Source of the DNA: Bartonella sp. A05
Lineage (GTDB): Bacteria > Pseudomonadota > Alphaproteobacteria > Rhizobiales > Rhizobiaceae
Assembly (NCBI RefSeq): GCF_026930145.1
Contig: NZ_JANHOJ010000004.1
Coordinates: 1 to 64,000, forward strand
DNA: 64,000 bases
Reading direction: 5' to 3'
Of this stretch, positions 1-64,000 are shown piece by piece; the first letter of the stretch is position 1, and each line of letters starts with the position of its first letter. The notes below the pieces were generated by a model. The model saw only the letters and a program-made list of their open reading frames with translations. It ran no database searches and was not told the DNA's origin. The position numbers and the translations under genes were made by a program.

Positions 1-46
1 GGTTGATTGCTTAATGTGTGTTTGGGGTGTTTTTTTATCAAAAGTT

Positions 47-122
<76 letters not shown>

Positions 123-233
123 TGTATGTGTTAAGTTTTGAGGTGATTTTTAGATTGCCTTCGTTTCTTTTTTGTATAGGGCTTGTTTTTTTGTTTATGA
201 ATCGGTATTGAATAAAGAGTAGAAAAGTTGCGT

Positions 234-255
234 AAAGCTAAGGGGTAGCTTTTTG
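234..255 (+). terminator. Rho-independent terminator after tRNA-Trp
   Basis: The inverted repeat AAAGCTA / TAGCTTT with a five-base AGGGG loop is followed directly by a T run. It lies between tRNA-Trp and secE and probably ends the tRNA transcript. Confidence 0.65.
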
Positions 256-318
256 CGTTTTTTCTATATTTATTTGTTGTGTAAATTGCACAGAGTTAGA
301 AAGAATATAGTGTAACTG

Positions 319-531
319 ATGGCGTCTAGAACCAATCCAATAACCTTTTTGAAGCAGGTTTGTGCAGAAACAGCTAAAGTGAAATGGCCTACGCGTCGTG
401 AGACAATGATATCTACTGTTATGGTGTTGGTGATGACAGTAGTGGCGTCGGTTTTCTTTTTTGTTGTAGATCAGGTTATAAATTTTGGTGTGTGGGGGGG
501 GATTGATCTCCTTAAATATCTTTTTGGTTGA
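319..531 (+). CDS. secE: Preprotein translocase subunit SecE
   Basis: A 70-residue protein of the size usual for the short alphaproteobacterial SecE, a subunit of the SecYEG channel in the inner membrane. The N-terminal half carries the conserved amphipathic segment (EtaKVKWPTRRET, residues about 18-30). One membrane helix follows at about 34-57 (VMVLVMTVVASVFFFVVDQV). The gene starts at ATG 319 and its stop lies just before nusG, so the two are probably co-transcribed. A run of eight G sits near 494-501 but the frame is intact. Confidence 0.96.
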   Translation: MASRTNPITFLKQVCAETAKVKWPTRRETMISTVMVLVMTVVASVFFFVVDQVINFGVWGGIDLLKYLFG

Positions 532-545
532 TGGTGCAAGGAAGT

Positions 546-1082
546 GTGACTGTGGCTACTCGTTGGTATATTGTTCAAGCGTATTCAAACTTTGAAAAGA
601 AGGTAGTGGAAGCTATTAACAAGGAAGCGAAACAAAAAGGATTGGATCGTTTTATTGAAAAGATTTTTGTTCCAACAGAGCGAGTTGTTGAAGTTCGTCG
701 TGGTCGTAGAGTTGATTCTGAGCGTAAATTTTTTCCTGGTTATGTTCTTATCCGTGCTGAGTTGACAGATGAGGTTTACCATCTCATTAAAAATACGCCT
801 AAAGTGACAGGTTTTTTGGGTTCAGATGCGCGGCCTGTTCCTATTTCTGATGTGGAGGCTGAGCAGATTCTCCAACAGGTTCGGGAGGGCGTTGAGTCTC
901 CGAAATCTTCTGTAATGTTTGAGGTTGGTGAGCAAGTTCGGGTGGCTGATGGACCTTTTGTATCATTTAATGGCATTGTTCAAGAGGTTGAAGAAGAACG
1001 CTCTCGTCTTAAGGTTGAAGTGCTAATTTTTGGGCGTTCGACGCCTGTTGATTTGGAATTCGGTCAGGTTGAGAAGCTCTGA
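546..1082 (+). CDS. nusG: Transcription termination/antitermination factor NusG
   Basis: A 178-residue protein with the NGN domain in the N-terminal two thirds (WYIVQAYSNFEKKV; FFPGYVLIRAEL) and a C-terminal KOW domain (GEQVRVADGPFVSFNGIVQEV). It binds RNA polymerase and couples it to Rho or ribosomes. The frame opens at TTG 528, but I prefer GTG 546 because AAGGA lies five bases upstream and the product then begins MTVATRWYIV, as is usual in the family. It follows secE by 14 bases and is probably in the same operon. Confidence 0.96.
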   Translation: MTVATRWYIVQAYSNFEKKVVEAINKEAKQKGLDRFIEKIFVPTERVVEVRRGRRVDSERKFFPGYVLIRAELTDEVYHLIKNTPKVTGFLGSDARPVPISDVEAEQILQQVREGVESPKSSVMFEVGEQVRVADGPFVSFNGIVQEVEEERSRLKVEVLIFGRSTPVDLEFGQVEKL

Positions 1083-1234
1083 TTCGGTTTGAAGTGATTT
1101 TAAATCACTTTAATGATATTGTGGAAGGTGATTTTATGGCTTTTGCCGACATGATGAGCCGTACCACAAAACGGGAACGGGTGTTTAGCATGATGAATTG
1201 CTAGTATGTTCGTACCAGCAAAAGGCAGGTTATT
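1083..1234 (+). promoter_or_regulatory. nusG-rplK spacer with a possible L1-type leader hairpin
   Basis: This 152-base spacer contains the imperfect stem GCTAGTA / TACCAGC (1200-1206 with 1213-1219) just upstream of rplK. In many bacteria ribosomal protein L1 represses the rplKA mRNA through a structure at this place. The assignment is by position only; I did not match the L1 target motif. Confidence 0.3.
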
Positions 1235-1663
1235 ATGGCAAAAAAAAGTATAGGTCAGTTAAAATTGCAAGTTCCAGCAGGGTCTGCTACTCCCTCTCCT
1301 CCAATTGGTCCCGCTCTTGGGCAGCGTGGTATTAATATCATGGAGTTCTGTAAAGCATTTAATGCGGCTACACAGGAGATGGAGAAGGGTGCACCGATAC
1401 CTGTAGTCATCACTTATTATCAAGATAAATCTTTTACATTTTCTCTGAAGACCCCTCCAGTATCATTTTTCTTGAAGAAGGAAGCTAATTTGAAGTCTGG
1501 TTCAAAGGAGCCTGGTAAGGTATCTGTTGGGGGTATTTCTCGCGATAAAATTCGTTTGATTGCGGGAGCAAAGATGAAAGATCTTAATGCAAATGACATT
1601 GAAGCGGCGATGCGTATGGTTGAGGGTTCTGCTCGCTCTATGGGTTTAGAAGTGGTGGACTAA
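1235..1663 (+). CDS. rplK: 50S ribosomal protein L11
   Basis: A 142-residue protein of exactly the usual length. The N-terminal domain carries the proline-rich linker region ([32 protein letters not shown]). The C-terminal rRNA-binding domain includes [17 protein letters not shown] and a typical RSMGLEV ending. L11 forms the GTPase-associated centre on 23S rRNA with the L10/L12 stalk. rplA follows after four bases, so the two form one operon. Confidence 0.98.
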
Positions 1664-1667
1664 TGTT

Positions 1668-2366
1668 ATGGTAAGAGTAGTAAAGAGAATAAAGAAAATC
1701 CGTGAAGGTGTTGATTTCAATGAACTCCATGCCTTAACGAATGCTGTTTCGATGGTTAAAGAACGTGCGGTTGCTAAGTTTGATGAAACGATTGAAATTT
1801 CGATGAATTTAGGTGTTGATCCGCGTCATGCGGATCAGATGGTTCGCGGTGTTGCTCATTTGCCTAATGGAACAGGACGAAATGTTCGTGTTGCTGTTTT
1901 TGCGCGTGGTGAGAAGGCGGAGGAGGCTAGGGCTGCTGGTGCGGATATTGTAGGTGCTGAAGATTTGTTTGAGAGCATTAACGGTGGATCGATTGATTTT
2001 GATCGCTGTATCGCAACGCCAGACATGATGCCTCTTGTTGGCCGTCTTGGTAAGATTCTTGGTCCGCGGAGTTTGATGCCTAATCCGAAAGTTGGTACTG
2101 TGACGCTTGATGTTGCTGGTGCTGTTAGGGCGTCTAAAGGTGGTGCTGTTGAATTCCGTGTTGAAAAAGCCGGTATTGTACACGCTGGTATTGGTAAGGC
2201 TTCTTTTGGTGTTGAGAAGATAGTAGAAAATATAAAAGCTTTTGCTGATGCAGTCATTAAAGCCAAACCGCAGGGTGCAAAAGGTGAATATATTAAGCGT
2301 GTAGCAGTTTCTTCAACGATGGGAGTTGGAATCAAAATTGATCCTGCAACGGTTCGTCCAGAGTAG
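1668..2366 (+). CDS. rplA: 50S ribosomal protein L1
   Basis: A 232-residue protein with typical L1 landmarks: [12 protein letters not shown] at the N-terminus, [20 protein letters not shown] in the first half, and [21 protein letters not shown] in the middle. It forms the L1 stalk near the ribosomal E site and is usually the translational repressor of its own operon. The start ATG lies four bases after the rplK stop. Confidence 0.98.
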
Positions 2367-2454
2367 GTCGGTTGAACTTATGATTTTTCAAGGGTGTGTG
2401 AATATTGCAGTTGTATTTTGGGTGTCGGTTTTTTGTCGGCACCAGTTATCTGAG

Positions 2455-2732
2455 CTTTATTAAGCTCGGGTCATGCCGGAAGAGATTCCGGAATGTCCTG
2501 TCCGAGATTGTGGGTGATGCCTTTGGTGTCTTAATCAGAAGAAAACCTACATGAGACTGGGGTGAAGACTTTGAAAGTTAATAAAACTTGAAGAGTTTAG
2601 ACCAGGGTTACTTTTGATCGTTTGTGCGTGAAGAAGGGGACAGGATCCTCGTCGATGGTGTGGAGAGTTTTCATACTATCAAAGGTAACCGATAGGTTTG
2701 TTTAAAATGAGCCTGTTAAATGGAGAAAAAGC
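2455..2732 (+). promoter_or_regulatory. Probable L10 leader (autoregulatory mRNA) before rplJ
   Basis: The 366-base rplA-rplJ spacer contains several paired elements, for example CCGGAA-GAGA-TTCCGG at about 2476-2491. It also has L10-leader-like stretches such as GTCCGAGATTGTGGGTG and GAGACTGGGGTGAAGAC. In many bacteria the L10(L12)4 complex binds such a leader to control rplJL translation. The match is from memory and position, with no covariance model run. A promoter for rplJ may also lie here. Confidence 0.5.
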
Positions 2733-3251
2733 GTGAATAGAGCGGAAAAACGCGAATTTGTCGCATGGCTTAATGAGGCTTTTCAAAAGTCTGGTTCTGT
2801 CGTTGTAGCACATTATTCCGGTTTGACAGTTTCACAGATGAACGATCTTCGTTCAAAGATGGGTGAAGCTGGTGGTGCTGTTAAGGTTGCCAAAAACCGT
2901 CTTGCTAAAATCGCTCTTCAGGGTACGGAATCTGAATCAATAGCAAATCTGTTTACTGGGCAGACGCTTATTGCGTATTCAGAAGATCCGATTACAGCAC
3001 CAAAAGTTGCTGTTGATTTTGCAAAAACCAATGGAAAATTGGTGATTCTTGGTGGTGCAATGGGTGCAACAAGTTTGAATGTTGATGCTGTGAAGTCATT
3101 GGCTTCATTGCCTTCATTAAACGAGTTGCGAGCAAAGCTTGTGGGTATGATTTCTACCCCTGCAACCCGTATCGCTCAGGTCGCTAATGCACCTGCAGGT
3201 CAGGTTGCACGTGTTATTGGTGCATATGCTCAGAAGGGCGAGGCAGCTTAG
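2733..3251 (+). CDS. rplJ: 50S ribosomal protein L10
   Basis: A 172-residue protein with the family N-terminus ([43 protein letters not shown]). The helical C-terminal spine ([22 protein letters not shown]) docks L12 dimers. It starts at GTG 2733, supported by GGAG about nine bases upstream. It anchors the stalk on L11 and 23S rRNA and lies in operon with rplL. Confidence 0.98.
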
Positions 3252-3352
3252 GGCTGTTTTGTATTTATTTTGCGGAAAGGCTTTACTGCTTTTCTGTTTT
3301 TTAGATAAGTTTTAAACAATAATTTAAACTTTTCAATTGAAGGAATTTTAAA

Positions 3353-3724
3353 ATGGCTGATCTAGCAAAGATCGTAGAAGACCTTTCTAACCTTACTGTT
3401 TTAGAAGCGGCAGAGCTTTCAAAGTTGCTTGAAGAAAAATGGGGTGTTTCGGCTGCTGCTCCTGTAGCAGTTGCTGCCGTTGGTGCTGTTGCTGCTCCAG
3501 CTGCTGAAGAGAAGACAGAATTTGATGTGGTTCTTGTTGATGGTGGTGCTCAGAAAATCAATGTCATTAAAGAGGTTCGTGCTCTTACGGGTCTTGGTCT
3601 TAAAGAAGCCAAGGATTTGGTTGAAGGCGCGCCTAAGCCTATTAAAGAAGGTGCTTCTAAAGATGAAGCAGAAAAAATTAAAACTCAACTTGAAGCAGCT
3701 GGTGCTAAAGTTGAGCTTAAGTAA
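3353..3724 (+). CDS. rplL: 50S ribosomal protein L7/L12
   Basis: A 123-residue protein. Residues 1-30 form the dimerisation domain ([22 protein letters not shown]). An Ala/Val-rich hinge follows at about 35-52. The C-terminal factor-binding domain includes [18 protein letters not shown] and [16 protein letters not shown]. It recruits translational GTPases. The ATG is preceded by AAGGAATTTTAAA. A hairpin terminator follows the stop. Confidence 0.98.
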
Positions 3725-3734
3725 GTTTGATTTT

Positions 3735-3765
3735 ATCGGCGGATGTTTTCGTTCGCCGATTTTTC
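3735..3765 (+). terminator. Rho-independent (possibly partial) terminator after rplL
   Basis: The stem ATCGGCGGA / TTCGCCGAT, with one G-U pair and an eight-base loop, is followed by TTTTCTCTTC. Partial termination between rplL and rpoB is well known in bacteria and would lower rpoBC expression relative to the stalk genes. Confidence 0.7.
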
Positions 3766-4011
3766 TCTTCTTAAAAGAGGAGGTGTGCTGATAAAACTCT
3801 TTTTCTAGCAGTTTCAATAACTGTAAGGAAGTGGGTTTATGTCGCAATTTTCTGACAATAGAGCCAAAAGAATGAATGGTTGATTGTTGAGTATATGGAA
3901 GTAAGTGATGCTTACTAATGGTATTAAATAAACTGGTCTGCATGTGCAGGTTAATGGCATAAAGCTTTCAAGGTTTAAACTGCCTTGAGTAGTAAAAGTC
4001 GAGGAGAGACG

Positions 4012-7000
4012 ATGGCTCAAACTCAAACGATGATGTCTCAATTCAATGGTCGCAAGCGCGTACGTAAGTTTTGTGGTAAGATTCCTGAAGTGGCAGAAAT
4101 GCCGAATCTTATTGAGGTTCAGAAGGCGTCATACGATCAATTCCTCATGGTTGAGGAGCCGAAAGGTGGACGTCCAGATAAAGGATTGCAAGCTGTTTTT
4201 AAGTCGGTGTTTCCTATTTCGGATTTTTCCGGTACGGCTATGCTCGAATTTGTTCGTTACGAATTTGATTTACCAAAATTTGATGTTGAGGAATGTCGTC
4301 AGCGCGATTTGACTTATGCAGCACCATTAAAGGTAATATTACGTTTAATTGTGTTTGATGTTGATGAAGATACCGGTTCAAAAGATATCAAAGATATTAA
4401 AGAACAAGGTGTTTATATGGGCGATATGCCCTTAATGACGAGTAATGGTACTTTTGTTATTAATGGTACTGAGCGTGTTATCGTTTCACAGATGCATCGT
4501 TCTCCAGGTGTCTTTTTTGATCATGATAAAGGAAAATCTCACTCATCTGGAAAGTTGCTTTTTGCTGCTCGTGTGATTCCCTATCGTGGTTCGTGGCTTG
4601 ATATTGAATTTGATGCTAAAGATATTATTTACGTTCGTATTGATCGGCGACGTAAAATTCCGGTTACCAGTCTTTTGATGGCATTGGGTATGGATGCATC
4701 AGATATTTTGTCGACTTTTTATAATAAGGTTACTTATGTACGATCTGGGAATAGATGGCGTATTCCTTATTCAGTCGATCGCTTTAAGGGAATGAAGCTG
4801 GTTTCTGATCTTGTTGATGCAGATAGTGGTGAAGTGGTTCTTGAATCTGGTAAAAAGCTAACGGTTCGTCTTGCAAAGCTTTTGGCGGAAAAAGGTCTAA
4901 AAGCGATTAGAGTGAATGAAGATGATCTTTTGGGATCTTATCTAGCGGAAGATATCGTTAATTACCAAACAGGTGAGATTTATCTTGAAGCTGGTGATGA
5001 AATTGACGAAAAGACACTGCAGATTTTATTTGATGTTAATGCGGATCAAATTGATATTCTTGATATTGATCACATGAATATTGGTGCATATATTCGCAAT
5101 ACTTTAAAAGTGGATAAGAATGAAAGTCGACAGGATGCATTGTTTGATATTTATCGGGTGATGCGCCCAGGTGAGCCGCCGACAATGGATACAGCGGAAG
5201 CAATGTTTCATTCATTGTTTTTTGATCCAGAGCGTTATGATCTTTCAGCCGTTGGCCGTGTTAAAATGAATTTACGGATGGATTTTGATTGTCCAGATAC
5301 AGTTCGTATTTTGCGTCAGGAAGACATTATTGGCGTTATTAAAATGCTCGTTGAATTGCGTGATGGTCGCGGTGAAATTGATGATATTGATAATCTTGGC
5401 AATCGTCGTGTTCGATCGGTTGGGGAATTGATGGAAAATCAGTATCGCATTGGTTTGCTTCGTATGGAGCGTGCAATAAAAGAACGCATGTCATCGGTGG
5501 AAATTGATACAGTTATGCCACAGGATTTGATTAATGCGAAGCCTGCAGCAGCAGCGGTTCGAGAGTTTTTTGGGTCTTCACAATTGTCGCAATTTATGGA
5601 TCAAACCAATCCGCTGTCTGAGATTACTCATAAACGCCGTCTTTCTGCTCTTGGGCCGGGGGGGTTGACCCGTGAGCGCGCAGGCTTTGAAGTGCGCGAT
5701 GTGCATCCTACGCATTATGGCCGTATTTGTCCGATTGAAACGCCGGAGGGTCCAAATATTGGTCTGATTAATTCGTTAGCGACATTCGCGCGGGTTAATA
5801 AATATGGTTTTATTGAAAGTCCATATCGCAAGATTATTGATAATAAAGTGACGACAGAAGTTATTTATCTTTCTGCTATGGAAGAATCTAAACATTATGT
5901 AGCTCAGGCCAATTCTTCATTAGATGAGGAGGGGCGTTTTACGGAAGAGTTTGTAGTTTGTCGTCACGCGGGTGAAGTTTTGATGGCGCCACGTGATCAT
6001 GTGGATTTAATGGATGTTTCGCCAAAACAGTTAGTTTCAGTCGCTGCGGCTCTTATACCATTTTTGGAGAATGATGATGCAAACCGTGCGTTAATGGGAT
6101 CAAATATGCAGCGTCAAGCGGTTCCACTTGTGCGTGCTGAGGCACCTTTTGTTGGAACGGGTATGGAAGCAATAGTTGCTCGCGATTCAGGTGCTGCTAT
6201 TGTTGCAAAACGTGGTGGTGTTGTTGATCAGGTTGATGCGACCCGTATTGTTATTCGTGCGACAGAAGATTTGGATCCTTCGAAATCAGGTGTTGATATT
6301 TATCGTTTGCAAAAATTTCAGCGCTCTAATCAATCGACGTGTATCAATCAGCGTCCTCTTGTGCATGTTGGAGATCGGATAGATAAAGGCGATATCATTG
6401 CGGATGGTCCATCTACTGACCTTGGTGATTTAGCTCTTGGGCGGAATGTTCTTGTGGCGTTTATGCCGTGGAATGGTTACAACTACGAAGATTCTATTCT
6501 GCTTTCAGAGCGTATTGTTGCTGATGATGTGTTTACTTCGATTCATATTGAAGAATTTGAGGTTGCTGCACGTGATACGAAGCTTGGGCCAGAAGAAATT
6601 ACCCGTGATATTCCTAATGTTGCGGAAGAGGCATTAAGGAATCTTGATGAAGCCGGTATTATTTATATCGGTGCTGAGGTTCAACCTGGTGATATTTTGG
6701 TTGGTAAGATTACGCCAAAAGGTGAAAGTCCAATGACGCCAGAAGAAAAGCTTTTGCGCGCAATTTTTGGTGAAAAGGCATCAGATGTTCGTGACACTTC
6801 TATGCGAATGCCTCCCGGAACTTTTGGTACTGTTGTTGAGGTTCGTGTTTTTAATCGTCATGGCGTGGAAAAAGATGAACGTGCTATGGCAATTGAACGT
6901 GAAGAAATTGAACGTTTAGCTAAAGATCGTGATGATGAGCAGTCAATTCTTGATCGAAATGTTTATGCACGACTTGCGGATATGTTGAAAGACAAATTTG

Positions 7001-8160
7001 CAGTAGACGGTCCAAAAGGGTTTTCAAAAGGTAAGAAGCTTGACCATTCAGTAATGAGTCATTATCCGCGGTCACAGTGGTGGCTATTTTCTGTTGATGA
7101 TGAAAAGCTTCAGAATGAAATTGAGGCTCTGCACAAACAGTATAATGAATCGAAAGAGGCGTTGCAGCGTCGCTTTATGGATAAAGTTGAAAAAATTCAA
7201 AGGGGCGATGAGATGCCGCCCGGTGTCATGAAGATGGTCAAGGTTTTCGTAGCTGTAAAACGCAAAATTCAACCTGGCGATAAAATGGCAGGGCGTCATG
7301 GTAACAAAGGTGTTGTATCGCGTATTCTTCCAGTGGAAGATATGCCGTTTCTTGAAGATGGGACGCATGCTGATATCGTCTTGAATCCATTGGGCGTTCC
7401 GAGTCGTATGAATGTTGGTCAAATTCTTGAGACACACCTTGGATGGGCCTGCGCAGGTATGGGCAGAAAAATTGGCGATTTATTGGATTTGTATCAAGAG
7501 ACTGGGGATATACTTCCTTTGCGGCAGCGTATCGAAAATCTTATTCCTGATAATGACCATAATGAACCAGTGCGTCAGTATGATAATGAAAGTCTTTTTA
7601 AATTGGCGCTTCAGATGAGGAAAGGTGTTTCGATTGCGACGCCTGTTTTCGATGGAGCTCATGAAGCCGATATCAACATGATGTTGGAAGATGCTGGTTT
7701 GGATAGTTCAGGGCAGGTTACGCTTTATGATGGTCGTACTGGTGAGCCTTTCGATCGTCCAGTGACGGTTGGCTATATTTATATGCTTAAATTGCACCAC
7801 CTTGTTGATGATAAGATACATGCACGTTCGATTGGTCCTTATTCGCTTGTTACGCAGCAACCATTAGGTGGTAAAGCGCAATTTGGGGGGCAGCGTTTTG
7901 GTGAAATGGAGGTCTGGGCGCTTGAAGCATATGGTGCTGCATATACATTGCAAGAAATGCTAACAGTTAAATCAGATGATGTAGCTGGGCGAACGAAAGT
8001 CTATGAGGCGATTGTGCGCGGTGACGATACATTTGAGGCGGGTATACCTGAAAGTTTTAATGTGCTTGTTAAGGAAATGCGCTCTCTTGGTCTTAATGTT
8101 GAGCTTGGAGATGCTCGCTCACTTATTTCACAGCAATTATTAACTGATACAGCAGAATAA
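4012..8160 (+). CDS. rpoB: DNA-directed RNA polymerase subunit beta
   Basis: A 1382-residue beta subunit, full length for alphaproteobacteria. The frame is open from TTG 3985, but ATG 4012 ([17 protein letters not shown]) has GAGGAGAG just upstream and the usual start. The rifampicin region ([18 protein letters not shown], then [13 protein letters not shown]) carries the usual sensitive-type Asp, His and Ser residues. Other landmarks are [19 protein letters not shown] and the C-terminal [26 protein letters not shown] segment. It forms the polymerase active centre with RpoC. The 170-base gap to rpoC holds several hairpins. Confidence 0.98.
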
Positions 8161-8167
8161 TTAATTG

Positions 8168-8195
8168 AAGAGCACACTGTTTCCAGTGTGCTCTT
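8168..8195 (+). terminator. Strong hairpin immediately after rpoB
   Basis: A perfect 12-base stem, AAGAGCACACTG / CAGTGTGCTCTT, with a four-base TTTC loop lies seven bases after the rpoB stop. No proper T run follows (ATTGTC), so it may be an attenuator, an RNA-processing site or a 3'-end stabiliser rather than a full terminator. Confidence 0.5.
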
Positions 8196-8239
8196 ATTGT
8201 CATGATAGGCGACAATAAAGAAGTTTCTATTGAGATAGC

Positions 8240-8305
8240 ACTGCAGTTTTAAAAGTAGAGTTTTCGAGTAAAACTGCGGTATAAAAAAGAGCTATTACAA
8301 TAGCT
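8240..8305 (+). promoter_or_regulatory. Two further hairpins in the rpoB-rpoC spacer
   Basis: One inverted repeat, ACTGCAGTTTTA / TAAAACTGCGGT (8240-8251 with 8269-8280), has one G-U pair. A second, AGCTATT / AATAGCT (8290-8296 with 8299-8305), ends about 25 bases before the rpoC ATG. With the hairpin at 8168 this makes three successive structures in one spacer. Their function is unknown; control of rpoC translation or mRNA processing is possible. Confidence 0.4.
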
Positions 8306-8330
8306 TTAGGAATCTTTGAAGGAGAACGGC

Positions 8331-11300
8331 ATGAACCACGAGGTCATGAATCTTTTCAATACTCAGGTACCAGCGCAGACATTTGACTCTATTCGTATTT
8401 CAATTGCGAGTCCTGAGAAGATTCTGTCTTGGTCGTATGGTGAGATCAAAAAACCAGAGACGATTAACTATCGAACGTTTAAGCCAGAGCGTGATGGTCT
8501 TTTTTGTGCGCGTATATTTGGTCCTATTAAAGACTATGAATGCTTATGTGGCAAATATAAACGCATGAAATATAAGGGTATTATTTGTGAAAAATGCAAT
8601 GTAGAGGTTACTCTTTCGCGTGTACGTCGTGAGCGTATGGGGCATATTGAACTTGCCGCACCAGTAGCGCATATTTGGTTTCTCAAATCGTTGCCCGGGC
8701 GTATTTCTACTCTTCTGGATTTAACTTTGAAGGATATCGAAAGAGTTCTGTATTTTGAAAATTATATTGTAACGGAACCGGGTTTAACATCTCTTAAGCT
8801 TCATCAGCTTTTGTCTGAAGAGGAGTATATGCTCGCTGTTGATGAGTTTGGGGAAGATCAATTTTCAGCTATGATTGGTGCTGAAGCTATTTATGAGCTT
8901 CTAGCTGGGATGGAGTTAGATAAAATAGCAGGTGGTTTGCGTGCTGAATTGGCTGAGACAACTTCGGAATTGAAACAGAAAAAACTGATTAAACGGCTCA
9001 AGATTGTTGAAAACTTTCTTGAATCTGGCAATAAGCCAGAATGGATGATCATGAAAACGATCCCAGTTATCCCGCCTGATCTGCGCCCATTGGTTCCACT
9101 TGATGGGGGGCGTTTTGCGACGTCAGATTTGAATGATCTTTATCGACGTGTTATAAACCGAAATAATCGTTTAAAACGACTGATAGAGTTGCGTGCTCCT
9201 GGAATTATTGTGCGCAATGAAAAGCGTATGGTGCAGGAGGCCGTTGATGCGCTATTTGACAATGGACGCCGTGGTCGTGTGATTACTGGAGCGAATAAGC
9301 GTCCACTAAAGTCACTTTCAGATATGCTTAAAGGTAAACAGGGGCGTTTTCGTCAGAACTTGCTTGGGAAACGTGTCGATTATTCGGGTCGTTCCGTTAT
9401 TGTGACAGGTCCTGAATTAAAATTGCATCAATGTGGTCTTCCAAAAAAAATGGCTCTCGAATTATTTAAGCCATTCATTTATGCACGACTTGACGCGAAA
9501 GGGTATTCATCAACAGTCAAACAGGCAAAAAAGCTTGTTGAAAAGGAGCATCCAGAAGTTTGGGATATTTTAGATGAAGTCATTCGTGAGCATCCAGTTT
9601 TGTTGAATCGTGCACCAACCCTCCACCGCTTAGGAATTCAAGCTTTTGAGCCTGTGTTGATTGAAGGAAAAGCTATACAACTTCATCCCTTGGTGTGTAC
9701 AGCTTTTAACGCGGATTTTGATGGCGATCAGATGGCGGTTCACGTACCGCTTTCTCTTGAGTCTCAACTTGAAGCCCGTGTTTTGATGATGTCTACTAAT
9801 AATATTCTTCATCCAGCTAATGGTGCGCCAATCATTGTTCCATCACAAGATATGGTTCTTGGTCTTTATTATCTTTCGATTGTTTCTGAAAAGGAGCCAG
9901 GTGAAGGGATGGCTTTTGCTGATATGGGTGAACTCCATCACGCTTTGGAAAATAAGATTGTGACTCTTCATACGAAGATTAAAGGCCGTTTTAAAAATAT
10001 TGATAAGGATGGTAAAGAAGTTGCAAAACTTTATGATACGACACCGGGTCGTTTAATTATTGGTGAGCTTTTACCAAAAAATCCCAATATTGCTTTTGAT
10101 ATTGTTAATCAGGAAATGACCAAAAAGAACATTTCTAAAATGATCGATCAAGTTTATCGGCATTGTGGACAAAAAGAAACAGTTATTTTCTGTGACCGTA
10201 TTATGCAGCTTGGTTTTTCTCATGCTTGTCGTGCTGGGATTTCGTTTGGTAAAGATGATATGGTTATCCCCGATAGCAAGTCACGGTTGGTTGCAGAAAC
10301 AGAAGCTTTGGCTAAAGAATATGAACAGCAATATAATGATGGTTTGATTACGCAGGGTGAAAAATATAACAAGGTCGTAGATGCTTGGGGTAAATGTACT
10401 GATCGCGTTGCAGATGAAATGATGAAGCGTATTCAGGCGGTTGAGTTTGATCCTAAAACAGGTCGTCAAAGACAAATGAATTCGATTTATATGATGTCTC
10501 ATTCTGGAGCGCGTGGTTCTGCTAATCAGATGAGACAATTAGCGGGTATGCGTGGATTGATGGCAAAACCATCAGGTGAAATCATCGAAACGCCGATCAT
10601 TTCTAACTTTAAAGAAGGCTTAACCGTTAATGAGTACTTTAACTCGACTCACGGTGCGCGTAAAGGACTTGCTGATACTGCTTTGAAAACTGCTAACTCT
10701 GGTTATTTAACACGACGTCTTGTCGATGTTGCGCAAGATGCTATTATTTCAGCCGTTGATTGTGGTACTGTGAAGGGTCTTACTATGCAGCCGATTGTTG
10801 ATGCAGGACAGATTGTTGCATCACTTGGTCAGAGGATTCTTGGTCGTACGGCACTCGTTGATATTTTACATCCAGTTTCTGGTGAAGTTATCCTTGAGGG
10901 TGGTGCGATGATCGAAGAGGCTGATGTCGTTAAAATTGAGGAAGCTGGTATTCAGTCTGTTCAGATACGCTCTGCTTTAACATGTGAAACGCGCTTTGGT
11001 GTTTGCGCTAAGTGTTATGGTCGTGATTTGGCGCGTGGAACGCCAGTCAACCAGGGGGAGGCTGTGGGCGTTATTGCTGCTCAGTCAATTGGTGAACCTG
11101 GAACTCAGCTCACTATGCGTACTTTCCACTTAGGTGGAACAGCACAGGTTGTCGATTCTTCCTATTTAGAAGCGTCTTATGAGGGTACAGTAGAAATTCG
11201 TAATCGCAATGTGGTTCGCAATTCTGAAGGTCATTTGGTAGTTATGGGTCGTAATGTGGCTGTTCTTATCAAGGATGAGTCTGGCAAAGAGCGCGTTGTG

Positions 11301-12542
11301 CATCGTATTAGCTATGGTGCACGTATCTTTGTTGATGATGGCGATATGGTAAAATGTGGTCAGCGTATTGCGGAATGGGATCCTTATACACGTCCAATTT
11401 TGACTGAGGTTGATGGTTATGTTGGTTTTGAAGATATGATTGATGGTTTATCAGTTACTGAGACAGCTGATGAATCTACAGGTATTACAAAACGTTTGGT
11501 GATCGATTGGCGTGCTAATCCACGGGGAGCTGATCTAAAACCAGCGATTGTTATTCACACAGACAAAGAGGGTGAGACCGTTGCCAAGTTGTACAAAGGC
11601 AGTGAAGCGCGTTACATGATGTCTGTGGATACTATTCTTTCCGTTGAGCCCGGTGCTTACGTTAAGGCGGGTGATGTTATTGCGCGCTTGCCAATGGAGA
11701 GCGCTAAGACCAAAGATATTACGGGCGGTTTGCCGCGTGTTGCTGAGCTTTTTGAAGCACGGCGTCCAAAGGATCATGCTATTATTGCTGAGATTAATGG
11801 TACAGTTCGATTTGGTCGTGGTTACAAGAATAAGCGCCGTATCATCATTGAACCGCATGATGAAACTCTCGAGCCAGTAGAATATCTCATTCCGAAAGGT
11901 AAGATGTTCCACTTTCAAGAGGGCGATCAGATTGAAAAAGGGGATTATATCCTTGATGGTAATCCAGCACCTCATGATATTTTGGCGATTAAAGGTGTTG
12001 AAGCTTTAGCTTCTTATCTTGTTAATGAAATTCAGGAAGTTTATCGTTTGCAGGGTGTTTTGATTAATGATAAGCACATTGAAGTGATTGTTCGTCAGAT
12101 GTTACAGAAGGTTGAAATTACTGAATCTGGGGATTCTGGTTATATTCCAGGTGACAATGTTGATCGCATTGAATTGGATGAAACGAATGATAATTTAATT
12201 GCAGAAGGTAAAAAACCTGCATCCGGTAATCCTATACTTCTGGGGATTACAAAGGCATCACTTCAGACGCCATCCTTTATCTCGGCCGCATCATTTCAGG
12301 AAACGACTCGGGTGCTTACTGAAGCAGCAGTTTCCGGAAAGATTGATACTTTGCAAGGGCTTAAGGAGAATGTTATTGTTGGCCGGCTTATTCCAGCGGG
12401 TACAGGTGGTACAATTGCTCAAATACGTCGTATTGCAACAATTCGTGACGATTTGATTTTGGATGAGCAACGCAAATCTAGCAATAATGAAACGGCTAAG
12501 GCGATGTTAGCGGATATGACAGCCGATGTAGCTGTTGAATAA
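8331..12542 (+). CDS. rpoC: DNA-directed RNA polymerase subunit beta'
   Basis: A 1403-residue beta' subunit of normal alphaproteobacterial length. I choose ATG 8331 (MNHEVMNLF) with AAGGAGA upstream, over the in-frame TTG at 8316. The N-terminal zinc site [19 protein letters not shown] is intact. The catalytic Mg-binding motif [15 protein letters not shown] is present. The second cysteine cluster ([16 protein letters not shown]) and the trigger-loop region ([19 protein letters not shown]) follow. The last gene of the rpoBC unit; a terminator follows. Confidence 0.98.
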
Positions 12543-12568
12543 CTTTAATATACATTGAAAAGAAATAT

Positions 12569-12602
12569 AAAAACGTCTAAAGAATATTTGGGCGTTTTTT
12601 TT
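12569..12602 (+). terminator. Rho-independent terminator after rpoC
   Basis: The stem AAAACGTCTAAA / TTTGGGCGTTTT (two G-U pairs) with a short AT loop runs into a T run. It lies 27 bases after the rpoC stop and ends the rpo operon. Confidence 0.75.
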
Positions 12603-13181
12603 AGTTTTGGAATGCAGAAATAGAAAATTTTTTCTGATAAGTAATTATAAAGCCTATAAAGGCGATTATCGCTTTAAGTAATTTTTGTAATTAGTTCTAT
12701 TCGATAAAGAGCCAAAAGTATTCCAAAATGGTCCAGAAAATAATGAGTTTTCAGGTGGGTAATCTTTATTCGTTTTTAGCCAATGGCTATTGATAGAATC
12801 TATGCTCATTAAAGATCATGAAATGATCTTTTGTTTATACAAGAAATGTAAGTTTTACTAAGCGATCAAAGAAGTTTCATATAATATTTTTAAGACGGAT
12901 GAAATTCTTAGTCTGATAAATAAGGTGATATTTATCTTTAAGTTTCTGGGGTGGTTATTTAGTATTTTAAGAATAGGTAGTGATAATAATGATATGATTG
13001 TAGGAAATAATTCTTAAATTTAAAAAAAGAAAAAATATAAAATTGCGTAAACATTTTTAAAATGTCATCAATGATTATAATAAGAAAATTATATTAACAT
13101 AATTTTTTGAAAAAGATTTATCTTATTAAAGATAAATATATTTTATAATGTTTCTTTTTCTATAAAGAGAAAGTAAAAATA
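12603..13181 (+). other. AT-rich spacer without a recognisable gene
   Basis: There is no reading frame of useful length and no family motif in any frame. One perfect hairpin, AAAGATCAT / ATGATCTTT with a GAA loop (12811-12831), is followed by TTGTTT and could be a second terminator. The last 150 bases are extremely AT-rich and probably contain the promoter of the following gene. Confidence 0.5.
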
Positions 13182-13871
13182 ATGGCAGATTCTACCATTG
13201 ATATTTTTCAATCTATTCTATCAAGAAAGTCTATTCGAGCTTTTACTGATCAACAGGTTGAGCAGAAAACGATCGAGGAAATCTTAAAATTTGCAGCGCG
13301 GGCACCATCTGGAACAAATCTTCAGCCTTGGCAAGTGATTGTTTTGACAGGAGAAGTATTGCAGAAAGTAGGGCAGGAACTTTCACAACTTACGCTATTA
13401 GGTGTACAAGGAAAGCGTGAACACTCTTATTATCCACGTCAGTGGCGCGAACCTTATCTTTCTCGGCGTCGAAAAATTGGTTTAGATCTTTATAAGAGTC
13501 TTGGAATTCAGAAAGGCGAACAGGATAAAATGCTTCGCCAAAAGGCGCGAAATTTTTTATTTTATGGCGCACCTGTTGGCCTTTTGTTCACGATGGATAA
13601 CGATATGGAAATTGGTAGCTGGCTTGATTTGGGCATGTTTATGCAAACCTTTATGTTAGCTGCGCGTGGATTTGGATTAGATACGTGTCCCCAAGCTGCT
13701 TTTGCGGATTATCATGAGCAAATACGGACGCTTTTATCCGTACCTTCTGAACGGCATATTATCTGTGGTATGGCACTTGGTTATCGTGATATGTCTGCTC
13801 CAGAAAATAATTTTGAGACTGAACGAGAACCAATTAAAAATTTTGTGCGTTTTGTGAAGTCATGCTCCTAA
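13182..13871 (+). CDS. Nitroreductase family protein
   Basis: A 229-residue FMN-dependent oxidoreductase-like protein. The N-terminal phosphate/FMN-binding element is SRKSIRAFTDQQV. ARAPSGTNLQPWQVIV follows at about 38-53. The central MFMQTFMLAARGFGLDTCPQAAF and the C-terminal ICGMALGYRD are the usual flavin-contacting regions. Such enzymes reduce nitro-compounds or quinones with NAD(P)H, but the physiological substrate cannot be read from sequence. It stands alone with its own AT-rich upstream region. Confidence 0.88.
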   Translation: MADSTIDIFQSILSRKSIRAFTDQQVEQKTIEEILKFAARAPSGTNLQPWQVIVLTGEVLQKVGQELSQLTLLGVQGKREHSYYPRQWREPYLSRRRKIGLDLYKSLGIQKGEQDKMLRQKARNFLFYGAPVGLLFTMDNDMEIGSWLDLGMFMQTFMLAARGFGLDTCPQAAFADYHEQIRTLLSVPSERHIICGMALGYRDMSAPENNFETEREPIKNFVRFVKSCS

Positions 13872-14040
13872 ACTATTTTTGTCATTTGCGTGTACATTTT
13901 CAAAAATTCGAAGCATTATAAAAAATATTTTAGTGGGAATCTATCATTTTTATTGGATTTTGTATTGTATATTGATACTTAATGCAAGTAGCTAAAGTAA
14001 AGATCATCGTGGATTATTGTTGGTACTTAAAAGGTTGAGC

Positions 14041-14136
14041 ATGGAAGAGACTACAGAAAGAAACTGTTGGGTAGTGGCAAGACGAGCTACATTCGTATTT
14101 ATTGCTGTTATTTTTTTAGCTTATCTTGTGGTATGA
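14041..14136 (+). CDS. Possible 31-residue membrane peptide
   Basis: A short open frame from ATG 14041 to TGA 14136 has AAAGGTTG upstream. The product begins METTER-like (MEETTERNCW) with a polar, charged N-terminus, followed by one strongly hydrophobic stretch (FVFIAVIFLAYLVV). This is the layout of a single-pass micropeptide. It could equally be a chance frame or a gene remnant upstream of sdaA. I do not recognise it. Confidence 0.25.
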   Translation: MEETTERNCWVVARRATFVFIAVIFLAYLVV

Positions 14137-14196
14137 TTTTAAGCGAGACAAAGACAATGCAACATTATACTCGAGATCAATTGAGTTTTGGGGTGA

Positions 14197-15597
14197 GTGG
14201 TGTTTTTATCTGTCTTTGAACTTTTTAAAATAGGTATTGGTCCCTCCAGTTCGCATACAATGGGTCCGATGACGGCTGCTAATATGTTTTTGCAAGAGAT
14301 TTTAACGCAAAATTCTTTTTTGCAGTCTTCTAGGAGGATTTCTCATATCCGTGTTTATCTTCATGGTTCATTGGCTTTTACAGGAGTTGGCCATGCTACG
14401 GATCGTGCTGTTGTGTTAGGACTTTTGGGAGAAAAAGCTTCCACTGTTGATCCTGATCGCATGGAATTTTTTTTAGAACAGGTTGAACGAGAGAAAAAAG
14501 TGCAACCAGAAGGACATCCCGCTTATCAGTTTGATCTACAAAATGATCTTGTTTTCGAACGAAAACAAGCTTTGCCTGGTCATGCGAATGGTCTCGCTTT
14601 TGAGGGGCTTGACGCTGATGGAAATGTTCTCTTGCGGCGGGTTTATTATTCCATCGGTGGCGGTTTTGTTGTAACTGAGGATGAATTAAACTGTGTGGAT
14701 TATAACACAAAATTGGAGATATCTCAGGTACCATATCCATTTGATTCTGCAAATGAAATGTTATCAATGGCAGCAAATTCAGGCCTTTCGATTGCTGAAA
14801 TGAAGCGTATTAATGAAGAAACAAAGATGGAGCGTGCGACTCTTAACACTGGGCTTGATGAAATTTTTTTGGCTATGACTAATTGCATTGATAGAGGACT
14901 TTCACAAGAAGGTGAATTACCGGGAGGATTGTGTATTCCAAGACGTGCTAAAAAGTTGCATGATAAGCTTTTGGAAGATCGGAAAAAAAATCGCAACCAT
15001 CCACTTTGGGCAAATGATTGGCTTTCTGTATATGCCATGGCCGTGAATGAGGAAAATGCAGCTGGTGGTCGTGTTGTCACTGCACCAACGAATGGTGCAG
15101 CTGGTGTTGTGCCTGCCGTTTTACGTTATTATCTCAAATTTAATGATGGTTCAGATCGGGAAGGAATACATAATTTTTTGTTGACGGCAGCAGCCATTGG
15201 TGGTGTCATTAAACACAATGCTTCTATTTCTGGTGCGGAAGTCGGTTGTCAAGGCGAAGTTGGAGCAGCATCTTCTATGGCTGCTGCAGGATTGACTGCA
15301 GCATTAGGCGGAACGCCTGCTCAAATTGAAAATGCTGCAGAAATTGCTCTTGAGCATCATTTGGGAATGACATGCGATCCAGTTGCGGGTCTTGTGCAGG
15401 TTCCTTGTATTGAACGTAACGCAATGGGTGCTGTTAAGGCTGTAACGGCTTCTTCTCTCGCTTTACATGCTAATGGGACTCATTTTGTTTCCCTCGATGC
15501 TTGTATTGAAACGATGCGTCAGACGGGGCATGATATGAGTGAACGCTATAAAGAGACAAGTAAAGCTGGTCTTGCACTTAACGCGATATCTTGTTAG
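14197..15597 (+). CDS. sdaA: L-serine dehydratase (L-serine ammonia-lyase)
   Basis: A 466-residue single-chain bacterial L-serine dehydratase, an iron-sulfur enzyme that converts L-serine to pyruvate and ammonia. The N-terminal beta domain starts FLSVFELFKIGIGPSSSHTMGPM. The alpha domain contains APTNGAAGVVPAVLRYY and the cysteine-bearing segments GAEVGCQGEVGAASSMAAAG and EHHLGMTCDPVAGLVQVPCIERN. These three cysteine sites are expected for the [4Fe-4S] cluster. The start is GTG 14197, or the next codon GTG 14200. It would feed amino-acid-derived carbon into pyruvate. Confidence 0.95.
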   Translation: MVFLSVFELFKIGIGPSSSHTMGPMTAANMFLQEILTQNSFLQSSRRISHIRVYLHGSLAFTGVGHATDRAVVLGLLGEKASTVDPDRMEFFLEQVEREKKVQPEGHPAYQFDLQNDLVFERKQALPGHANGLAFEGLDADGNVLLRRVYYSIGGGFVVTEDELNCVDYNTKLEISQVPYPFDSANEMLSMAANSGLSIAEMKRINEETKMERATLNTGLDEIFLAMTNCIDRGLSQEGELPGGLCIPRRAKKLHDKLLEDRKKNRNHPLWANDWLSVYAMAVNEENAAGGRVVTAPTNGAAGVVPAVLRYYLKFNDGSDREGIHNFLLTAAAIGGVIKHNASISGAEVGCQGEVGAASSMAAAGLTAALGGTPAQIENAAEIALEHHLGMTCDPVAGLVQVPCIERNAMGAVKAVTASSLALHANGTHFVSLDACIETMRQTGHDMSERYKETSKAGLALNAISC

Positions 15598-16079
15598 GTT
15601 ATAGTAATAATGCCCTATATCGAGTAAAATTTATATTGAAGTTTGCCAATAGAAGCGTTATCTTCTCAAGTTATTCTGCGTGTTGGTGAAGCCGAGAAAA
15701 AATGAACAAAAACGCATAATGTATTATATATTTATGAAGAGATTCATGCGTTATTGGAAAAGAAGTCTTTTTCAAGAAGTGTTTATGATAATATCCAATG
15801 CGGGCAGAAACATGAGGTAGGTATTTGCTATTTTATTATGACAAATGATATAATAAGGCACGCTTTGATATTAAATTCCAACTTGGCTCAATTTTCAATA
15901 TATTTCTTAAGGGTGATTCTATTTAAAATCTGAAATACATTATCAACGGAAGATCAAAATTCGTGATAAATTTTTCTAAATTAAAAACAAAAACTCATCT
16001 GCTTGGGGTTTCTTTAAGAACTATGTCATGAGTAAATGTTATTTATTCATAAATTTTTTTTGTAAAAAGTGATTATAGA
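15598..16079 (+). other. Gene-free stretch with a possible unidentified gene remnant
   Basis: No intact frame is present. On the plus strand around 15690-15900 a protein-like reading is visible across stops and frame changes (IYEEIHALLEKKSFSRSVYD, then HEVGICYFIMTNDIIRHALI). I could not assign it to a family. It looks like a decaying gene rather than random spacer, but this is a judgement by eye. Confidence 0.3.
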
Positions 16080-16358
16080 TTAGATATTTGTAGCTCCCAG
16101 ACGAATTTTAACGGGTACACTGCCAGTTTGGCTTGCAACACGTAAATGAATGCGTACAAAAGGCACAGTTGATCGGCGATTTCGAGTTGCTTGGCACATA
16201 AAAAGGCTAAAAAGTGAATGCGCACTTAGCATGGTTGGGGTGTGTTTCAAATTAGCAAGTTTGGTTGCTGCATCGTGAAGAGAACGTAATGAAAGTAAAG
16301 AAGCTTTCTTTAATAATTCTTCCTGTTCAGGTGATGTAGCAATAACATCATGTGTCAT
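16080..16358 (-). CDS. Hypothetical protein, 92 residues
   Basis: The product starts MTHDVIATSPEQEELL and continues with an amphipathic, helix-rich segment (KKASLLSLRSLHDAATKLAN). The second half is basic (CQATRNRRSTVPFVRIHLRV). There is no signal peptide or membrane segment, and I recognise no family. It lies 32 bases downstream of the carboxypeptidase gene on the same strand, so it may be co-transcribed with it. The length and distinct composition suggest a real gene. Confidence 0.5.
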   Translation of the reverse strand: MTHDVIATSPEQEELLKKASLLSLRSLHDAATKLANLKHTPTMLSAHSLFSLFMCQATRNRRSTVPFVRIHLRVASQTGSVPVKIRLGATNI

Positions 16359-16390
16359 GGTATTGTCCTTAACGCAGAATCGAAGATTTT

Positions 16391-17740
16391 TTAATAAGCT
16401 ATAGTATAGCAGTTAAAATTTGCTTTCTTTAAACTAGAACAAGCATGAGATGCAGCTTTTTTTGATTGAAAGCCAATAAACCGAGCACGGTAGTAACGAT
16501 TTCCATTTTTTTCAAATAGTTGCATATGTGGTGATGCATGTTGTAAAGCTGAACGTGCTGCATTTTTTGCTTTTAAAAGTGTATCTTTTGCTTGTCTTTT
16601 ATTAGGGAGCGAACCAATTTGAATAGCCCACCCACTGTTTGTTGATAAAGAGGCTGCGATGATTTTATCAGATTCAACAGACGTAACTTTGTTAGGGTTA
16701 GGGATTGGTATAATTGCTTGGTTTACAGCTGCTATTGCGGTATTAAAATTATTAGGCTGTTCTGCAAGTGCTGTTAAAAGAGTAGAAATTTCATCGTCAA
16801 AATTTGCTGAATCTGCTTTAGCGATAGGTATAGGAACAGCTGCACCAGTGGGTAAATTGTAGACTGCGTTAGCGATTAAACGTTCAGGAGCTTTTTTACG
16901 ACTTGCTTTTGGTAAATACTGATTTAATAAGCTAGCCATATGGATATCCCGTTCGGTAGACGATTTTCCCCCCATAACAACAGCAACGATAGAGCGTCCT
17001 TCTACACGCATTGATGTAGCTAAATTAGATCCTGATATTTGTGTGTAACCTGTTTTAATTCCATCAACACCTTTCATTGTTCTGACTAATTTATTGTGGC
17101 TGTTAATTGTTTGTCCGCGGAAAATGAAGCTTGTTGTTTTAAACAGTTTATATTTTTGCGGAAAATGTTGGCGTAGGGCTAATGCCAAAATGGCTATATC
17201 TTGCGCTGTAGAATAATTTTGTAGATCTGGAAGACCTGAAGCGTTAGAAAAACGAGTATTTTTCATGCCAAGTTGACGAGCTTTTACCGTCATCATTCGA
17301 GCAAAGTTTTGTTCACTTCCGCCGAGATATTCAGCAATAGCAACAGCAACATCATTTGCTGATCTTGTTATAAGAGCTTTGGCAGCTGCTTCTGCAGGAA
17401 TTGTGTTACCTGCTTGAATACCGATTTTTGTTGGTGGGCGTGTTGCTGCGTAGCTTGAGATAGGGATTGGCATATTGGGCGTCACACGACGTGCTTGCAT
17501 AGCTTCAAAGAAGAGGTACAACGTCATCATTTTTGTTAGAGAAGCTGGATAACGTTTCATAGTTGCGTTAGCTTGGAATAAAGTTTTTCCTGTATTTGCA
17601 TCTATAACAACAGCCGCGTATTTATCTGGGTAAACTCCTTTAGGGGCTGCAGTTCCCAAAGAGCAAGAAAGAGCTAAAACAATAAGAGTAATAGCCATTT
17701 TTTCACACAAATGCGCAATTTTTCGACAGTTCATATACAC
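16391..17740 (-). CDS. D-alanyl-D-alanine carboxypeptidase with SPOR domain
   Basis: A 449-residue penicillin-binding protein of the DacA (S11) family. An N-terminal signal peptide (MAITLIVLALSCSLGTAAP) exports it. All three active-site motifs are intact: SLTK at 67-70, SAN at 127-129 and KTG at 229-231. A long linker follows, then a C-terminal SPOR domain (GWAIQIGSLPNKRQAKD onward, about residues 370-449) of the type that binds denuded peptidoglycan at division sites. It trims stem peptides in the periplasm. Its preservation implies that peptidoglycan is still made, which matters because uppS in this window is broken. Confidence 0.93.
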   Translation of the reverse strand: MYMNCRKIAHLCEKMAITLIVLALSCSLGTAAPKGVYPDKYAAVVIDANTGKTLFQANATMKRYPASLTKMMTLYLFFEAMQARRVTPNMPIPISSYAATRPPTKIGIQAGNTIPAEAAAKALITRSANDVAVAIAEYLGGSEQNFARMMTVKARQLGMKNTRFSNASGLPDLQNYSTAQDIAILALALRQHFPQKYKLFKTTSFIFRGQTINSHNKLVRTMKGVDGIKTGYTQISGSNLATSMRVEGRSIVAVVMGGKSSTERDIHMASLLNQYLPKASRKKAPERLIANAVYNLPTGAAVPIPIAKADSANFDDEISTLLTALAEQPNNFNTAIAAVNQAIIPIPNPNKVTSVESDKIIAASLSTNSGWAIQIGSLPNKRQAKDTLLKAKNAARSALQHASPHMQLFEKNGNRYYRARFIGFQSKKAASHACSSLKKANFNCYTIAY

Positions 17741-18009
17741 TTGAATATCCTATTTACACGAAATGTCCGTCAATATCTCTCTCGTTACGGTTGCTTTAAG
17801 TAGTTTAGACGAATGATGTTACTAATTTGTTTATAAAATCATGTTGTGAGCAGCTATATTTGATTTAAATTAAGCGTCAAAGAAGTTTTCTTATTCCACA
17901 TACAATCAACTATTGCAATGATTATGAAAGAACTTAAGATTAATGAAAAGAATATTGCATGGAAAGTTATAATGATGCAAAAGTTGGTTACGAGTTCTAT
18001 ACCCCATAT

Positions 18010-18335
18010 ATGCATAATGAAAATAGCAAGAATTGGGCTAAAGAGAGGCATGACGATGCGCTTATTATTCCCAAAGTTAAAAAGCTTAAGTTATATTGTG
18101 TTCTTTTACTGAACAATGATTATACGCCTAGGATTTTGTTGCTTTTGTTTTAAAAGAGCTTTTTTTAAAAAAATCGAAGAAGCGATGCAAATTATGTTAA
18201 ATGTTTATCAGAATGAGGTAGGTGAATGTGGTGTTTATATTTAATGAAGTAGCTGAGCTGAAAATTTTACAAGTTATGGAGTGTGCACGCAAAAATGAAC
18301 ATCCGTTACAATGTGTGTGGAGTAGAAATGAGGAA
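18010..18335 (+). pseudogene. clpS: Broken clpS (N-degron adaptor for ClpAP)
   Basis: Directly upstream of clpA, where clpS normally lies, ClpS motifs appear in several frames. KLKLYCVLLLNNDYTPR (about 18085-18132) corresponds to the usual LYRVLLLNDDYTPMEFV. After a frame change comes FKKIEEAMQIMLNVYQNEVG and GECGVYI followed by a stop at 18241. Then FNEVAELKILQVMECARKNE and HPLQCV lead up to the clpA start. At least one frameshift and an in-frame stop interrupt it. ClpS delivers N-end-rule substrates to ClpA, so that branch is probably lost. Confidence 0.88.
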
Positions 18336-18337
18336 TT

Positions 18338-20689
18338 ATGCCATCTTTTACGCCTAGTCTTGAAAAGGTTTTGCATCGTGCATTAACAATTGCTACTCAA
18401 GCGCAGCATGAATATGCGACATTAGAGCATCTTTTACTTGCCTTGTTGGATGATGCCGATGCAAGTTCAGTGATTCATGCCTGTCAGGTAGATTTGGAAG
18501 AATTACGAGAGCGTTTAACCAATTATATCCAATCAGAATTAAATACACAAATTAGAACTGGTGAGGATACGAAACCGACAGCGTTTTTTCAGCGTGTTAT
18601 TCAACGTGCAATAATTTATGCTCAATCAGCTGGAAAAGACGAAGTATCAGGAGCAAACATTCTTGTTGCGATTTTTTCTGAACGTGAAAGTTATGCAGCA
18701 TATTTCCTTCAAGAGATGGGGATGACACGCTATGACGCTGTGCGGTTCATTTCACACGGTATCGTACGTGATGATGAGTTATCTCAGTTTCTGGAAGATC
18801 TTGAAGAGCAATTAGGTCAACATGTTTCAAATCATAGTGAACGTGTGACAAGTGCGCTTGCTGCTTATTGTGTTGATCTGAATAGCAAGGCACGTAGTGG
18901 AAAAATTGATGTATTAATTGGCCGCGATGTGGAAATTTCACGTGTGGTACAGATTTTATGTCGGAGGTCAAAAAATAATCCACTTTTGGTTGGAGATCCT
19001 GGGGTTGGAAAAACAGCTATAATTGAAGGTTTGGCTAAACGCATTGTTGATGGGCAGGTTCCAGAAGTTTTATCAAATGCAATAATATTTTCTCTTGATA
19101 TGGGAGCACTTGTCGCTGGAACCCGCTACCGTGGTGATTTTGAAGAGCGGCTGAAGCAAGTTATTAAAGAATTTGAGCAATATCCTGATGCTGTTTTATT
19201 TATTGATGAAATTCATACATTGATTGGAGCGGGGGCTACATCGGGTGGCAATATGGATGCAGCGAATCTTTTAAAACCTGCGTTTTCATCAGGAGCTATT
19301 CGGTGTATTGGTTCAACGAGTTATAGAGAATATCGCAAGATTTTTGAACAAGATCATGCTTTGGAACGCCGTTTTCAGAAGATTGATATTAATGAGCCAT
19401 CTGTTGCCGATGCGATTAAAATTTTAAAAGGATTGAAACCTTATTTTGAAGATTTTCATCAAATTAAATATACTGATGAAGCAATAAAGGCATCAGTAGA
19501 GTTATCTTCGCGTTATATTGCCGCCCGCCGGTTGCCGGATAAGGCAATTGATGTTGTGGATGAAAGTGGTGCAGCGCAGATGCTATTGCCCAAAAAACAG
19601 CGAAAAAAGAGCATAGGTGTCAAAGAAATCGAAGCTACCATTGCAACTATGGCAAGGATTCCTTCAAAAACAGTCTCTGGCGATGACAAAAAGATGCTTG
19701 GCAATCTGGAGAAAGAGCTCAAGCGTGTTGTATATGGGCAAGATCAAGCTATTGCAGCATTGGCATCGTCGATTAAACTCGCACGAGCAGGATTGCGTGA
19801 ATCAGATAAGCCAATAGGGAGTTATTTATTTTCGGGACCAACTGGTGTTGGAAAAACTGAAGTAGCAAAACAACTCGCATCTTCTTTGGGTATTGAACTG
19901 CTCCGTTTTGATATGTCAGAATATATGGAACGACATACGGTGGCGCGTTTGATAGGGGCTCCTCCAGGTTATGTAGGCTTTGATCAGGGTGGTCTTCTCA
20001 CAGATGCTGTTGATCAAAAGCCTCATTCGATTGTGTTATTAGATGAGATTGAGAAAGCTCACCCAGAGTTGTTTAATATTTTATTACAGGTGATGGATTA
20101 CGGTAAATTAACCGATCATAATGGCAAGAAAATTGATTTCTGCAATACCATTTTAATTATGACAACCAATGCTGGTGCTGCAGATGCAGCAAAGCCGGCG
20201 ATGGGCTTTGGTAGAATGCATCGCAATAGTGAAGATATAGAAGTAATTAATCGGTTATTTACACCAGAATTCCGTAATCGGTTAGATGCTATCATTCCGT
20301 TTGCGCATTTGTCTCAGTTAATAATCCGTCAGATTGTACAAAAGTTTATTTTTCAGCTTGAAGCACAACTGATTGATCAAGGAATCAGTTTTGAATTAAG
20401 CACTTCCGCGATGGTATGGCTTGCCAAAAAAGGATATGATTTTCAGATGGGGGCACGTCCATTAGGGCGTTTAATACAAGAACAGATTAAAAAGCCGTTA
20501 GCTGATGAAATTTTATTTGGAAAGTTGCGTAATGGTGGCATGGTTCGTGTATTGATGCACGAACCAAATGGGGAAAGAGAGGGGTTGCAGTTAGAAATAT
20601 CATCTTCCAATATGTCTCCTCGTTCAAAGGAGAGTAAAGATAAGAGTTGTATAAAAAAATCTACGAGGAAAAAAACATCTGCTTCTTAA
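18338..20689 (+). CDS. clpA: ATP-dependent Clp protease ATP-binding subunit ClpA
   Basis: A 783-residue AAA+ unfoldase. The N-domain ([20 protein letters not shown]) is followed by the first AAA module with Walker [11 protein letters not shown] and Walker [15 protein letters not shown]. The second module has [15 protein letters not shown] and [20 protein letters not shown]. It feeds unfolded substrates to ClpP. The C-terminal tail is lysine/serine-rich ([20 protein letters not shown]). Start ATG 18338 has GAGGAATT upstream. It is intact although clpS just before it is broken, so its remaining substrates must be recognised without that adaptor. Confidence 0.96.
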
Positions 20690-20696
20690 GAGAGTT

Positions 20697-21119
20697 CTAA
20701 AGAGCCTCTCGGATTCTTTTTGCATTTTCTTCGAGGATTTCCATAGGCGCAATAACATCATTATGAGCAGTAAGTTCTATCCCTTCCATACGAGGTATAA
20801 TATGGAAATGGAGGTGGTAAACAGTTTGTTTGCTCGCTGCTTCATTCAATTGCATAATTGTTATACCATCTGCTTGAAAGGCTTTTTTAACAGCATTGGC
20901 GAGCTTTTGGACGGCTTTAATAACAGGAAACAATGTTTCGGTATTTGCATCCAATAAATTTCTAGAAGCCTTTCGGGGAATAACGAGCGTATGCCCCGGT
21001 GCTTGTGGCATAATATCCATAAATGCAATGACATCGTCGTCTTCGTAGACGCGAACAGAAGGAATTTCATTGCGAATCAATTTAGCAAAGATATTATTGT
21101 TATCATAAGCTTGTTTCAT
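20697..21119 (-). CDS. HIT-family protein (histidine triad nucleotide hydrolase)
   Basis: A 140-residue protein with the HIT signature YHLHFHIIPR near the C-terminal third. The N-terminal half has IFAKLIRNEIPSVRVYEDDD and FMDIMPQAPGHTLVIPRK, both typical of the HinT/Fhit-like branch. Such proteins hydrolyse nucleoside phosphoramidates or dinucleotides. The frame is open upstream to 21236, but ATG 21119 (MKQAYDNNN) fits the family and has AGAG upstream. It converges on clpA with a seven-base gap. Confidence 0.93.
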   Translation of the reverse strand: MKQAYDNNNIFAKLIRNEIPSVRVYEDDDVIAFMDIMPQAPGHTLVIPRKASRNLLDANTETLFPVIKAVQKLANAVKKAFQADGITIMQLNEAASKQTVYHLHFHIIPRMEGIELTAHNDVIAPMEILEENAKRIREAL

Positions 21120-21276
21120 AAAGTATTCTCTTTTAGCAGTGCTCGTTGAGGAACAGAAACGATATACAATTCTCAACCTTAGAGCAGATAATGTAAATCT
21201 GCTTGAAACATTAGCCAAACAAAGCGTTTTTAACATTTCATTTTTGTTTTGTCTAGGCTATGGTGTTTATGAAGTA

Positions 21277-21738
21277 TTAGATTTCTATAATGGCTTCAAC
21301 TTCTACAGGAACATTCATAGGAAGAGCGGCGACACCAATAGCAGAGCGGGCATGCTTGCCGATTTCACCGAGGATGTTGATAAATAAATCAGAAGCTCCA
21401 TTGGCAATGAGAGGAATATCAGTAAAGTTAGGATCTACGGCAACAAAAGTGGTAATTTTTATCACTCGCTTTATTTTATTTAAATCGCCAATGGCTGCTT
21501 TTGTTTGAGCCAGAATATTGAGAGCACACATTTCAGCTGACTTTTTTGCTTGTTCGGTGCTAACGGTTGCACCAACCTTTCCAATTGCTACGGGTTTTCC
21601 GTTGGAAAGCGGTAGCTGACCAGAGATAAAAAGTTGGTTACCATGTATTGATGTAGTCATATAATTTGCAATGGGTTGAGAGGCATCAGGAATAGTGATT
21701 CCTAGTTTTTTAAGACGCTTTTCTATTGAGTCGGTCAT
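21277..21738 (-). CDS. RidA/YjgF-family protein
   Basis: A 153-residue protein of the Rid family (trimeric 2-iminobutanoate/2-iminopropanoate deaminases). Visible landmarks are LFISGQLPLSNGKPVAIGKVG, EQAKKSAEMCALNILAQ, and the C-terminal HARSAIGVAALPMNVPVEVEA. The arginine of HARSAIGV matches the usual catalytic position. It belongs to the longer branch with an N-terminal extension (RLKKLGITIPDASQPIANY). Active forms clear reactive enamines made by PLP enzymes. Iron-sulfur serine dehydratase also releases aminoacrylate, so a link with sdaA is conceivable but speculative. Confidence 0.9.
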   Translation of the reverse strand: MTDSIEKRLKKLGITIPDASQPIANYMTTSIHGNQLFISGQLPLSNGKPVAIGKVGATVSTEQAKKSAEMCALNILAQTKAAIGDLNKIKRVIKITTFVAVDPNFTDIPLIANGASDLFINILGEIGKHARSAIGVAALPMNVPVEVEAIIEI

Positions 21739-21831
21739 ATTTTATCTCCAGTTATTTTATAATCTATTTTATAAACGATTTTCTCATTAGAGGAAATGTT
21801 TAGTTAATAGGGCGCAATCCTTTCTTGTCTT

Positions 21832-21852
21832 TGTGTATTGTGTATTGTGTAT
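21832..21852. repeat. Three tandem copies of TGTGTAT
   Basis: Three perfect adjacent copies of a seven-base unit (21832-21838, 21839-21845, 21846-21852) are followed by AT-rich sequence upstream of the DUF3108-like gene. Copy number could vary by slippage and change promoter spacing; this is speculation. Confidence 0.7.
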
Positions 21853-21926
21853 TTTTTATATTATATGTTTTGTATTTTTGTATCGTACGTTTTCTGTATG
21901 ATGATCTACAATGGGATAGAAATTAG

Positions 21927-22742
21927 ATGGTAGGGATAATCAAGCCATTATTTATAATGGGTTTGTATGGTGCTCTTTTTTGTGTTGCAGAAGCTGAGGA
22001 GTCTATTTTGGTGACACCTCATCGAGCGGTTTATGATTTACAGCTTGGTTACGCTGCTGATGAAACAGAAATTTTGAAGATTTCTGGGCGAATGGTTTAT
22101 GAACTCACCGGTTCAGCATGTAAAGGATATGTTACGCGTTTTCGCCTTGTTTCGCGCGTTTATACTGAAAATATGCCGGTGCGTTTGATGGATCGCCAAA
22201 TAATTCATTCTGAAGCAGGTGATGGTAGCGCATTTCGGTTTAGCATTGCAGAAAAAATGGGACAGGATGTTTTGAATGATGTTGCAGGAATTGCTGAACG
22301 TACTGAAAATGGAATTACAGTTAAATTAGAAAAGCCAAAAATTGATGTATATAAGTTTGCAGTTGCTGACTTTCCAATTATGAAACTAAAAAATATTATT
22401 CGACAAGCAAAATCACATCATCGATTTTACTATTCGGCTATCTTTGATGGAATAGATATGGTGAAAGAAAGTGTTGTGATTGGGGAAAAGAAGGTGCAAA
22501 GATTTGATAATATAAAGAAATTTGAAAAATTAGATGGGGAAAGTTATTGGCCTGTTACAATTTCTTATTTTGATGATACAAAAAATACGGATGGTTTGCC
22601 CATTCGCCGTATCAGTTTTCTTTTATATGAAAATGGTATCACGCACGATCTTCTTTTTGATTATGGAAGTTTTTCAGTGCGCGCAAAATTGAATAAACTT
22701 GAATTTTTCGATATTGAAAAGAATCTTGATCATTGCCAGTAG
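21927..22742 (+). CDS. DUF3108-like exported protein
   Basis: A 271-residue protein with an N-terminal signal-like segment (KPLFIMGLYGALFCVAEAEE), then a beta-rich body. Features resembling the DUF3108 family are HRAVYDLQLGYAADET near the start, GRMVYELTGSACKGYVTRFR, and later FYYSAIFDGIDMVKE and YWPVTISYFDD. The family is common in Rhizobiales, probably periplasmic or outer-membrane associated, and of unknown function. It lies between divergent ridA-family and the rpsB promoter region. The family call is from pattern memory. Confidence 0.7.
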   Translation: MVGIIKPLFIMGLYGALFCVAEAEESILVTPHRAVYDLQLGYAADETEILKISGRMVYELTGSACKGYVTRFRLVSRVYTENMPVRLMDRQIIHSEAGDGSAFRFSIAEKMGQDVLNDVAGIAERTENGITVKLEKPKIDVYKFAVADFPIMKLKNIIRQAKSHHRFYYSAIFDGIDMVKESVVIGEKKVQRFDNIKKFEKLDGESYWPVTISYFDDTKNTDGLPIRRISFLLYENGITHDLLFDYGSFSVRAKLNKLEFFDIEKNLDHCQ

Positions 22743-22766
22743 TAAAAATGATATGCAGAAAATCAC

Positions 22767-22794
22767 TTGAAAAAAAATCAAATCTCAGTATGCT
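22767..22794 (+). promoter_or_regulatory. Candidate sigma-70 promoter of rpsB
   Basis: TTGAAA and TATGCT are separated by 16 bases, about 115 bases upstream of the rpsB ATG. The transcribed leader would include the GC-richer segment at 22840-22905. Motif inspection only. Confidence 0.45.
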
Positions 22795-22910
22795 AGCCTC
22801 ACATTCCACACGCGAGATTTGGGTGTTTTCGAGAAGATTTTGTAAACATCCGCCGGTAGTAGGTTTTCTTGCTTTTTTTCGCGGAGGTTTAACCGGAAAG
22901 GATAAAACTT

Positions 22911-23717
22911 ATGGCATTACCAGATTTCACTATGCGCCAGCTTTTAGAAGCGGGTGTTCATTTTGGTCACCAGACACATCGCTGGAACCCAAAGATGGCT
23001 CCGTATATTTACGGTCATCGTAATAATATTCATATTATTGATCTTGCTCAGACTGTTCCTCTTTTGCATCAAGCACTGAAACTTGTTTCGGATACGGTTG
23101 CACGTGGTGGTCGTGTTCTATTTGTTGGTACCAAACGTCAGGCATCTGATATTATTGCCGATGCAGCTAGTCGCTCAGCGCAATATTATGTCAATGCGCG
23201 CTGGCTTGGCGGTATGCTGACCAATTGGAAAACAATTTCGAATTCGATACATCGTTTGCGTAAGCTTGACAATCTTCTTGCTGCTGAAGCGCAGGGTTTT
23301 ACTAAAAAAGAGCGTTTGAATCTTGAACGTGATCGTGAGAAACTCCATCGCGCGCTTGGCGGTATTAAGGATATGGGATCTATTCCAGATCTTATGTTTA
23401 TAATTGATACGAATAAGGAAAGTATTGCTATTCAAGAAGCGAAACGTTTAGGTATTCCAGTTGTCGCTGTTATTGATACGAATTGCGATCCTGATGGTAT
23501 TGATTATCCGATCCCAGGTAATGATGATGCTTCGCGCGCGGTTTCTCTTTACTGTGATCTTGTTGCTCGTGCGGCTCTTGATGGTATTGCTCGTCAGAGA
23601 GGTGCTATGGGCATTGATTTGGGGGCTCAGGCTGATATTGTTGTTGATCCCGTTTTGGAACAGGTTGATATCGCCGTTGATCCCATTTTAGAGGATGTAG
23701 TTCCGGTTTCTAAATAA
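22911..23717 (+). CDS. rpsB: 30S ribosomal protein S2
   Basis: A 268-residue protein with S2 hallmarks: [50 protein letters not shown] and [26 protein letters not shown] frame overlapping from 22733 is a shadow. The C-terminal tail contains an imperfect tandem repeat, [11 protein letters not shown] followed by [11 protein letters not shown], which lengthens the acidic tail. S2 binds the 30S subunit last with S1. tsf follows, the normal gene pair. Confidence 0.98.
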
Positions 23718-23728
23718 TGATTTGAAAA

Positions 23729-23795
23729 CACCTGTTCAGGTGCTTAATTTTTAATGAAAAGGTTATGGCGTGCACAGTTTTCTATGCACGCTTTT
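23729..23795 (+). terminator. Two hairpins between rpsB and tsf, the second terminator-like
   Basis: A perfect CACCTG-TT-CAGGTG hairpin (23729-23742) is followed by the stem GCGTGCA / TGCACGC (23768-23774 with 23785-23791) and TTTTGTTGTTG. The second has the shape of a Rho-independent terminator and probably reduces rpsB-to-tsf read-through. Confidence 0.6.
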
Positions 23796-23822
23796 GTTGT
23801 TGTAAAATAAATAGAGGCAAAT

Positions 23823-24746
23823 ATGAGTATTACTGCTGCACAAGTGAAAGAACTTAGGGAATTATCGGGCGCTGGTATGATGGATTGCAAGGCAGCTCTA
23901 GCGGAAACAAATGGCGATATGGAGGCTGCGGTTGATTGGCTTCGTAAAAAGGGGATAGCTAAAGCAGATAAAAAGGCTGGACGTACAGCAGCTGAGGGGT
24001 TGGTTGGTGTTGTATCAAATGGTTTAAATGCTGTTTTGGTTGAAGTTAATTCTGAAACAGATTTTGTTGCACGTAATGATGAATTTCAGGCTATTGTACG
24101 CAATGTGGCGACTGTTGCTTTGGATATAGAAAGTAGTATTGAATCTGTTCTTTCCTCTCGTTATCCGGGTTCTGAAAAGACTGTAGATGAAACAATTAAG
24201 GATGCGATTGGTACAATTGGCGAGAATATGACGCTTCGTCGTTTGGCTAAATTATCTGTTAAGGATGGTGTTGTTGCTACTTATATCCATAATGGTGTGG
24301 CTGAAGGCCTTGGTAAGCTCGGGGTTTTGGTTGCTGTTGAAACTACCGGAAATAAGGAAGCGGCAGTTGCTTTTGGTCGTCAAGTTGCAATGCATGTTGC
24401 TGCAACCAATCCATTAGCATTGATAGCAGAGGAGGTTGATGCTGGCGCTGTTGAACGTGAAAAAGCGATTTTTTCAGAACAGGCACGTCAGTCTGGAAAA
24501 CCTGAAAATATTGTTGAAAAGATGGTGGAAGGCCGCATGCGTAAGTTCTACGAAGAAGTTGTTCTGTTATCTCAGGCTTTTGTAATGAATCCTGATATTA
24601 CTGTTGAATCTGCTTTGAGAGATGCTGAAAAAGCGATTGGTGCGCCGGCAAAAATTACTGGCTTCATTCGTTTTGCATTAGGCGAAGGTGTGGAAAAGGA
24701 AGAGACTAATTTTGCTGCAGAAGTTGCTGCTGCAGTAAAATGTTGA
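23823..24746 (+). CDS. tsf: Translation elongation factor Ts
   Basis: A 307-residue protein of normal length. The N-terminal UBA-like domain reads [21 protein letters not shown]. The core includes [16 protein letters not shown], the signature contacting EF-Tu, and [13 protein letters not shown]. It is the guanine nucleotide exchange factor for EF-Tu. The ATG is preceded by AGAGGCAA. A hairpin follows before pyrH. Confidence 0.98.
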
Positions 24747-24815
24747 TTATGTTGTGAATTGTTGAACAGAAATTCAAGTCTGCACAACTAATACGAAAAA
24801 AATTATAACTATTTG

Positions 24816-24845
24816 AAGGGCATCACGTGACAAGGTGGTGCCCTT
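24816..24845 (+). terminator. Hairpin between tsf and pyrH
   Basis: The stem AAGGGCATCAC / GTGGTGCCCTT, with one G-U pair and an eight-base loop, is strong but has no T run after it (AGTGTATC). It may be an attenuating or processing structure. Confidence 0.45.
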
Positions 24846-24889
24846 AGTGTATCGAAGACAGAAATGAGTGTGCTCTTTGGAGATGATTA

Positions 24890-25609
24890 ATGACATTAGC
24901 TCTTCGATATAAACGTATTCTATTAAAAGTGTCTGGTGAGGCGCTTATGGGGGGACAAAGTTTTGGAATTGATGTTTCAGTTGCAGACCGTATTGCTGCT
25001 GATATTGCTGAAGTGCGGGCAATAGGCGTTGAAGTCGCTATTGTTATAGGTGGAGGCAATATTTTTCGTGGGGTTGCTGTTGCTTCATATGGTGGAGACC
25101 GTGTGACTGGCGATCACATGGGAATGCTTGCAACTGCTATTAATTCTTTGGCATTGCGAACATCATTGACAAAATTAGGAGTTGAAACGGTTGTATTATC
25201 TGCGATTGCTATGCCACAAATTTGCGAGAGTTTTTCACAGCGTAAAGCGATAAGTTATATGAACCAGGGAAAAGTTGTTATTTTTGCAGGTGGTACAGGT
25301 AATCCATTTTTTACAACTGATTCTGCTGCTACTTTACGGGCAGCTGAGATTGGTGCGGATGTTTTATTAAAAGGAACGCAAGTAGATGGTATTTATTCAG
25401 CGGATCCAAAGGTAGATCCTACGGCTAGGCGTTTTGATCAATTAACGCATGTCGAGGTTTTGCAGCTAGGCTTGTCTATTATGGATACAACAGCGGTAAC
25501 TTTAGCGCGTGAAAACAATGTTCCAATAATTGTATATTCTATTCATGAAAAGGGAGGTTTAGCTAAAATATTGAATGGAACGGGGCGGTTTACGATAGTA
25601 TCGGAATAA
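24890..25609 (+). CDS. pyrH: Uridylate kinase (UMP kinase)
   Basis: A 239-residue member of the amino acid kinase family that phosphorylates UMP to UDP, with hexameric PyrH features. Landmarks are YKRILLKVSGEALMGGQSFG, EVAIVIGGGNIFRG, DHMGMLATAINSLAL and GGTGNPFFTTDSAATLRA. frr follows after 35 bases, the usual pairing, with AAGGAG before its start. Confidence 0.98.
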   Translation: MTLALRYKRILLKVSGEALMGGQSFGIDVSVADRIAADIAEVRAIGVEVAIVIGGGNIFRGVAVASYGGDRVTGDHMGMLATAINSLALRTSLTKLGVETVVLSAIAMPQICESFSQRKAISYMNQGKVVIFAGGTGNPFFTTDSAATLRAAEIGADVLLKGTQVDGIYSADPKVDPTARRFDQLTHVEVLQLGLSIMDTTAVTLARENNVPIIVYSIHEKGGLAKILNGTGRFTIVSE

Positions 25610-25644
25610 GGTAATCTTCAAGGTGCAACAAAGGAGACAGAAAT

Positions 25645-26205
25645 ATGAATGTTACATCGATTATGGATGATCTGAAGCGTCGTATGGATGGTGCTATTTC
25701 GGCTTTTAAGCACGAGTTAAGTGGTTTGCGAACTGGGCGAGCATCAGCCAGTTTATTAGAGCCGTTGACAATTGAGGCTTATGGTTCGGTTGTGTCTATA
25801 AATCAGGTTGCTAATATTTCTGTTCCAGAACCGCGAATGCTTTCAGTTTCTGTTTGGGATAAAACGATGGTAGGAGCTGTTGAACGAGCTATTCGTGATT
25901 CTGGTCTTGGTTTAAATCCTATCAGAGATGGTATGAATTTGCGTATTCCTTTACCTGAATTGAATGAAGAACGCCGTAAGGAACTGGTAAAGATTGCGCA
26001 TCAATATGCGGAGCAAGCGCGTATTGCTACTCGCCATGTTCGTCGTGATGGTATGGATAATTTGAAGAAGTTAGAAAAAGAGGGCGAAATAAGTCAGGAT
26101 GAGTCCCATAGCTTGTCTGAGAAGGTTCAAAAACTCACGGATGAAACTATTGCGCATATTGATAAGATTTTGGTTATGAAAGAAGCTGAAATTATGCAAG
26201 TTTAA
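25645..26205 (+). CDS. frr: Ribosome recycling factor
   Basis: A 186-residue protein of standard length. It carries [55 protein letters not shown] and the C-terminal helix with [12 protein letters not shown]. With EF-G it splits post-termination ribosomes. In this gene order the next gene should be uppS, which here is a pseudogene. Confidence 0.98.
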
Positions 26206-26243
26206 GATTTTTTCTTGTTTTTTTGACAAAAAAATCTCATTTG

Positions 26244-26895
26244 CACCACATTATCGTTATTATGGATGAAGATTGATGATGGGCGCAGGTATGGTTCTAG
26301 CTCGTGTAGTTGAGCGTAAAGTTGGAATAAATGCGCTTCGGTGATTATATTATACAGAGAAGATTGGTTTAGAGTGGTGGGTGATTTTTGATTTTTGTCT
26401 CAAAATTGGACAAGGTTACCTACTAAAGTAAACCATTTGACGGGATTGTTAAAAGCTTTCGTTAAATATGATTTTTTGAGTTACGTAACAAGAATGTCTG
26501 TATTCACATTATTGACGATGGATCAAGTAGTTCTGGAGATATTTTAGAGGAGTTTATCAATAGAATAATGATAAATATTAATAATGGTCTTAGTCTTATT
26601 ATTGCTTCTAGTCATGGTAGGTACAAGAGGGTAAACTGGGTAGTGCATTGTTGTGTGCAATTGGTTTTAATTTATAAGCAGATTAACTGATAGTTTAGCA
26701 CAAATTGCTTTGATATTAAGCGCGTATCGAGTCCTAATTTAATTATTCGCACAAGTGGAGAATAGTGTTTTTTTTTATTTTATAGCAGGTGATAAATTTT
26801 GAATTGTATTTTTCTGTTTTTGCTCTGCTTTTTATAGATAAGTTTTTGAAGCGTTAAAGACTGATTATCGGTTTCGTGGGTGTCGCTTTAGTTTA
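26244..26895 (+). pseudogene. uppS: Broken uppS (undecaprenyl-diphosphate synthase)
   Basis: This is the expected place for uppS between frr and cdsA. Family motifs occur in order but in different frames. HHIIVIMDE (26244-26273) stands for HHIAIIMDGNGRWA and stops at once, losing the catalytic GNGRWA. LSQNWTRLPTKVNHLTGLL corresponds to FSSENWxRPxxEVxxLMxLL. NNGLSLIIASSHGRYK corresponds to the LxLxIAFNYGSR block. PNLIIRTSGE is followed by a stop. LKTDYRFRGCRF is the C-terminal DYxxRxRRFG. Several stops and frameshifts rule out a functional product. UppS makes the lipid carrier for peptidoglycan and O-antigen. Confidence 0.92.
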
Positions 26896-26985
26896 TTGAA
26901 GTCTGTGATAATTCTAAATGAGACACACAAAATATGAAGGTAAAACAATGTCGTGTTTTTCTTCTCTATTTTTTATTTTTTGGAG

Positions 26986-27807
26986 ATGCCTTTGTCTAAT
27001 CTTATTTCTCGCACTCTGACAGCCTTTGTTTTTGGCGCTATTACTTTGTATTTAACATGGGTTGGAGGCATTTTGTTTTTTTTGTTTGCATGGGGAATTG
27101 GTGGTTTTATTCTGTATGAGTGGGTTAGTATCACAAAAGAAAAGTGGCGTTTTTTACAAAAAATATTGGCTGGTATTTTTTATTTAATTTTTGGTTTGTT
27201 TTTGGTATCGGGCATATCAGCTTTATTGATTTTTGGTCTTTTGATTGTTTTTGCGGTTTTATTGGGTATGTTGTCTGTTAGAAATATTGGTTGGGTTTCT
27301 TTCGGTTTTTTATATGCTTCTTTTCCAGTTGTGGCTTTGTCTTTCTTGCGGGGTTATGAAATATTAGGATTCTGGGTGGTTATTTTTTTATTTACGATCG
27401 TGTGGGGAACAGATGTTGCTGCATACTTTAGTGGGCGCGCGCTTGGTGGTCGTAAATTAGCGCCCAGATTTTCTCCTAATAAAACGTGGTCAGGAGCGTT
27501 TGGTGGTACTGTTGCGGGAATTTTGGGTGGTATACTGGTTGCTCTTTTAGTTTTTGATATAAGTTCCACACTTTTTTTTGTGCTATTGCTTGCTTTTATT
27601 TTATCGGTGATTTCGCAGATAGGCGATCTAGGACAATCATGTTTAAAAAGGCGATTTTCTGTTAAAGATTCCGGTTATTTATTACCTGGACATGGTGGAT
27701 TTATGGATCGGATGGATGGATTGGTCGCTGCCGCTTTCCTTCTTTATTTAATTGGTGCGATTATATCTGGTGTGAATACACCTTTTAATTTTTTTACTAT
27801 GCTTTAA
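26986..27807 (+). CDS. cdsA: Phosphatidate cytidylyltransferase (CDP-diglyceride synthase)
   Basis: A 273-residue polytopic membrane protein with about eight hydrophobic segments. The C-terminal signature (QIGDLGQSCLKRRFSVKDSG, then LLPGHGGFMDRMDGL) is intact. FSPNKTWSGAFGGTVAG is the second conserved block. It makes CDP-diacylglycerol for all phospholipids. I place the start at ATG 26986 (MPLSNLISRTL); in-frame GTG 26953 and TTG 26980 are alternatives, and GGAG lies close to the ATG. It is intact although it sits between two groups of dead genes. No dxr follows it. Confidence 0.94.
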   Translation: MPLSNLISRTLTAFVFGAITLYLTWVGGILFFLFAWGIGGFILYEWVSITKEKWRFLQKILAGIFYLIFGLFLVSGISALLIFGLLIVFAVLLGMLSVRNIGWVSFGFLYASFPVVALSFLRGYEILGFWVVIFLFTIVWGTDVAAYFSGRALGGRKLAPRFSPNKTWSGAFGGTVAGILGGILVALLVFDISSTLFFVLLLAFILSVISQIGDLGQSCLKRRFSVKDSGYLLPGHGGFMDRMDGLVAAAFLLYLIGAIISGVNTPFNFFTML

Positions 27808-27828
27808 TCTAGGGGGGGAGGAAATATT

Positions 27829-28977
27829 TTGGAGCTTTTGAATTACATACTTGGCATAGGTGATTTATTTTTGAGAGGTTTGAGTATTGTTTTTATTATT
27901 GTGATTATTATCTTTGTTCACGAAATGGGGCATTATCTTGTTGGGAGATGGTGTGGTATTCAAGCATCAGTTTTTTCACTTGGATTTGGGCCACAAATAT
28001 TGAGTTATGTAGATAAGCGTGGTACACGGTGGCGTTTAGCGCTGTTTCTTCTAGGGGGATATGTAAGATTCAGTGAGGATGAGAGTGGTGCAGGTGTTCC
28101 ATCCTCGCGATCAATTTTGCTGATGTCTGGTTCCTTTGCGAATGCTCATGCTTGGAAAAGAGCGATAACTGTATTTGCTGGTCCTTTATTCAATGTTCTT
28201 TTTACCGTTGTTGTTTTGACATTTTTTTTCTTTTCTTATGGGCGTGTTGCTATTGAACCCGTTGTTGGTTCTTTGGTAGAAGATTCTCCTGCTATTCAGG
28301 CAGGATTAGTACGAGGTGATCGCTTTGTTGAAATGGATAGTAAACCTGTTACAAGTTTTGAAGATTTGATGGCTTATGTCACTTTTCGTGGCGGAAATCC
28401 CATAAAGTTTAAAATGGAGCGTATGGGGGAGATATTTAATACGGTCATCACGCCCGCGGTGATTGAGCGGGATGATGGGTTTGGCAATCGGATTCTAAGT
28501 GGTATGATTGGTGTGGGTGCACCGGTTGATCCTAATAATCCCATGCGTTTAGATCGTACTTATGCAAAATATATTAGCTATAATTTTTGGGAGGCGATAG
28601 AAGAAGCATCAGAACGCACAACATTTGTTATAACTCAAACAATTTTGTTTATTGGTCGTTTAATGAAAGGGCGAGAAGATCATTGTCAGTTAAGTGGCCC
28701 TTCTAAGACCGTTAAAATTGCTTGGCATGTTAGTGAATCGGGTTTTATCTCACTGTTGAATTTTATGGCTCTTCTTTCGATTGGCGTTGGACTCGTTAAT
28801 CTTCTGCCAATTCCACCACTTGATGGTGGATATTTATTATTTTATATTATTGAAGCTGCAGTAGGAAGACCAGTGCCAGATAAAATTCGGGAGGTTATTC
28901 TACATATGGGCCTTTTTGTTGTTCTCATATTTATGATTTTTGTGTTATTTAATGATTATTTTTGTTGGTTTCGCTAA
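27829..28977 (+). CDS. rseP: Site-2 intramembrane zinc metalloprotease RseP/MmpA family
   Basis: A 382-residue protein with the M50 zinc motif HEMGH at 31-35 within the first membrane helix, one PDZ domain (about 140-210: VVGSLVEDSPAIQAGLVRGDRF) and the third zinc-ligand motif NLLPIPPLDGG in the C-terminal membrane region. It starts at TTG 27829 with a very strong GGGGGGAGGA upstream. RseP cleaves membrane-bound regulators after first-site proteolysis. It lies 21 bases after cdsA and upstream of bamA, the usual envelope cluster order. Confidence 0.95.
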   Translation: MELLNYILGIGDLFLRGLSIVFIIVIIIFVHEMGHYLVGRWCGIQASVFSLGFGPQILSYVDKRGTRWRLALFLLGGYVRFSEDESGAGVPSSRSILLMSGSFANAHAWKRAITVFAGPLFNVLFTVVVLTFFFFSYGRVAIEPVVGSLVEDSPAIQAGLVRGDRFVEMDSKPVTSFEDLMAYVTFRGGNPIKFKMERMGEIFNTVITPAVIERDDGFGNRILSGMIGVGAPVDPNNPMRLDRTYAKYISYNFWEAIEEASERTTFVITQTILFIGRLMKGREDHCQLSGPSKTVKIAWHVSESGFISLLNFMALLSIGVGLVNLLPIPPLDGGYLLFYIIEAAVGRPVPDKIREVILHMGLFVVLIFMIFVLFNDYFCWFR

Positions 28978-29190
28978 TAAATCATGGAAAACATTTTGCA
29001 AATTAGATAATAATATGAGAATTCAAATTGGGAAGAGTCGTTTACTATATTCGCAGAATTTTGTGGTGTTGTACGCTATAATTAGTAATTAATATGAAGA
29101 GAAAATGGCAGTCTCATTTGAATAAAGTTGTTATGGCGGTTAACTTTTTGAGACATAGCGTCCAGAGAAATTAAATAAGGTAAAAAGCCA

Positions 29191-31587
29191 ATGACTACGA
29201 GTTCAAAATTTTTAAATGCAGTATCTGTATTGGTATTAGCCGTGACTGTAAATGTTTCAACAGCAGCTGTTATGTCAATTGCGGTGGTTGGAGAGGCTCA
29301 GGCATCTGTTGTTCGTTCTATTGAGATTCAGGGTAATAAGTTTATAAATTCTCGTGTAATTCGAGATAATGTAGCTATTAAGCCTGGAAAGAGTTTTAAT
29401 CGTAGCGATATTGATGCAGCAGTGAAAAATCTTTTTGGATTGGGTTTGTTTTATGATGTTAAAATAAATCAGGTAGGCAATAAGTTGATCGTAGCAGTCA
29501 AGGAGTATGAGGTCGTTAATCAAGTATTATTCAAAGGGAATAAATCTCTCAAAGATCATGATATTAAGCGTTTCATTTCTTTGAAAGAAAATGAACCTTT
29601 CAATTCTGCTAAGCTTTCAGCTGATATAAATATAATACGTGAAGCTTATAAAACTGTTGGCCGAAATAACGTTGTTATAACAACTCAGACTGTTGATTTA
29701 GGAAAAGGACGGGTCAATGTAGTCTTCAACATCTCTGAAGGTCAGAGGATGCAGATTACTGATATTACCTTTGAGGGGAATAATGCATTTGGGGCGCGCC
29801 GTTTACGCGATGTGATTGTAACAAAGCCTTCAGGAATATTTTCATTATTGATGAGAGGTGACGTTTATACTGAAGAACGTTTAGCTGTTGATGAAGAGGT
29901 TTTACGTCGTTTTTACTATAACCATGGTTATGCAGATTTTCGAATTATTTCATCTAAAGCAATTTTTGATGAAAGTAGGAATGCGTATAAAATCAGTTTC
30001 GTTTTTGATGAGGGAGCGCACTATAAAATTGGTGATGTTCGGGTTGAAAGCGATATTGATGGAGTGGATATTCAGTCTATAAAAAAGGCACTTAAAACGC
30101 ATCCGGGTGATGTTTATAGTGCAAGAGAAATTGAGGAATCTGTTGCGATTATTAATAGTAAAATTTCTGATTCTGGATATGCTTTTGCTAAGGTTGAGCC
30201 GCGAGGAAATCGTGATTTCAAGAATCATACAATTTCGCTTGTTTATAACATTGAGCGAGGGCCTCGAGCTTATGTTCAGCGGATTGAAATACGCGGGAAT
30301 ACAAAGACTCGTGATGATGTTATTCGCCGTGAAATTGATTTGAATGAAGGTGATGCTTACAATCAGACATTAGTGCAGCGAGCAAAAAGTCGACTAGAGG
30401 GTTTGGGCTTTTTCCGAGGAGTTAATATTTCCATGGTTCCCACTGATCAGCCTGATCAGGTCATATTGGTTATAGATGTAGTGGAAGCGCCAACAGGAGA
30501 TCTTTCTCTTTCTGGAGGTTATACAACAGGTGGTACGAGTCCTGGTATGTCATTTGAAGCGTCTGTTACTGAACATAATCTTGGAGGACGTGGTCAATAT
30601 GTCCGTTTGGGAGTGGGTGCTGGGCAAGGAAATTCCCGTAATTATAATTTTTCTTTTGTTAATCCTTATTTATTTGGTTATCGTTTATCTTCTGGTATTG
30701 ATATTTTTCGCAATACCTATCGTGTTGACGATGCGTATGATGTGAGGCAAACAGGCGGTTCCCTTCGATTTGGAATGCCAATTAGTGACAACGTATCCGC
30801 TAATGTGGCTTATTCTTATGTGCATGAAGAGTATGATTTTGGTGGGAATTATGACTTAACTGATGATGGAGTCAGGAAAGAATTATACGATAAATATTCT
30901 GGTGCGATTGTTCAGGCTGCAGAGCATCGTCCGTGGATACGTTCGTCAGTTAGTTTTGGTTTGACTTATAATTCTATCGACAATATGAGAAATCCGCATA
31001 ATGGTTTATACGCTCGCGTTGTTCAAGAATTTGCGGGGCTTGGTGGACATGCACAGTTCTTGAAAACAACTGGTAAGGCGATGATGTACAAGACGCTTTC
31101 TGATAGAATGGATCTTGTGGGCTTATTGTCTATTGGTGGTGGTTATATCCACGGATTAGGTAATGAAGGTCTCCGTATCTTTGATATGTTTAAAAGTAAC
31201 CTTGATATGATACGAGGGTTTAGATACAATGGGATAGGTCCACGTCAGCTTTCCAATAAAGGTGAAGTATATTTTGTAGGTGGTACAACATATACGAATG
31301 CAACTGCTGAAGTGCAGTTTCCTATACCAATAATACCTGATCATTTAGGTTTCCGTGGAGCTTTTTTTGCAGATGCTGCAACGCTTTCTGGTAATGATTA
31401 TAAGCCTGTTTTGAAGGATGAACCGCCGATTACAAATATTGGCAGTTCGTGGCGTACGTCTGCGGGTGCAAGCTTGCTATGGGATTCACCATTTGGTCCG
31501 TTACGTTTGGATTATGCTTGGCCGATACATAAACAAGAAGGTGATCAAGTACAGCAATTCAATTTTGGTATTTCTACTAAATTCTAA
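29191..31587 (+). CDS. bamA: Outer membrane protein assembly factor BamA
   Basis: A 798-residue Omp85 protein. A signal peptide (residues about 1-38, ending GEAQAS) is followed by five POTRA repeats (SIEIQGNKFINSRVIRDN; NQVLFKGNKSLKD; ITDITFEGNNAFGARRLRD; IGDVRVESDIDG; VQRIEIRGNTKTRDDVIRRE). A C-terminal 16-strand barrel begins near 440. The loop-6 motif is present as MIRGFRYNGIGP. The protein ends in phenylalanine (FNFGISTKF), the usual barrel signal. Its survival shows that an outer membrane with beta-barrel proteins is still built, although the adjacent lipid A genes are dead. Confidence 0.97.
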   Translation: MTTSSKFLNAVSVLVLAVTVNVSTAAVMSIAVVGEAQASVVRSIEIQGNKFINSRVIRDNVAIKPGKSFNRSDIDAAVKNLFGLGLFYDVKINQVGNKLIVAVKEYEVVNQVLFKGNKSLKDHDIKRFISLKENEPFNSAKLSADINIIREAYKTVGRNNVVITTQTVDLGKGRVNVVFNISEGQRMQITDITFEGNNAFGARRLRDVIVTKPSGIFSLLMRGDVYTEERLAVDEEVLRRFYYNHGYADFRIISSKAIFDESRNAYKISFVFDEGAHYKIGDVRVESDIDGVDIQSIKKALKTHPGDVYSAREIEESVAIINSKISDSGYAFAKVEPRGNRDFKNHTISLVYNIERGPRAYVQRIEIRGNTKTRDDVIRREIDLNEGDAYNQTLVQRAKSRLEGLGFFRGVNISMVPTDQPDQVILVIDVVEAPTGDLSLSGGYTTGGTSPGMSFEASVTEHNLGGRGQYVRLGVGAGQGNSRNYNFSFVNPYLFGYRLSSGIDIFRNTYRVDDAYDVRQTGGSLRFGMPISDNVSANVAYSYVHEEYDFGGNYDLTDDGVRKELYDKYSGAIVQAAEHRPWIRSSVSFGLTYNSIDNMRNPHNGLYARVVQEFAGLGGHAQFLKTTGKAMMYKTLSDRMDLVGLLSIGGGYIHGLGNEGLRIFDMFKSNLDMIRGFRYNGIGPRQLSNKGEVYFVGGTTYTNATAEVQFPIPIIPDHLGFRGAFFADAATLSGNDYKPVLKDEPPITNIGSSWRTSAGASLLWDSPFGPLRLDYAWPIHKQEGDQVQQFNFGISTKF

Positions 31588-31649
31588 TTTGAACTTTTTC
31601 AAAAAGGGATTTTTAATAAAGGGTTGAATTTATGCTGAGAGGCGTATTT

Positions 31650-32642
31650 TGATAACAAGTGTACTTTTCTTTGCGCCTATTGGCAATTAGCGCTTGATAA
31701 TGTTGCAGAATTAACGAGAGAAAAAATTCTTAATCCGGAATTTTCAGAGATTATAAATACTCTTTCTTCTGTTGAAAGCGTTGAGGAAAGAGTCTTTATT
31801 CTCGTGGATAAGGGAATTTTTATGCTTGATTTTAAAATTCTGTAATTGCTATTTTTTCGTTTATGATGCTGTTTTAAAGATTTATATTAGCCTTGGTGGT
31901 GATATTTATGCTGCCGCATAATTTTGCTCAAATCGGGCGCATTTTTATTTCCGTCTTCTGTTAAGTTATTGCCTTTGGTTGACCAAAAAGAAATTTCATC
32001 GCATAGCGTGTATTCATCCAAGCGATAAACTTGAATATAATGTGTGTATTGAAGCAGGTGCTATTATTGGTAGAGACGTTGAAATTGGTGTAGTTACTTT
32101 TATTTCATAGGCTGGTGTTATCGCTAAAATTGCTGGGCTTGAGTGTGAATGCTTTATTGCTTCTAGGATTATAATTCAATATTCTTTAATAGGCGGTAGG
32201 ATTCATCTTTACTCCGTATTTTTATCGGAGAGAGTGGTTTTTGTTACGTTTATAGCGTTTTTAGAGTTGAAAAAATCTACAGTTTTGTCGTGTAAATTAT
32301 CCAAAAAAGATGATGTAGAAATTAGCGCGAATATAACGATTGATTGCGGAGCATTTGAAGGTATAATTATTGCCGAAAGGAAAAAAATTGATAATTTGCT
32401 ACAGATCACTCATAATATGAGAAATCGTCGTTATTATCTTATTGTTACTTAATGCGGAAATGTCGAAGTTTTGGATCCTATCAAATAGGCAAATGTGTTC
32501 AGATTTCCGCGGGTAGTGGTGTTATGAATAATATTCCAGATGTTGAAAAATGGGACGGCAGTTTAGTACGACCATTGAAGAGTGGTTTCGTGAAGTCGCG
32601 GTTCTGTATGATATTAGCAAGGTGAAAGGGAGAAACATTAAT
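31650..32642 (+). pseudogene. lpxD: Broken lpxD (UDP-3-O-acylglucosamine N-acyltransferase)
   Basis: LpxD elements follow in order through several frames: LFFAPIGN near the start; AELTREKILNPEFSEIINTL; HPSDKLEYNVCIEAGAIIGR with VEIGVVTFIS and a stop; [76 protein letters not shown]; and [14 protein letters not shown] at the end. These match the hexapeptide-repeat core and C-terminal helix of LpxD. Many stops and frame changes, and loss of segments such as the catalytic GFGF region, show it is dead. LpxD adds the second acyl chain pair in lipid A synthesis. Confidence 0.93.
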
Positions 32643-33110
32643 ATGATCAGCACCATGGAAACGAAAAGTTTAGAAGCTGTAGATATTGATAAATTGTTAT
32701 CAGTATTACCGCACCGTTATCCATTTTTATTGATTGATCGTATCGTTGAAATTGACGGTGAGCAAAAAGCTGTAGGTATTAAGAATGTAACAATTAATGA
32801 ACCACATTTTATGGGTCATTTTCCTACAAAGCCGGTTATGCCTGGCGTTTTGATTTTAGAAGCTATGGCACAAACAGCGGGTACAATTTCACTTTTAAGA
32901 TTGGGTGATAAGAAAGCAAATTTAGTCTATCTGATGACTGTTGATAATGCGAAATTTCGCAAGCCAGTTGTGCCTGGTGATCAGTTAAGAATTCATGTTC
33001 AGCTATTAAAAAAGCGTTCTAGTGTTAGACGTTTTTTGTGTATTGCAGAGGTAGAAGGTGTCCGTGTTGCTGAGGCAGAGGTTTCTGCTATGATTGCCGA
33101 ATCAGAATAA
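32643..33110 (+). CDS. fabZ: 3-hydroxyacyl-[acyl-carrier-protein] dehydratase FabZ
   Basis: A 155-residue hot-dog-fold protein with the catalytic region [17 protein letters not shown] (His) and [19 protein letters not shown] (Glu). It dehydrates 3-hydroxyacyl-ACP in type II fatty acid synthesis and competes with lipid A synthesis for the C14 pool. The frame is open back to 32550, but those codons encode the LpxD C-terminal remnant, so I start at ATG 32643 (ATG 32655 is an alternative). Intact, between the dead lpxD and the dead lpxA. Confidence 0.96.
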
Positions 33111-33191
33111 ATGATGAAATAGGAATTTAGAAATTGTCTGACATATAAACTCATCCAACTTTCTTTGTGGAGAAGAGGGGGGGATAAAGTT

Positions 33192-33400
33192 TAATGCATC
33201 AGTAGAATTACTTTGTCACATTTGTTTGGAAGCTGTTGTTGATGATAGATGCAATTTTGGATACTGATTTGCGCAATAATAAATATGAGGGGAGCTATAT
33301 AACTCTGTCTATTAATAAAAGCTGTCTGATACAAGAAGTATAATAATGCATAGAGGTTCTGTGCTTCAATGTCGGTATGACAATTATTGTAATATTGTAA
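33192..33400 (+). pseudogene. lpxA: Remnant of lpxA (UDP-N-acetylglucosamine O-acyltransferase)
   Basis: Immediately after fabZ, where lpxA belongs, LpxA fragments appear. LCHICLEAVVDDRCNF (33209-33256) matches the N-terminal FCHISxEAVIGDxC block. In another frame DAILDTDLRNNKYEG (33248 onward) matches HAILGADPQNNKHEGG. SYITLSINKSCLIQEV then ends at a stop (33343), where TTLSIGKNCIIREGVTMHRG is expected. Just after, in other frames, are IMHRGS and NVGMTII. About 50 codons are missing inside and everything after is gone. LpxA catalyses the first step of lipid A synthesis. Confidence 0.87.
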
Positions 33401-33447
33401 CGATAATTTCCAATTTTTTATTGTATGCAGATCGTATATAATGGTCA

Positions 33448-33669
33448 TTTAATGATAAGCCTTCTTGTTCCAGAATATTTTGATGAATTTTGGCGCTCTA
33501 ATACATTTGCAAGGCAAAAGCCATTTTTGCATAATCATTTGATAATCCAATTTTTGAGGTTTTTGATATGATGGAAAAGAAAGTGACAACCAAATTGCCA
33601 GAAGGCCGTAATGGTTGTTTGAACGATCGCAAATTCTTTCAAAAAATATCAAGTCACTCGGAATTATAG
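33448..33669 (+). pseudogene. lpxB: Remnant of the lpxB 3' end (lipid-A-disaccharide synthase)
   Basis: The frame from 33452 reads MISLLVPEYFDEFW, like the VPExxQ-type segment near the LpxB C-terminus. After a frame change comes IFEVFDMMEKKVTTKLPEGR (about 33548-33610), the kind of C-terminal helix that ends LpxB, and a stop at 33667-33669. Only the last quarter survives. The gene expected between lpxA and lpxB has vanished, since only about 50 bases separate the two scars. The assignment rests on position plus these short motifs, so it is weaker than for lpxD and lpxA. Confidence 0.68.
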
Positions 33670-33687
33670 ATAAAATAATATCGATAA

Positions 33688-34467
33688 TTAATGTTTAATT
33701 TTAGCAAGGAAATCGCGAGCGCGTTGACTTTTAGGATTTGTAAAAAATATATCAGATGTCGTATCTTCGATAATTTTTCCATTTTCTAGAAAGAGTATTC
33801 TTTTTGAAACTTCGCGAGCAAAACCCATTTCATGGGTAACACAGAGCATTGTGATCCCTGTATTTGCTAGTTGAACTATAACATCCAAAACTTCTCCTAC
33901 ACTTTCTGGGTCAAGAGCTGATGTTGGTTCATCAAAAAGCATCACTTCAGGTTCCATACAAAGTGCGCGTGCAATAGCAACACGTTGTTGTTGTCCTCCA
34001 GAGAGTTGTAGAGGATATTTTTCAGAGTATTTTTCGATACCCACATGAGCAAGATAACGAATTGCTCGTTCTTGTGCTTGTTGTTTGGAAAGCCCTTGGA
34101 CTGTTATAGGTGCTAAAATACAATTTTCCATAACAGTCATATGTGGAAATAAATTAAAGTTTTGAAAAACCATTCCTATTTTGCGGAGAACATTTTGTTG
34201 CTGTTTTATAGGGGCAGTGTAAATATCAACATTATGAACGCAGATTGAACCTTCTTGTGCTTGTTCTAATTGATTGATGCAACGAATTAAGGTCGATTTT
34301 CCTGATCCTGAAGGGCCACAAATAACAATGCGCTCACCAGCGTTTATGTTGAAATTAATATCATGTAATACTCGAGAACTCCCATACCATTTATTTAAAT
34401 TCCTAATAGAGATAACCAGGTTTTTAGTCGTATCGATAGACTTATTATGTATATTTTCAGGATTCAT
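33688..34467 (-). CDS. Polar amino acid ABC transporter, ATP-binding protein
   Basis: A 259-residue ATPase of the GlnQ/HisP class. Walker A is [15 protein letters not shown], the ABC signature [15 protein letters not shown], Walker [14 protein letters not shown], and the H-loop VTHEMGFA. It is the last gene of a four-gene operon on the minus strand (binding protein, two permeases, ATPase). It abuts the lpxB remnant, with its stop about 20 bases from the scar. Confidence 0.95.
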
Positions 34468-34548
34468 TTTGTTGTATTTCTTTCATGAATGAATAAGTCG
34501 ATTAATTTAATATTTCAGTTTTATAAAGATTTTTGTGATTGTTTTAGT

Positions 34549-35256
34549 TTACCGTAAATATCGAGTGAGGCGGTACTCTATAAGAATAACAAAACGATGA
34601 ACGAGTTCAACGATAAGAAGATACAGAATAGCTGCCCAAACGTAAACTTGGAAATCGAAAGTACGTGAGTAGGTTGCTTTGGCAACACCCATTAAATCAT
34701 AGACAGTTACGAGTGAAGCAAGAGCACTGGATTTAATCATTAAAATAAACTCATTTCCTAATGGGCGTATTGCCATAATCATTGCTTGTGGAAGAATAAT
34801 TTTGAAAAATGTGACAGTTTTACTTAACCCTAAAGCTTTTGATGCCTCATGTTGTCCCGCTGCTACTGATAGAAAGCTTCCTCTAAAGATTTCAGACTGA
34901 TAGGCAGCAGAGTTGAGAGAACAAATGAAAAGACAACAGTACCATGCGTTTTGAAAAAACCACCATAAACCAACTTTTTGCCAGAATTCAGCCATTGATC
35001 CTAGGCCATAGTAAAAAAGAAATAGTTGCGTCAATAAAGGAGAGCCGCGAAAAAAATAGACATAAGTGCGTGCAAAATAGTGCAAGAGCTTATTGTTTGA
35101 TAAACGCGCAAGCGTAATAATTATGCCAAGAAAACAACCTATAAAGGAAGAAATAAAGGCAAGCTCAAGAGTTACAATAAGGCCATTAATGAATTTTGGC
35201 CCGTAATTGCTTAAGAGTGTCGGGTTAAAAAGAAAATAGAGCCATTCAGGAATCAT
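34549..35256 (-). CDS. Polar amino acid ABC transporter, permease (HisM/GlnP type)
   Basis: A 235-residue inner membrane permease with about five helices. The EAA loop is visible as HEASKALGLSKTVTFFKIILPQA. The N-terminal helix carries the family segment NYGPKFINGLIVTLELAFISS. Its start overlaps the end of the upstream permease gene by four bases (35253-35256), implying translational coupling. It pairs with the other permease as a heterodimer. Confidence 0.94.
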   Translation of the reverse strand: MIPEWLYFLFNPTLLSNYGPKFINGLIVTLELAFISSFIGCFLGIIITLARLSNNKLLHYFARTYVYFFRGSPLLTQLFLFYYGLGSMAEFWQKVGLWWFFQNAWYCCLFICSLNSAAYQSEIFRGSFLSVAAGQHEASKALGLSKTVTFFKIILPQAMIMAIRPLGNEFILMIKSSALASLVTVYDLMGVAKATYSRTFDFQVYVWAAILYLLIVELVHRFVILIEYRLTRYLR

Positions 35257-35975
35257 TTAACCAATGCCTTTTGATATTCTATTTGAGTACGTGATTCTAG
35301 GTGGCGAAAAATTGTGGAAAAAAAGGCTGAAAGTAATAGATAGAGCAAGCATGCAACAAGATAAAATAGTAAAGGCTTACTCGTTGCTGCAGCTGCTAAA
35401 CTAGTTTGTCGCATAATATCGACAAGTGAAATGGTTGAAACAAGAGATGTATCTTTGAGCAAAGTAAGCCAATTGTTGGTGAGTCCTGGTAGAGCATTGC
35501 GAAGCAACTGAGGAAAAACAATACGAAAAAATGTATTTGATCGTGAAAGTCCCAGAGCTTTAGCTGCTTCATATTGGCCTTTATCAAAGATTTTGAATGC
35601 TCCGAGCCAAACTTCGCAAGAAAAGGCGGCAAAAACCATACTGAGCGCAAGAATACCAGCAGTAAAGGAACTTATGTTAAATATCATTTTGATATTAAAA
35701 CATTCAAGTACAGTTTGAATAAGACTTTGTAGCCCATAATAAACCAGAAATAAGGTCAAGAGCTCCGGTAGACTGCGGAATACTGATGAAAACGAGCTTG
35801 CTATAGCTCTAACTATCTTGACATTAGATTGCATCATTACTGCGTTTAGAAGCCCTAAAGGAAGCCCCAGGAGCATACAGCAAAAAGCCAATGACAATGT
35901 CGTCCCTGCACTCAACAATATGACTACACCCCATCCACCATTGCCAAATGATAGCAATGCTAAATTTTCAATCAT
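35253..35975 (-). CDS. Polar amino acid ABC transporter, permease (HisQ type)
   Basis: A 240-residue permease. The N-terminal GWGVVILLSAGTTLSLAFCC, the central RSLPELLTLFLVYYGLQ and the EAA loop YEAAKALGLSRSNTFFRIVFPQ are all intact. It overlaps the next permease gene by four bases. It lies 91 bases downstream of the binding-protein gene. Confidence 0.94.
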   Translation of the reverse strand: MIENLALLSFGNGGWGVVILLSAGTTLSLAFCCMLLGLPLGLLNAVMMQSNVKIVRAIASSFSSVFRSLPELLTLFLVYYGLQSLIQTVLECFNIKMIFNISSFTAGILALSMVFAAFSCEVWLGAFKIFDKGQYEAAKALGLSRSNTFFRIVFPQLLRNALPGLTNNWLTLLKDTSLVSTISLVDIMRQTSLAAAATSKPLLFYLVACLLYLLLSAFFSTIFRHLESRTQIEYQKALVK

Positions 35976-36066
35976 CTCAGAGTTCCTAATAAAGATTTAG
36001 ATAATTGTTGTTTAGAAATAAATAGCGTGTTCAATTTTTAGCCCTTATTAAGTATCAATTGAATAC

Positions 36067-36819
36067 TTAATAAATATCAATTTCAAAATATTTTTTTCTA
36101 ATTCTATCATATGTTCCATCTTCACGTATTTTTTTGATGGCTTCATTAAATTTTTCTCTAAGATCATTATCACTTTTACGTATCCCAATTGCGACAGGGA
36201 ATTTTGTTCCTTCAAGGGTTCCTAGAAGTCGGCAACAGTCTTTTCCTTCGTTTTTAAGCCAGTTTAATGTTTGTATTTGATCAAGGATAATAGCATCAAG
36301 GCGATGGCTTAAAAGATCGTGATTTACTTCTATTGTGGTGGGATAGAATTTAATGTTTACTCCTTTAGAAGCATAGTTGTCTTCGGCATATAAAGCTTGT
36401 GTCGTATTTGATTGTACGCCAAGTGTTTTACCTTTAAATGCTTCTACAGAGATTTCTTGAATTTTAGAATTTTTAGGAACAATTGCAGCTAACGCTGTGC
36501 TATAATAAGCGTCCGTGAAGTCAATTTTTTTTAATCGTTCTGGTGTAGGAGTAAGAGATGCAATGATAGCATCATATTTGTTTACAAGAAGACCGGGAAT
36601 GATGCCATCAAAATCCTGATTTGTGACTATGCATTCAACTTCCATTTTCTCACAAAGTGCGTAAGATATATCAATATCAAAACCGCGGAGTTTATTGGTT
36701 GAGTCAACATAACTGAATGGAGGATAGGAACCTTCACTTGCAATTTTCAGCGTTTTAGCATGGAGCGATTGAGCAAATAATGTTACACTTGCTATGAGCG
36801 TTACTGCTAATAATTTCAT
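36067..36819 (-). CDS. Polar amino acid ABC transporter, periplasmic binding protein
   Basis: A 250-residue SBP_bac_3 protein. The signal peptide MKLLAVTLIASVTLFAQSLHA ends near residue 21. The mature start TLKIASEGSYPPFSYVDSTN and GFDIDISYALCEKMEVEC are typical of lysine/arginine/ornithine/histidine or glutamine binders. A ligand-carboxylate arginine is seen in ERLKKIDFTDAYY-type context. I start at ATG 36819, with GGAGAACG upstream, rather than 36843. The substrate cannot be fixed; a basic amino acid such as histidine or arginine is plausible. Confidence 0.94.
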   Translation of the reverse strand: MKLLAVTLIASVTLFAQSLHAKTLKIASEGSYPPFSYVDSTNKLRGFDIDISYALCEKMEVECIVTNQDFDGIIPGLLVNKYDAIIASLTPTPERLKKIDFTDAYYSTALAAIVPKNSKIQEISVEAFKGKTLGVQSNTTQALYAEDNYASKGVNIKFYPTTIEVNHDLLSHRLDAIILDQIQTLNWLKNEGKDCCRLLGTLEGTKFPVAIGIRKSDNDLREKFNEAIKKIREDGTYDRIRKKYFEIDIY

Positions 36820-37554
36820 TACGTTCTCCTGTTGGGGATACAAGAAGATGTTGAGCTATCATATATTTTTATCATCTGTAAACTTTTTTAAGAAAAATGC
36901 AAAAATATGTTAGTATTTTTTTTATGCTCATTAAACATTATTATTACAAAATTATTACAAAAATTTTTTACTCGTTTTAAGTACCAATATGATAGAATAC
37001 AGGTCGGAAATCAATATCTTATTGATTGTATTAAAGATTTTTTGTCTAAGATATTTCATATCCATTATTTTGTTTACGCAAATCTATAATTTTTTGAGAA
37101 AAGCGCTATCAAATTTAATAATAAAAAAGCTGAAATCTTAGGGTTAAAAAGTAAATTTTTAGAATAAAAGTATTATAGAGCGCTTGTATATTTTGAGGAA
37201 AGAGCAGAAGGAATAAGTTTGCGGAGAAATGTAGATGTGCTGCTGTTTTTTAGGAAAAACAGTGTATTTAAATTGCAAGTAACTTGAAGAAGAGTGCTTA
37301 TATACGTTTATAAGAGTAATGCAATATTATTTTGCCATACTTAGGTTATTTGCATAGACTAAAAAATTCAGCGGCATGCTTCACATTGTTTTACAATGAT
37401 ATGGTTTATAATATTTGCATGGATAAGAGGAAGGCATTTCGCATATAATGCTCTGTATATTTTTTGCAAAAAATTATCAGTAATTTTTGCAAGAGTAATA
37501 AAGTCTCAAATTTTTGAGACTTTATTAATGCATCCTATAATGGATCATTTTATT
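36820..37554. other. AT-rich spacer between the ABC operon and gltA
   Basis: There is no gene I can support. The left part should contain the promoter of the minus-strand ABC operon. The right end contains the gltA terminator hairpin (listed separately). Short frames here are too biased and too short to be genes. Confidence 0.5.
37497..37526 (-). terminator. Terminator hairpin after gltA
   Basis: A perfect inverted repeat, AATAAAGTCTCAAA / TTTGAGACTTTATT, with only TT between the arms lies 29 bases beyond the gltA stop. It is symmetrical, so it could act for either strand. The T run is partly inside the stem. Confidence 0.6.
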
Positions 37555-38850
37555 TTAGATTATACGGTCATCTATAGGAATATATTCACGCGCAGCAGCA
37601 CCTGTATAAAGTTGGCGTGGTCGACCAATTTTTTGCGCTGGATCTTCAATCATCTCTTTCCATTGTGCAACCCAGCCAATAGTGCGTGCTAACGCAAAAA
37701 GAACGGTAAACATTTCAGTTGGGAACCCTAAAGCTTTTAATGTAATGCCAGAATAGAAATCGACATTAGGATAGAGCTTTTTTTCAATAAAATATGCATC
37801 ATTTAGGGCAATTCTTTCAAGCTCCATGGCGATATCAAGAAGTGGATCATCTTGAATATTGAGTTCTTTTAGAACTTCATGGCAGGTTTGTTGCATAATT
37901 TTTGCACGTGGATCATAATTTTTATAGACACGGTGTCCAAAACCCATAAGACGGAAAGGATCATTTTTGTTTTTTGCACGTGCAATAAATTCAGAAATTT
38001 TCTCAATGGAACCTATTTCTTGTAACATTTTTAGACATGCTTCATTGGCGCCACCATGGTTTGGTCCCCAAAGACATGCAACACCAGCTGCAATACATGC
38101 AAATGGATTTGCTCCTGATGAGCCAGCAAGACGCACAGTTGATGTGGATGCATTTTGTTCATGATCTGCATGGAGAGTGAAGATGCGATCCATAGCTCGG
38201 GAAAGTACAGGATTAATTTTGTATTCTTCGCAAGGAACAGAAAAACACATGTGGAGAAAATTTTCCGCGTAGCTGAGATCATTTCGTGGGTAAACGAATG
38301 CTTGTCCAATGCTGTATTTATAAGCCATAGCGGCAAGAGTTGGCATTTTGGAGATGAGACGAATAGAAGCAATCATTCTCTGTTGGGGATCTGTAATATC
38401 AATGGAGTCGTGATAAAATGCAGACATTGATCCAAGGCAAGCAATCATAATGGCCATAGGATGAGAGTTGCGACAGAAGCTGTGAAAAAATTGTGAGAAT
38501 TGTTCATGCACCATTGTGTGCTTCATAATACGGCGGTCAAAATCGATCTTTTCCTGTTTGGTTGGCAGTTCACCGTAAAGTAAAAGGTAGCAGACTTCGA
38601 GAAAATCGCCTTTTTCAGCCAGCGTATCTATAGAATAACCACGATGAAGCAATATTCCCTTGTCGCCGTCAATATAAGTGATTTTTGATTCACAAGCAGC
38701 AGTTGAGGTAAAGCCGGGGTCATAAGTAAAAGTATCCATTTTTTTATAGAGAGAAGTAATTTCAATTACGTCAGGACCAATAGTTCCTTTTCGCACAGGC
38801 AATTCTATCTTTTTATTATTCACGGTGATGTACGCTTGTTGCTCAGACAT
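37555..38850 (-). CDS. gltA: Citrate synthase
   Basis: A 431-residue type II citrate synthase, the standard Bartonella typing gene. Landmarks are [39 protein letters not shown] and [18 protein letters not shown]. The catalytic region [18 protein letters not shown] and the aspartate-bearing [15 protein letters not shown] follow. It condenses oxaloacetate and acetyl-CoA to start the TCA cycle. It is transcribed leftward; the 261-base upstream spacer to gltX1 should contain its promoter. Confidence 0.98.
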
Positions 38851-39111
38851 TCAATATTCCTTTCAGATCTCTCACCTATAAAATTGAAATGAAGTTTTAT
38901 CAGCTGGGCTGATGTATAGTTAAAGCTCTTCCTCCCTGTATTAGGAGTAGGTTTACCCTAAAAATCAGCTGATGCAATCTAAAAATATTTTTCATTTACA
39001 GTCCGATAGAATATATATTTGAGTATTTTAAGTTAAAAATATTTCAATTCATATAAAAATATTTATATTTTTAAATATGCATTGTTCTAGAAACTATCTA
39101 TACATATGTAA

Positions 39112-40539
39112 TTAGTATGTTGTGAGAGTAATTTGATCATGAATACGATTAAGAGATTCATCTCGTCCTAATAAAGTAAGAACATCAAAAACTCCGGGAG
39201 ATGTTGTTTGTCCAGTGAGAGCTACTCGAAGTGGTTGGGCGACAGATCCGAATTTGAGTTCCTGTGTTTGTGTATAATTTCGCAGAGTTTCATCCAACGT
39301 TTTTGCATCCCAATTTGGGCATGCTTTTAAAGCGAAGTAAACACCTTTTAGAATGGCCTTACCTCTTTCATCTAAGAATGTTTTTGCTTTGTCATCAAAA
39401 GATAATGGTCTCTGTGCAAAGATAAATTTTGCACCATCAATGAGTTCAATCAGTGTTTTCGAACGTTCTTTCAAACTTGGTATTGCAGCTAGAAATTGAG
39501 CACGGTGCTGTTCATTAAGTTTTTTAGTTATTTCCAATCCGCCTTCAATATCTGGCAAAATATTAAGAGCAGCCTCAAAAAGATTTTGGTCGTTACTCGT
39601 GCGTATATAGTATCCGTTGATGGCATTTAGTTTTTTGAAATCAAAACGAGCAGCACCTTTGTTGATATTGTCTATATCAAACCAAGAAATCATATCTTCG
39701 ATAGAGATGAGTTCGTCATTTCCATGACTCCAACCTAGGCGAACAAGATAATTACGCAAAGCATCAGGTAGATATCCCATTGTTCGATAAGCATCAACAC
39801 CTAATGCACCATGTCGCTTTGATAATTTTGCACCGTTTTCACCATGGATAAGAGGAATATGCGCCATAACGGGGATATCCCATTCCATTGCATTGAAGAT
39901 AATGGTTTGGCGCGCTGCATTTGTGAGATGATCATCCCCGCGAATAATATGTGTTATTCCCATATCATGATCATCAACAACCACTGCATGCATATAAGTG
40001 GGGGTACCGTCAGAACGTAAAATAATAAAGTCATCCAGATTTTTGTTTGGAAAGCGAATATCGCCCTGAACGCGGTCATGTACAATGGTTTCTCCATCTT
40101 GTGGCGCTTTAATACGAATGACAGGTTTAATTCCTTTGGGAGCTTCAGAAGCATTACGGTCACGCCAACGCCCATCATAACATGGAGGGCGTCCTTCTGC
40201 GCGGGCCTTTTCACGCATTTCAGCCAATTCTTCAGGAGAGGCGTAGCAATAGTAAGCTTTGCCATTTTTTACCAATTGTTCAGCGACCTGACGATGACGT
40301 TCTGCTCTTTTGAATTGCGAAATAGGTTCCCCATCATAGCTCAGTCCCATCCAATGTAAGCCATCTAAAATGGCTTGAACAGCTACTTCCGTTGAGCGTT
40401 CTCGATCTGTATCTTCGATACGTAGAAGCATTTTGCCACCGGTATGTTTGGCATAAAGCCAATTAAAGAGAGCGGTGCGAGCACTGCCAATATGAAGGAA
40501 ACCAGTGGGAGAGGGTGCAAAACGGGTAACGACGGGCAC
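39112..40539 (-). CDS. gltX1: Glutamyl-tRNA synthetase (first copy)
   Basis: A 475-residue class I synthetase with the HIGH-type motif [19 protein letters not shown] at the N-terminus and the KMSKS-type motif [11 protein letters not shown] near 240. [17 protein letters not shown] is also typical. It charges tRNA-Glu and, in organisms without GlnRS, often also tRNA-Gln for later amidation. A second paralogue lies at 50208-51578. It is divergent from comEC with a 113-base intergenic region. Confidence 0.97.
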
Positions 40540-40652
40540 GGGTATTATCCTCTAAGTTAAGATGTTATTTATGAAATTTTATTGGAAGTTTATGTTAGCA
40601 TAGGTGAGAGGGTGTGCAATAGCTGCATTGCAAGTAAAGTGGGGATTGGCGA

Positions 40653-42923
40653 ATGTCAAATTATAAAGTTAATGTTCGTACATCAATAGGAAGTTGGTTA
40701 AAACGGAAAAATTTAGGCCTGATGCGCCAAGGTAATCCCTCTATTATTGATGCCACCAATAATAGAAACTATAACGAAAAAAACATTTCTCTCTTCACTC
40801 CTTTAAAAGGGACAGTAATTGTTTTCTGGGAATGGCTGATAGATTGCATAAGAAAGGAAATTTCTTTTGGACTGCTTTTTTTATTGATTTTAGTTTTTTT
40901 TGCCACGGGCATTATTTTTTATTTTAGTTTAGATCAAGAACCAAGTTGGAATCAATTTTTTGTAACAGCGAGTATTTTTTTTGGAATATTGTGTGCGTTC
41001 CGCCGTTATCGAGGAATAAGATTCATAGCGGGTTTTTTATTATGTGTTGTATTGGGCGCATTGGCAGCAAAAATAGAAACATGGCATTTGTCTACATCAA
41101 TGTTGGATAGCGATGTTTTCACGACATTAACAGGGCGTATTGTTTCTATTGAAACAATGGAAAAAGGAGGATTTCGTTTAAATGTAGATGTTCTTAAAAC
41201 AGAAAAGCCAGCTTTGGATCATGGGCCTGATCGTGTTCGTCTAGTGGCAAAACATTTACCAAATGGATTGGTTGCAGGTGATGGGTTATATGGAAAGGTA
41301 GGGCTTCGTGCATTATCTGGCTCAGTTTATCCAGGGAGTTATGATTTTAGTTTTCATAATTATTTTAAAGGAATTGGTGCTCAGGGAATGTATTTAGGCA
41401 AACCAGTTAAGATATCAGTTCCACAGCCTGATACGATATTGGGTATAGCCTCACAGAAAATTGAAAATTTACGGATGAAAATGACACAAAGAATTCTTAC
41501 GGGGATTGGAGGGAAAGCGGGTGATGTTTCTGCTGCTTTAATAACCGGAGAGCGAAGTGGTATTTCAAATGATACCAATGAGGCGTTGCGTAAATCTGGA
41601 TTAGCACATGTCTTATCAATATCAGGTTTGCATATGGTTTTGCTTAGCGGTATGGTTTTCATTGTTATTCGTAGTTTTTTTGCACTTTTTCCAGTTGTTT
41701 CATCCTATTATTCCGCTAAAAAATTTGCTGCCATTGTAGCATTAATAATTACGGCTTTTTATTTAGTGTTATCTGGTGCAGCTATAGCTGCACAAAGAAG
41801 TTTTGTGATGATTGCAGTGATGTTGTTTGCTATATTATGCAATCGTTCTTCTTTAACAATGCGCAACTTCGCTATTGCGGGTTTAATAACGTTGGCTATT
41901 CGTCCACATGAAATATTGAACCCCGGTTTTCAAATGTCCTTTTCTGCAACTGCGGCTTTGATCGCTGCTTTTGGCTGGTGGAATGAAAAGCGATCTCTTG
42001 ATATAGGAAAAACAACACCGTCTTATGTTGGAGGTGGAGTGTTGCGTTTTGCTTTCTTATCAGTTGCTTCAACTTGCGCATCGTCGCTGGTAGCAGGCTC
42101 TGCCAGTGGAATTTACGCTGCGTATCATTTTTCTAATGTAGCATCTCTCGGCATTGTGAGTAACGTTTTAGCTTTGCCTATTATCTCAATTGTCATTATG
42201 CCATTTGGGTTGATGGCAGCATTTGCAATGCTTTTTGGGCTAGAGTGGTTGCCGCTACAGATTATGGGTTTTAGTGTCAATCTTGTGATTAAAATTGCTC
42301 ATACTATAACGGCTATCTCTCCTGTTTTAAATCCTGGATTTATGCCGTTATCTGCATTAGTTTTATTAAGCATAGGTTTAGTAGGCTTGACTTTTTTTAT
42401 AACGCCTATCCGATATTTTTTTAGTATCTTTATTTTTTTGGGTATTTTTGTGTGTGTTACGCATTCACCTGTACAATTAATCATAGCAGATAATATGAGT
42501 CTCGTAGGCGTTATCAATGAGAAAAAATTATATATTGATCGTTTTTATGCTTCTAAGTTTACGACATCCATATGGAAAAAATCATTGAGCATAGACCAGA
42601 CCATTAAACCCTCAAAAAGTGGCCCTCCATTGAATGAACAATTTGTTTGTGACGATAATGTTTGTAAAGCTTTATTAGAAAATGGATTAAAGGTTGCTGT
42701 TTTACGCGGGGATACAGATCAATGTATAAAATCTGATATTATGATTAGAACATCTGCAGCTCGTTATGAAAGATGTAACGAAACTGCACCGATAACATTC
42801 ACACCTCAACAACTGTTGTCACGAGGAAGTGTCATGATGACTAAAAATAAAAAAGTTATTTGGTCATCTCAAGGTTTCCATAGACCATGGAACATGCATA
42901 AACAAAGTTCGCAAAAGTTATAA
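40653..42923 (+). CDS. comEC: ComEC/Rec2-family membrane protein
   Basis: A 756-residue polytopic protein. The N-terminal part has membrane helices and a DUF4131-like domain (TTLTGRIVSIETMEKGGFRL, and SVYPGSYDFSFHNYFKGIG). The central competence domain carries ALITGERSGISNDTNEALR and the hallmark VLSISGLHMVLLSG. The last 150 residues do not show the metallo-beta-lactamase motifs of the longest ComEC forms, which is common in this lineage. In competent bacteria ComEC is the DNA channel of the inner membrane; whether this one takes up DNA is unknown. Confidence 0.9.
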   Translation: MSNYKVNVRTSIGSWLKRKNLGLMRQGNPSIIDATNNRNYNEKNISLFTPLKGTVIVFWEWLIDCIRKEISFGLLFLLILVFFATGIIFYFSLDQEPSWNQFFVTASIFFGILCAFRRYRGIRFIAGFLLCVVLGALAAKIETWHLSTSMLDSDVFTTLTGRIVSIETMEKGGFRLNVDVLKTEKPALDHGPDRVRLVAKHLPNGLVAGDGLYGKVGLRALSGSVYPGSYDFSFHNYFKGIGAQGMYLGKPVKISVPQPDTILGIASQKIENLRMKMTQRILTGIGGKAGDVSAALITGERSGISNDTNEALRKSGLAHVLSISGLHMVLLSGMVFIVIRSFFALFPVVSSYYSAKKFAAIVALIITAFYLVLSGAAIAAQRSFVMIAVMLFAILCNRSSLTMRNFAIAGLITLAIRPHEILNPGFQMSFSATAALIAAFGWWNEKRSLDIGKTTPSYVGGGVLRFAFLSVASTCASSLVAGSASGIYAAYHFSNVASLGIVSNVLALPIISIVIMPFGLMAAFAMLFGLEWLPLQIMGFSVNLVIKIAHTITAISPVLNPGFMPLSALVLLSIGLVGLTFFITPIRYFFSIFIFLGIFVCVTHSPVQLIIADNMSLVGVINEKKLYIDRFYASKFTTSIWKKSLSIDQTIKPSKSGPPLNEQFVCDDNVCKALLENGLKVAVLRGDTDQCIKSDIMIRTSAARYERCNETAPITFTPQQLLSRGSVMMTKNKKVIWSSQGFHRPWNMHKQSSQKL

Positions 42924-43082
42924 CTCATGACACTAAGATGATATAATCCAACGCGCTAGAAAATACAGTTATATTCTATAAAAAAATAACTGTATTCTAA
43001 GTTTTTAAAATCCAAAGCCCTATATTTTTAAAATATATTCATACGGTAGCTAAATTTTATGAATAAGATGTATAACACAATT

Positions 43083-43565
43083 TTACTTTGAATCAGAAAT
43101 ATCTGCATTAAGCTGGCTATATCTTTCTTCTCCAATTGTGTTAAGAAGTTGTAGCTGGGTTTCAAGGAAATCAATGTGATTTTCTTCATCTTCGAGTAGC
43201 TCATCAAACAATTTCTTTGACACGTGATCTGAAAGTTTAGCGCAAATCTCACGGGATTTTAGGTACAGTTCCCGAGCATCATATTCACTCGCAAGATCGC
43301 ATTCTAGAATCTCTCTCAGGTTTTGCCCAATGCGCAATGGCGCAAGAGTTTGGAGATTAGGACGCCCTTCTAGAAAAATAATGCGCTTAACAATTTTATC
43401 CACGTGCAGCATTTCTTCTAGAGATTCTTTATGCTCTATTTTAGCTAATTTTGCATAACCCCAGTTTTCTATTAGGCAAGAATGCAGCAAATATTGATTA
43501 ACGGCGCTAAGTTCAAGTGCAAGGGCTGCGTTGAATTGCTCAATAATTGTTGGATGGCCTTTCAT
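43083..43565 (-). CDS. bfr: Bacterioferritin
   Basis: A 160-residue four-helix ferritin. With the start at ATG 43565 ([11 protein letters not shown]), supported by GGAGAGA upstream, residues fall exactly on canonical numbers. The ferroxidase ligands are E18, E51, H54, E94, E127 and H130. The haem-binding methionine is M52. An in-frame ATG at 43583 overlaps the Shine-Dalgarno and is less likely. It stores iron in a 24-mer shell and protects from Fenton chemistry, relevant for a blood-associated lifestyle. Confidence 0.96.
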
Positions 43566-43999
43566 AGTATTTGATCTCTCCATATTCTTTAATGCGTAAA
43601 CATAATCAAAATTAAGAGGTAATCTGCCATTTTTTTAGGCTACACCTAAGCATTTGCCTCACTATTCCTCTCAGTTTATCAATTTTATCGAAAATAATCA
43701 ATTGTTAACAATTTCTTCTAGGAAAAAACAGACGATTTTTGGGGAAACTTACAAACTTAATAATTTTGTAGGATCATTTAGCATAAATTTTTATTATTAA
43801 GGATCAGAGCTAAAACTACTTATCAAGTATGGAAATATAAATAAATTTTACAAAGAGGTATAATTTTTAATCATTGTACTTTATAATCGATGTTTTTTGT
43901 GCTTGAAGATGGTGAATAAATTTTGTGGTGAATTGAAAATTTTTTGATCAATCAATTCATAATTAATATTACTTGATTGATAAAAGGATAAAGTGATTC
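43566..43999. other. Spacer between divergent bfr and rpiA
   Basis: No gene is visible. The region should contain the bfr promoter on the minus strand and the rpiA promoter on the plus strand. A perfect nine-base inverted repeat lies just before the rpiA ribosome binding site. Confidence 0.5.
43947..43981 (+). promoter_or_regulatory. Inverted repeat just upstream of rpiA
   Basis: ATCAATCAA (43947-43955) and TTGATTGAT (43973-43981) form a perfect nine-base inverted repeat with a 17-base loop. It ends four bases before AAAGG of the rpiA ribosome binding region. It could be an operator or an RNA hairpin; sequence alone cannot decide. Confidence 0.35.
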
Positions 44000-44695
44000 A
44001 TGAATGTTCATGAACTAAAAAAGATGTCTGCTGCTAAAGCGCTTGAGTTTGTTCAAGATGATATGCGGCTGGGTATAGGTAGTGGTTCTACAGTCAATGA
44101 ATTTATTCGCCTTCTTGGTGAACGTGTCGCAAGTGGTTTACGTGTCATTGGTGTTGCTACTTCACATTATTCTGAGCAGTTATGTTGCAAGTTTGGAGTT
44201 CCTATCACTACTTTAGAACAGATGCCTGAACTCGATCTTTCTATTGATGGAGCTGATGAAATTGGTCCCCAAATGGCCTTAATTAAAGGGGGGGGGGGAG
44301 CATTATTGCGTGAAAAAATTGTGGCCGCAGCATCTCGTTCTATGCTTATTATTGCTGATGAAACGAAGATGGTCAAAACACTTGGTGCTTTTGCTTTGCC
44401 AATTGAGGTTGATTCGTTTGGTATAAGTGCTACGCGTAGAGCCATTGAAAGAGTGGCTTATAGCCTAGGGCTTTCGGGAGAAATTTCATTGCGAATGAAT
44501 GGTAAAAATCCCTTTGAAACGGATGGTGGGCATTTTATTTTTGATGCATCTTGGGGGTGCATTTTGCAGCCAAGATTATTGTCTAGTGCATTGTTGGAAG
44601 TTCCGGGTGTTATTGAGCACGGTCTTTTTTTGGGATTAGCTTCACGCTCAATTATAGCGATGGCTGATGGTCAAATAAAAGTTTTAGAACTTTAA
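44000..44695 (+). CDS. rpiA: Ribose-5-phosphate isomerase A
   Basis: A 231-residue RpiA that interconverts ribose 5-phosphate and ribulose 5-phosphate. Motifs are [13 protein letters not shown], the substrate-loop [34 protein letters not shown] and [14 protein letters not shown]. The conserved four-glycine loop is encoded by an uninterrupted run of 11 G (44288-44298), a likely slippage hot spot, but the frame here is correct. Confidence 0.96.
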
Positions 44696-44777
44696 ATTAT
44701 TGTAAATAATTATAAGAGTTGTGAATTTTGAATAAAATATAAATTTAGGTTACAACAATTATGGGAGTAATTATTGA

Positions 44778-45335
44778 ATGAGAGGGATTTTTTCTTTTCA
44801 GAAATTTGTGATATTATTAGGTTCCGTTGCTGTTTTAGTTGTGCATATTGGAATGGCTCATGCACAAGATGTAAGCGATCAACATCTAGAAGCAGCTAAA
44901 AGAGTGATTGACGCCATCCACGCAACCGATCAATTTGATAATTTTTTACCTATGGTTGCGCGTGATCTCAAAAATGAATTAACTGGTGATGATCCAAATT
45001 TGGCAGCAGATATTGCTGAGATTGTTGACAAACAAGTACTCGCTTTTACTAAACGGCGCTCTGGCTTAGAAAAAGAAGTTGCTCGTGTGTACGCAGAACA
45101 TTTTAGCCAGACAGAACTGGAAACAATAACAATATTTTATAGTTCTGATGTTGGTAAAAAATTTTTGAAGGAAGTTCCAAGTGTTGCTCGAGATGTTTAT
45201 TCTGTATTTGATGTATGGAAATCGGCTGTGATGCAGGATCTTATGAAAAATATAGAAAAAGAGATGTCTAAGACACTTAAATTGAACAAATCTGCTACTC
45301 CTATACCATCTGGCTCTCGAGCGTATTCGAAATAA
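44778..45335 (+). CDS. DUF2059-like exported protein
   Basis: A 185-residue protein with an N-terminal signal peptide (FVILLGSVAVLVVHIGMAHA, cleavage near residue 29). The mature part is helical. The DUF2059-type core is LEKEVARVYAEHFSQTELET, ITIFYSSDVGKKFLKEVPSV. It is probably periplasmic. The family's function is unknown. It lies between rpiA and gor in the same direction, with an 82-base gap after rpiA; co-transcription with rpiA is possible. Confidence 0.82.
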   Translation: MRGIFSFQKFVILLGSVAVLVVHIGMAHAQDVSDQHLEAAKRVIDAIHATDQFDNFLPMVARDLKNELTGDDPNLAADIAEIVDKQVLAFTKRRSGLEKEVARVYAEHFSQTELETITIFYSSDVGKKFLKEVPSVARDVYSVFDVWKSAVMQDLMKNIEKEMSKTLKLNKSATPIPSGSRAYSK

Positions 45336-45561
45336 GCTGCTTAATTCAATAAAATAGCCTGATTATTATTGTCATGTAAATAAAAGATTCTTTCTTGTTT
45401 TTTTAATGGTGGTTTTCTGCCATTTTTTTAAGAGAGATTAGTTTTTTAGTAGTGTAGTGTTTATCCAAAAACAATAATTTTTGAAACTAAGCAAGAATTT
45501 TTATTGAGTGATGAATAATAATGGCTTGTACGATGCTGAATATGTGCGAAGGGGGGCTTTA

Positions 45562-46950
45562 GTGTCTTTTGACTTTGATTTATTTGTTATTGGGAGTGGT
45601 TCCGGCGGAGTACGTTCTGCTCGTCTTGCTGGTGGTCTCGGTAAGCGTGTAGCTATAGCGGAAGAGTATCGTATAGGGGGTACTTGTGTTATTCGCGGTT
45701 GTGTGCCTAAAAAACTGTTTGTTTATGCGTCACAATATGCACGAGAGTTCAGTAAGAGTATAGGTTTTGGGTGGAAATACACTGATCCAGTGTTTAGTTG
45801 GGAAAGATTAGTTGCGGCTAAAGATAAAGAAATATTAAGATTGGAGGGACTTTATCGCAACACATTGAAAAATAATAATGTTCATGTGTATGAAAGTCGT
45901 GCTGTCTTTGTGGATGAGCATACCTTAGAGCTTTCTGCAACAGGTGAACGAGTAAAAGCAGAAAAAATTTTGATTGCGACGGGAGCAAAAACTGCACAAA
46001 ATATTGCGATAGAAGGAATCGATTTATGTCTTACTTCCAATGAAATTTTTGATCTTAAAGAATTACCAAAATCAATAGTCATTGTTGGTGGTGGTTATAT
46101 TGGTGTTGAATTTGCGAATATTTTTCATGAATTAGGTGTAAAAACAACGTTAATCCATCGTGGTGATTTAATTCTTCGTAATTTTGATTATGATTTGCGA
46201 AAATTACTTAGTGATGCAATGGTTGAAAAGGGAATTTCCATTGTATACAGTACAACGGTTTCTCAAGTTAAAACTCAAGGTTATGGCTATGATGTTATTT
46301 TATCGAATGGACAAACTGTCAGTGTTGATAAGGTCATGCTGGCTACGGGACGTGTGCCAAACACAGCAGGTTTAGGACTTGAGCGGGCAGGTGTTCAATT
46401 GAATGAAGCTGGCGCAATTATTGTTGATAAAACAATGACAACGAATATACCTCATATTTGGGCTGTTGGTGATGTAACAGGAAATATTCAACTAACGCCT
46501 TTAGCAATCCATGAGGCAATGTGTTTCGTTAAGACTGCATTTAAGAATATTCCAACTGTACCCGATCGTGATTTGATTGCGACGGCTGTCTTTTCACAGC
46601 CTGAGATTGGAACGGTTGGTCTTTCAGAAGAAGAAGCAATACATCGTCATAAGCATCTTGAAATTTATCGTACTCTATTTCGTCCTATGCGGAATACTCT
46701 TTCTGGTGGTTCGGAAAAAATGTTTATAAAACTTGTTGTTGATGGTGAAAGCCGTGTCGTTGTTGGTGCTCATATTTTAGGAGAGGGCGCTGGAGAGATG
46801 GCACAGCTTATAGGGATCGCGCTCAAAGGAAAATTGACGAAAGATATATTTGATGAAACTATGGCTGTACATCCGACTGCTGCAGAGGAATTGGTAACGA
46901 TGTATGAGCCGAGTTACATATATAAAAATGGAAAGAAACAGGAAAGATAA
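45562..46950 (+). CDS. gor: Glutathione reductase (NADPH)
   Basis: A 462-residue flavoprotein disulfide reductase. The FAD-binding motif is VIGSGSGGVRSARLAGGLG. The redox-active disulfide GGTCVIRGCVPKK is intact. The NADPH-binding motif is IVGGGYIGVEFANIFHELG with downstream HRGD. The C-terminal catalytic histidine is in AVHPTAAEELVT. The frame is open to ATG 45508, but GTG 45562, just after AAGGGGGG, gives the usual family start. It keeps glutathione reduced. Confidence 0.95.
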   Translation: MSFDFDLFVIGSGSGGVRSARLAGGLGKRVAIAEEYRIGGTCVIRGCVPKKLFVYASQYAREFSKSIGFGWKYTDPVFSWERLVAAKDKEILRLEGLYRNTLKNNNVHVYESRAVFVDEHTLELSATGERVKAEKILIATGAKTAQNIAIEGIDLCLTSNEIFDLKELPKSIVIVGGGYIGVEFANIFHELGVKTTLIHRGDLILRNFDYDLRKLLSDAMVEKGISIVYSTTVSQVKTQGYGYDVILSNGQTVSVDKVMLATGRVPNTAGLGLERAGVQLNEAGAIIVDKTMTTNIPHIWAVGDVTGNIQLTPLAIHEAMCFVKTAFKNIPTVPDRDLIATAVFSQPEIGTVGLSEEEAIHRHKHLEIYRTLFRPMRNTLSGGSEKMFIKLVVDGESRVVVGAHILGEGAGEMAQLIGIALKGKLTKDIFDETMAVHPTAAEELVTMYEPSYIYKNGKKQER

Positions 46951-47026
46951 ATGGCGGATGTGATAATAAAAAACAAGATTTTCTCTATTATAAGCTGCGT
47001 GGATAAGCTGCTCTAGAGAGAATACG

Positions 47027-48385
47027 ATGATGCGAAAATGGACGCCTGACTCGTGGAGAGAAAGGCCAATTGAACAAGTCCCAGCTTACCCAGATCAGTC
47101 TATGTTAGCGAGTGTTGAAGGAAAGCTGCGCAAGTATCCTCCACTTGTTTTTGCTGGTGAAGTGCGTGATTTGAAAAATGCATTAACAGCAGTTACAGAG
47201 GGGCAGGCGTTTTTGTTGCAAGGTGGTGATTGCGCAGAAAGCTTTGCGGAACACGAAGCTGATAATATCCGAGATTTTTTTCGTGTATTTTTGCAAATGG
47301 CAATAGTTTTAACATTTGGTAGTTTTAAACCAGTTGTTAAAGTTGGTCGTATTGCTGGTCAGTTTGCAAAACCTCGTTCCTCTGAGGTTGAAAGTAAGGG
47401 GAATGAAGAATTGCCTGCTTATAGAGGCGATATTATTAATGGTATTGAATTTAATAAAGATTCTCGTATTCCTGATCCACGACGGATGTTTATGGCTTAT
47501 CGCCAGTCTGCAGCGACACTTAATTTGCTGCGTGCTTTTTCACAGGGAGGCTATGCTAATTTAGAAAATATCCATAAATGGATGCTGGGTTTCATTTCCA
47601 ATAGCCCACAAGGTGAACGTTATGTGTTATTAGCAAAGCGTATTTCTGAAACCATAGATTTTATGCGTTCTATAGGAATTACAGCTAAAACGCATTCTTC
47701 ATTACGTGAGACATCTTTCTATACAAGTCACGAGGCGCTTTTGCTTGGTTATGAAGAGGCTTTGACACGAGTTGATTCAACTTCTGGGGATTGGTATGCA
47801 ACATCTGGTCATATGTTATGGATTGGTGATCGTACGCGTCAGCCTGATCATGCGCATGTTGAATATTGTCGCGGTATTCAAAATCCTATCGGATTGAAAT
47901 GTAGCCCTTTCATGGATCCTGAAGAGCTTTTGCGACTCATTGATATTCTTAATCCTGAAAATGAACCGGGGCGGATTATCCTTATTGTTCGTTTTGGTTA
48001 TGATAAGATTAAGCATTGTCTTCCTAGACTAATCCGCGTAGTTGAGCGTGAGAAGCGTAAAGTTGTATGGTCTTGTGATCCAATGCATGGCAATACAGTT
48101 ATTGCAAATGGTTATAAAACGCGCCCCTTTGAATATATCTTGAAAGAAGTTGAACATTTTTTTTCGATACATCGAGATGAGGGAACTTATCCAGGTGGTA
48201 TCCATATTGAGATGACAGGCCGTAATGTGACTGAATGCACAGGTGGAGCGCACGCTATTTCAGTAGAAGATCTTTCTGATCGTTATCATACCCATTGTGA
48301 TCCGCGCCTGAATGCAGATCAGTCGTTGGAATTAGCTTTTCTTGTTGCTGAGCTTCTTAAGAAGAATCGTGATTCTGAACTGTGA
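47027..48385 (+). CDS. aroG: 3-deoxy-7-phosphoheptulonate synthase, class II
   Basis: A 452-residue class II (plant-type) DAHP synthase, the first enzyme of the shikimate pathway, joining phosphoenolpyruvate and erythrose 4-phosphate. Landmarks are [50 protein letters not shown] and, near the C-terminus, [10 protein letters not shown] and [19 protein letters not shown]. These include the metal-binding Cys, His, Glu and Asp residues. Two in-frame ATG codons begin the frame (47027 and 47030). It lies 76 bases after gor. Confidence 0.96.
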
Positions 48386-48520
48386 GCTGTTATTCGTAAG
48401 ATGTTTAAGAAGCAGATCACATAGCATGATTGTTTTATGGTGTTGATAGAGCCAGATACTTTGGGGAAAAGAAATATTTTGATGATTGAAATTGAACTAT
48501 GGTCACGCTAAATTGGTGTA

Positions 48521-50197
48521 ATGGGACAAAGGCTTATAGATAATGATTTTCGAATTGTAGTTGTTCAATTAAATCCTATTGTCGGTGACATTGAAGGAAA
48601 CTTTGCTCTTGCAATAACGGCATATCAGAAGGCTCAAGAATTGAGTGCTGACCTTGTCCTGTTCACTGAGCTTTTTATAAGTTCTTACCCGCCGGAAGAT
48701 CTTGTCCTGAAACCTGCTTTTATAAAAGCATGTGAAGATGCTGTTAAAAAATTAGCGAAGGTGACAAAAAAGGGACCAGGGATTGTTATTGGTGTTCCGC
48801 TAAGGCGTGGTGATGCCATTTATAATGGAGTCGTTCTTCTTGATGATGGGCAAATTATTGCTGAACGCTTAAAGTTTGATTTACCAAATTATTTTGAATT
48901 TGATGAAAAGCGTGTGTTTTCTGCTGGGCCATATCCTGAGCCTATTGTTTATTGTGGGGTGATATTAGGGATTGTAATTTGTGAGGATATTTGGAATGAT
49001 TCCTCTATCTGTGCAGAACTTAAAAATAAGGGAGCTGAAATTATTCTTGTTTTGAATGGGTCTCCTTATTATCGTAATAAAACAGAAAAACGCGCAGATG
49101 TTGTTCGTGTACAAGCTATTCAATCCGGAGTACCAATTATTTATGCTAATCCAATTGGTGGGCAGGATGAATTGGTTTTTGATGGAGGTTCTTTTGCACT
49201 TAATGGACAAGGTAAAATGGCATTTCAAATGAAGCATTTTGAAAGTCATATTGCTTTGAGTCATTGGCAACAAAAATCTACGGGATGGCAGTGTATCTCT
49301 GGTCCTAATGAAGAACTTCTCAATGGATTGGCTGCTGATTATTGCGCTTGTGTTTTAGGTTTAAGAGATTACGTTAATAAAAACTGCTTTAAAGATGTTA
49401 TTCTTGGTCTTTCAGGAGGAATTGATTCAGCTCTTTGTACAGCTATGGCAGTGGATGCTTTGGGGGCTGAAAGGGTGCGCACTGTAATGATGCCTTATCA
49501 TTATACGTCACAGGAATCACTAAAGGATGCTGAGGATTGTGCGCGTCTTTTAGGGTGTCGTTATGAAGTGATACCAATTTTTCAACCTCTTGAGGGTTTT
49601 TTGAATGCACTGGCATCTGTTTTTTCGGAGCTGCAATCTGATGTGACAGAAGAGAATCTTCAAAGTCGTGTACGCGGAACTATTTTAATGGCTCTTTCGA
49701 ATAAGTTTGGGTCAATGGTTGTCACAACAGGTAATAAGTCTGAAATGGCAGTTGGCTATGCAACACTTTATGGTGATATGAACGGGGGGTTTAATCCTAT
49801 TAAAGATGTTTATAAAATGCAGGTTTACGAATTAGCTGAATGGCGTAATAAAAATCATTTGCGGAATTTATTGGGAGCAGAAGGAATTGTTATTCCACAC
49901 AATATTATAGCAAAAGCGCCTTCTGCAGAATTGCGGGATAATCAAAAAGATGAGGATTCTCTTCCTCCTTATCCTGTTTTAGATGATATCTTGCAATCTC
50001 TTGTAGAAGATGACATGAGTGTTTGTGATATTGTTAAACGTGGTCATGTCCGTGAGATGGTTGAGAAAATTGAGAATCTTCTTTATTTAGCTGAATATAA
50101 AAGACAGCAATCCGCGCCTGGTGTAAAAATTAGTCAGAAGAATTTTGGGCGCAGTCGTCGTTACCCTATTACCAACCGTTTTCGCGATAAAAGTTAA
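48521..50197 (+). CDS. nadE: NAD synthetase, glutamine-dependent
   Basis: A 558-residue two-domain enzyme. The N-terminal nitrilase-like glutaminase has its Glu in LVLFTELFISSYPPEDL, Lys in RLKFDLPNYFEFDEKRVF and Cys in GIVICEDIWND. The C-terminal synthetase has the ATP-pyrophosphatase loop LGLSGGIDSALCTAMAVDA and TTGNKSEMAVGYATLYGD. It amidates NaAD to NAD with glutamine nitrogen. gltX2 follows after ten bases, so the two are probably one operon. Confidence 0.97.
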   Translation: MGQRLIDNDFRIVVVQLNPIVGDIEGNFALAITAYQKAQELSADLVLFTELFISSYPPEDLVLKPAFIKACEDAVKKLAKVTKKGPGIVIGVPLRRGDAIYNGVVLLDDGQIIAERLKFDLPNYFEFDEKRVFSAGPYPEPIVYCGVILGIVICEDIWNDSSICAELKNKGAEIILVLNGSPYYRNKTEKRADVVRVQAIQSGVPIIYANPIGGQDELVFDGGSFALNGQGKMAFQMKHFESHIALSHWQQKSTGWQCISGPNEELLNGLAADYCACVLGLRDYVNKNCFKDVILGLSGGIDSALCTAMAVDALGAERVRTVMMPYHYTSQESLKDAEDCARLLGCRYEVIPIFQPLEGFLNALASVFSELQSDVTEENLQSRVRGTILMALSNKFGSMVVTTGNKSEMAVGYATLYGDMNGGFNPIKDVYKMQVYELAEWRNKNHLRNLLGAEGIVIPHNIIAKAPSAELRDNQKDEDSLPPYPVLDDILQSLVEDDMSVCDIVKRGHVREMVEKIENLLYLAEYKRQQSAPGVKISQKNFGRSRRYPITNRFRDKS

Positions 50198-50207
50198 GTA
50201 TTGATTA

Positions 50208-51578
50208 ATGATAAAAGTTCGTTTTGCACCCTCCCCAACAGGTTATATTCATATTGGCAATACCCGTATTGCACTCTTTAATTGGTTTTACGCGCAGGTA
50301 AATAAGGGGGCATTTATACTGCGCTATGATGATACAGATATTGAACGTTCTCAACAAGAGTATATTGATGGTATAGCTGTTGATCTTGAATGGCTTGGTA
50401 TTCAACCGGATGAAATATATTATCAATCTAAACGATTTAGTCGGTATGATGAAGTTGCGGAAACGCTAAAACAGCGTGGTCTTCTTTATCCTTGTTATGA
50501 GACGGTAGAAGAATTGGATCGGCGTCGCAAAATCCAGCTTTCGCGCAAACTTCCCCCTGTTTATGACCGTAACGCGTTAAAATTAACACAAGAAGAGAAG
50601 AGAGCGTTTGAAGCTCAAGGTCGCAAACCCCATTGGCGTTTTCTTTTGCCTAATTTTGACAGTGATCCATTGCAGGCCAAGCGAACAGAAATTTATTGGG
50701 ATGATATGGTAAAGGGAAAGCAGACGATTGATTTGTCTTCTATTTCAGATCCTGTTTTAATTCGTGAAGATGGGAGCTATCTATACACGTTACCTTCCGT
50801 GATTGATGATATAGATATGGCCATTACACATATCATTCGTGGTGATGATCATATTACCAATACAGGTGCTCAGGTTGCTATTTTTAAAGCTCTTAATGCA
50901 AAACTGCCAATTTTTGGCCATATTAATTTATTGACTACGGTTTCAGGAGAAGGGCTTTCAAAAAGGAATAGTGATCTTTCCATTTGCTCTTTACGGAAAG
51001 ATGGTTTTGAATCCATGGCTGTGCAGTGTCTTGCTGTTTTGATTGGGACATCGCAAAATGTGCAAGCCTATCCTAATCAAGCGGCTCTTTTAGAGCATTT
51101 TAATCTTCAAGATACATCAAAATCGGCTGCAAAGTTTGATACTGCTGATCTGCTGACGCTGAATGCTTGTCTTGTTCATGAATTAACTTATGAAGAAGTA
51201 AAGACGCGGCTTGAAAAGCTTTCTATCTGTGGGGAAAAAGCAGAGTATTTTTGGAATGCAATAAAAGGTAATATTGATAAGGTGAATGATGCAGTTTTGT
51301 GGTGGACAATTATTCATGATGACCAGAACTTTGATATCGTTACTCTTGAAGATCGTGTTTTTGTACAACAATCTGCTGATTTATTGCCTGAAGGTGTATT
51401 GAATGATGAAAGTTGGAAAATTTGGACAACGGCATTAAAAGAAAAAACAGGTCGTAAAGGAAAGGCTTTATTTATGCCACTGCGTCAGGCACTCACTGGA
51501 ATGGAATATGGCCCTGAAATGGGAAAACTTTTGCCGCTTTTCGGGCGTGAGAAGATAATACATAGATTGACCGTTTGA
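50208..51578 (+). CDS. gltX2: Glutamyl-tRNA synthetase (second copy)
   Basis: A 456-residue class I synthetase with [20 protein letters not shown] and the KMSKS-type motif [13 protein letters not shown]. It diverges clearly from the copy at 39112-40539, for example [20 protein letters not shown] and a shorter C-terminal anticodon-binding part. Two GltX copies are typical of alphaproteobacteria that make Gln-tRNA by amidation, and the second may prefer tRNA-Gln. The specificity is inferred from the family. Confidence 0.95.
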
Positions 51579-51654
51579 AATGAATGAAAGCAACAAGATT
51601 GACAAAGCTATTTTCTTTAAATCTTGTTGTGTTTCAAATTGTTAAATTTTTGGT

Positions 51655-53052
51655 TTAAGTACGTGTTTTTATAAGCATAAATGCTGGGATATCATCGCCA
51701 AACCCTAGGGGAGCGCTATTTTTGTTATGCTGATATTTATTTGGTGAATTATCTTTATTGTTTATAGTTTTGGCATAAGTGGATGTATTTTTTTTCAGTT
51801 GTTTTTTTGTTTGAGTAACACGCTCTTTTTGGGTGGTTTGCTTGGAATATTTTGTGGATTTTTGCTCTAAAATGGGATCTTTTGTTTGGTCATTTGTTGT
51901 TAAAGTAGATAAATCTCCATTGAGCCATTCAATTTTTTCTTTGCTTATTTCCTCAATAGCATTGATATATTTTTGGTCTTCTTTTGTAACAATTGTAAAA
52001 GCCTTACCGCTTCGTTTTGCGCGTCCTGTGCGACCAATTCGGTGAATATAATCTTCAGCATGTATTGGTACGTCATAGTTAAAAACGTGGCTTACATCGG
52101 GAATATCAAGCCCACGAGCTGCAACATCAGATGCAACAAGAAGAGTGATTTTATTCTCTTTGAAATTGGCCAGCATGCTCATACGCGAATGTTGATCCAT
52201 GTCACCATGAAGTGCACCGACACTGAAATTATGCTTGATGAGTGAGCGGAAAAGTTCAGAAATATCTTTTTTTCGATTGCAGAAAATAATAGCGTTTTTA
52301 AGCTTTTCACCTTCATTGTGGATAAGTTCTCGCAAAACAGCTCTTTTGTCCCATGGTTTGCTTCCAGATTTAACGAGCCGTTGCATGATCGTTTTGGCTG
52401 CTGAAGATGCTTTTGTAATTTCAACATATACGGGAGAATGTAGAAACTGCTCTGTCAATTTTGTGATTTCAGGTGCCATTGTTGCTGAAAAAAACAAAGT
52501 TTGGCGGGTAAAGGGGGTCAGTTTACAGATACGTTCAATATCGGGGATAAAACCCATGTCTAACATACGATCAGCTTCATCAATGACAAGAATTTCAACA
52601 CCCATTAAAAGTAATTTACCGCGTTCGAAATGATCAAGAAGACGTCCGGGGGTTGCTATAAGCACATCGGCGCCTCGTTCAAGCTTGCGATCTTGGTGTT
52701 CAAAAGAAACACCTCCAATTAAAAGTGCAACGTTTAAGCGATGATTTATTCCGTATTTATCGAAATTTTCTCCGACTTGTGCAGCAAGTTCTCGCGTTGG
52801 CTCCAATATGAGAGTACGCGGCATTCTTGCTCTTGCACGCCCCTTTTCGAGTAATGTGAGCATAGGTAAGACGAATGAAGCTGTTTTACCAGTGCCTGTT
52901 TGAGCAATTCCTAGCACATCTTTTTTTTGAAGTATGTGGGGGATCGTCTCATTTTGAATAGGCGTTGGAGTTGTATATCCCACTGATTCTACAGCTTGAA
53001 TAACCTTTGTAGAAAGGCCTAAATGGTCGAAACTGTTCAAAGGTGGTATCAT
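51655..53052 (-). CDS. DEAD-box ATP-dependent RNA helicase (RhlE-like)
   Basis: A 465-residue helicase with the full motif set: Q motif GYTTPTPIQNETIP, motif I AQTGTGKTAS, Ia EPTRELAAQ, II VIDEADRMLD, III SATMAPE, and in the second domain ASDVAARGLDIPDVSHVFNYD and HRIGRTGRAKRSG. The C-terminal 100 residues are low-complexity and basic (KSTKYSKQTTQKERVTQTKKQ), as in RhlE-type ribosome-assembly helicases. The start may be ATG 53052 or TTG 53064; the Shine-Dalgarno evidence is weak for both. Confidence 0.93.
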   Translation of the reverse strand: MIPPLNSFDHLGLSTKVIQAVESVGYTTPTPIQNETIPHILQKKDVLGIAQTGTGKTASFVLPMLTLLEKGRARARMPRTLILEPTRELAAQVGENFDKYGINHRLNVALLIGGVSFEHQDRKLERGADVLIATPGRLLDHFERGKLLLMGVEILVIDEADRMLDMGFIPDIERICKLTPFTRQTLFFSATMAPEITKLTEQFLHSPVYVEITKASSAAKTIMQRLVKSGSKPWDKRAVLRELIHNEGEKLKNAIIFCNRKKDISELFRSLIKHNFSVGALHGDMDQHSRMSMLANFKENKITLLVASDVAARGLDIPDVSHVFNYDVPIHAEDYIHRIGRTGRAKRSGKAFTIVTKEDQKYINAIEEISKEKIEWLNGDLSTLTTNDQTKDPILEQKSTKYSKQTTQKERVTQTKKQLKKNTSTYAKTINNKDNSPNKYQHNKNSAPLGFGDDIPAFMLIKTRT

Positions 53053-53204
53053 TCCTTCTATCAATTATTATTGCAATTTTAACCTGCTTTCTAGACTATA
53101 AGCAAGGATAAATGTTTCAAATTATTGAGAAGGGTTAAGACGCATTGACAAAAAAGTCAACCGTAACCGCTCTATATATACATAGAAAGCAATGGTAAAA
53201 ATCA

Positions 53205-53978
53205 TTAATAGCGAAATTGTTCTGATAAGATTCGTTCATCCCATGAATGGTTTGGATCAAAAAGAATAGAGGCTGTTATTTCTGTGGCTGATGAAATGGT
53301 AACCGAGAGAACAGATTTTACCTCAACATTATCGGCAGCAGCATTCACGGGACGTTTATCAGCTTCAAGCATATCAAAGCGCACGGTTACTGTATTTTGA
53401 AGCAATGCTCCATGCCAGCATCGAGGATGAAAAGGGCTCACAGGGGTGAGTGCCATAAGAGGTGCCATGAGTGGAAGAATGGGACCTTGTGCCGATAAGT
53501 TATAGGCAGTAGATCCGGCTGGGGTGGCAACGAGAATACCATCACAACTTAATTGTTCCATACGTACTTTGTCATCAACACTGATACGAATTTTAGCGGC
53601 TTGATAGGATTGGCGGAATAAGGATACTTCATTAATTGCAAGAGCTTCAATATATCCTTGATTTTCAGCATTCGCAATCATACGCAGGGGATGAATTTCT
53701 TTTTTATGTGCAGCAGCAATGCGTGTCGGCAAATTCTGTTCATGAAATTCATTCATAAGAAATCCTACAGATCCTCGATTCATTCCATAAACAGGTTTTC
53801 CAGTATTCATAACGTTTCGCATTGCTTGTAACATTGTTCCATCGCCACCGAGCGCGACAACAACATCGGTTTCTTCAAGAGAAGAATGACCATAAATAGA
53901 AATTAATTTACGGGTTGTTTTGAAAGCTTCTTCAGTTTCAGCGGAAATAAAATGAAAGCGTTTCGGGGGTGTCATCAT
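53205..53978 (-). CDS. nadK: NAD kinase
   Basis: A 257-residue enzyme that makes NADP from NAD. The GGDG motif is VVALGGDGTMLQAMRNVMN. The NE/D motif region is NEVSLFRQSYQAAKIRI. The conserved LSCDGILVATPAGSTAYNLSAQGPIL substrate loop is intact. The short length without an N-terminal extension is usual for alphaproteobacteria. With nadE in the same window it completes the last steps to NADP. Confidence 0.95.
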   Translation of the reverse strand: MMTPPKRFHFISAETEEAFKTTRKLISIYGHSSLEETDVVVALGGDGTMLQAMRNVMNTGKPVYGMNRGSVGFLMNEFHEQNLPTRIAAAHKKEIHPLRMIANAENQGYIEALAINEVSLFRQSYQAAKIRISVDDKVRMEQLSCDGILVATPAGSTAYNLSAQGPILPLMAPLMALTPVSPFHPRCWHGALLQNTVTVRFDMLEADKRPVNAAADNVEVKSVLSVTISSATEITASILFDPNHSWDERILSEQFRY

Positions 53979-54252
53979 TAAGAGTTATCCGATCTTCACG
54001 ACTTAATTTTTAGTGTATTTGTGAGAATTAGAAGATTTTATATAAAAGCTATTTTTGTAAAAAGAAGAATTTTGCATGAAAAATAATTTGTTAAAGAAGA
54101 GTATCTTTGCAATATAGCATAAAAAGGTTGTATAATTATATATTTAAAGAGAAAGGAATATTCTTTATTTTTTTCTTAGAACGGAATTCACTATTGAAGC
54201 TGAATGTATGATCGGTTAAAAGGTCGAAACTAACTTAAATGCTCAATTTTAA

Positions 54253-54329
<77 letters not shown>

Positions 54330-54981
54330 TTATATTTCAAAAAATATAATATAATCAATAATTTGTTTATTTAAATCATTTTCAGTCTATCCACTAGTTT
54401 ACCTTTCGTTGCATGATTAAAACAGTCATGTGCTGCAAAAGTGTTTCATCATTTGTATCAATTGTGTTGTTTTATAACGTCTGTTTTGAAGATTTTTTTG
54501 TTAGCGATTTCTTATGCTTCTTTGCTTGACAGATTGTTTGCAGCTTTGTCTTATTTTAATTTTTAAGTCTATCTTATTCTTAAAGTGTAAAAGAAAAAAT
54601 CTTGTTTAGACTCCTCCATAATTTTTAATGAATGATACTATTGAGTCGTTAATGCACGTGCATAGTAAATTCCACTATTTTATTATTAAATGAAGCAGGT
54701 TTTTAAAGCTTGATTCTGTTCATAAATATTCAGTTAATCAAATATGTTAGGCGCCAATATTTATATATGTCAGTTTACAAAACAATTTTCATCCCTATGA
54801 ATGCTCCAGAGTATGATTCAGGTTACATTTTACGAATCTGTTTCAATTTGTAAGCTTGTTCTAAGTCGCTAGCTCATTTAAATGCTGGTTTTATTTACTC
54901 GCTTATTCACAGGTTGTGAAGGTATAGGACTTATCGGATGCATTAGATAAAAACACTTTGTAAGAATCTTATTTTAAAAAG
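54330..54981. other. Spacer between tRNA-Arg and gpsA without a recognisable gene
   Basis: About 650 AT-rich bases were read in both directions. No frame of useful length and no family motif was seen. The sequence near 54980 is the end of the minus-strand gpsA gene. Confidence 0.4.
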
Positions 54982-55917
54982 TTATCTTTTCATTAAAATG
55001 CTCATACTTTCTAAGGGGCTTTTGCCTTGAATGATTTTTTGAACTTCTGTAGCAATAGGGGTATAGATACCTTCTCTTTGAGCAATTTGAGTAATTGCCT
55101 GACAAGTTTTAATACCTTCAGCCACTTCGCCTAAATCGTTTAAAATCTTCTCCAAAAGCTTATTTTGAGCAAGTTCAAATCCAACGCGATAGTTTCTAGA
55201 AAGAAGGGAATTCGCTGTTAGAAATAGATCGCCCGCACCAGAAAGTCCTAGGAAAGTTTGCATTTTTGCGCCAAAATATTCCCCAAAGTGGCACATTTCA
55301 ACAAGTCCACGCGATAAAAGAGAGGCTTTAGCATTCTGACCCAATTTCAGCCCATCGCAGATTCCTCCTGCTATGGCGATGACATTTTTATACGCACCTG
55401 CTATTTCTCCACCGATTATATCGTTTTCAATGTAGGGTTTGATAAAGGTAGGCATCCTACTTGCAAATTCTTGAGCAAGAGTTGAATTGCACGAATGAAT
55501 CACTAAGGCACATGGAAGCTCTAAAATAATTTCTTTTGCAAAACTTGGGCCTGCCAAAAAACAGAGATTTTCTGGAGCAATGAAATTCTTGGCGATTTTG
55601 CTTACAAATGCCTTTGTCTCTTCCTCGATTCCTTTACTTGCGATGAGTATTTTTGATTTTTGGCTCAGACGTACGCGAATAAACCATTCTCTTAAAGCTT
55701 GAACACTGATAGTGATAATGAAAAGTTGAGAATCTAAACTCTCTTCCAAAGAACATTGCGAAATAATGGGCTGAGAATTTTTATTCAAAGCTTTATTTAA
55801 AGGTTCTAGAGCAGAGGCGATGTTGCGTCTTGAAACAATTCGAACTTCGTTTTTTTGCGCAAAAGCAAAAGCAAGAGCTTTTCCCCAGGCACCACCGCCA
55901 AAAATTGTTATTTTCAT
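54982..55917 (-). CDS. gpsA: Glycerol-3-phosphate dehydrogenase [NAD(P)+]
   Basis: A 311-residue soluble dehydrogenase that makes sn-glycerol 3-phosphate for phospholipids. The nucleotide-binding motif is [42 protein letters not shown], the catalytic lysine region [18 protein letters not shown] and [21 protein letters not shown] are all intact. It is slightly shorter than many homologues, with the end at [16 protein letters not shown]. Confidence 0.96.
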
Positions 55918-56490
55918 CTCACTCCCTTAATTATTTTAGAAATTATTATATCTTCCAATGGCCGTTAATTTCTGTTTCTCTAGTTCTATAGAGAATATTG
56001 AAGCATATCATATTAAAGCACTTTATAGATATTTTTTACAGAGATATACGAAGTTATAGATTAAAGGACGTCTTAATACCAAAAGAAAGTGATGAAGATA
56101 TGAAATGACTTAAGCTAAGCTTATGGGCACAGAGCTTTTGTAATGAAGCGAGGCAAAATTGGTTTGTCTCACTTGCAACAACTTTTGACTATGAATAAAA
56201 ATCAATATGTCCAGTATTTGTTGTGTTATCCGGAGGCTTTTATTTATGTTATGCAAACATAATTATTTCTCTTATAGAAAGCGAGAAAAAATTTTTAGCT
56301 TAATGTAATATTGCCAGTTTATCGCTTTAAATTATTGTTAGCTACCACTTTAAACATTGGGATGAAGCTGCGATAGCAATAAGAAAATCTAAAGCGATCA
56401 TTGTTTTTTGCTAGAAGCATTTATACTATTCATGAGAATTAGAAATCGTCTGTTGATTTTGTTATATAAATTCGGTGCATTGCTTTAGCA
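55918..56490. other. Spacer with a possible unidentified gene remnant
   Basis: No intact gene is present. Near 56110-56210 the plus strand reads LKLSLWAQSFCNEARQNWF and SLATTFDYE before a stop, which looks protein-like, but I cannot place it in a family. The rest is AT-rich with frequent stops in all frames. Confidence 0.3.
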
Positions 56491-56724
56491 ATGGATTGGT
56501 TCCTCAGAAGCCACATTATTGATGTTTTTTACATTATTGATGTTTTTTATCAGGAATCCACTGGTAACGCCATTAAAATATACGATCCAGATGAATGCCT
56601 CAAAGGAAGAATCTATGTACAGGAGATTTTAAATTCTCGTGGTATACTTATAACAAAGTACATAGTATTGATATACTATAAAGAATCTGCGGTGCTTATT
56701 AGAAAATTGAGTTTCATCAATTAA
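56491..56724 (+). CDS. Hypothetical 77-residue frame, possibly not a gene
   Basis: The product has no recognised family. It contains a duplicated IIDVFY caused by a perfect 18-base tandem repeat (56513-56548). No good ribosome binding site lies before its ATG. Codon use is ordinary for the window. It could be a fragment of a decayed gene upstream of hutH or a chance frame. Confidence 0.2.
   Translation: MDWFLRSHIIDVFYIIDVFYQESTGNAIKIYDPDECLKGRIYVQEILNSRGILITKYIVLIYYKESAVLIRKLSFIN
56513..56548. repeat. Perfect tandem duplication of 18 bases
   Basis: The unit ACATTATTGATGTTTTTT occurs at 56513-56530 and again at 56531-56548 with no mismatch. This points to a recent slippage duplication. Confidence 0.9.
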
Positions 56725-56818
56725 TACATGCTTTATAGAGCAGAAATATCTTTTTCTGATTATCGTAAATCAATTAACGATATTGCATTACGCTTTAGAT
56801 TAATTAAGAAAGAATATT

Positions 56819-58357
56819 ATGACTATTATACTCAATCCAGGTAAGGTAACGCTTAGCGAACTTGAAGCTGTTTATTGGGATGGTGAAGTAAGCAAACTTC
56901 ATGACAATACGCATTCGGCTATCAAGAAGGGGGCAGATCGGATTGCTGAAATTGCAGCTGGCAATCAACCAGTTTACGGCATTAATACTGGTTTTGGCAA
57001 ATTGGCTTCAATAAAAATTGATGTAAACAATGTGGCTGTTTTGCAAAGAAATCTTATTGTATCGCATTGTTGTGGTGTGGGGGAACCTTTAGCTGAGAAT
57101 ATTGTACGTTTAATGATGACATTGAAGCTAATTTCGCTTGGGCGAGGGGTTTCTGGTGTTCGTTTGGAATTGGTGCATTTATTGGAGAATATGCTTGAAC
57201 ATGGGGTTATTCCTGTTATTCCTGAGAAAGGATCAGTTGGAGCATCAGGTGATCTTGCACCTCTTGCCCATATGGCAGCTGTGATGATAGGTGAAGGGGA
57301 AGCATTCTTTCAAAATGCGCGTATGAGCGGGGCAGCTGCTTTAGAAAAAGCGGGATTATCGCCTATTATTTTAGAGGCAAAAGAAGGCTTAGCTCTTATT
57401 AATGGAACCCAAACGTCAACAGCACTTGCACTTGCCGGCCTTTTTCGTGGTTATCGAGCATTGTGTGGTGGACTTCTTGCCAGTGCAATGTCTACGGATG
57501 CCATTATGGGGTCTACAGCGCCCTTTCATCCTGATATTCATATTTTGCGCGGTCATCATGGACAGATTGTTGTGTCGCAAACATTAGAGAAGCTCATGGA
57601 AGGTTCAGGAATTCGAACTGCGCATTTACGTGATGATGTCCGTGTACAGGATCCTTATTGTATACGTTGTCAACCACAGGTCATGGGGGCATGTTTTGAT
57701 ATTCTTGCGGCGGTGGCAAAAACGCTCATTATTGAAGCCAATGCAGTAACGGATAATCCTTTAATTTTAAGTGATGGTTCAGTTGTATCAGGCGGAAATT
57801 TTCATGCTGAACCTGTGGCTTTTGCTGCCGATCAGGTCGCTCTTGCTTTATGTGAAATAGGCTCAATTTCTCAAAGACGTATTGCGCTTATGGTTGATCC
57901 AGCAGTTTCTCACGGTCTTCCAGCTTTTTTGGCTCAAAATGCTGGTCTCAATTCAGGTTTCATGATTGCTGAAGTGACTGCAGCTGCTTTAATGTCTGAA
58001 AATAAACAAATGGCGTATCCAGCTTCGGTTGATTCAACACCAACTTCAGCAAACCAAGAAGATCATGTTTCAATGGCCTGCCATGGTGCTCGTCGGTTGT
58101 TGGCAATGACAGAAAATCTTTTTACGATTATTGCTATCGAAACGCTTGTTGCAGCACAAGGTATTGAATGTCGCACTCCTTTAAAAACAAGTCCTTTGTT
58201 ACAGTCTGTTATAGAGCATTTACGTAAAAATATTGCAACTCTTGAAGTCGATCGCTATATGGCTTCAGACCTTGATAAAGGTCATATACTTGTGCGTGAA
58301 GGAGAGTTATTATCCATTTTGCCACAAACAATTTTTCCACAATTAGAGCTAAGATAA
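56819..58357 (+). CDS. hutH: Histidine ammonia-lyase
   Basis: A 512-residue HAL/PAL-family lyase that converts L-histidine to urocanate and ammonia. The residues that form the MIO cofactor are at the canonical place, Ala142-Ser143-Gly144 in [16 protein letters not shown]. The N-terminal [13 protein letters not shown] and the later NAVTDNPLI and [14 protein letters not shown] are intact. No hutU, hutI or hutG is in the window. The next gene is an amino acid permease, which could supply histidine. Confidence 0.96.
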
Positions 58358-58908
58358 GTTATTTGAGGTCAAGTAAAGGAAGAGAGTTAACGGTTTTAGA
58401 TTTTCTTATATGATATTTTTCACTGAATAGTATATATGATAAGAAATGAATGGTGGTTTATTGCCTAATGTAAATGGACATTTTCATTATTTTTTATAAC
58501 AGATTAATAACGATACGACGATGCTATGAACACTTTATGTTATTTTGGTGGTCTTGCTCCTCTAAAGTTTTTTTGCTAAATCTAAAAGTTATTGAACTTA
58601 AGTACTATGATGATATACGGAAAGTGTTATCGTAAAAGGCTTATCTTGTTATCAGCAGTTCCTTAAAACTGAGAAAGCGGAAATGATGCAATTTTTTTGT
58701 TGTAAAAAGTGGGTGTTTTATCACCATACGAAGTAACATTATGCATTTTAGATACCATGATGTTGTGTTCTTTTGTGAAATGAAAAAATAAGATTTTAAA
58801 TATTTTAGATCCGTTAGAATTTTTTCCACATTTCAATCGGCTTCGATGCTTATTAATCTGCAAACATTGCTTTTATAAAGTTATGATAGCGTTTTAAGAA
58901 GGAAATAA
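58358..58908. other. Spacer between hutH and the permease
   Basis: No gene is supported. Frames on the minus strand at 58641-58863 are short, stop-bounded and lack ribosome binding sites. The right end should contain the permease promoter; AAGAAGGAAATAA precedes its ATG. Confidence 0.4.
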
Positions 58909-60333
58909 ATGACAGCAAATGAACTTAAAAGGGGAATGGGAAAGCGTCAGGTTATATTTTTAGCTCTTGGTTCTGCTATTGGAACGGGTCTTTTTTATGG
59001 GGCAGCACAGGCGATTAATCTTGCTGGTCCAAGTGTCCTTTTGGCTTATTGTATTGCTGGTTTAGCTGTTTTTATGGTGATGCGTGCTCTTGGTGAGATG
59101 ATTATTCAAAATCCGCTACCCGGTTCTTTTGCTCGTTACGCTGCAAATTATATATCGCCGTTGGCTGGTTTTTTAACAGGATGGACATATGTTTTTGAAG
59201 TTGTTCTTGTCGGTTTAGCTGATATCACAGCTTTTGCAACTTATATGGGGTTTTGGTATCCCAGTGTTGCTCCTTGGATATGGACACTCAGCATTACACT
59301 TATTATTACCGCTATTAATCTGGCAGCGGTAAAGGTATATGGCGAGCTAGAATTTTGGTTATCTTTTATCAAAATCACCGCCATTATTGCTATGATTATT
59401 GCTGGCATAGCATTAATTTTGTTTGATTGGGGAACGAATACAACCGCTACCTCTGGTATTCATAATTTATGGCAAAATGGAGGTGTATTTCCTAACGGTT
59501 TGTTTGGTTTTTTGGCTTGCTTTAGTGTTGTTGTTTTTGCATTTGGTGGGGTAGAAATTGTTGGTATGGCGGCAATGGAAGTGCAGAATCCTAACGCAAC
59601 TATCTCAAAAGCAATTAATTCTATACCGATTCGTATTTTGCTATTTTATGTCATGACGTTAGCAGTTTTAATGTCACTTTATCCTTGGAATAAACTTGGT
59701 CTTATAGATAGTCCTTTCGTTTCAGTTTTTGAAAATCTTGGCATTTCATCAGCAGCTCATATTCTTAATGCTGTTGTTGTTATAGCGGCTATTTCAGCAA
59801 TTAATAGCGAAATGTATGGTGCTAGCCGTATGATACATGGGTTATCACAGGAAGGCTATGCGTTTAAGAAGTTTCAATATTTATCAAAAAATGGTATACC
59901 AATTTTTGTTATTTTATTGATATTATTAATCTTTCTTCTCGGTGTTATCCTTAATTATTTTTACCATGACCAGCTTTTCTTTTTGATTGCTGCAATGGCA
60001 ACATTTGCGACAGTTTTCGTTTGGATGATGATTTTACTCTCACAAATTTTTATGCGGCTTAAAATGCCTAAAGAGGAACAGCGTAATTTAAAATTTCCAA
60101 TCCCGTTTTGGCCAATAGGATCGATTTTAGCTTTTATATTTATGGTTTTTATTGTTATTTCATTATGGTTTTTTGATAATACATGGCCAGTTTTGGTTGT
60201 AGGCGTTCTTTGGGTTGCTTTGCTAATTATTTGCTTTTACGCACTCAAACTTCATCCTCCTGAAAAAAGCAAGATGCATCAAGCTGTAAAAAAAGATGTA
60301 AACAAAGAGCAATATGAGGTTGAGCAACAGTGA
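58909..60333 (+). CDS. APC-family amino acid permease (AAT/ProY-HutT like)
   Basis: A 474-residue transporter with about 12 membrane helices. The family start KRGMGKRQVIFLALGSAIGT, with GTGLFYGAAQAINLAGPSVL, is the unwound substrate-binding helix 1. GEMIIQNPLPGSFARYA and FAFGGVEIVGMAAMEVQNP are also characteristic of the amino acid transporter (AAT) branch, which takes up proline, histidine, aromatic amino acids or GABA. Proximity to hutH suggests histidine; this is an inference. Confidence 0.9.
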   Translation: MTANELKRGMGKRQVIFLALGSAIGTGLFYGAAQAINLAGPSVLLAYCIAGLAVFMVMRALGEMIIQNPLPGSFARYAANYISPLAGFLTGWTYVFEVVLVGLADITAFATYMGFWYPSVAPWIWTLSITLIITAINLAAVKVYGELEFWLSFIKITAIIAMIIAGIALILFDWGTNTTATSGIHNLWQNGGVFPNGLFGFLACFSVVVFAFGGVEIVGMAAMEVQNPNATISKAINSIPIRILLFYVMTLAVLMSLYPWNKLGLIDSPFVSVFENLGISSAAHILNAVVVIAAISAINSEMYGASRMIHGLSQEGYAFKKFQYLSKNGIPIFVILLILLIFLLGVILNYFYHDQLFFLIAAMATFATVFVWMMILLSQIFMRLKMPKEEQRNLKFPIPFWPIGSILAFIFMVFIVISLWFFDNTWPVLVVGVLWVALLIICFYALKLHPPEKSKMHQAVKKDVNKEQYEVEQQ

Positions 60334-60819
60334 TTGCGCTAAAAAAGAAATTATTATGCTTAAGGATTCTACGGGGCAGTTTATGAAAGCACTCTTCTCT
60401 CATTGTAAGAGATATGAGAAGAACAACTTAAATTGGCAACAAAATAGTTTTCTTTTTTAAAAGAGGCGAGTTTAAGTTATCAGCGTAATTTTAATTGTAT
60501 GTCAATCGTTTATTGGTGAAGAAAGAGTTTTGCTACGTTTTATAGGTTTATTGTGAGTTACGTTTAATGTACTATTTTAATAAAGGACTATTCATGGAAA
60601 TATAAAATATTATTGATACAAAATAATTATTTTCATTGCGTCAGCATTATCAGATAGACACATAATTGAGGCTCATTTGATTCAACATCCATGAGGCTTT
60701 TTGGGCTAATTCTCAATAAGCTGTTAGCAAACATATTGAACAATTTATTACCGTATTACTCAATAGTAGTTAATATTGAAAAAATATCAATATAATTAAC
60801 CTATTTCACTTAATAAAGC
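60334..60819. other. Spacer without a recognisable gene
   Basis: AT-rich sequence between the permease and tRNA-Val. No frame of useful length and no motif was seen on either strand. Confidence 0.4.
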
Positions 60820-60894
<75 letters not shown>

Positions 60895-60994
60895 CACCTA
60901 ATGATGATTGCATACACCACATAGAATTACAAACGTCAATGCTTAATTCAACTTTTTATTCAGTTTAACACGAATAATTTAAAGGAATATTTCT

Positions 60995-61357
60995 TTAAGC
61001 CGCTATAAGTATTTTTTCAACTTCACTCACCAATTCACGTAAATGAAACGGTTTAGAAAGCACTTTAGCATCAGGGGGAGCATCACTATTTGAGTTTAAT
61101 GCAACCGCTGCAAAGCCTGTAATGAACATTACGCGTAAATCAGGATCAATTTCGGTAGCGCGTCGTGCAAGTTCAATACCATCCATTTCTGGCATCACAA
61201 TATCAGTGAGTAAAAGAGAAAACGGCTCTTCTTGTAAACGTTGATATGCGCTTACACCATTATCGAAATCGGTAACTTCATAGCCTGCACGTTCTAGGGC
61301 TTTTACTAGAAAGCGACGCATATCATTATCATCTTCCGCAAGCAGGATTCGTTTCAT
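60995..61357 (-). CDS. cpdR: CpdR-like single-domain response regulator
   Basis: A 120-residue receiver domain and nothing else. The acidic pocket is LLAEDDNDMRRF, the phosphoacceptor aspartate is in LLLTDIVMPEMDGIEL, the switch threonine in VMFITGFAAVA and the lysine in VLSKPFHLRELV. The sequence and size match CpdR of alphaproteobacteria, which in its dephosphorylated state delivers substrates to ClpXP and links the CckA-ChpT relay to CtrA turnover. I start at ATG 61357; an in-frame TTG lies at 61369. Confidence 0.9.
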   Translation of the reverse strand: MKRILLAEDDNDMRRFLVKALERAGYEVTDFDNGVSAYQRLQEEPFSLLLTDIVMPEMDGIELARRATEIDPDLRVMFITGFAAVALNSNSDAPPDAKVLSKPFHLRELVSEVEKILIAA

Positions 61358-62204
61358 AATTATATCCAATTACTTTTCATGTGTCAGAGTTTTTTGCCAT
61401 ATCGAATCTATACAATATAAGATATTTGTAAAAAAGCGATAAAATGCTTATAATTGGAATCAGTGGCAAAATGGTTAATTTTTATATGTTTGTTAAAAAT
61501 ACGCAGTATCGATTCTGAATTGAGTCAAATTTGAAATGTGTATTATGTCATCAGAAAATCTCAGTGTTTAGATTATGTAAATTCAGTGTGTAGACATTGT
61601 ATGTCTATTTAGTTGTGGATTCCATTTTTTTTGTAATCCTCCTAATGTTGTCTATATTTTTAAAATTCTTATAGATGTGTCGATTTTAAATGCCGCTGAT
61701 TTGAATACCGCAGAAAAGAATTGCCATATTGCCATTGTTGCAGAAATCTGTACAACATGATGCCATTTTTATGGCTATGTATTTTGCATTTTCCTTTATT
61801 GATATGAATTATGAAGCCTGTAAATTTGATTCGGATTTATGTAGTTTTAACTTTTTTAGATTGAATCAAAATCATTTTACATTGCTTTGCTTGGTTTGAA
61901 GATAGACGAAGATAATAATATTATTTGGAAGAAAAACGGCTTTACAAAGGTTTCTTAATGGATATAAATTATTATTTTCTATATGTTTATAGTAAAAATT
62001 TTTAGTAATTTATCAGCCATTAGCAATTTAGTTTTGTTTTGCTGTTTTTTTAGAAACTTTTAAAAAATTTTGCTCATATATAGTGCAGATATATATTGAG
62101 TGTTTTGCTATACAGAGAATAACATTTTTTCTATCGGGCAAGCTTAGAGGGGTTTTTGATAGCGCGATCCATTATGCTACATAGGGTTTGTTAAATAATT
62201 TTAC
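61358..62204. other. Long non-coding stretch with a probable gene remnant
   Basis: About 850 bases without an intact gene. On the plus strand at about 61690-61950 a protein-like reading survives: ADLNTAEKNCHIAIVAEICT, then in another frame DAIFMAMYFAFSFIDMNYEA and CKFDSDLCSFNFFRLNQ, then KIDEDNNIIWKKNGFTKVS. Frame changes separate these pieces, so this is probably a pseudogene. I cannot name the family. Confidence 0.4.
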
Positions 62205-63125
62205 TCATGGATATGTTCCGGGAATGAATGCATCGAATGCTGCCCAAAATTGTTTTTGATAATATTCTTCGTGCATTATTGTATTGAGTTCAGCACCTAT
62301 AATTGTAATGCTTTCTGCTAGATGCGTGAATAGACATAATTTTCGCGCTTCAATATTGTTTGCAATATTGTTTTGATTGGCAAGGATAAACAGTGTTGGA
62401 ATTTGTAAATGTCCATTTAGGATATTTTTTTTCATAGCATCAATTGCATTGAGTGTTGACGCCATCCATCGGACTGTTGGTGGTTTGATAGGAAGACTAA
62501 GAGGTAAAGGTATTTCATTACTTTGCCCCAATTGCGTATCTTTTTGTTTTGCTTGTTTTAATTTTTTTTCACCTTTGATAGCTAGTTTTCCAAGTCCTAT
62601 ATCGGAAAGAAGTTGTATTAATTTATGTTGGAAACTATTTGTTTTATTCCCTAAAGGAGCGAAAAGAGGAGATACGCACAGCATCTTTTTGAATTTATGG
62701 TTGATAATACTCAATCCGCTAAGCGCTATTAATCCACCCATGCCATAAGTTAGCATATAGTAAGGTGGAGGGCAGTTAGGATAAATTATTTTATTAATAA
62801 ATACATCTAAATCATTAATATCACTGTTTATATCAAAATAATTATGTCGGCTTTGTTTCTGTTTATTCGGTTGAGATCCATCTCTACCAAACCAATCGAA
62901 TGTTGTTGTATAAAAACTACGTTGAGAAATTTCATTCATTGATGAAAAATATTCCTCTATGGCATTTGCATAACTTTCGAGAATAACAACTGTCCCTTTG
63001 GCTTTTTCTGTTGCAGAATGCGTTATCACAAAACGAATTTCACGATTGATATCTGTTTTTAAGTAGCCGTTATGAAAGTTTGGAGGAAAACAATCTCGGC
63101 TTGTAAAAGAAAGAGGTGTTTCCAA
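62205..63125 (-). CDS. Alpha/beta-hydrolase-fold protein, apparently without catalytic residues
   Basis: A 306-residue protein resembling the lysophospholipase-like hydrolases of Rhizobiales, including the C-terminal QFWAAFDAFIPG. The usual nucleophile elbow GHSMGG is TYGMGG here (residues 126-131), so the serine position is Gly128. The acid segment after the sixth strand reads FILANQNNIANN with no aspartate. The C-terminal GARHE-type histidine position reads GAELNTIM (277-284). If the alignment by eye is right, all three triad residues are lost while the frame is intact, suggesting a pseudoenzyme or an early pseudogene. Confidence 0.7.
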   Translation of the reverse strand: METPLSFTSRDCFPPNFHNGYLKTDINREIRFVITHSATEKAKGTVVILESYANAIEEYFSSMNEISQRSFYTTTFDWFGRDGSQPNKQKQSRHNYFDINSDINDLDVFINKIIYPNCPPPYYMLTYGMGGLIALSGLSIINHKFKKMLCVSPLFAPLGNKTNSFQHKLIQLLSDIGLGKLAIKGEKKLKQAKQKDTQLGQSNEIPLPLSLPIKPPTVRWMASTLNAIDAMKKNILNGHLQIPTLFILANQNNIANNIEARKLCLFTHLAESITIIGAELNTIMHEEYYQKQFWAAFDAFIPGTYP

Positions 63126-63391
63126 TTGATACGCCTTTATGGTGTGTTTTTATAAATCGAAGTAAGGTAATAGAGAGAACTTACGTTTATTGTAATGATG
63201 ATGAAAGATTAAGAAACAGTTATCTTATTTTACATGTTATTATGAATTAAAGCAGAAAAGAGTTGAAATGAGGAAGATCTATTCCCAAATAAATATTACA
63301 ATCGCCATGATGGGATTGTTGGTTCGTAAACAAGTCTGCCATTTGGAGACTTTGTGGGTTAATGATAGTCGCTCTAAAGGAGGGCAATATT

Positions 63392-63889
63392 ATGCGTCAA
63401 GTAGACTTTTCACCATTTTATCGTTCAACGGTAGGTTTTGATCATCTTTTAAATTGGTTTGATTCTAGAACTCAACTGGATGATGTTTCTTCTTATCCAC
63501 CATATAATATTGAGCGTTTAAGTGAGGATTCTTATAGGATTTCTATGGCTGTTGCTGGCTTTTCTCAGAATGAAATCGATATCGAAACGCATTGCAACCA
63601 GCTAACCATTAGGGGTGAAAAAACACCTGAAAATTCTGATGAAGGACGTGACTTTCTTTATAGAGGAATTGCTTCACGTGCTTTTGAGCGGCGTTTTCAT
63701 TTGGCCGATCATGTTAAGGTCATTGGAGCAGAATTAAGTGATGGCCTGCTTCATATTCAGCTTATAAGAGAAATGCCGGCTGAATTAAAACCAAAGAAGA
63801 TAGTTGTACAAGCATCACCATCTATTGCTAGAAGTAGTGGCAATGGTCATATACGTAAAGCAAGTCTAGAAGTTGAGAAGACAGACTAA
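63392..63889 (+). CDS. Small heat-shock protein (Hsp20/IbpA family)
   Basis: A 165-residue chaperone. The N-terminal FSPFYRSTVGFDHLLNWFDS is followed by the alpha-crystallin domain (PPYNIERLSEDSYRISMAVAGF, then QLTIRGEKTPE) and FLYRGIASRAFERRFHLADHV, with the IxI-like tail region LKPKKIVVQ. It holds unfolded proteins for refolding. I start at ATG 63392, eight bases after GGAGGGC, rather than 63362. A strong terminator follows. Confidence 0.95.
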   Translation: MRQVDFSPFYRSTVGFDHLLNWFDSRTQLDDVSSYPPYNIERLSEDSYRISMAVAGFSQNEIDIETHCNQLTIRGEKTPENSDEGRDFLYRGIASRAFERRFHLADHVKVIGAELSDGLLHIQLIREMPAELKPKKIVVQASPSIARSSGNGHIRKASLEVEKTD

Positions 63890-63912
63890 TTATAGATTTC
63901 TAATATGCTAAT

Positions 63913-63940
63913 AACGCGAGATGAAAGTCTCGCGTTTTTT
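63913..63940 (+). terminator. Rho-independent terminator after the small heat-shock gene
   Basis: A perfect nine-base stem, AACGCGAGA / TCTCGCGTT, with a six-base loop is followed by a T run. It lies 23 bases after the stop codon. Confidence 0.85.
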
Positions 63941-64000
63941 ATTCACTGTTTTCTCAAAAACATGCATATTCCTTATTCTTTGATACATGACTTGAAAAAA

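What the first reader, a model, noticed from the sequence alone, without database searches (positions are those of the whole stretch)
26244..33669. Selective erosion of lipid A genes inside an otherwise intact envelope cluster
Along one syntenic block the scars of uppS, lpxD, lpxA and lpxB lie in their normal order, interleaved with intact cdsA, rseP, bamA and fabZ. Each scar has several stops, frame changes and deletions, yet the neighbours keep every motif I checked. That pattern means selection stopped for lipid A (and this uppS) but continues for phospholipid synthesis, fatty acid synthesis and outer membrane protein assembly. It predicts a Bartonella-like bacterium that makes an outer membrane without lipid A. 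LPS loss is known in some arthropod-associated bacteria such as Wolbachia and Anaplasma, but I do not know of it in Bartonella.
Basis: partly seen in the sequence, partly recalled or inferred. Interest (0 to 1): 0.88.

Follow-up and report, generated by a model that had tools for sequence, protein, structure and literature searches.

The report
A Bartonella that lost lipid A
In this one Bartonella genome the genes for making and exporting lipopolysaccharide (endotoxin) are broken or deleted at five separate places, while all 70 other Bartonella genomes compared keep intact copies of the two lipid A genes LpxC and LpxB, so this bacterium likely lives with an outer membrane that contains no endotoxin.

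Summary
DNA profiles from relatives recover scars of uppS, lpxD, lpxA and lpxB in order between intact frr, cdsA, rseP, bamA and fabZ; lpxI, which lies between lpxA and lpxB in all 39 relatives' blocks fetched, is gone. Genome-wide, G000 (1.56 Mb, 99.98% complete) has no intact match to LpxA, LpxB, LpxC, LpxK, WaaA or LptD. lpxC is a scar between ftsZ and bamD; waaA-lpxK and lptF-lptG-lptD are deletions; acpXL-lpxXL, 2 kb past the window, is eroded too. All 70 other Bartonella genomes searched keep LpxC and LpxB. Retained neighbours are as constrained as in the sister lineage, and MraY and nine other mur/ddl/fts genes are open. So this is a focused loss of lipopolysaccharide with peptidoglycan and BAM genes kept, most likely giving an outer membrane without lipid A; no chemistry was done. 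Correction: uppS is a separate story. Only 15 of 71 Bartonella genomes have any UppS match, with relics of different clarity elsewhere; how the rest get a peptidoglycan lipid carrier is open. Natural lipid A loss is known in Anaplasmataceae and 'Ca. Liberibacter americanus'; none was seen for Bartonella in eight (capped) library listings.

The parts
25645..26205 (+). frr, intact left anchor of the block
   Evidence: open frame; Pfam RRF; 89% aa identity to the G004 protein; conserved-site mismatch 0.02/0.01/0.08 at codon positions 1/2/3
26226..26899 (+). uppS scar (undecaprenyl pyrophosphate synthase)
   Evidence: nhmmer E 1e-62; tblastn in 3 frames with stops; no PF01255 match in the genome; intact at the same place in sister G062
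26953..27807 (+). cdsA, phosphatidate cytidylyltransferase, intact (start may be further in, near 26977-26989)
   Evidence: open frame; NCBIfam phosphatidate cytidylyltransferase match, under that model's cut-off; 68% aa to G004; constraint as in sister G062
27829..28977 (+). rseP, intact
   Evidence: NCBIfam TIGR00054 over cut-off; open frame
29191..31587 (+). bamA, intact
   Evidence: NCBIfam TIGR03303, 728.7 bits, over cut-off; constraint as in sister G062
31662..32636 (+). lpxD scar
   Evidence: nhmmer E 3e-152 over profile 11-1042; 4 tblastn pieces in 3 frames with 6 stops; mismatches at conserved first and second codon positions 65/264 and 59/287 against 0.06 and 0.03 in sister G062
32643..33110 (+). 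fabZ, intact
   Evidence: NCBIfam TIGR01750 over cut-off; nhmmer E 4e-144
33135..33434 (+). lpxA scar, 5' half only
   Evidence: nhmmer E 3e-11 and 5e-16; no PF13720 match in the genome
33434..33453 (+). deletion joint: 3' half of lpxA, all of lpxI and most of lpxB are missing here
   Evidence: lpxI profile has no match above noise in the window; lpxI lies between lpxA and lpxB in 39 of 39 relatives' blocks
33453..33649 (+). lpxB scar, last ~200 bp
   Evidence: nhmmer profile 960-1161, E 2e-20; no PF02684 match in the genome
33688..34467 (-). amino-acid ABC transporter ATPase, intact right anchor of the block
   Evidence: open frame; best match GlnQ model, under that model's cut-off

Best explanation
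This is a Bartonella lineage whose lipopolysaccharide biosynthesis and export genes are broken or deleted at five separate places while its BAM and peptidoglycan genes stay open, so it is predicted to build an outer membrane without lipid A. Shown: within the block lpxD, lpxA and lpxB are scars and lpxI is gone; elsewhere lpxC is a scar, waaA-lpxK and lptF-lptG-lptD are deletions, and the acyl-chain cluster acpXL - two ketoacyl synthases - dehydrogenase - lpxXL is reduced to remnants. Shown: neighbours in the same blocks (cdsA, rseP, bamA, fabZ, ftsZ, bamD, murC, mutL, pdxA, ksgA) are open. Inferred: selection for lipid A stopped in this lineage and the whole route then decayed together; the outer leaflet is probably phospholipid, possibly with another lipid, held by BAM-assembled proteins and a kept peptidoglycan wall; escape from lipid A recognition in an arthropod or mammal host is a plausible but untested reason. 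The uppS scar inside the block is a separate event of a kind shared by most of the genus.
For: LpxC: 70 of 71 genus genomes above cut-off, G000 only a 20-bit remnant with 5 stops. LpxB: 70 of 71, none in G000. LpxK: 69 of 71, none in G000 or G032. WaaA, LptD and LpxA C-domain: 20 of 21 sampled genomes each, missing only in G000. waaA-lpxK: 3047 bp of the sister's DNA replaced by 288 bp between suhB and mutL, no tblastn trace of either (identities). lptF-lptG-lptD: 3711 bp of G004 replaced by 150 bp, leaving an lptF and an lptD piece beside open surA (by position), pdxA and ksgA. lpxC: four pieces in three frames between intact ftsZ and bamD. acpXL and lpxXL: scars; two ketoacyl synthase genes and a dehydrogenase gone; mazG and a malic enzyme gene beside them intact. 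Scars show 18-32% mismatch at conserved first and second codon positions against 2-6% in sister G062; retained genes show 0-8%. MraY, murD, ftsW, murG, murC, murB, ddl, ftsQ, ftsA and ftsZ are open and match their families. Root-to-tip length 0.551 lies inside the 0.465-0.636 range of the other 35 ingroup genomes, so these core genes are not evolving fast.
Against: One genome only: RseP of G000 is a singleton cluster, the next protein is 72% identical, so the loss is not replicated in a second isolate or assembly. No chemistry. Not searched genome-wide: a second copy of lpxD, lpxI, lptF, lptG, acpXL or lpxXL; kdsA, kdsB, msbA, lptA, lptB, lptC, some of which may be intact. clpS, a MerR regulator and a polysaccharide-kinase-like gene are also broken or gone, so decay is strongly focused but not exclusive to lipid A. 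The lpxA and lpxB remnants are short. No compensating lipid pathway was looked for or identified.
Confidence: 0.9

Rival explanations
1. The scars are one symptom of general genome decay in an obligate arthropod symbiont, not a loss focused on lipopolysaccharide.
For: The genome is small (1.56 Mb); clpS, a MerR regulator and a polysaccharide-kinase-like gene are also lost; uppS is broken too.
Against: 42 of 49 sister ORFs in the stretch are open, and all 4 lipid A genes there are lost (hypergeometric 35/211876, about 2e-4, by hand and post hoc). Retained genes are as constrained as in G062, the root-to-tip length is average, and several relatives listed at 1.4-1.6 Mb keep LpxC and LpxB.
Confidence: 0.12
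2. The outer leaflet lost lipid A because another anionic or glycolipid took its place, as sphingolipids do in Sphingomonas and in lipid A-free Caulobacter.
For: Both precedents are discussed in PMC10964400 (whole text read); that both are alphaproteobacteria is recalled.
Confidence: 0.25
3. Assembly or base-calling error, or contamination, makes intact genes look broken.
For: The assembly is a draft of 19 contigs.
Against: Five places on four contigs, three of them with deletions of kilobases flanked by intact neighbours; contamination 0, completeness 99.98; divergence at conserved sites of about 20-30% cannot be sequencing error.
Confidence: 0.01
4. The cell still makes lipid A by an unlisted second route or takes it up from a neighbour.
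For: A second lpxD, msbA, kdsA/B and lptA/B/C were not searched.
Against: LpxC, LpxA, LpxB, LpxK and WaaA have no intact match in the genome, LptD has none, and lptF-lptG-lptD are deleted at their syntenic place.
Confidence: 0.03

Closest known systems
Anaplasmataceae (Wolbachia, Anaplasma, Ehrlichia): natural loss of Kdo2-lipid A genes
   Same: Alphaproteobacteria of arthropods that lack the lipid A pathway; the loss is read there as avoidance of host defence (passages of PMC3087551).
   Different: There the loss is placed in the ancestor of an obligate intracellular family (same passages). Here it is one lineage inside a genus in which 70 of 70 others searched keep LpxC, recognisable scars remain, mraY and mur/fts genes are kept, and core genes evolve at an average rate.
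'Candidatus Liberibacter americanus'
   Same: A reduced, psyllid-borne Rhizobiales bacterium with loss of almost all lipopolysaccharide genes (passages of a review, PMC8999863; order from the listing of PMC3158068).
   Different: A plant pathogen; its scars were not compared here. This case lies deep in Bartonella, and each loss can be set against 39 syntenic relatives.
Laboratory lipid A-free mutants (Acinetobacter baumannii, Caulobacter crescentus without fur) and Sphingomonas
   Same: They show that an outer membrane can exist without lipid A, helped by cell-wall changes or sphingolipids (whole text of PMC10964400).
   Different: Those are mutants or a lineage with a known substitute lipid; here the loss is natural and no substitute has been identified.

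Membership tests
Gram-negative bacteria naturally without lipid A | No functional LpxC (committed step) | tested here: met
   Only a 20.2-bit remnant with 5 stops in G000; 70 of 71 genus genomes above cut-off; 4 pieces in 3 frames
Gram-negative bacteria naturally without lipid A | No functional LpxA, LpxB, LpxK and WaaA anywhere in the genome | tested here: met
   matched in 20 of 21, 70 of 71, 69 of 71 and 20 of 21 genomes respectively, never in G000
Gram-negative bacteria naturally without lipid A | No functional LpxD anywhere in the genome | tested here: inconclusive
   The syntenic lpxD is a scar; a second copy elsewhere was not searched for
Gram-negative bacteria naturally without lipid A | Lipopolysaccharide export to the surface lost | tested here: met
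   No PF04453 (LptD) in G000; lptF-lptG-lptD reduced to two pieces at their syntenic place; LptA, LptB, LptC, MsbA and second copies of lptF/lptG not tested
Gram-negative bacteria naturally without lipid A | Outer membrane protein assembly kept | tested here: met
   BamA and BamD open and over their family cut-offs
Gram-negative bacteria naturally without lipid A | No lipid A chemically detectable | not testable with these tools
   needs the isolate
Obligate reductive endosymbiont of the Wolbachia kind | Accelerated evolution of core genes | tested here: not met
   root-to-tip 0.551, within 0.465-0.636 for the other 35 ingroup genomes, six proteins; conserved-site mismatch no higher than in sister G062 for the five retained genes that had a G062 control
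Obligate reductive endosymbiont of the Wolbachia kind | Peptidoglycan synthesis genes lost or reduced | tested here: not met
   mraY, murD, murG, murC, murB, ddl, ftsA and ftsZ open with family matches over cut-off; ftsW just under its cut-off (328.5 of 337.5 bits); ftsQ by Pfam. uppS, though, is lost
Genus Bartonella | Placed in the genus by genome comparison and citrate synthase | tested here: met
   same-genus group holds genomes with contigs as long as those of B. tamiae Th239, B. florencae R4 and B. doshiae NCTC 12862; GltA 84-87% identical to five named Bartonella

The most novel reading that the evidence does not exclude
Most Bartonella species have dispensed with UppS, the supposedly indispensable maker of the undecaprenyl carrier, and build peptidoglycan on a non-canonical carrier (an all-trans polyprenyl phosphate from their own long-chain prenyl synthase, or a host-derived polyprenol); in the lineage of this window lipopolysaccharide itself was lost as well, leaving a diderm with neither the canonical carrier synthase nor lipid A.
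Probability: 0.3. Interest if true: 0.92.

Novelty: new member of a known kind. Interest (0 to 1): 0.74.

Why it matters
[quoted passage not shown] Here is a natural loss caught with its scars still readable, inside a genus with 70 lipid A-gene-bearing comparison genomes and syntenic relatives, in a lineage whose examined core genes look healthy. That makes the order and permissive changes of lipid A loss testable by comparison. It would also change the expected immune recognition of this lineage, and tests based on endotoxin would miss it. The uppS result is a second question: 56 of 71 Bartonella genomes show no known enzyme for the peptidoglycan lipid carrier.

Tried and rejected
uppS as part of the same erosion: rejected, because 56 of 71 genus genomes lack a PF01255 match while 70 of 71 keep LpxC. 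An extra trans-prenyl synthase standing in for UppS: not supported, as all 71 genomes have two full-length PF00348 matches whatever their uppS state; the further pieces in G021, G039 and G064 are partial. Assembly error: rejected. Naming the species: not achieved; the nearest other RseP is 72% identical (best 120 of 3100 listed) and sister G062 is unnamed.

Literature: eight searches aimed at a lipid A-free Bartonella or at uppS loss in Bartonella. I saw only listings: 20 of 128, 0 of 0, 15 of 77, 3 of 3, 20 of 172, 12 of 142, 12 of 168 and 12 of 24 papers. None of the listed titles and abstract starts reports either. Opened and searched for terms: PMC11983613, PMC12661939, PMC10949449, PMC9680903, PMC3610622: no passage on either. 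PMC10438800: abstract and outline only, although it holds lpxC once, not looked up. One search was a try at the host or species and gave nothing usable.

Limits. Tree: FastTree on six concatenated proteins; some cdsA and rseP frames were cut short by my extraction; printed supports after re-rooting are 0.995 for G000 with G062, 1.0 for the 29-genome clade and 0.09 for the 8-genome clade that hold them; only the G000-G062 pair is relied on; rseP had no G062 control because G062's frame was too short; uppS had 5 references and lpxC 7. The G058 lpxD frame is short as extracted (296 aa).
Full report
What the sequence shows. The block frr - cdsA - rseP - bamA - lpxD - fabZ - lpxA - lpxI - lpxB runs in that order on one strand in 39 of 39 Bartonella genomes from which I fetched it. 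In these, lpxD, lpxA, lpxI and lpxB are open frames of 296-350, 264-275, 288-291 and 387-403 aa, the only short one being lpxD of G058; uppS, between frr and cdsA, is open in 5 of 39 and in two pieces in one more. In the window, DNA profiles made from those relatives find uppS at 26226-26899, lpxD at 31662-32636, half of lpxA at 33135-33434 and the end of lpxB at 33453-33649. The intervening genes are full-length and match their families.

More than chance. Profile E-values are 1e-62 (uppS), 3e-152 (lpxD), 3e-11 and 5e-16 (lpxA) and 2e-20 (lpxB) at the expected places; the best match of these profiles elsewhere in the window is 0.006. At columns conserved in at least 90% of relatives, G000 differs at first and second codon positions by 25% and 21% in lpxD, 26% and 30% in lpxA, 19% and 20% in lpxB, 18% and 21% in lpxC, 32% and 24% in uppS. 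The sister lineage G062 in the same genes differs by 3-6% at first and 2-5% at second positions. The retained genes pyrH, frr, cdsA, rseP, bamA and fabZ differ by 1-8% and 0-4% in G000. So constraint has vanished in the scars and persists in the neighbours.

Rest of the genome. G000 has 1,559,146 bases in 19 contigs, completeness 99.98, contamination 0. Family-profile searches: LpxC above cut-off in 70 of 71 genus genomes, G000 having a 20-bit remnant with five stops; LpxB in 70 of 71; LpxK in 69 of 71, missing in G000 and G032; WaaA, LptD and the LpxA C-terminal domain in 20 of 21 sampled genomes each, missing only in G000. At the syntenic places: lpxC is four pieces in three frames between intact ftsZ and bamD; between suhB and mutL, 3047 bp holding waaA and lpxK are replaced by 288 bp without a tblastn trace of either; lptF, lptG and lptD lost 3.7 kb, leaving one lptF piece and one lptD piece beside open surA (named by position), pdxA and ksgA; and 2 kb beyond the window the cluster acpXL - two ketoacyl synthases - dehydrogenase - lpxXL is reduced to an acpXL scar and an lpxXL scar between an intact malic enzyme gene and mazG. 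Recalled, not from a call: in Rhizobiales this cluster makes and attaches the very-long-chain fatty acid of lipid A. In total five places on four contigs (C14 twice, C13, C1, C12).

Selectivity. Of 49 G062 ORFs of at least 100 aa in the stretch that matches the window, 42 are open in G000; the others are lpxD, lpxA, lpxI, lpxB, uppS, clpS and a MerR regulator (recount). A tree of six proteins from the block puts G000 next to G062 (support 0.995), with an ordinary root-to-tip length. mraY, murD, ftsW, murG, murC, murB, ddl, ftsQ, ftsA and ftsZ are open and match their families, ftsW just under its cut-off.

How it most likely works. Shown: the lipid A route is broken at the acyltransferases LpxA and LpxD, the committed deacetylase LpxC, LpxI, LpxB, the kinase LpxK, the Kdo transferase WaaA and the exporter LptF-LptG-LptD. 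Inferred: no lipid A is made; losses late in the route are tolerable once the first steps are gone, since intermediates no longer build up (toxic intermediates in Acinetobacter are the subject of PMC4985137, seen only in the listings). Inferred: the outer membrane persists, since bamA is under constraint and bamD is open, and its outer leaflet is probably phospholipid with or without a substitute lipid. Not known: the substitute, the host, the permissive change.

uppS. Only 15 of 71 genus genomes have a PF01255 match, one of them (G030) in two pieces, one with stops; the control set rings in 14 of 14. Of the 36 ingroup genomes in my blocks including G000 (outgroups G003, G008, G023, G030), only G062 and G004 keep uppS, at the ancestral place. 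In the 34 others the frr-cdsA gap carries relics of very different clarity: E 5e-63 in G000, 7e-47 to 4e-52 in G028, G045, G054 and G057, 2e-4 to 7e-12 in nine, nothing detectable in twenty. Together with the sister pair G000 and G062 this points to at least two losses, four on the tree as drawn. All 71 genomes carry just two full-length trans-prenyl synthases, and MraY is present in 20 of 21 sampled, the miss being an 85% complete genome. So something else makes or supplies the lipid carrier, or the cis enzyme has been replaced by one that this profile does not see. This is the most novel thing here and is untested.

Comparison with what is known. Wolbachia and other Anaplasmataceae lack the Kdo2-lipid A genes (passages of PMC3087551). 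A review states that 'Ca. Liberibacter americanus', also of the Rhizobiales, lost almost all lipopolysaccharide genes (passages of PMC8999863). Lipid A-free mutants of Acinetobacter and Caulobacter, and Sphingomonas, show that it can be dispensed with (whole text of PMC10964400). So the kind is known; a member in Bartonella, with scars and with mraY and mur/fts genes kept, was not seen in the capped listings of eight searches of the open library. Most subscription papers and bioRxiv preprints are not in that library.

Limits. One genome, no name, no reads, no chemistry; kdsA, kdsB, msbA, lptA, lptB, lptC and second copies of lpxD, lpxI, lptF, lptG, acpXL and lpxXL not searched.

Noticed in passing
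window 26226-26899; G-handles: UppS (PF01255) has no match in 56 of 71 Bartonella genomes, with relics of differing clarity between frr and cdsA and no third full-length trans-prenyl synthase in its place. How these bacteria get a peptidoglycan lipid carrier is unexplained.
   Followed up: partly
window 18010-18317: Scar of clpS (ClpP adaptor) just upstream of an intact ClpA-type AAA gene at 18338-20683; intact clpS in G062.
   Followed up: partly
window 12540-13181: A MerR-type regulator gene of G062 (L167:15587-15973) has no match in the window.
   Followed up: partly
L169 (G000:C14:60001-80000), 66096-66892 of the contig: Scars of acpXL and lpxXL with the two ketoacyl synthase genes and the dehydrogenase between them missing: the lipid A acyl-chain cluster is lost as well.
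   Followed up: yes
G000:C14:77657-78446: A 590-aa gene of G062 resembling polysaccharide chain-length kinases (weak EpsF/EpsG-type matches) is absent here, with only a doubtful trace.
   Followed up: partly
   Followed up: no
window 47027-48385 and 54982-55917: Two open frames not covered by tblastn from G062's syntenic ORFs; the first is a class-II DAHP synthase. Their G062 copies may lie elsewhere or be absent.
   Followed up: partly
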